14,351 nt of DNA from Alphaproteobacteria bacterium (GTDB lineage: Bacteria > Pseudomonadota > Alphaproteobacteria > RF32 > CAG-239): the NCBI GenBank assembly GCA_017964705.1, contig JAGCRL010000015.1, positions 1 through 14,351 of the forward strand, read 5' to 3'. Of the stretch, positions 1-14,351 are shown one piece after another. Position 1 is the stretch's first letter, and every line of letters begins with the position of its first letter. The position numbers and the translations under genes are program-made. The notes below the pieces were generated by a model. The model was not told the DNA's origin. It saw only the letters and a program-made list of their open reading frames with translations, and searched no databases.

Positions 1-123
1 CACAACACCGCCTTGTGCAACTTCATCACTTAATGTTGTTACGCCGGATAGTATATTCATTGTTCCCTCGCCGGTTACAACTCCTAAAGCAACCTCTCCG
101 CTTGCATTCAACACCCCATCATT
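1..123 (-). repeat. 123-base perfect direct repeat, copy 2 (cut by window edge)
   Basis: Bases 1-123 are identical to bases 1162-1284, an offset of 1161 bases or 387 codons, in frame. The shared peptide runs from DGVLNASGEVALG to SDEVAQGGVV. Identity stops sharply at base 124. It may continue beyond base 1, outside the window. Confidence 0.95.
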
Positions 124-3100
124 TACAATATCAACATTATTACCTTCAAACACTGTATCAGTTACATTTACCGTTCCGCCGTTATTTGTAATTGCCGTAT
201 CAAATCCGTTAACACTGTCAACCCCATCAAGGCTTAATGTCTGGTTTTCAGCCAATGTAATACCGTTATTGCCATCACCGTTTATACCATTTCCGTTTCC
301 GGCTACACTCAAACTATCTCCCTTAAGTGCTGTTTCTTCATCAATTGCCTCATCTCCTGCCATCGTATATGCTTTTTGGTCTGCCTCTAATACTATTGCC
401 GTTACCAAATCTGCATAACTAAACGTCAAATTACCAACCAAATCCTCTGCCGTATATGATACCAAATAGCTATAAGAAGGATTTAATCCGTTTATAGTTA
501 CCGGACCATTTTCCAGTTCTACATTATTCGTCAGCATATCAGCAACTGCTGCATCTGTAGCCTCAATCACTGCAACTGATATCGGCAAATTACTTTCCGC
601 ATCGCTCAACAAATTAATTGCCCCGATAACTAGCTTATTTTCACCGCTTATCGTTGCCACACTCAGCTTATCTGCTGTTTGATTTGCCAAATCCACATCC
701 AGCAATACATTCAAATCACCGGCTGTTAAATCTAATGTATTTATAGCCAATGTTTCTGCAGTATTTCCGCTCAGATCCAACGTTCCTCCCGCTCCCTGCA
801 AATTCTTATTTGCCATATCCAGCTTATCTACTGTCGTCGTCAACGTTCCGGATATCGCCAAATTCGTTCCTATCGTATTTGCATTTGCTACTTCACCGCT
901 GATTTCTGTCACACCGCTTCCGCTGATAGCATTTGCATTTGTACCACCGGTCAACTCAAGCAATCCGTTATTAATAATTCCATTGCTTGCGGTTAAACCA
1001 TCCGCATCACTGACAATCATTCCATCAACCGCATTCGTTATTGTTTCCGCAATAATCGAACCATTATTATTAACCGTTGCACCGCCTTTTGTTTCTAATG
1101 TTGCCACAGTCAAGCTATCTTCAACATTAAGTGTTGTTTCCGTTCCTTCGCTATTCCCAACCACAACACCGCCTTGTGCAACTTCATCACTTAATGTTGT
1201 TACGCCGGATAGTATATTCATTGTTCCCTCGCCGGTTACAACTCCTAAAGCAACCTCTCCGCTTGCATTCAACACCCCATCATTAATAACCTCATCTGAC
1301 AAAGATGTATCATTAAGCACCAACGTTCCCTCATTAGCAACCGCATAGTTAAAGCCGTTCATATCGCTCACATTATTCATCGTCAGCGTATAATCTTCTC
1401 CGACATTAATCCCATCTAAATTATTTTCGGTTGTAATCGCTTTACCATTACCGTTAATCACCAAATCGGCTTTCAAATCATTTTCAATCCAAGCTTCAAC
1501 CACTTCACCATTATCATCGGTTATAGAATAAGCATCAGAAGCATTCTTGATTGCCCCTGGCAATCCGACAACTAAACCATCTTTAGTAAACAGCAAATAA
1601 GATCCTGTATTATCATTTCCGGCCGTCACATTATAGCTTGCTTCACTGGTTGTGATTGTGTAATCGTCTTTTAATACACCGCCGATATTTGTATCTGAAT
1701 AAATAACTTTAAGGTTGATAACATCAGCATCAGAAATAATATTCAAACTAGATAAAATCAGGCTACCATCATCACCAACAACAGCCCCGACCAACTTATC
1801 AGATACACCGTTTGCCAAATCCACATCAAATTGATAAGACAAAGCCGCATCAATCGCAAAAGACAGAGGCGAGAATTCCCCGATAATTCCGTTAGCAGTA
1901 TTTAATGTACTATCTCCGGCAACCGTAAAGTTATTATCATTAATAAATCCGTCCGGATTTGCAACACCGGCATTAGTTGTGGCATTCTGCCCGATAGACA
2001 GTTTTCCGCCATAGAGATTAATATTAAAGATATTCCCTTCTTCATCACCAACTCTATCATTAAATTGAACTTCACCGACATTAGTTATATCAACCGTGTC
2101 GCCTTCTATATCATCATAAGATAAACCGCTTTTATTAATATTCATATTAACATCAACGCCGTCACCATAAGCAGCAATCGTATCATCAAAAATAACTTTC
2201 TTACCATTTGCAGCATTGATATTAAATGCTACACCTGTTTTTTCCCGTACATCATAATAAACAGCTGAACCGCCATTATAAGTATCATCTGTATTATTTG
2301 CGGTATTTCCTCTAAAAATTACATCTTTAGTATTAGCAAAAATATTTAAATTTTCTTCTTGCGCATAAATAGCCGCACCTTCATCCGCAGTATTTCCCGT
2401 AAAATCAGTATCAACTACAAAGAAATCATTTGATTCATACGAATAAATACCACCGCCATAAGGTGCCTCATTATCTTTAATGTCAGATCCTATAAGATAA
2501 ACTGTGCCTGTTCTTATACCTGTTCCCCCAATAAACATTGCGCCACCTGCATCTCCGGATTGGTTGGCCTCAAATGTTGTATTAACTATATATGGCGAAC
2601 TCGCCAATTGAGAATACCAAATAGCGCCACCAGCACCATACACTGCTTTATTATTCTTAAATATTGAATCTGTTATATTTTGCATTGTAGAAGTAACGGT
2701 AATTGCACCTCCGTCATATGTAGTTTGGTTATTAATAAACTGCGAACCATTAATATCTACAACCCCACCGCTCAACTGAAAAGCGCCATACCATCCACCT
2801 TTGTTGTTTTGAACAACAGCATCATTAACAACAGCTATAGTACCGACATAAAAATCTACATTTACAGCGCCATTTTTTGCTTCATTTGAATCAAAAACTA
2901 AACCATTAAGCTCAACGGTTCCTCTGTTTAAAGTCAAAATAGCTCTATCAGCAGTCGTACTTGTATTATGATAGAAGGTTGCATTCGTTATCGTCGCTGT
3001 GTCAGTAGTTTGTGCAAGTTTGATTTCTAAAACTTTACCTGTATTATCTTCAAAATTAGTATCAGTTATTGTAACTACACCATTACTGTTTACAATAGCA

Positions 3101-5535
3101 CCGGTAGTATTTTGATTATTGGAAAAAGTAGAACCATCAATATTCAATGTACCACCACTATTTAACACAGCTATATTATTATTCTCAAACACCGTATCAG
3201 TTATATTTACCGTTCCGCCGTTATTCGTAATTGCTGTACTAAACCCGTTAAAACTATCAACTCCATCAAAGCTCAACGTTTGATTTGCTGCCAATTTAAC
3301 ACCTTTAGTCCCGTTTCCTGTTACAGCATTTCCGTCACCTGTCACACTTAAACTATCGCCATTAAGGGTTGCTTCCTCATTAATTTCTTCCTCTTCGGTC
3401 ATTGTATAAGTTTTTTGGTTTTCTTCTAACTGTATTGCTCTTACCAAACCACCCAACAAGCCATCTTTAGTAAATACCAAATAAGAACCTGTATCATCAT
3501 TTCCGGCTGTAACAGTGTAGCTAGCCTCACTAGTTGTGATTGTATAACCATTCTTTAACACACCGCCGATATTTGTATCCGAATAAACCACTTTCAAATT
3601 TCGCACATCGGCATCAGAAATAATATTCAAACTAGATAAAATCAGGCTACCATCATCACCAACAACAGCCCCGACCAATTTATCCGATACACCGTTTGCC
3701 AAATCCACATCAAGCTGATAAGATAATGCCGCATCAATTGCAAACGCCACCGGAGAAAACTCGCCAATGACCCCGTTTGCGGTATTTAACGTACTATCCC
3801 CTGCAACCGTAAAGTTATTATCATTAATTAAGCCGTCCGGATTATTAGCCGTAGAACCTTTTCCGATAGAGAGCATTCCACCATAAAGATTAATATTGGA
3901 AGTGTTACCATCTCCATCGCCAACTCTGTTATTAAACTGAATTTCACCGGCAGTGCCCGCATTATGAACAGTTTCCGTTTCCCCTTCATAAGTACTATAT
4001 GTTACACCGCTTTTATTAATATCAATAACCGGAACATTTGTTTTTGTTTTAGCAGTAGCAATCGTACCATCAAAAACAATTTTTTTATTCTCTGCCGCAT
4101 TCAAAGACAATGTTGCCGCATAAGATTTAGTTAAAAAGTATATATCATCTCCGGCATTACTAACTGTATTATCTGTTGCACTGTTTCCGCTAAAAATAAC
4201 ATCTTTAGCCGCAGAAATAATCCCGACATCTCCGTTTATAACATAAAGACCACCACCTTGTGTCGCCGTATTATTAGTAAATTCAGGATCTACGACACGA
4301 GCAGAAAATTTTGCATTATTACCATAATCGGCAGAAAAATACATTCCTCCGCCAAGTAATGCTTCATTATCCTTAAAGACAGTATCTTTTACCAATGCAA
4401 CCTTTGGTGTGGAAGGAGTATTAGACATTTCTTCAATATACAAACCACCGCCTTTATTAGCAGAACTATTACTGTCAAATAAAACATTGTCTATTGTCCT
4501 AATATAGCCGCCACCAATTGCTAAACCGCCGCCACCGCCATATTCACTACCAGAAGTTTGTGTGTTACCTATAAATTGTGAATTTTTAACAGAATCAGTG
4601 GTTGCATTATAATGTACATACACCGCACCACCTTCTTGCGCAGACGTATTTCCTTCAAATTTTACATTTTCAATAGTATGTCCGTTACCTTTTGCAATAT
4701 ATATTGCGCCACCTTTTCCCTTGTTAGAACCATTTCTGTTACTGCCAACATTATTAATAAAATAAGAATCTTTTACCGTTACTTTACCACCACCATCAAC
4801 TTTTAAAGCTCCGCCGCTGCCATCACCTGAATTCGGCGCATTTTTATTACCATAAAAAATTGTATTTTCAATATTAGTATTAAATCTACCTCCGCTGATT
4901 ACCGGTCCGGAATCTGCCATAGTATTATTATAAAAAATACTATCAGTTATATTTAAAGTACCAGCACCTGATACACTTACATATATCAACCTGGCATCTC
5001 TGGTATATCCGTTATCGGCAAAAACACTGTTGGTAATACTGACCTCTATTGGAGTATGAACCGTTAAAAAATAGCTCTTCCAATTATTTACAGAGGCTTC
5101 AATTGTTTTATATACCGTATTTCCCTCTAAATCCGTATAAGAAAAAGTATTACTCCCCGCTGTTCCTGCAACATATTTTCCGAAATTTTTTACATTAAGA
5201 GCCGCTGTATTATTTATAGCTAAAGAATAGTAATACCAGCTATCATCACTTTCATCATATACATCTTGAGAAGAAAAATTATGATAATTACCGTCAATCG
5301 TCTGCTCTGTTGCTGTACTAAAAGTAATCGGCCCCGGAAATTCACCAAGTAATTCAGCTTGAATGTCATTCGCAAAGATGATACTTGCTTCACCTTTATT
5401 TTCGTTTATATCGGCCCAACTGGATACCGCGACAGGCTCTGCCTGAACATTAAAAGAATAAAAAACAAAAGAAGCTAGCAGCCCTCCAAAACCCCAAAGC
5501 TTTTTTATCTGCCTGTTTTGTTTTACGCCTGTCAT
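1..5535 (-). CDS. Giant beta-helix, autotransporter/Pmp-like surface protein (3' end outside window)
   Basis: The frame is open for 1845 codons from ATG (5535-5533) to the window edge, with no stop, so the C-terminus is missing. A GGGGAG Shine-Dalgarno lies 7 bases upstream of the start. Residues 1-32 form a signal peptide: basic start (KQNRQIKK), hydrophobic core (LLASFVFYSF) and a likely cut after NVQA. Residues about 130-470 and 710-1110 carry many short repeats of the type FxxN and GG[AG]hYh (for example KGGAIYI, EGGAVYV, GGGLYI). These are typical of right-handed parallel beta-helices and of chlamydial Pmp-like proteins. Three related modules interrupt them at about residues 475-708, 1112-1335 and 1592-1718. 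Family knowledge suggests a type V autotransporter passenger or adhesin that ends in an outer-membrane beta-barrel. That barrel is not in the window, so the secretion route is inferred. Composition is rich in Asn, Thr, Gly and Asp and almost free of Cys, as expected for an exported protein. Confidence 0.87.
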   Translation of the reverse strand, partial: MTGVKQNRQIKKLWGFGGLLASFVFYSFNVQAEPVAVSSWADINENKGEASIIFANDIQAELLGEFPGPITFSTATEQTIDGNYHNFSSQDVYDESDDSWYYYSLAINNTAALNVKNFGKYVAGTAGSNTFSYTDLEGNTVYKTIEASVNNWKSYFLTVHTPIEVSITNSVFADNGYTRDARLIYVSVSGAGTLNITDSIFYNNTMADSGPVISGGRFNTNIENTIFYGNKNAPNSGDGSGGALKVDGGGKVTVKDSYFINNVGSNRNGSNKGKGGAIYIAKGNGHTIENVKFEGNTSAQEGGAVYVHYNATTDSVKNSQFIGNTQTSGSEYGGGGGLAIGGGYIRTIDNVLFDSNSSANKGGGLYIEEMSNTPSTPKVALVKDTVFKDNEALLGGGMYFSADYGNNAKFSARVVDPEFTNNTATQGGGLYVINGDVGIISAAKDVIFSGNSATDNTVSNAGDDIYFLTKSYAATLSLNAAENKKIVFDGTIATAKTKTNVPVIDINKSGVTYSTYEGETETVHNAGTAGEIQFNNRVGDGDGNTSNINLYGGMLSIGKGSTANNPDGLINDNNFTVAGDSTLNTANGVIGEFSPVAFAIDAALSYQLDVDLANGVSDKLVGAVVGDDGSLILSSLNIISDADVRNLKVVYSDTNIGGVLKNGYTITTSEASYTVTAGNDDTGSYLVFTKDGLLGGLVRAIQLEENQKTYTMTEEEEINEEATLNGDSLSVTGDGNAVTGNGTKGVKLAANQTLSFDGVDSFNGFSTAITNNGGTVNITDTVFENNNIAVLNSGGTLNIDGSTFSNNQNTTGAIVNSNGVVTITDTNFEDNTGKVLEIKLAQTTDTATITNATFYHNTSTTADRAILTLNRGTVELNGLVFDSNEAKNGAVNVDFYVGTIAVVNDAVVQNNKGGWYGAFQLSGGVVDINGSQFINNQTTYDGGAITVTSTMQNITDSIFKNNKAVYGAGGAIWYSQLASSPYIVNTTFEANQSGDAGGAMFIGGTGIRTGTVYLIGSDIKDNEAPYGGGIYSYESNDFFVVDTDFTGNTADEGAAIYAQEENLNIFANTKDVIFRGNTANNTDDTYNGGSAVYYDVREKTGVAFNINAANGKKVIFDDTIAAYGDGVDVNMNINKSGLSYDDIEGDTVDITNVGEVQFNDRVGDEEGNIFNINLYGGKLSIGQNATTNAGVANPDGFINDNNFTVAGDSTLNTANGIIGEFSPLSFAIDAALSYQFDVDLANGVSDKLVGAVVGDDGSLILSSLNIISDADVINLKVIYSDTNIGGVLKDDYTITTSEASYNVTAGNDNTGSYLLFTKDGLVVGLPGAIKNASDAYSITDDNGEVVEAWIENDLKADLVINGNGKAITTENNLDGINVGEDYTLTMNNVSDMNGFNYAVANEGTLVLNDTSLSDEVINDGVLNASGEVALGVVTGEGTMNILSGVTTLSDEVAQGGVVVGNSEGTETTLNVEDSLTVATLETKGGATVNNNGSIIAETITNAVDGMIVSDADGLTASNGIINNGLLELTGGTNANAISGSGVTEISGEVANANTIGTNLAISGTLTTTVDKLDMANKNLQGAGGTLDLSGNTAETLAINTLDLTAGDLNVLLDVDLANQTADKLSVATISGENKLVIGAINLLSDAESNLPISVAVIEATDAAVADMLTNNVELENGPVTINGLNPSYSYLVSYTAEDLVGNLTFSYADLVTAIVLEADQKAYTMAGDEAIDEETALKGDSLSVAGNGNGINGDGNNGITLAENQTLSLDGVDSVNGFDTAITNNGGTVNVTDTVFEGNNVDIVNDGVLNASGEVALGVVTGEGTMNILSGVTTLSDEVAQGGVV
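380..760 (-). repeat. Module C (divergent copy 3) of the giant protein
   Basis: This is roughly residues 1592-1718. It keeps DVDLANQTADKLSVATISG, INLLSDAES and an end reading AIVLEADQKAYTM, but lacks the long identical tracts shared by A and B. Its DVDLAN codons lie 1128 bases from those of module B. The following segment (LKGDSLSVAGNG, LAENQTLSLDGVDSVNGF, TAITNNGGTVNVTDTVFE) closely matches the segment after module A, 3039 bases (1013 codons) away. The repeat is therefore really a module plus its follow-on helix cap. Confidence 0.65.
1162..1284 (-). repeat. 123-base perfect direct repeat, copy 1
   Basis: This tract is identical base for base to bases 1-123 and encodes residues 1418-1458 of the giant protein. 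The flanking DNA differs at once at base 1285. Such a sharply bounded, silent-site-identical tract indicates a recent duplication or gene conversion and not protein-level selection. Confidence 0.95.
1530..2225 (-). repeat. Interrupting module B (copy 2) of the giant protein
   Basis: This is roughly residues 1112-1335. It repeats module A in the same order: KKVIFDDTIA, INLYGG, NDNNFTVAGDSTLNTANG, DVDLANGVSDKLVGAVVGDD, SLNIISDADV, YSDTNIGGVLK, and SYLLFTKDGLV. The end (GAIKNASDAYSIT) diverges from module A, and so does the segment that follows it (NLDGINVGEDYTLTMNNV). Confidence 0.8.
1727..1794 (-). repeat. 68-base perfect tract shared by modules A and B (copy in B)
   Basis: This tract is identical to 3611-3678 at an offset of 1884 bases. 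It encodes LVGAVVGDDGSLILSSLNII and the next few residues. Flanking module sequence is similar but has many silent differences. Confidence 0.93.
3410..4110 (-). repeat. Interrupting module A (copy 1) of the giant protein
   Basis: This is roughly residues 475-708. In order it contains a KIVFDGTI segment, INLYGG, NDNNFTVAGDSTLNTANG, DVDLANGVSDKLVGAVVGDD, SLNIISDADV, YSDTNIGGVLK, and an end reading AIQLEENQKTYTM. It aligns almost collinearly with module B, 1884 bases (628 codons) away, including a 68-base identical tract. It lies between two beta-helix stretches. The DVDLAN...DKL segment resembles the repeat-to-linker segments seen near the end of many autotransporter passengers. That comparison is from memory. 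Confidence 0.8.
3611..3678 (-). repeat. 68-base perfect tract shared by modules A and B (copy in A)
   Basis: This is the partner of 1727-1794. The identity covers synonymous positions, while bases 3610 and 3679 already differ. This suggests a local conversion tract inside an older duplication. Confidence 0.93.
5440..5535 (-). other. Signal peptide of the giant surface protein
   Basis: Codons 1-32 encode a basic N-region (Lys5, Arg8, Lys11, Lys12), a hydrophobic core of about 16 residues (WGFGGLLASFVFYSF) and an AXA-like end, NVQA followed by EP. Cleavage is predicted after Ala32. This shows Sec-type export of the mature protein from the cytoplasm. Confidence 0.8.
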
Positions 5536-5564
5536 AATTAGTCTCCCCAAATTAACTTTCCTGT

Positions 5565-5593
5565 ATTTTCAAAAATAATCTGTATTTAGTCAA
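5565..5593 (-). promoter_or_regulatory. Probable sigma70-like promoter of the giant surface protein gene
   Basis: On the minus strand, TTGACT (5593-5588) is followed by a 17-base spacer and GAAAAT (5570-5565). Transcription would start about 20-25 bases upstream of the ATG at 5535. The surrounding 200 bases are very AT-rich. The element matches the serS promoter at 7197-7225 in 26 of 32 positions, counting three bases past the -10. Confidence 0.6.
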
Positions 5594-5740
5594 TAATTTT
5601 TATCATATTATCCATAACTTAGCCGCATATTTTCAATCAAATAATCTCATTTTTCAAAACACATTTTTTGCTATAAATTTTTAGTAATTATAATCTAAAA
5701 AGATAAATAAATTATTTAAAATCGCTTCACTTCATTCAAA

Positions 5741-5767
5741 AAAATCCCGCCTAAAAGACGGGATTTT
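5741..5767 (-). terminator. Rho-independent terminator of serS
   Basis: A 9-base-pair stem (5741-5749 with 5759-5767, CGGGATTTT arm) closes a 9-base loop. Read on the minus strand it ends in a run of seven T. It starts 24 bases after the serS stop codon and should insulate the surface-protein gene downstream. Confidence 0.9.
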
Positions 5768-5790
5768 GCCTTAAAAATCGGTATTAAAGC

Positions 5791-7083
5791 TTACTTTTTC
5801 TTTGGCAACAATACCGCTTTCCCTCCCATATAAGGTCTTAAAACTTCAGGAATTAGCACACTTCCGTCTGCTTGCAGATTATTTTCCAAAAAGGCAATCA
5901 ACATCCTTGGCGGTGCCACAACCGTATTATTCAAGGTATGCGCAAAATATTTCTTCCCGTTTTTACCGGCAACCCGAATTTTAAGCCGCCGTGCTTGTGC
6001 ATCACCCAATGTCGAGCAAGAGCCGACTTCAAAATATTTCTTTTGCCGCGGTGACCATGCTTCCACATCACAAGACTTCACTTTCAAATCAGCCAAATCC
6101 CCTGAGCAACACTCTAATGTCCGCACCGGAATATCCATCGAGCGGAACAAATCAACCGTATTTTGCCACAGTTTATTATACCAAGCCATACTTTCTTCAG
6201 GCTTACAAATCACACTCCTTTCTTGCTTTTCAAATTGATGGATTCTGTAGATACCTCTCTCTTCCCAACCGTGTGCGCCTTTTTCTTTCCGAAAACAAGG
6301 TGAATAACTTGTCAATGTATAAGGCAACTCTTCTTCCGGAATAATCTGGTCAATAAATTTACCAATCATCGAATGCTCAGATGTTCCGATTAAGAACAAA
6401 TCTTCTCCCTCAATTTTATACATCATTGCATCCATTTCCGCAAAGCTCATCACTCCTTCAACCACCTGCGAGCGGATCATAAACGGCGGCACACAATAAG
6501 TAAACCCTCTATCAATCATAAAGTCCCGTGCATAAGATAACACCGCAGAATGAAGACGGGCAATATCCCCTTGCAAATAATAAAATCCGTTACCGGCCAC
6601 TCGTCTGGCGCTATCCAAATCAATCCCGTCAAATGCTTCCATAATATCGGTATGATATGGCACCTCAAATTCCGGCACTACCGGCTCGCCAAATCTTTCT
6701 ATTTCCACATTTTTTGTATCATCTTCGCCAATCGGCACCGTTGCATCGATAATATTCGGAATAACCATCATCCGTTTACGAATTTCTTCTTGAAGAGTTT
6801 CCTGCTCTCCTTCCAAGGCAATAATTTTATCTCCGATAGCACCACTTTCAGCTTTAATAGCCTCTGCCTCCTCTTTTTTGCCTTGCACCATCAAGCTTCC
6901 GATTTCTTTAGAAATTTTGGTTCTTTTTGCCCGCAACGCCTCAATCTCTGTAATGGCTGCGCGATTTTTTCTATCTAATTCAATAACTTCGTCCACCAAA
7001 GGTAATTTTTTATCTTGAAATTTATTTTTTATATTTTCTTTAACTAGTTCCGGGTTTTCCCTTATCAATTTAATATCAATCAT
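5791..7083 (-). CDS. serS: Seryl-tRNA synthetase
   Basis: This cytoplasmic class II aminoacyl-tRNA synthetase charges tRNA-Ser (and tRNA-Sec where present) with serine. The protein is 430 residues, the normal length. The start at 7083 gives the family N-terminus MIDIKLIREN and has AAAGGAG 6 bases upstream. The frame could extend to a TTG at 7122, but no homologue-like sequence supports that. Residues about 35-105 form the tRNA-binding coiled-coil arm. TSE (234-236) is the serine-binding TxE motif. Motif 2 is CFRKEKG...RIHQFEKQE (263-288). Motif 3 lies in 385-421 and ends IPEVLRPYMGG. Motifs 2 and 3 are of an uncommon type: GAHGWEERG in the motif 2 loop, and TLNNTVVAPPR where classical enzymes have TLNGSGLAVGR. 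The gene stands alone, with its own promoter and terminator. Confidence 0.97.
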   Translation of the reverse strand: MIDIKLIRENPELVKENIKNKFQDKKLPLVDEVIELDRKNRAAITEIEALRAKRTKISKEIGSLMVQGKKEEAEAIKAESGAIGDKIIALEGEQETLQEEIRKRMMVIPNIIDATVPIGEDDTKNVEIERFGEPVVPEFEVPYHTDIMEAFDGIDLDSARRVAGNGFYYLQGDIARLHSAVLSYARDFMIDRGFTYCVPPFMIRSQVVEGVMSFAEMDAMMYKIEGEDLFLIGTSEHSMIGKFIDQIIPEEELPYTLTSYSPCFRKEKGAHGWEERGIYRIHQFEKQERSVICKPEESMAWYNKLWQNTVDLFRSMDIPVRTLECCSGDLADLKVKSCDVEAWSPRQKKYFEVGSCSTLGDAQARRLKIRVAGKNGKKYFAHTLNNTVVAPPRMLIAFLENNLQADGSVLIPEVLRPYMGGKAVLLPKKK

Positions 7084-7128
7084 TTTTTCTCCTTTACATA
7101 AACAACGGCACAACTCTAGCAAATTTCT

Positions 7129-7173
7129 CTATTGTTCTGCCAGCCTGCTTATGAATATCTGTAAAAAGAACAT
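7129..7173 (-). CDS. Possible 14-codon upstream ORF in the serS leader
   Basis: Inside the inferred serS leader, ATG (7173-7171) opens a 14-codon frame, MFFLQIFISRLAEQ, that ends in TAG 45 bases before the serS start. It has one serine codon and only a weak GGA upstream as a ribosome site. It could be chance in AT-rich DNA. No T-box or other known riboswitch was recognised in the leader. Confidence 0.2.
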   Translation of the reverse strand: MFFLQIFISRLAEQ

Positions 7174-7196
7174 TCTAAAAATCCAAATTTTGTTGT

Positions 7197-7225
7197 ATTT
7201 TGAAAAACAATCCGCTATTAGTCAA
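7197..7225 (-). promoter_or_regulatory. Probable promoter of serS
   Basis: On the minus strand, TTGACT (7225-7220), a 17-base spacer and CAAAAT (7202-7197) form a sigma70-like promoter. Transcription from about 7190 would give a leader of about 105 bases before the serS ATG. The divergent promoter at 7277-7305 begins 52 bases away. Confidence 0.6.
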
Positions 7226-7276
7226 GCATTTTTATTATATTTCGCCCTCTTTTAAATGCTTTCATAAAACTATTTA

Positions 7277-7305
7277 TTGACTCCCCTTAAATAATACATT
7301 AAACT
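7277..7305 (+). promoter_or_regulatory. Probable promoter of the 7331-9199 operon
   Basis: TTGACT (7277-7282), a 17-base spacer and TAAACT (7300-7305) lie 25 bases upstream of the ATG at 7331. The predicted start near 7312 leaves just enough room for the strong ribosome site AAGGAGGGG at 7319-7327. Confidence 0.6.
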
Positions 7306-7330
7306 AGAGCATATTTTTAAGGAGGGGAAA

Positions 7331-8062
7331 ATGATAAATAACAACATTCTCAAATTTCTGTCTGAAACAGATAAAATAAAATACAAAACCCTGGAAAAAA
7401 GTGTTTTTAACTTTGGTATCTCCGGAAAAGATTTCATTGAAGGCTCTGCCAAAATGGAAACTTTCTTACTAGAAACCGAAAAGAAATACCCTCTAAGCAA
7501 AATTCGTGAACAATTCCTTTATTCATCATATCGCCATCTTGCCCGAGAATATCGCTTATGGATTGAGCGTGGCATTATTTCCACCACCGATAGACATCCT
7601 GATATGGATGCTTATAAACAAATGGCCGAACACGCCCGTAACTTATTGATTTTTTATAACAAAGATCTTGAAAACACCACCACCAGAGAAGCTAAAAAAC
7701 ACATTTTCAATAAGATGATTAGCATTTTCCCCTCTGAAACTTTTGAAGATAACCTAAAACGCGGAGAATTATTCTTACGCTTAGGCGATTTTCTACAACC
7801 CAATGAAACCATTCAACTCAAAGATTTCGGAGAAGCCGGTGCCCGTTATCAAAAAGATGATCTTTATCTTTTATCGGCTCGTTATTCTTCATTAGCTTAT
7901 AAAAACGGAGATCAGGAAAGCCCAGCCTTTTTACAAATGCAAACTGCTTTAGATAAAGTCAAAAATCCGCAAAAAATCGAACGTTACCTAAGAAAAACCT
8001 TTAACACACGTTTTATAGAACTTGCCGATCTTTGGAAAGCACAAAAAAATTCACGAGGCTGA
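7331..8062 (+). CDS. Helical protein of unknown function
   Basis: The product has 243 residues and is not recognised. The ATG follows a very strong Shine-Dalgarno (AAGGAGGGG), so high translation is likely. There is no signal peptide or membrane segment. The sequence is charged (Lys, Arg and Glu throughout) and looks mainly helical. A central stretch, about residues 60-110, is rich in aromatic and basic residues (REQFLYSSYRHLAREYRLW). The C-terminal half (SARYSSLAYKNGDQESPAF, then ALDKVKNPQKIERYL) is reminiscent of TPR/Sel1-like helix pairs, but no repeat can be defended. It is cytoplasmic by default. The stop is 3 bases before the phosphodiesterase ATG, so the two are almost certainly one transcript and may act together. 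Confidence 0.85.
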   Translation: MINNNILKFLSETDKIKYKTLEKSVFNFGISGKDFIEGSAKMETFLLETEKKYPLSKIREQFLYSSYRHLAREYRLWIERGIISTTDRHPDMDAYKQMAEHARNLLIFYNKDLENTTTREAKKHIFNKMISIFPSETFEDNLKRGELFLRLGDFLQPNETIQLKDFGEAGARYQKDDLYLLSARYSSLAYKNGDQESPAFLQMQTALDKVKNPQKIERYLRKTFNTRFIELADLWKAQKNSRG

Positions 8063-8065
8063 TTT

Positions 8066-9199
8066 ATGAAATTAAAACTATTCTATCCTGATTATGATTG
8101 CTCCATCTTAGGAATCCCCAACGCTTTGTTGCGTCATTACGGGGTTAAAACCGATATTGCCCCGCTACCCTTGTTAGAAAAAGCATTAAAGCATAATCAT
8201 AAAAACGTTATTCTGATTATCTTAGACGGCATGGGCATTGATATGCTGCAACACAACCTGCCGTTTTTTTCATTTTTAAGGCGCCACATCAAAAAACGGA
8301 TTTCTTCTGTTTTTCCCCCCACCACCACTGCTGCCACCACAACTTTTTACAGCGGTTTGCCCCCTGTTGCACACGGTTGGCTCGGTTGGTCACCATATTT
8401 CAAAGATTTAGGGCTTGTTGTTGAACTTTTTACTAACAAAAATTTTTACACCGGTCAAGATATCCCCCAAAATGTTACGCAAAAAATGTCCTATACACAT
8501 ATTTTTGAAAAAATAAAAAACACAAATCCGACCGTTCAAACAACCGAGGTTTTCCCCGCATTCATACGCCCCGGCGGTGTTTCAAGTTTTGATGAATCCT
8601 GCCAACGCATTAAAGCCCAAACCAAAAAACCTGGCTCTCAATTTATCATCGCCTATTGGACCGATCCGGATTCAACCAGCCACAAATTCGGCCCTTATTC
8701 GCCAAACATCAAACAGGTTTTAAAAAACCTAAACTCAAAAATAAAGCAACTTTGCGCCGCTTTAGATGATTCCTTGGTTATCATCACCGCCGATCACGGG
8801 CACATACAAAACAAAAAAGACATTTTCTTAAACGATTATCCGGATTTAATGGATTGTTTAGCTGCACCTTTGTCGCTGGATATGCGTGCCCAAGCCATCT
8901 TTTTAAAACCGGAAAAAGAAACAACCTTTCTTTCTCTGTTTAACCGCTATTTAGCTCAGGATTTTATGCTTATAAAATCGCAAACAGCACTTAACATGAA
9001 TTTATTCGGCGTTGGCCCCGCTCATCCTTATGCTAAAGACTTTTTAGGAGATTATCTCCTCATTTCCACCTCAGAAAAAAGTTTGGCTCAACGTTTTCCG
9101 AATGATTGCCACAAATATTTACCTGGTGCACATTACGGTCTGACCAACCGAGAAATGCTGGTTCCCCTGATTTTGATAGAAAAAAATCCGCATTTTTAG
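8066..9199 (+). CDS. Alkaline-phosphatase-superfamily phosphodiesterase (type I PDE / nucleotide pyrophosphatase-like)
   Basis: The product has 377 residues and belongs by motif to the metal-dependent phosphodiesterase branch of the alkaline phosphatase superfamily. These enzymes use two metals, usually zinc, and a Thr/Ser nucleophile. Visible motifs: VILIILDGMGIDML (48-61, metal ligand Asp54); SVFPPTTTAATTT (81-93, probable nucleophile Thr87 or an adjacent Thr) followed by SGLPPVAHG; YWTDPDSTSHKFG (197-209, ligands Asp200 and His206 by family analogy); ITADHGH (240-246, Asp243 and His244); and PGAHYGLTNREMLVP near the C-terminus (His356). All metal-site motifs are present, so it is probably active. 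There is no signal peptide, unlike many secreted relatives, which implies an intracellular substrate such as a nucleotide or phosphodiester metabolite. The substrate cannot be told from sequence. A GAGG ribosome site overlaps the end of the upstream gene. Confidence 0.88.
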   Translation: MKLKLFYPDYDCSILGIPNALLRHYGVKTDIAPLPLLEKALKHNHKNVILIILDGMGIDMLQHNLPFFSFLRRHIKKRISSVFPPTTTAATTTFYSGLPPVAHGWLGWSPYFKDLGLVVELFTNKNFYTGQDIPQNVTQKMSYTHIFEKIKNTNPTVQTTEVFPAFIRPGGVSSFDESCQRIKAQTKKPGSQFIIAYWTDPDSTSHKFGPYSPNIKQVLKNLNSKIKQLCAALDDSLVIITADHGHIQNKKDIFLNDYPDLMDCLAAPLSLDMRAQAIFLKPEKETTFLSLFNRYLAQDFMLIKSQTALNMNLFGVGPAHPYAKDFLGDYLLISTSEKSLAQRFPNDCHKYLPGAHYGLTNREMLVPLILIEKNPHF

Positions 9200-9227
9200 C
9201 CCCTCTGTCATGCCTCTCAAAAAATTA

Positions 9228-9256
9228 TTGCATTAGCTTCTGATTTGTAGTATAAT
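9228..9256 (+). promoter_or_regulatory. Near-consensus promoter of the 9294-11939 operon
   Basis: TTGCAT (9228-9233), a 17-base spacer and a perfect TATAAT (9251-9256) lie 37 bases upstream of the ATG at 9294. This is one of the two best sigma70-like matches in the window. Confidence 0.75.
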
Positions 9257-9293
9257 CTACCTAAATATTACATTTTCATGAGGAAGAGAGAAA

Positions 9294-10373
9294 ATGACAC
9301 CAAACACAAGTATGTATGAAGCCGCCTGGGACCAAGCTAAAATTTTTTATGATAGTAGCAGTCAAGATGAAGCTGCTTGTAGATTTATTTTCACACAAGC
9401 CTGCATTGCTGCTGCAAACTGTCCCAAACACTACCCCAGAGCTCTTATAGAAGCACTAAAAGAAGTTGGTGACTTTAATGATAAAAATTTAACCAATCTT
9501 CTTTCTCTTTATAATAACGCTGCCATTGCCGCTACAAATATTATAGAAAATAATCCGTCTGGCTCACCAGCCCAATACCTATCTGCAGATTTGCTTAATG
9601 ATATATCTTGTGATTTGCTCTCTCAAATCAGAACTCTTAAACAACAAAGTAAAACCCCCACTCCTGAAGAAAACAAAATTATTCATAGCACAGCCTCAAA
9701 CCTTCTTCAAGGTTATTCTAAAGTAAGTGAATATCGTTCAAATGAGGCACTAAGATTTTATATAGCAGACTTATCTGCTATAGTTAACCCCAATAAAACA
9801 ATCGAAAATATAACCTCTATTATCTGCAAAACTAAACCTTCGGAATATTGCGCCAAAACTGCTTATGAGGCACTATCACAAAACAAAAGCAAATTCAGAT
9901 ATCCGGATGATGTTTCTAATCTATTAAAGGCATATAAAAAAATTAGTTTAGATAATCCTGCTTATGCCGGTGGATCTGCCGATGTAATCTACAATGAAAT
10001 CTTTAACCACTGTTCAACCAATCAAACACTGCAGCAAGAATGCTTAGACACCCTACAATCAGTAATCTACTCAGGAGAATTTTATAAAATTGATCTCCAA
10101 ACGCAATCTAAAATCAATAATTACTGCAATTTAATGAGATCTCGCATAAATATTCGTAATAATTCACGCAGTTCATCTTCAACCAGCCAACCAACCAATT
10201 TCCAAGAAAAAGAAATTAGCTATGGCTATACTCATACCAGAAACAGGCAACAACAACAAGAAGACCTGGAAGAACTAAAACGAGAACAACAACGACAACA
10301 AAAAGAACTAGAACGAAGAAAGCAACAAGAAGAAGAATATGAAATTGATGATGATTATGAAATGGGATATTAA
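9294..10373 (+). CDS. Unrecognised helical protein with charged Gln/Glu/Arg C-terminal tail
   Basis: The product has 359 residues. The start has GAGGAAGAG a few bases upstream. The first 280 or so residues appear to be stacked helices with scattered cysteines (for example FIFTQACIAAANCPKHYP and IICKTKPSEYCAKTAYEAL). A Ser/Asn-rich linker (NIRNNSRSSSSTSQPTNF) follows. From residue 316 a tail of 44 residues begins with a Gln/Glu/Arg/Lys coiled-coil-like stretch (EDLEELKREQQRQQKELERR) and ends acidic (EIDDDYEMGY). There is no signal peptide or membrane segment. The stop codon touches the ATG of the S41 peptidase (TAAATG), which indicates translational coupling and a shared role. It could be a substrate, scaffold or regulator of the peptidase, but that is speculation. 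The family is not recognised. Confidence 0.85.
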   Translation: MTPNTSMYEAAWDQAKIFYDSSSQDEAACRFIFTQACIAAANCPKHYPRALIEALKEVGDFNDKNLTNLLSLYNNAAIAATNIIENNPSGSPAQYLSADLLNDISCDLLSQIRTLKQQSKTPTPEENKIIHSTASNLLQGYSKVSEYRSNEALRFYIADLSAIVNPNKTIENITSIICKTKPSEYCAKTAYEALSQNKSKFRYPDDVSNLLKAYKKISLDNPAYAGGSADVIYNEIFNHCSTNQTLQQECLDTLQSVIYSGEFYKIDLQTQSKINNYCNLMRSRINIRNNSRSSSSTSQPTNFQEKEISYGYTHTRNRQQQQEDLEELKREQQRQQKELERRKQQEEEYEIDDDYEMGY

Positions 10374-11939
10374 ATGGCAACACAAAAAGAAATAGATATC
10401 GCCTTTCAACAGATTGTTTCGTCGGCATCTGATTTAGATATGGTGTTACCAAAACCACCCAAAGCTGCTGATGAAAAATTATCCCCCAAAGAACAACAAA
10501 AAATGCTCGCTGTTTTTGCACGTTATATCAGCGAAGGACATCCCGGTTTTGCCCCCAAAGCATTCGAAAACATCACTTTTTCAGACGCTGTAAAAAATAA
10601 ATTTAAAACCGAATTTGTAAAATTATATCTAAGTTGCAAAGATGAATGTAACCTAGCAGACATGGGCAAAAAACTTTTCCTGTTTGCCAAAAAACATCTT
10701 CCGGATAATCACTTTAATGTTTACAATTCACAAGGCACTCCTATCGGTATGACCTTAAACAAACAAGACCATGCTGCTTTTAAGAAAGAACTTACCACCT
10801 ACTTACAACAACAAAATATTGATTCCTCCCAACGCGGCATACTTGAACATTTCTATTCAAAGCGCCGCCAAGTCGGAAAAAATTTATTTTATGACGAAGA
10901 ATTTGAGCTTTTACAACAAAATGGTGCCAAAATTTTATCCGATAAACAAGGCAAAACTTGGCGCATGACCAAAATCAATCACCACGGTCAAAATCTCATG
11001 ATAATCGGCATGAAACGTTTTGATGCCATAGCCGCAAATGGTCAATTAAACAAAGACTTAATCAAAGATTACACTGCTTTAGCTAAAGAATTTTCCAAAC
11101 AGGAACACACTCTTTGTGATGCGCTGATTTTAGATTTACGCGGCAATCTTGGCGGCTGGCCCTATATCGGCGACTATATCGCTCGCACGTTATATGGAAA
11201 CACCGTCTCAACCGAACCGCAAAGACATCTTAAAATGGATACTTTAGCCGCCAAATTAAGTTATGCTTTCATGGTACAAGAAGATTATAACAGCTATACA
11301 AATAAAAAAGCACGTTTAAGATTAATGCATGAACGACAAAACACTCAATACCATCAAACCGACACACCTTGGGCCGAAGCTCATCCGTTTAATCCGAAAT
11401 TAGGCTACCAAAAGCCGATTTTGGTATTAACCGACCAATCCACCGGCTCAAATGCGGAACAGACCATCGGTCGTTTACGTGAACATCCGTTCGTACGCAC
11501 TTTGGGTGAGCATAGTTACGGTGTAGTTCAATATCATCCGGCCGCAACTCCATCAACATCTATTCCTTTGCCCTATGGCTTAAAAATAGCCGTCCCGCCG
11601 GAAGGCTTTTCCGGTCCTAACGGAGAAAAACTGGAAGGCATCGGCTATCAGCCGGATTATCCTACTCCCAAAGGTCAAGATGCTCTGTTAGCAGGGTTAG
11701 AAAATTTTGCAAAAATTACTCAAGAAATTTTACAACACTTGCCACCGGAACAAGTTGTTACCTCTCAAGCCAAACGTGAAGCAAAAATTGATGAAACAAC
11801 CAACCGCAACCTTCAAGGTATCGCCCCCGATAATCCTGAATTACGAGCCGCCTTTAATGAGTTGGTAGAAACAACTGCCGTTATTCCGCAATTAAAAACC
11901 TCAGCCACTCATATCAAATCCAAAGACCATCAATCATAA
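10374..11939 (+). CDS. S41-family (C-terminal processing-type) peptidase without export signal
   Basis: The product has 521 residues. The region from about 205 to 430 carries the S41 core: ALILDLRGNLGGWP (250-263), ILVLTDQSTGSNAEQTIG (349-366) with likely nucleophile Ser359, LGEHSYGVV (377-385), and EGIGYQPDYP (421-430), which matches the usual GxGxxPD end. The usual Ser-Lys pair of CtpA-type enzymes is not obvious after Ser359 (AEQTIGRLRE). The tricorn/retinal-binding-type Ser-His arrangement is therefore also possible. The N-terminal 200 residues contain a helical segment and a LPDNHFNVYNSQG stretch, and no PDZ domain was recognised. The N-terminus (MATQKEIDIAFQQIV) has no signal peptide, so it is probably cytoplasmic, unlike most S41 peptidases. 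It begins directly after the upstream stop codon with only a weak ribosome site, consistent with coupling. Confidence 0.85.
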   Translation: MATQKEIDIAFQQIVSSASDLDMVLPKPPKAADEKLSPKEQQKMLAVFARYISEGHPGFAPKAFENITFSDAVKNKFKTEFVKLYLSCKDECNLADMGKKLFLFAKKHLPDNHFNVYNSQGTPIGMTLNKQDHAAFKKELTTYLQQQNIDSSQRGILEHFYSKRRQVGKNLFYDEEFELLQQNGAKILSDKQGKTWRMTKINHHGQNLMIIGMKRFDAIAANGQLNKDLIKDYTALAKEFSKQEHTLCDALILDLRGNLGGWPYIGDYIARTLYGNTVSTEPQRHLKMDTLAAKLSYAFMVQEDYNSYTNKKARLRLMHERQNTQYHQTDTPWAEAHPFNPKLGYQKPILVLTDQSTGSNAEQTIGRLREHPFVRTLGEHSYGVVQYHPAATPSTSIPLPYGLKIAVPPEGFSGPNGEKLEGIGYQPDYPTPKGQDALLAGLENFAKITQEILQHLPPEQVVTSQAKREAKIDETTNRNLQGIAPDNPELRAAFNELVETTAVIPQLKTSATHIKSKDHQS

Positions 11940-11955
11940 CCAAAATCTCCCCTCA

Positions 11956-11992
11956 TAATTTAACGATTTTTTTGTAAACCGCTGTTAAATTA
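11956..11992. other. AT-rich inverted repeat between the S41 peptidase and the next gene
   Basis: TAATTTAAC (11956-11964) and GTTAAATTA (11984-11992) are perfect 9-base inverted arms around a 19-base spacer. They lie 17 bases after the peptidase stop and 37 bases before the next ATG. This could be an operator or a weak hairpin. It does not look like a standard terminator because no GC stem is present. No confident promoter was found in this gap. Confidence 0.3.
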
Positions 11993-12028
11993 CAATTGTT
12001 TTTATATATTAAATTTGGAACAAAAATC

Positions 12029-13012
12029 ATGGATACGGAACATATCAGATTTTATAAAAATAAATCTAAACTTTTACTTTGTATACTGGCATGCGCCATC
12101 TTTATCGTTGGTGGTTATTTTATGATAATAGATGAAAAAGGCACCCTTTCAGATAAATTAGTCGGATATTCGGCAATACTTTTCTTTGGATTAGGTGTTA
12201 TAGTATTTTGTTTTAGCTTATTTAGCAAAAAAGCCTATATAGAAATTACCCCAACATACATTAAAATTGGCAATTTTGATAGATTATTGTGGAAAGATAT
12301 CACCTACCTTAATGCAACTATTCATAAGAGCACCGCTTTTTTGTCACTTGAAGTTAAAGATCTTTCCAAATACAAACTCACTTTTGTTCAAAAACTTAAT
12401 CTATATACCGGTTTTTCTCCTTTTTTTATTACATCATTAGATCTATCCAAACAAGATTATGAACAATTAAAAACCATCTTAAGACAACGCATCCCGCAAA
12501 ACGATTTTGAATATCAAGATGAAATTATGCGCACAAGTTGTTATAAATTTCATCGAAAATATAAACTTCCACTTTTTATACTTGGAGGTATCATCTCTAC
12601 AATTCCTTTGTATTATTATTTTCTAGTAATAAAATTCTATAATTTCACATATACAACAATACAACTGTATGGATTTGCTTTATATATACCCTGCATTTTC
12701 ATACTTAGTGCTATATTATACAAATTTAAAGCCTATATAGAAATTACCCCGACACACATCAGAATAAATAATTCTGATAAATTATTGTGGGAAGATATCA
12801 TCTGTCTCAGAACAATTAATATTGAGAAATCCGTTTTCTGGGTGCTGGAGATTGAAGATCTTTCCAAATACCACCTCACTTATTCTCAAAAAAATATGCT
12901 AAAATCAGGTCTTTCACCTTTCATGATTGCCCCGTCATATCTTTCACAAAAAAATTGCGAACAATTAAAAAACATCCTAAAACTGCACATCACACAAAAT
13001 GACTTAGATTAA
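12029..13012 (+). CDS. Membrane protein made of two tandem STM3941-like units
   Basis: The product has 327 residues from ATG 12029. A TTG 33 bases upstream is in frame but gives an unlikely N-terminus. GGAA lies 8 bases before the chosen ATG. Each half has two membrane segments and then a soluble beta-rich domain: TM at about 15-34 and 45-65 with a domain at 69-160, then TM at about 179-201 and 213-231 with a domain at 235-325. The two soluble domains share AYIEITPT, LLW.DI, DLSKY.LT..QK, SPF.I, EQLK.IL and QND. This layout (TM hairpin, then a PH-like strand pattern with W.DI and a DPEKY-like turn) recalls the STM3941 family of bacterial uncharacterised proteins, which usually have one unit. 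That assignment is from memory. It lies in the inner membrane by inference. No function is known. Confidence 0.78.
   Translation: MDTEHIRFYKNKSKLLLCILACAIFIVGGYFMIIDEKGTLSDKLVGYSAILFFGLGVIVFCFSLFSKKAYIEITPTYIKIGNFDRLLWKDITYLNATIHKSTAFLSLEVKDLSKYKLTFVQKLNLYTGFSPFFITSLDLSKQDYEQLKTILRQRIPQNDFEYQDEIMRTSCYKFHRKYKLPLFILGGIISTIPLYYYFLVIKFYNFTYTTIQLYGFALYIPCIFILSAILYKFKAYIEITPTHIRINNSDKLLWEDIICLRTINIEKSVFWVLEIEDLSKYHLTYSQKNMLKSGLSPFMIAPSYLSQKNCEQLKNILKLHITQNDLD
12230..12252 (+). repeat. 23-base identical tract marking the internal gene duplication, copy 1
   Basis: This tract is identical to 12728-12750, an offset of 498 bases or 166 codons, and encodes KAYIEITP. Surrounding codons of the two units are similar but divergent. 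The duplication is older than those in the giant surface-protein gene. Confidence 0.85.
12728..12750 (+). repeat. 23-base identical tract marking the internal gene duplication, copy 2
   Basis: This is the partner of 12230-12252, in the same reading frame, at the start of the second soluble domain. Confidence 0.85.
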
Positions 13013-13024
13013 TATCGCCAATTT

Positions 13025-13636
13025 TTACTTTTTCTTTTTTAGGCATTCCATCAGCCAATTATCCAAAAACTCCATTTGTTTTTCGGTATGAAACCAGTGC
13101 TCCCCGTTTTTCATCACTGTCACTATTGCCTGATGAGAGCGAGCAAAATCATAAATTGTTTCTTTAGAGATCAAATGATCTTTTTCGGCATACAAAATAT
13201 CTGTCGGCACATTCCACACAATCGGATGCGCTCGCACATAGCAAAGATATTTCCACGATAATATTTCCCCTGGCGAAATAGCTATTTCCTTTTTTTCTGC
13301 CAATTTTTCTTCGCTGATATCCGCCCAAAACATCATATTCTCAATCAATTTTTCCATATCCACCACAGGCGAAATAAAAAACGCTCGCTCAATTTTTTTA
13401 TCTGCCCACGCGTTCATCGCAAAATACGCCCCAAGACTGTTAGCAATAATGTTGATACTTTCATACTGTTTAGAAAGCGTTTGATACGCTCTCATAAATT
13501 CTTCTTTGCTATCCCACGGTGTAACACTTTTATAATCCAACCCTATTACATCTGCGTTTACAAAAATTTTTTTATAATGTTCTGCCTCTTTAGCATCACC
13601 GTCTTTACCGTGAACATATAAAAATAACTTTTTCAT
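13025..13636 (-). CDS. Small alpha/beta hydrolase (RBBP9/YdeN-like)
   Basis: The product has 203 residues from ATG 13636. An ATG directly before it (13639) is possible, but AAGAAG lies 7 bases from the chosen one. A longer reading from 13690 would overlap the upstream gene and lacks family-like sequence. MKKLFLYVHGKDG (1-13) is the first strand with an oxyanion-type HG. IIANSLGAYFAM (63-74) is the nucleophile elbow with Ser67, in a variant AxSxG form. Asp153 (YAEKDHLI) and His180 (NGEHWF) complete the expected triad. It has no signal peptide, so it is cytoplasmic. It is a likely serine hydrolase or esterase of unknown substrate. It follows the acetyltransferase by about 23 bases in the same operon and is convergent with the STM3941-like gene, with 12 bases between their stop codons. 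Confidence 0.85.
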   Translation of the reverse strand: MKKLFLYVHGKDGDAKEAEHYKKIFVNADVIGLDYKSVTPWDSKEEFMRAYQTLSKQYESINIIANSLGAYFAMNAWADKKIERAFFISPVVDMEKLIENMMFWADISEEKLAEKKEIAISPGEILSWKYLCYVRAHPIVWNVPTDILYAEKDHLISKETIYDFARSHQAIVTVMKNGEHWFHTEKQMEFLDNWLMECLKKKK

Positions 13637-13659
13637 CATCGTTCTTCTTAAAAATTTTT

Positions 13660-14151
13660 TTAAACAAATCCCAAAGGTTTCCCTTTCCATTTAACCGCCA
13701 CCGTCACATTATCCAATGATTTTGCCATTGTAATATTATTTCCCTTATACGCAAAATCTTTTTGAAAACCTTTCTTAGTATACAATTTAACCGCAATTTT
13801 ATTAATAACCTTATCCGTATAAAGTCGGCATACTTTATAGCCGTAATTTTTCATCATCTCCAGTTGCAAATCCAACATCGCCGCCCCATATCCCTTTCGA
13901 CGACATTCCGGACGCACTCCGAACCATCCCAACCAACACTCCTCATTTTTATCGGCATACACTCCCGAAACCCCGACCACTTCATTACCCTCATAACCCA
14001 GATAATACTCTAATCGTTTCAAATCATGTTTTCCGCTGATAGCTTTTTCAAAATGACCTAAATCATACTGCGTTTCTTCCTTAAATATTTCATAAAAGAA
14101 ACTTCTCACCATTTCAACATCATCTTTAGTTGTAACTTTACGCAATTCCAT
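13660..14151 (-). CDS. GNAT-family N-acetyltransferase
   Basis: The product has 163 residues, the usual GNAT size. AAGGTG lies upstream of ATG 14151. The fold order is clear: an N-terminal strand and helix (MELRKVTTKDDVEMV), a central strand pair (LGYEGNEVVGVSGVYAD), motif A (WFGVRPECRRKGYGAAML, 76-93) with the acetyl-CoA pyrophosphate loop R84-x-x-G87-x-G89, and motif B with Tyr124 and GF (VKLYTKKGF, 121-129). The acceptor is unknown and may be a small amine or a protein N-terminus. A 15-residue tail (VTVAVKWKGKPLGFV) follows the core. It is the first gene of the operon with the alpha/beta hydrolase. Its promoter is well defined at 14181-14209. Confidence 0.92.
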   Translation of the reverse strand: MELRKVTTKDDVEMVRSFFYEIFKEETQYDLGHFEKAISGKHDLKRLEYYLGYEGNEVVGVSGVYADKNEECWLGWFGVRPECRRKGYGAAMLDLQLEMMKNYGYKVCRLYTDKVINKIAVKLYTKKGFQKDFAYKGNNITMAKSLDNVTVAVKWKGKPLGFV

Positions 14152-14180
14152 ATTTTCACCTTTTATGCATTTCCTATTGG

Positions 14181-14209
14181 AATATATGATAAAAACTTTT
14201 CATCGTCAA
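14181..14209 (-). promoter_or_regulatory. Promoter of the acetyltransferase-hydrolase operon
   Basis: On the minus strand, TTGACG (14209-14204), a 17-base spacer and TATATT (14186-14181) give a near-consensus sigma70-like promoter. The predicted start near 14175 leaves a leader of about 24 bases with the AAGGTG ribosome site. Confidence 0.75.
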
Positions 14210-14240
14210 GATAGCTTCAAAATAAAAAACAATTTGCAAA

Positions 14241-14276
14241 AAAAATCCCTCAAGTCTGCTGACTTGGGGGATTTTT
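14241..14276 (-). terminator. Strong Rho-independent terminator
   Basis: A 16-base-pair stem (14241-14256 with 14261-14276, one G-U pair) closes a TGCT tetraloop. On the minus strand the stem leads into eight consecutive T. It lies 20 bases past the stop codon of the partial gene at 14297 and ends that transcript before the acetyltransferase promoter. The arm is A/T-flanked on both sides, so it may also work on the plus strand. Confidence 0.93.
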
Positions 14277-14296
14277 GTTCGTGTTTTGGATTGGAT

Positions 14297-14351
14297 TCAC
14301 TCCTCTTCGGCCTCGCGGCCTTCGAAGTCGTCGTCTACGAAGTCGTCATCG
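14297..14351 (-). CDS. C-terminal end of a protein with an acidic tail (5' end outside window)
   Basis: Read on the minus strand, the last 17 codons are DDDFVDDDFEGREAEEE followed by TGA (14299-14297). The frame choice rests on the run of acidic codons, the position of a strong terminator 20 bases further on, and the absence of stops. The codons are strikingly GC-rich (GAC, GCC, GGC, CGC) compared with the AT-rich neighbours, as in a highly expressed or foreign gene. The protein cannot be identified from this fragment. Confidence 0.6.
   Translation of the reverse strand, partial: DDDFVDDDFEGREAEEE

Follow-up and report, generated by a model that had tools for sequence, protein, structure and literature searches.

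The question raised by this locus is how a giant surface protein with several apparent passenger units is built, and how such a protein might be exported. At the left end of the window (the whole analyzed stretch of 14,351 nucleotides), an open reading frame (ORF) on the minus strand is free of stops from an ATG at 5535 down to base 1 and begins with a putative signal peptide that is clear by eye at aa 6–37, in agreement with the earlier note, which had claimed at least 1845 codons and a signal peptide. Besides this ATG there is an in-frame TTG at 5550, from which the amino acids of the ORF are numbered here. The motif GGGGAG lies upstream of the ATG. By the rule of the promoter/terminator scan, no terminator follows serS.

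The export and folding of passengers thousands of residues long are unsettled, the published model relying on one folding nucleus at the base. The domain that closes each unit here is usually present in only one copy in related proteins. According to our analysis, the ORF probably encodes the N-terminal portion of a giant autotransporter of the classical (type Va-like) kind, with a passenger made up of successive self-contained units (probability about 0.6). Each unit would begin with a helix-start segment, continue as a beta-helix and close with an autochaperone-like module of ~140 residues. The features are as follows.

1..5535, minus strand: ORF of the giant passenger, ≥1845 codons, running off the contig end
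5440..5535, minus strand: signal peptide, aa 6–37, ending NVQA (judged by eye only)
3946..5439, minus strand: unit 1, beta-helix 1, aa 38–535, FxxN/GGA repeats (motif counts, orthologue alignment)
3445..3861, minus strand: module A, autochaperone-like, aa 564–702 (module HMM)
3151..3444, minus strand: segment after A, aa 703–800, start of the next beta-helix, C-type
2077..3150, minus strand: unit 2, beta-helix 2, aa 801–1158, FxxN/GGA repeats (self-comparison, motif counts)
1561..1971, minus strand: module B, aa 1194–1330, core 87% identical to A (module HMM)
1162..1560, minus strand: segment after B, aa 1331–1463, start of the next beta-helix
853..1161, minus strand: unit 3, region from the post-B segment to module C, aa 1464–1566
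394..852, minus strand: module C, aa 1567–1719, pairs with module 5 of the 4165-aa protein of G013 (module HMM, tree)
1..393, minus strand: post-C segment, A-like at first (76% at the DNA level) and B-like in its last part
1561..3450, minus strand: ~628 aa with no counterpart in the one-module orthologue, both ends at module ends (orthologue alignment)
1..123, no strand given: exact 123-nt repeat of 1162–1284, at the contig end (sequence comparison)

The earlier note had described two Pmp-like beta-helix stretches, each followed by the same module, and a third, divergent module, and our results bear this out. Both Pfam Chlam_PMP (22.7 vs. a cut-off of 20.6 bits) and NCBIfam POMP_repeat (17.6 vs. 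15) were above their cut-offs in the window ORF. The FxxN motif occurs 24 times, compared with a mean of 6.9 and a maximum of 16 in 1000 shuffles, and GG[AG] followed by a hydrophobic residue 11 times (mean 1.5, maximum 7; 1000 shuffles); 21 of the 24 and all 11, respectively, fall inside helix 1 (aa 38–480) and helix 2 (aa 776–1108). The ORF has the beta-helical passenger of a classical type Va autotransporter. All three modules were located with the module HMM, the cores of A and B being 87% identical at the protein level and module C 29–30% identical to A or B. The bounds proposed earlier for A (4110–3410) and B (2225–1530) do contain the modules, but they also take in the last, more divergent part of the helix.

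A whole-protein blastp self-comparison gave no off-diagonal rows and was replaced by a comparison of 100-aa segments. The module repeats that the earlier note expected in a self-alignment are present: 80 off-diagonal matches were obtained at E 1e-3 (best 3e-58), whereas 20 shuffles gave 0–12 each (best 1e-8). As had been noticed, the sequence that follows A recurs behind C (3155–3448 vs. 116–409, 76% at the DNA level), and the far end of the post-C segment matches the post-B segment (1–133 vs. 1162–1294, 97%; positions 1–123 exactly). For the segment after A, a switch from B-like to C-like sequence occurs at ~aa 700. The segment after B matches the same segment of G150 at 65% over 100 residues. 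An AF2 model of the post-C segment, built from three sequences, shows beta-strands with pLDDT 82–92 at aa 1730–1809.

After each module of the window a new beta-helix begins, and a start of the same kind is found at 4 of 21 N-termini, the helix-start HMM having no match at the remaining 17. Outside its 11 training segments, which account for 11 of its 21 after-module matches, this HMM matched 10 times after modules, at four N-termini and once elsewhere. The suggestion that several passenger units are strung head to tail agrees with these helix starts, with the pre-C-terminal position of the module in G011, G006 and G012, and with the one barrel in which multi-unit relatives end. The comparisons demonstrate that the passenger is organized in units, that this organization recurs in the family, and that relatives have the barrel.

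Three observations make the module resemble a divergent autochaperone: its position before the C-terminal domain, its overlap with the Pertactin family and its localisation in reference proteins. It directly precedes the C-terminal domain in the single-unit relatives G011, G006 and G012. In 7 of 8 ORFs with a second barrel type, the last module ends 1–23 residues before the C-terminal 300-aa domain, the start of this barrel having been set by cutting 300 residues, and roughly 50–75 residues before the first barrel strand; in Ag43 of K-12, the autochaperone match ends 76 residues before the barrel match. The best match of the module HMM fell in the autochaperone region of all five reference autotransporters. 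In Ag43, YpjA, YcgV and G025 it lay within or overlapped the AC_1/Pertactin match, and in YfaL it lay in the equivalent stretch before the barrel, judged by eye. The scores for YfaL, Ag43 and YpjA were above all of 97–100 shuffles each; those in YcgV and G025 did not exceed the shuffle scores, and reversed G025 scored 7.3 vs. 5.8 for G025 itself. The YcgV match is out of register.

Matches of the module profile and PF03212 overlap at three loci (G064:C8, G029:C4 and G112:C56), PF03212 being above its cut-off at the first two, and weak Pertactin matches occur in 5 of 72 modules (best E 0.0042). In the window ORF, neither Pfam AC_1 nor Pertactin gave a match, the modules there being below Pfam thresholds. 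Profile–profile comparison of the module with the pre-barrel stretches of G025 and Ag43 was not significant (probability 0.8 and 2.5%); the localisation test is better evidence than such a comparison with single autochaperone sequences. A PDB sequence search with 10 and 72 modules returned only weak unrelated matches (best E 0.15 and 0.32). In AF2 models of module A with flanks and of module C, built from three sequences, most of the module had pLDDT ~30, and Foldseek with the model of module A and flanks found no match at E 0.001 or better.

A module of autochaperone ancestry could also have no folding role in the passenger and act as a spacer or adhesive domain between beta-helices, which we consider the less likely reading, although several observations fit it. 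In none of the 8 ORFs with the PF03797-type barrel, which is the type expected for the window, does a module stand directly before the C-terminal domain; the last module lies 363–845 aa before the barrel in all eight, and it is therefore not a barrel-proximal element in those ORFs. The internal divergence is also strong, both between C and A or B and across 72 aligned modules (mean column identity 17%). However, two alignment columns have a conserved aspartate in ≥90% of these 72 modules, and the fresh helix start after modules, in the window and in several relatives, is expected if the preceding helix must be both nucleated and closed there.

The origin of the chain of units can be approached through the orthologue of the window N-terminus (G150:C130, from a genome of the same family), which has one module and a barrel cut by the contig end, and whose N-terminus aligns with unit 1 at 41% over 421 residues. 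Compared with it, the window ORF contains an extra ~628 aa that make up a whole helix-start/helix/module unit, and not one module inserted into a beta-helix, as the earlier note had proposed. In the tree, modules A and B group together and the single module of the orthologue falls outside them (support 92/91, just under the program's firm-support mark), and this points to a putative in-gene duplication. Module C pairs with the fifth module of another giant protein, that of G013, which points to exchange between paralogues. A mosaic origin of the predicted units through duplication and exchange is demonstrated by these alignments and trees.

The other proposal of the note, a fusion of neighbouring autotransporter genes that lost their barrels, appears improbable. 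Two same-strand module ORFs do lie 2.7 kb apart in G109:C52, two divergent module ORFs adjoin in G150:C130, and the modules of one protein come from different lineages. Nevertheless, a search of four giant ORFs (E up to 10) found no barrel relic between their units, the sister relationship of A and B argues for duplication within the gene, and the extra stretch is bounded by module ends, as duplication or unequal exchange would leave.

The C-terminus of the ORF lies outside the assembly, the contig breaking off within the 123-nt exact repeat, and a tandem array of this repeat past base 1 is conceivable. The source genome bin comprises 283 contigs and is 82% complete; with the expected C-terminus as query, no second contig was found among them. 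No barrel was found in the window ORF (1850 aa) or, by genome search, in another contig. A span of 1850 aa lacking a visible barrel would fit a two-partner or other secreted repeat protein without a barrel of its own, but we regard this as very improbable, as the ORFs of relatives of both unit types themselves match a barrel at their C-terminus. In the same-family genome G013, a complete protein of 4165 aa combines five modules with an autotransporter barrel (PF03797, E 1.3e-38), and barrel matches were also found in the complete multi-module ORFs of G027 (three modules), G129 (four), and G109, G150 (minus strand) and G135 (two each). The giant protein as query for related loci found no relative in named genomes. 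By analogy with the relatives, the missing C-terminus would comprise more helix and a barrel. The protein may be an adhesin or other surface fibre. Very improbable too is an assembler having joined pieces of different genes through their repeats, despite the internal repeat at the contig end and the fragmented bin, since the C unit and its following segment align end to end with the independent G013 (48% over 356 residues), unit 1 aligns with G150, and ORFs with several modules are present in 12 genomes.

According to the published model, folding starts from a nucleus at the C-terminal end (PMC5895577, PMC8151025 and the discussion of PMC5767081). In the multi-unit autotransporter that we propose, each internal module may serve as its own folding nucleus, and the giant passenger would exit and fold in stages, the C-terminal unit first, not from one base nucleus. 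End-to-end export-and-folding units of this kind, as predicted from sequence, suggest how giant proteins could be exported stepwise. As a tentative extension to the family, its giant autotransporters might all be exported in this manner, with modules that nucleate the preceding helix acting as ratchets and with units traded between paralogues by crossovers at module ends. The duplication and exchange of whole units shows how a giant surface protein can lengthen and diversify, and the natural series of one, two, three, four and five module copies allows a test of whether folding has a single nucleus or one in every unit.

Among known systems, autochaperone type 1 (AC_1 PF18883, Pertactin PF03212; PMC5767081) likewise follows a beta-helix and, as the module does in some relatives, precedes the C-terminal domain. 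It differs in that the window modules are below Pfam thresholds and in copy number: 18 of 69 ORFs have 2–5 copies of the module, whereas a single match to canonical AC_1 was obtained in each of 117 ORFs, two counts that are not like-for-like. The putative signal peptide, beta-helix, autochaperone-like module and expected barrel recall Pertactin-type and AIDA/Ag43-type proteins, of which the scanned K-12 autotransporters have one autochaperone match near the base; Pfam gave no Pertactin or AIDA family match in the window ORF, and the AIDA stalk repeat PF16168, which the same library finds in K-12 Ag43 and YpjA, was not among the matches of the window ORF or of G013. PATR is described in PMC9977779 as a conserved repeat on which efficient secretion of the passenger depends to an important degree and covers residues 464–496 of the structure there, compared with ~140 residues for the present module; it was not among the Pfam matches of the window ORF. 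The FxxN and GGA repeats of the helix resemble those of chlamydial Pmps, for which PMC11166332 describes an autochaperone-like middle domain before the barrel. This middle domain (PF07548) was absent from the matches of the window ORF (E up to 0.1) and of the complete G013 protein (E up to 1), and a chlamydial Pmp has one helix-module unit, whereas the window ORF has several.

The window contains the first three units of a probable multi-unit autotransporter, each unit consisting of a helix-start segment, a beta-helix and a module, and both the unit architecture and its mosaic origin are well supported. Its 14,351 bases make up the whole of contig C263, which comes from a genome bin of 1.23 Mb that is broken into 283 contigs and has a completeness of 81.9%. 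The giant ORF runs stop-free on the minus strand from the ATG at 5535, with GGGGAG a short way upstream, to base 1; residues are numbered from a TTG in the same frame at 5550. Judged by eye, aa 6–37 are a signal peptide. Pfam returned the chlamydial Pmp repeat above the cut-off and no further family at E 0.1, and the FxxN and GGA-type motifs were more frequent than in 1000 shuffles and clustered in two beta-helices (helix 1 and helix 2).

The recurrence of one module, proposed in the earlier note, was confirmed by comparing the ORF with itself by segments, which gave 80 off-diagonal matches (best E 3e-58) versus 0–12 per shuffle in 20 shuffled controls. A module profile of about 140–150 positions, seeded with three copies and iterated on relatives, placed the window's modules as follows:

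Module A: aa 564–702, minus-strand ORF, located by the profile
Module B: aa 1194–1330, minus-strand ORF, located by the profile
Module C: aa 1567–1719, minus-strand ORF, located by the profile

The cores of A and B share 87% protein identity, and C is 29–30% identical to either. The segment following A is indeed found again after C (76% DNA identity); the distal end of the latter segment matches the segment after B instead (97%, 123 nt exact), and the contig end falls within the repeat common to the segments after B and C.

Elsewhere in the window, the best segment of serS (5791–7122, minus strand) was 85% identical to Alphaproteobacteria bacterium UBA3650, and among the best 80 of 581 loci the next-closest matches (76–82%) were mostly Lachnospiraceae and other Clostridia. 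The serS scores were 405–416 bits in the window's genome, G001 and G005 versus 439.5–455 in the other 14 genus members above the cut-off. These Clostridia-like matches and lower scores suggest replacement by a Clostridia-type gene. An ORF for a family S41 peptidase (10374–11939, plus strand; Peptidase_S41, E 6e-16) adjoins an ORF with a Q/E-rich end (9294–10373).

In G013, a genome of the same genus, an ORF of 4165 aa is complete; it has five modules and, at its C-terminus, an Autotransporter barrel (PF03797, E 1.3e-38). When the last 1019 aa of this protein served as the query, the sole match in the window's genome was the window itself; therefore, the barrel of the window copy is not visible. 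A search with a 10-module alignment gave matches in 42 of the 152 genomes of the family, including the window's own (93 matches in 69 ORFs), and 18 of these ORFs, from 12 genomes, had at least two. A draw across the class gave matches in 3 of 385 genomes, again including the window's own, and one match came from outside the family (E 1.4e-5). At least two modules were present in 16 of the 25 module ORFs of the extracted stretches, which had been picked for strong or multiple matches.

The window's genome has a second giant ORF, on C207 (L086:3–6041, minus strand; 2013 codons, running off the contig), which holds three modules. Module-bearing ORFs open at the contig end also occur in G137:C1 (L095, 4238 aa) and G005:C12 (L101, 2438 aa); the terminal repeats of the former (NADALLGGRIDAETTNRE) are unlike a beta-helix in appearance and reminiscent of coiled-coil stalks. 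In G013, two ORFs may be pieces of one still larger gene: one on C14 (L091), open at its 5' side, has two modules and a second barrel type, and one on C18 (L092), 3'-open and 3807 aa long, has six modules. In the window's genome, C168 and C51 could be a like case.

Whole-unit duplication and exchange fits best, on sequence comparison, as the origin of the giant protein. The orthologue of its N-terminus in G150:C130 (helix 1 41% identical over 421 residues) has one module, 60% identical to A and 62% to B; the segment after it is 65% identical to that after B and 33% to that after A, and is followed by a barrel truncated by the contig end. Given this order, the window has an extra stretch, approximately aa 701–1330, that separates the module from the segment it formerly adjoined. 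Within A, B-likeness ends and C-likeness starts at roughly one point, aa 700. A tree built from 72 modules places A and B as sisters (92/91) in a clade with G150 (100/99); in it, C pairs with G013 module 5 (100/100), and the C207 modules pair with G013 modules 4 (94/83), 1 (100/97) and 2 (100/100). Synonymous distance is 0.78 between modules A and B, 0.85 between the segments following A and C, and 0.03 (45 codons) for the B/C end; this spread suggests duplication or exchange events of differing age. The earlier note had suggested, as a possibility, fusion of neighbouring genes that lost their barrels; such a fusion is a less likely origin. Four giant ORFs, searched at E up to 10, showed no remnant of a barrel between their units. 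The end-to-end alignment of the C unit with G013 (48% over 356 residues) speaks against an assembly accident having joined the units.

From its position, localisation and bridging, the module appears autochaperone-like. Among the module ORFs that are complete at the 3' end, eight have no PF03797-type barrel and finish in 300 residues of a second domain type. Two results are the grounds for regarding this type as a barrel, too: the alignment of its profile with that of the first type (E 7e-6, probability 85%) and a TIGR01414 match in one of the five such ORFs scanned. Pfam, run on three of them (G011, C168, C14), detected no barrel. In seven of the eight, the last module ends 1–23 residues before this 300-residue stretch (the exception is G135, 973) and about 50–75 residues before the first strand alignable with the other barrel. 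Where the barrel is of the PF03797 type (eight ORFs), 363–845 aa separate it from the last module upstream; therefore, another element is barrel-proximal there.

The 72-module HMM was run on five reference autotransporters, namely Ag43, YfaL, YpjA and YcgV of K-12 and the family member G025. Its top match lay within or overlapped the AC_1 (PF18883) or Pertactin (PF03212) match in all four scanned with Pfam (Ag43, YpjA, YcgV, G025) and, judged by eye, in the corresponding pre-barrel stretch of YfaL. The scores of YfaL (16.0 bits), Ag43 (9.8) and YpjA (5.7) exceeded all of 97–100 shuffles each; those of YcgV (3.8, out of register) and G025 (5.8, below the 7.3 of its reversed sequence) did not. 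Matches of the module profile and of PF03212 coincide at three loci: at G064:C8 and G029:C4, PF03212 is above its cut-off and the registers, read from the match coordinates, agree within a few positions; at G112:C56 they drift by about 10. Counting against autochaperone identity, the window modules are below the Pfam thresholds, and 5 of the 72 modules match Pertactin, weakly.

In published descriptions, passengers appear C-terminus first and the helix is nucleated by a C-terminal stable core or autochaperone (PMC5895577, PMC8151025, PMC5767081), the latter mostly close to the translocator and sometimes further off (PMC5767081). Our hypothesis is staged folding, in which every internal module would nucleate its own unit. 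The titles, opening lines of abstracts and selected passages searched in the open-licence literature describe no multiple, internal or second autochaperones and no tandem or duplicated passengers; several per protein could stand in Table 1S of PMC5767081. Across 398 genomes of the phylum, canonical AC_1 had 117 matches, each in an ORF of its own (14 of these ORFs of at least 1800 aa), a count made at E 0.001, which weaker second copies would escape, and assuming that the family search reports two matches within one ORF; the comparison is not like for like, since internal copies went into the training of the module profile. Overall, the giant protein is probably a new version of a known kind of autotransporter, one made of several units that repeat an autochaperone-like domain.
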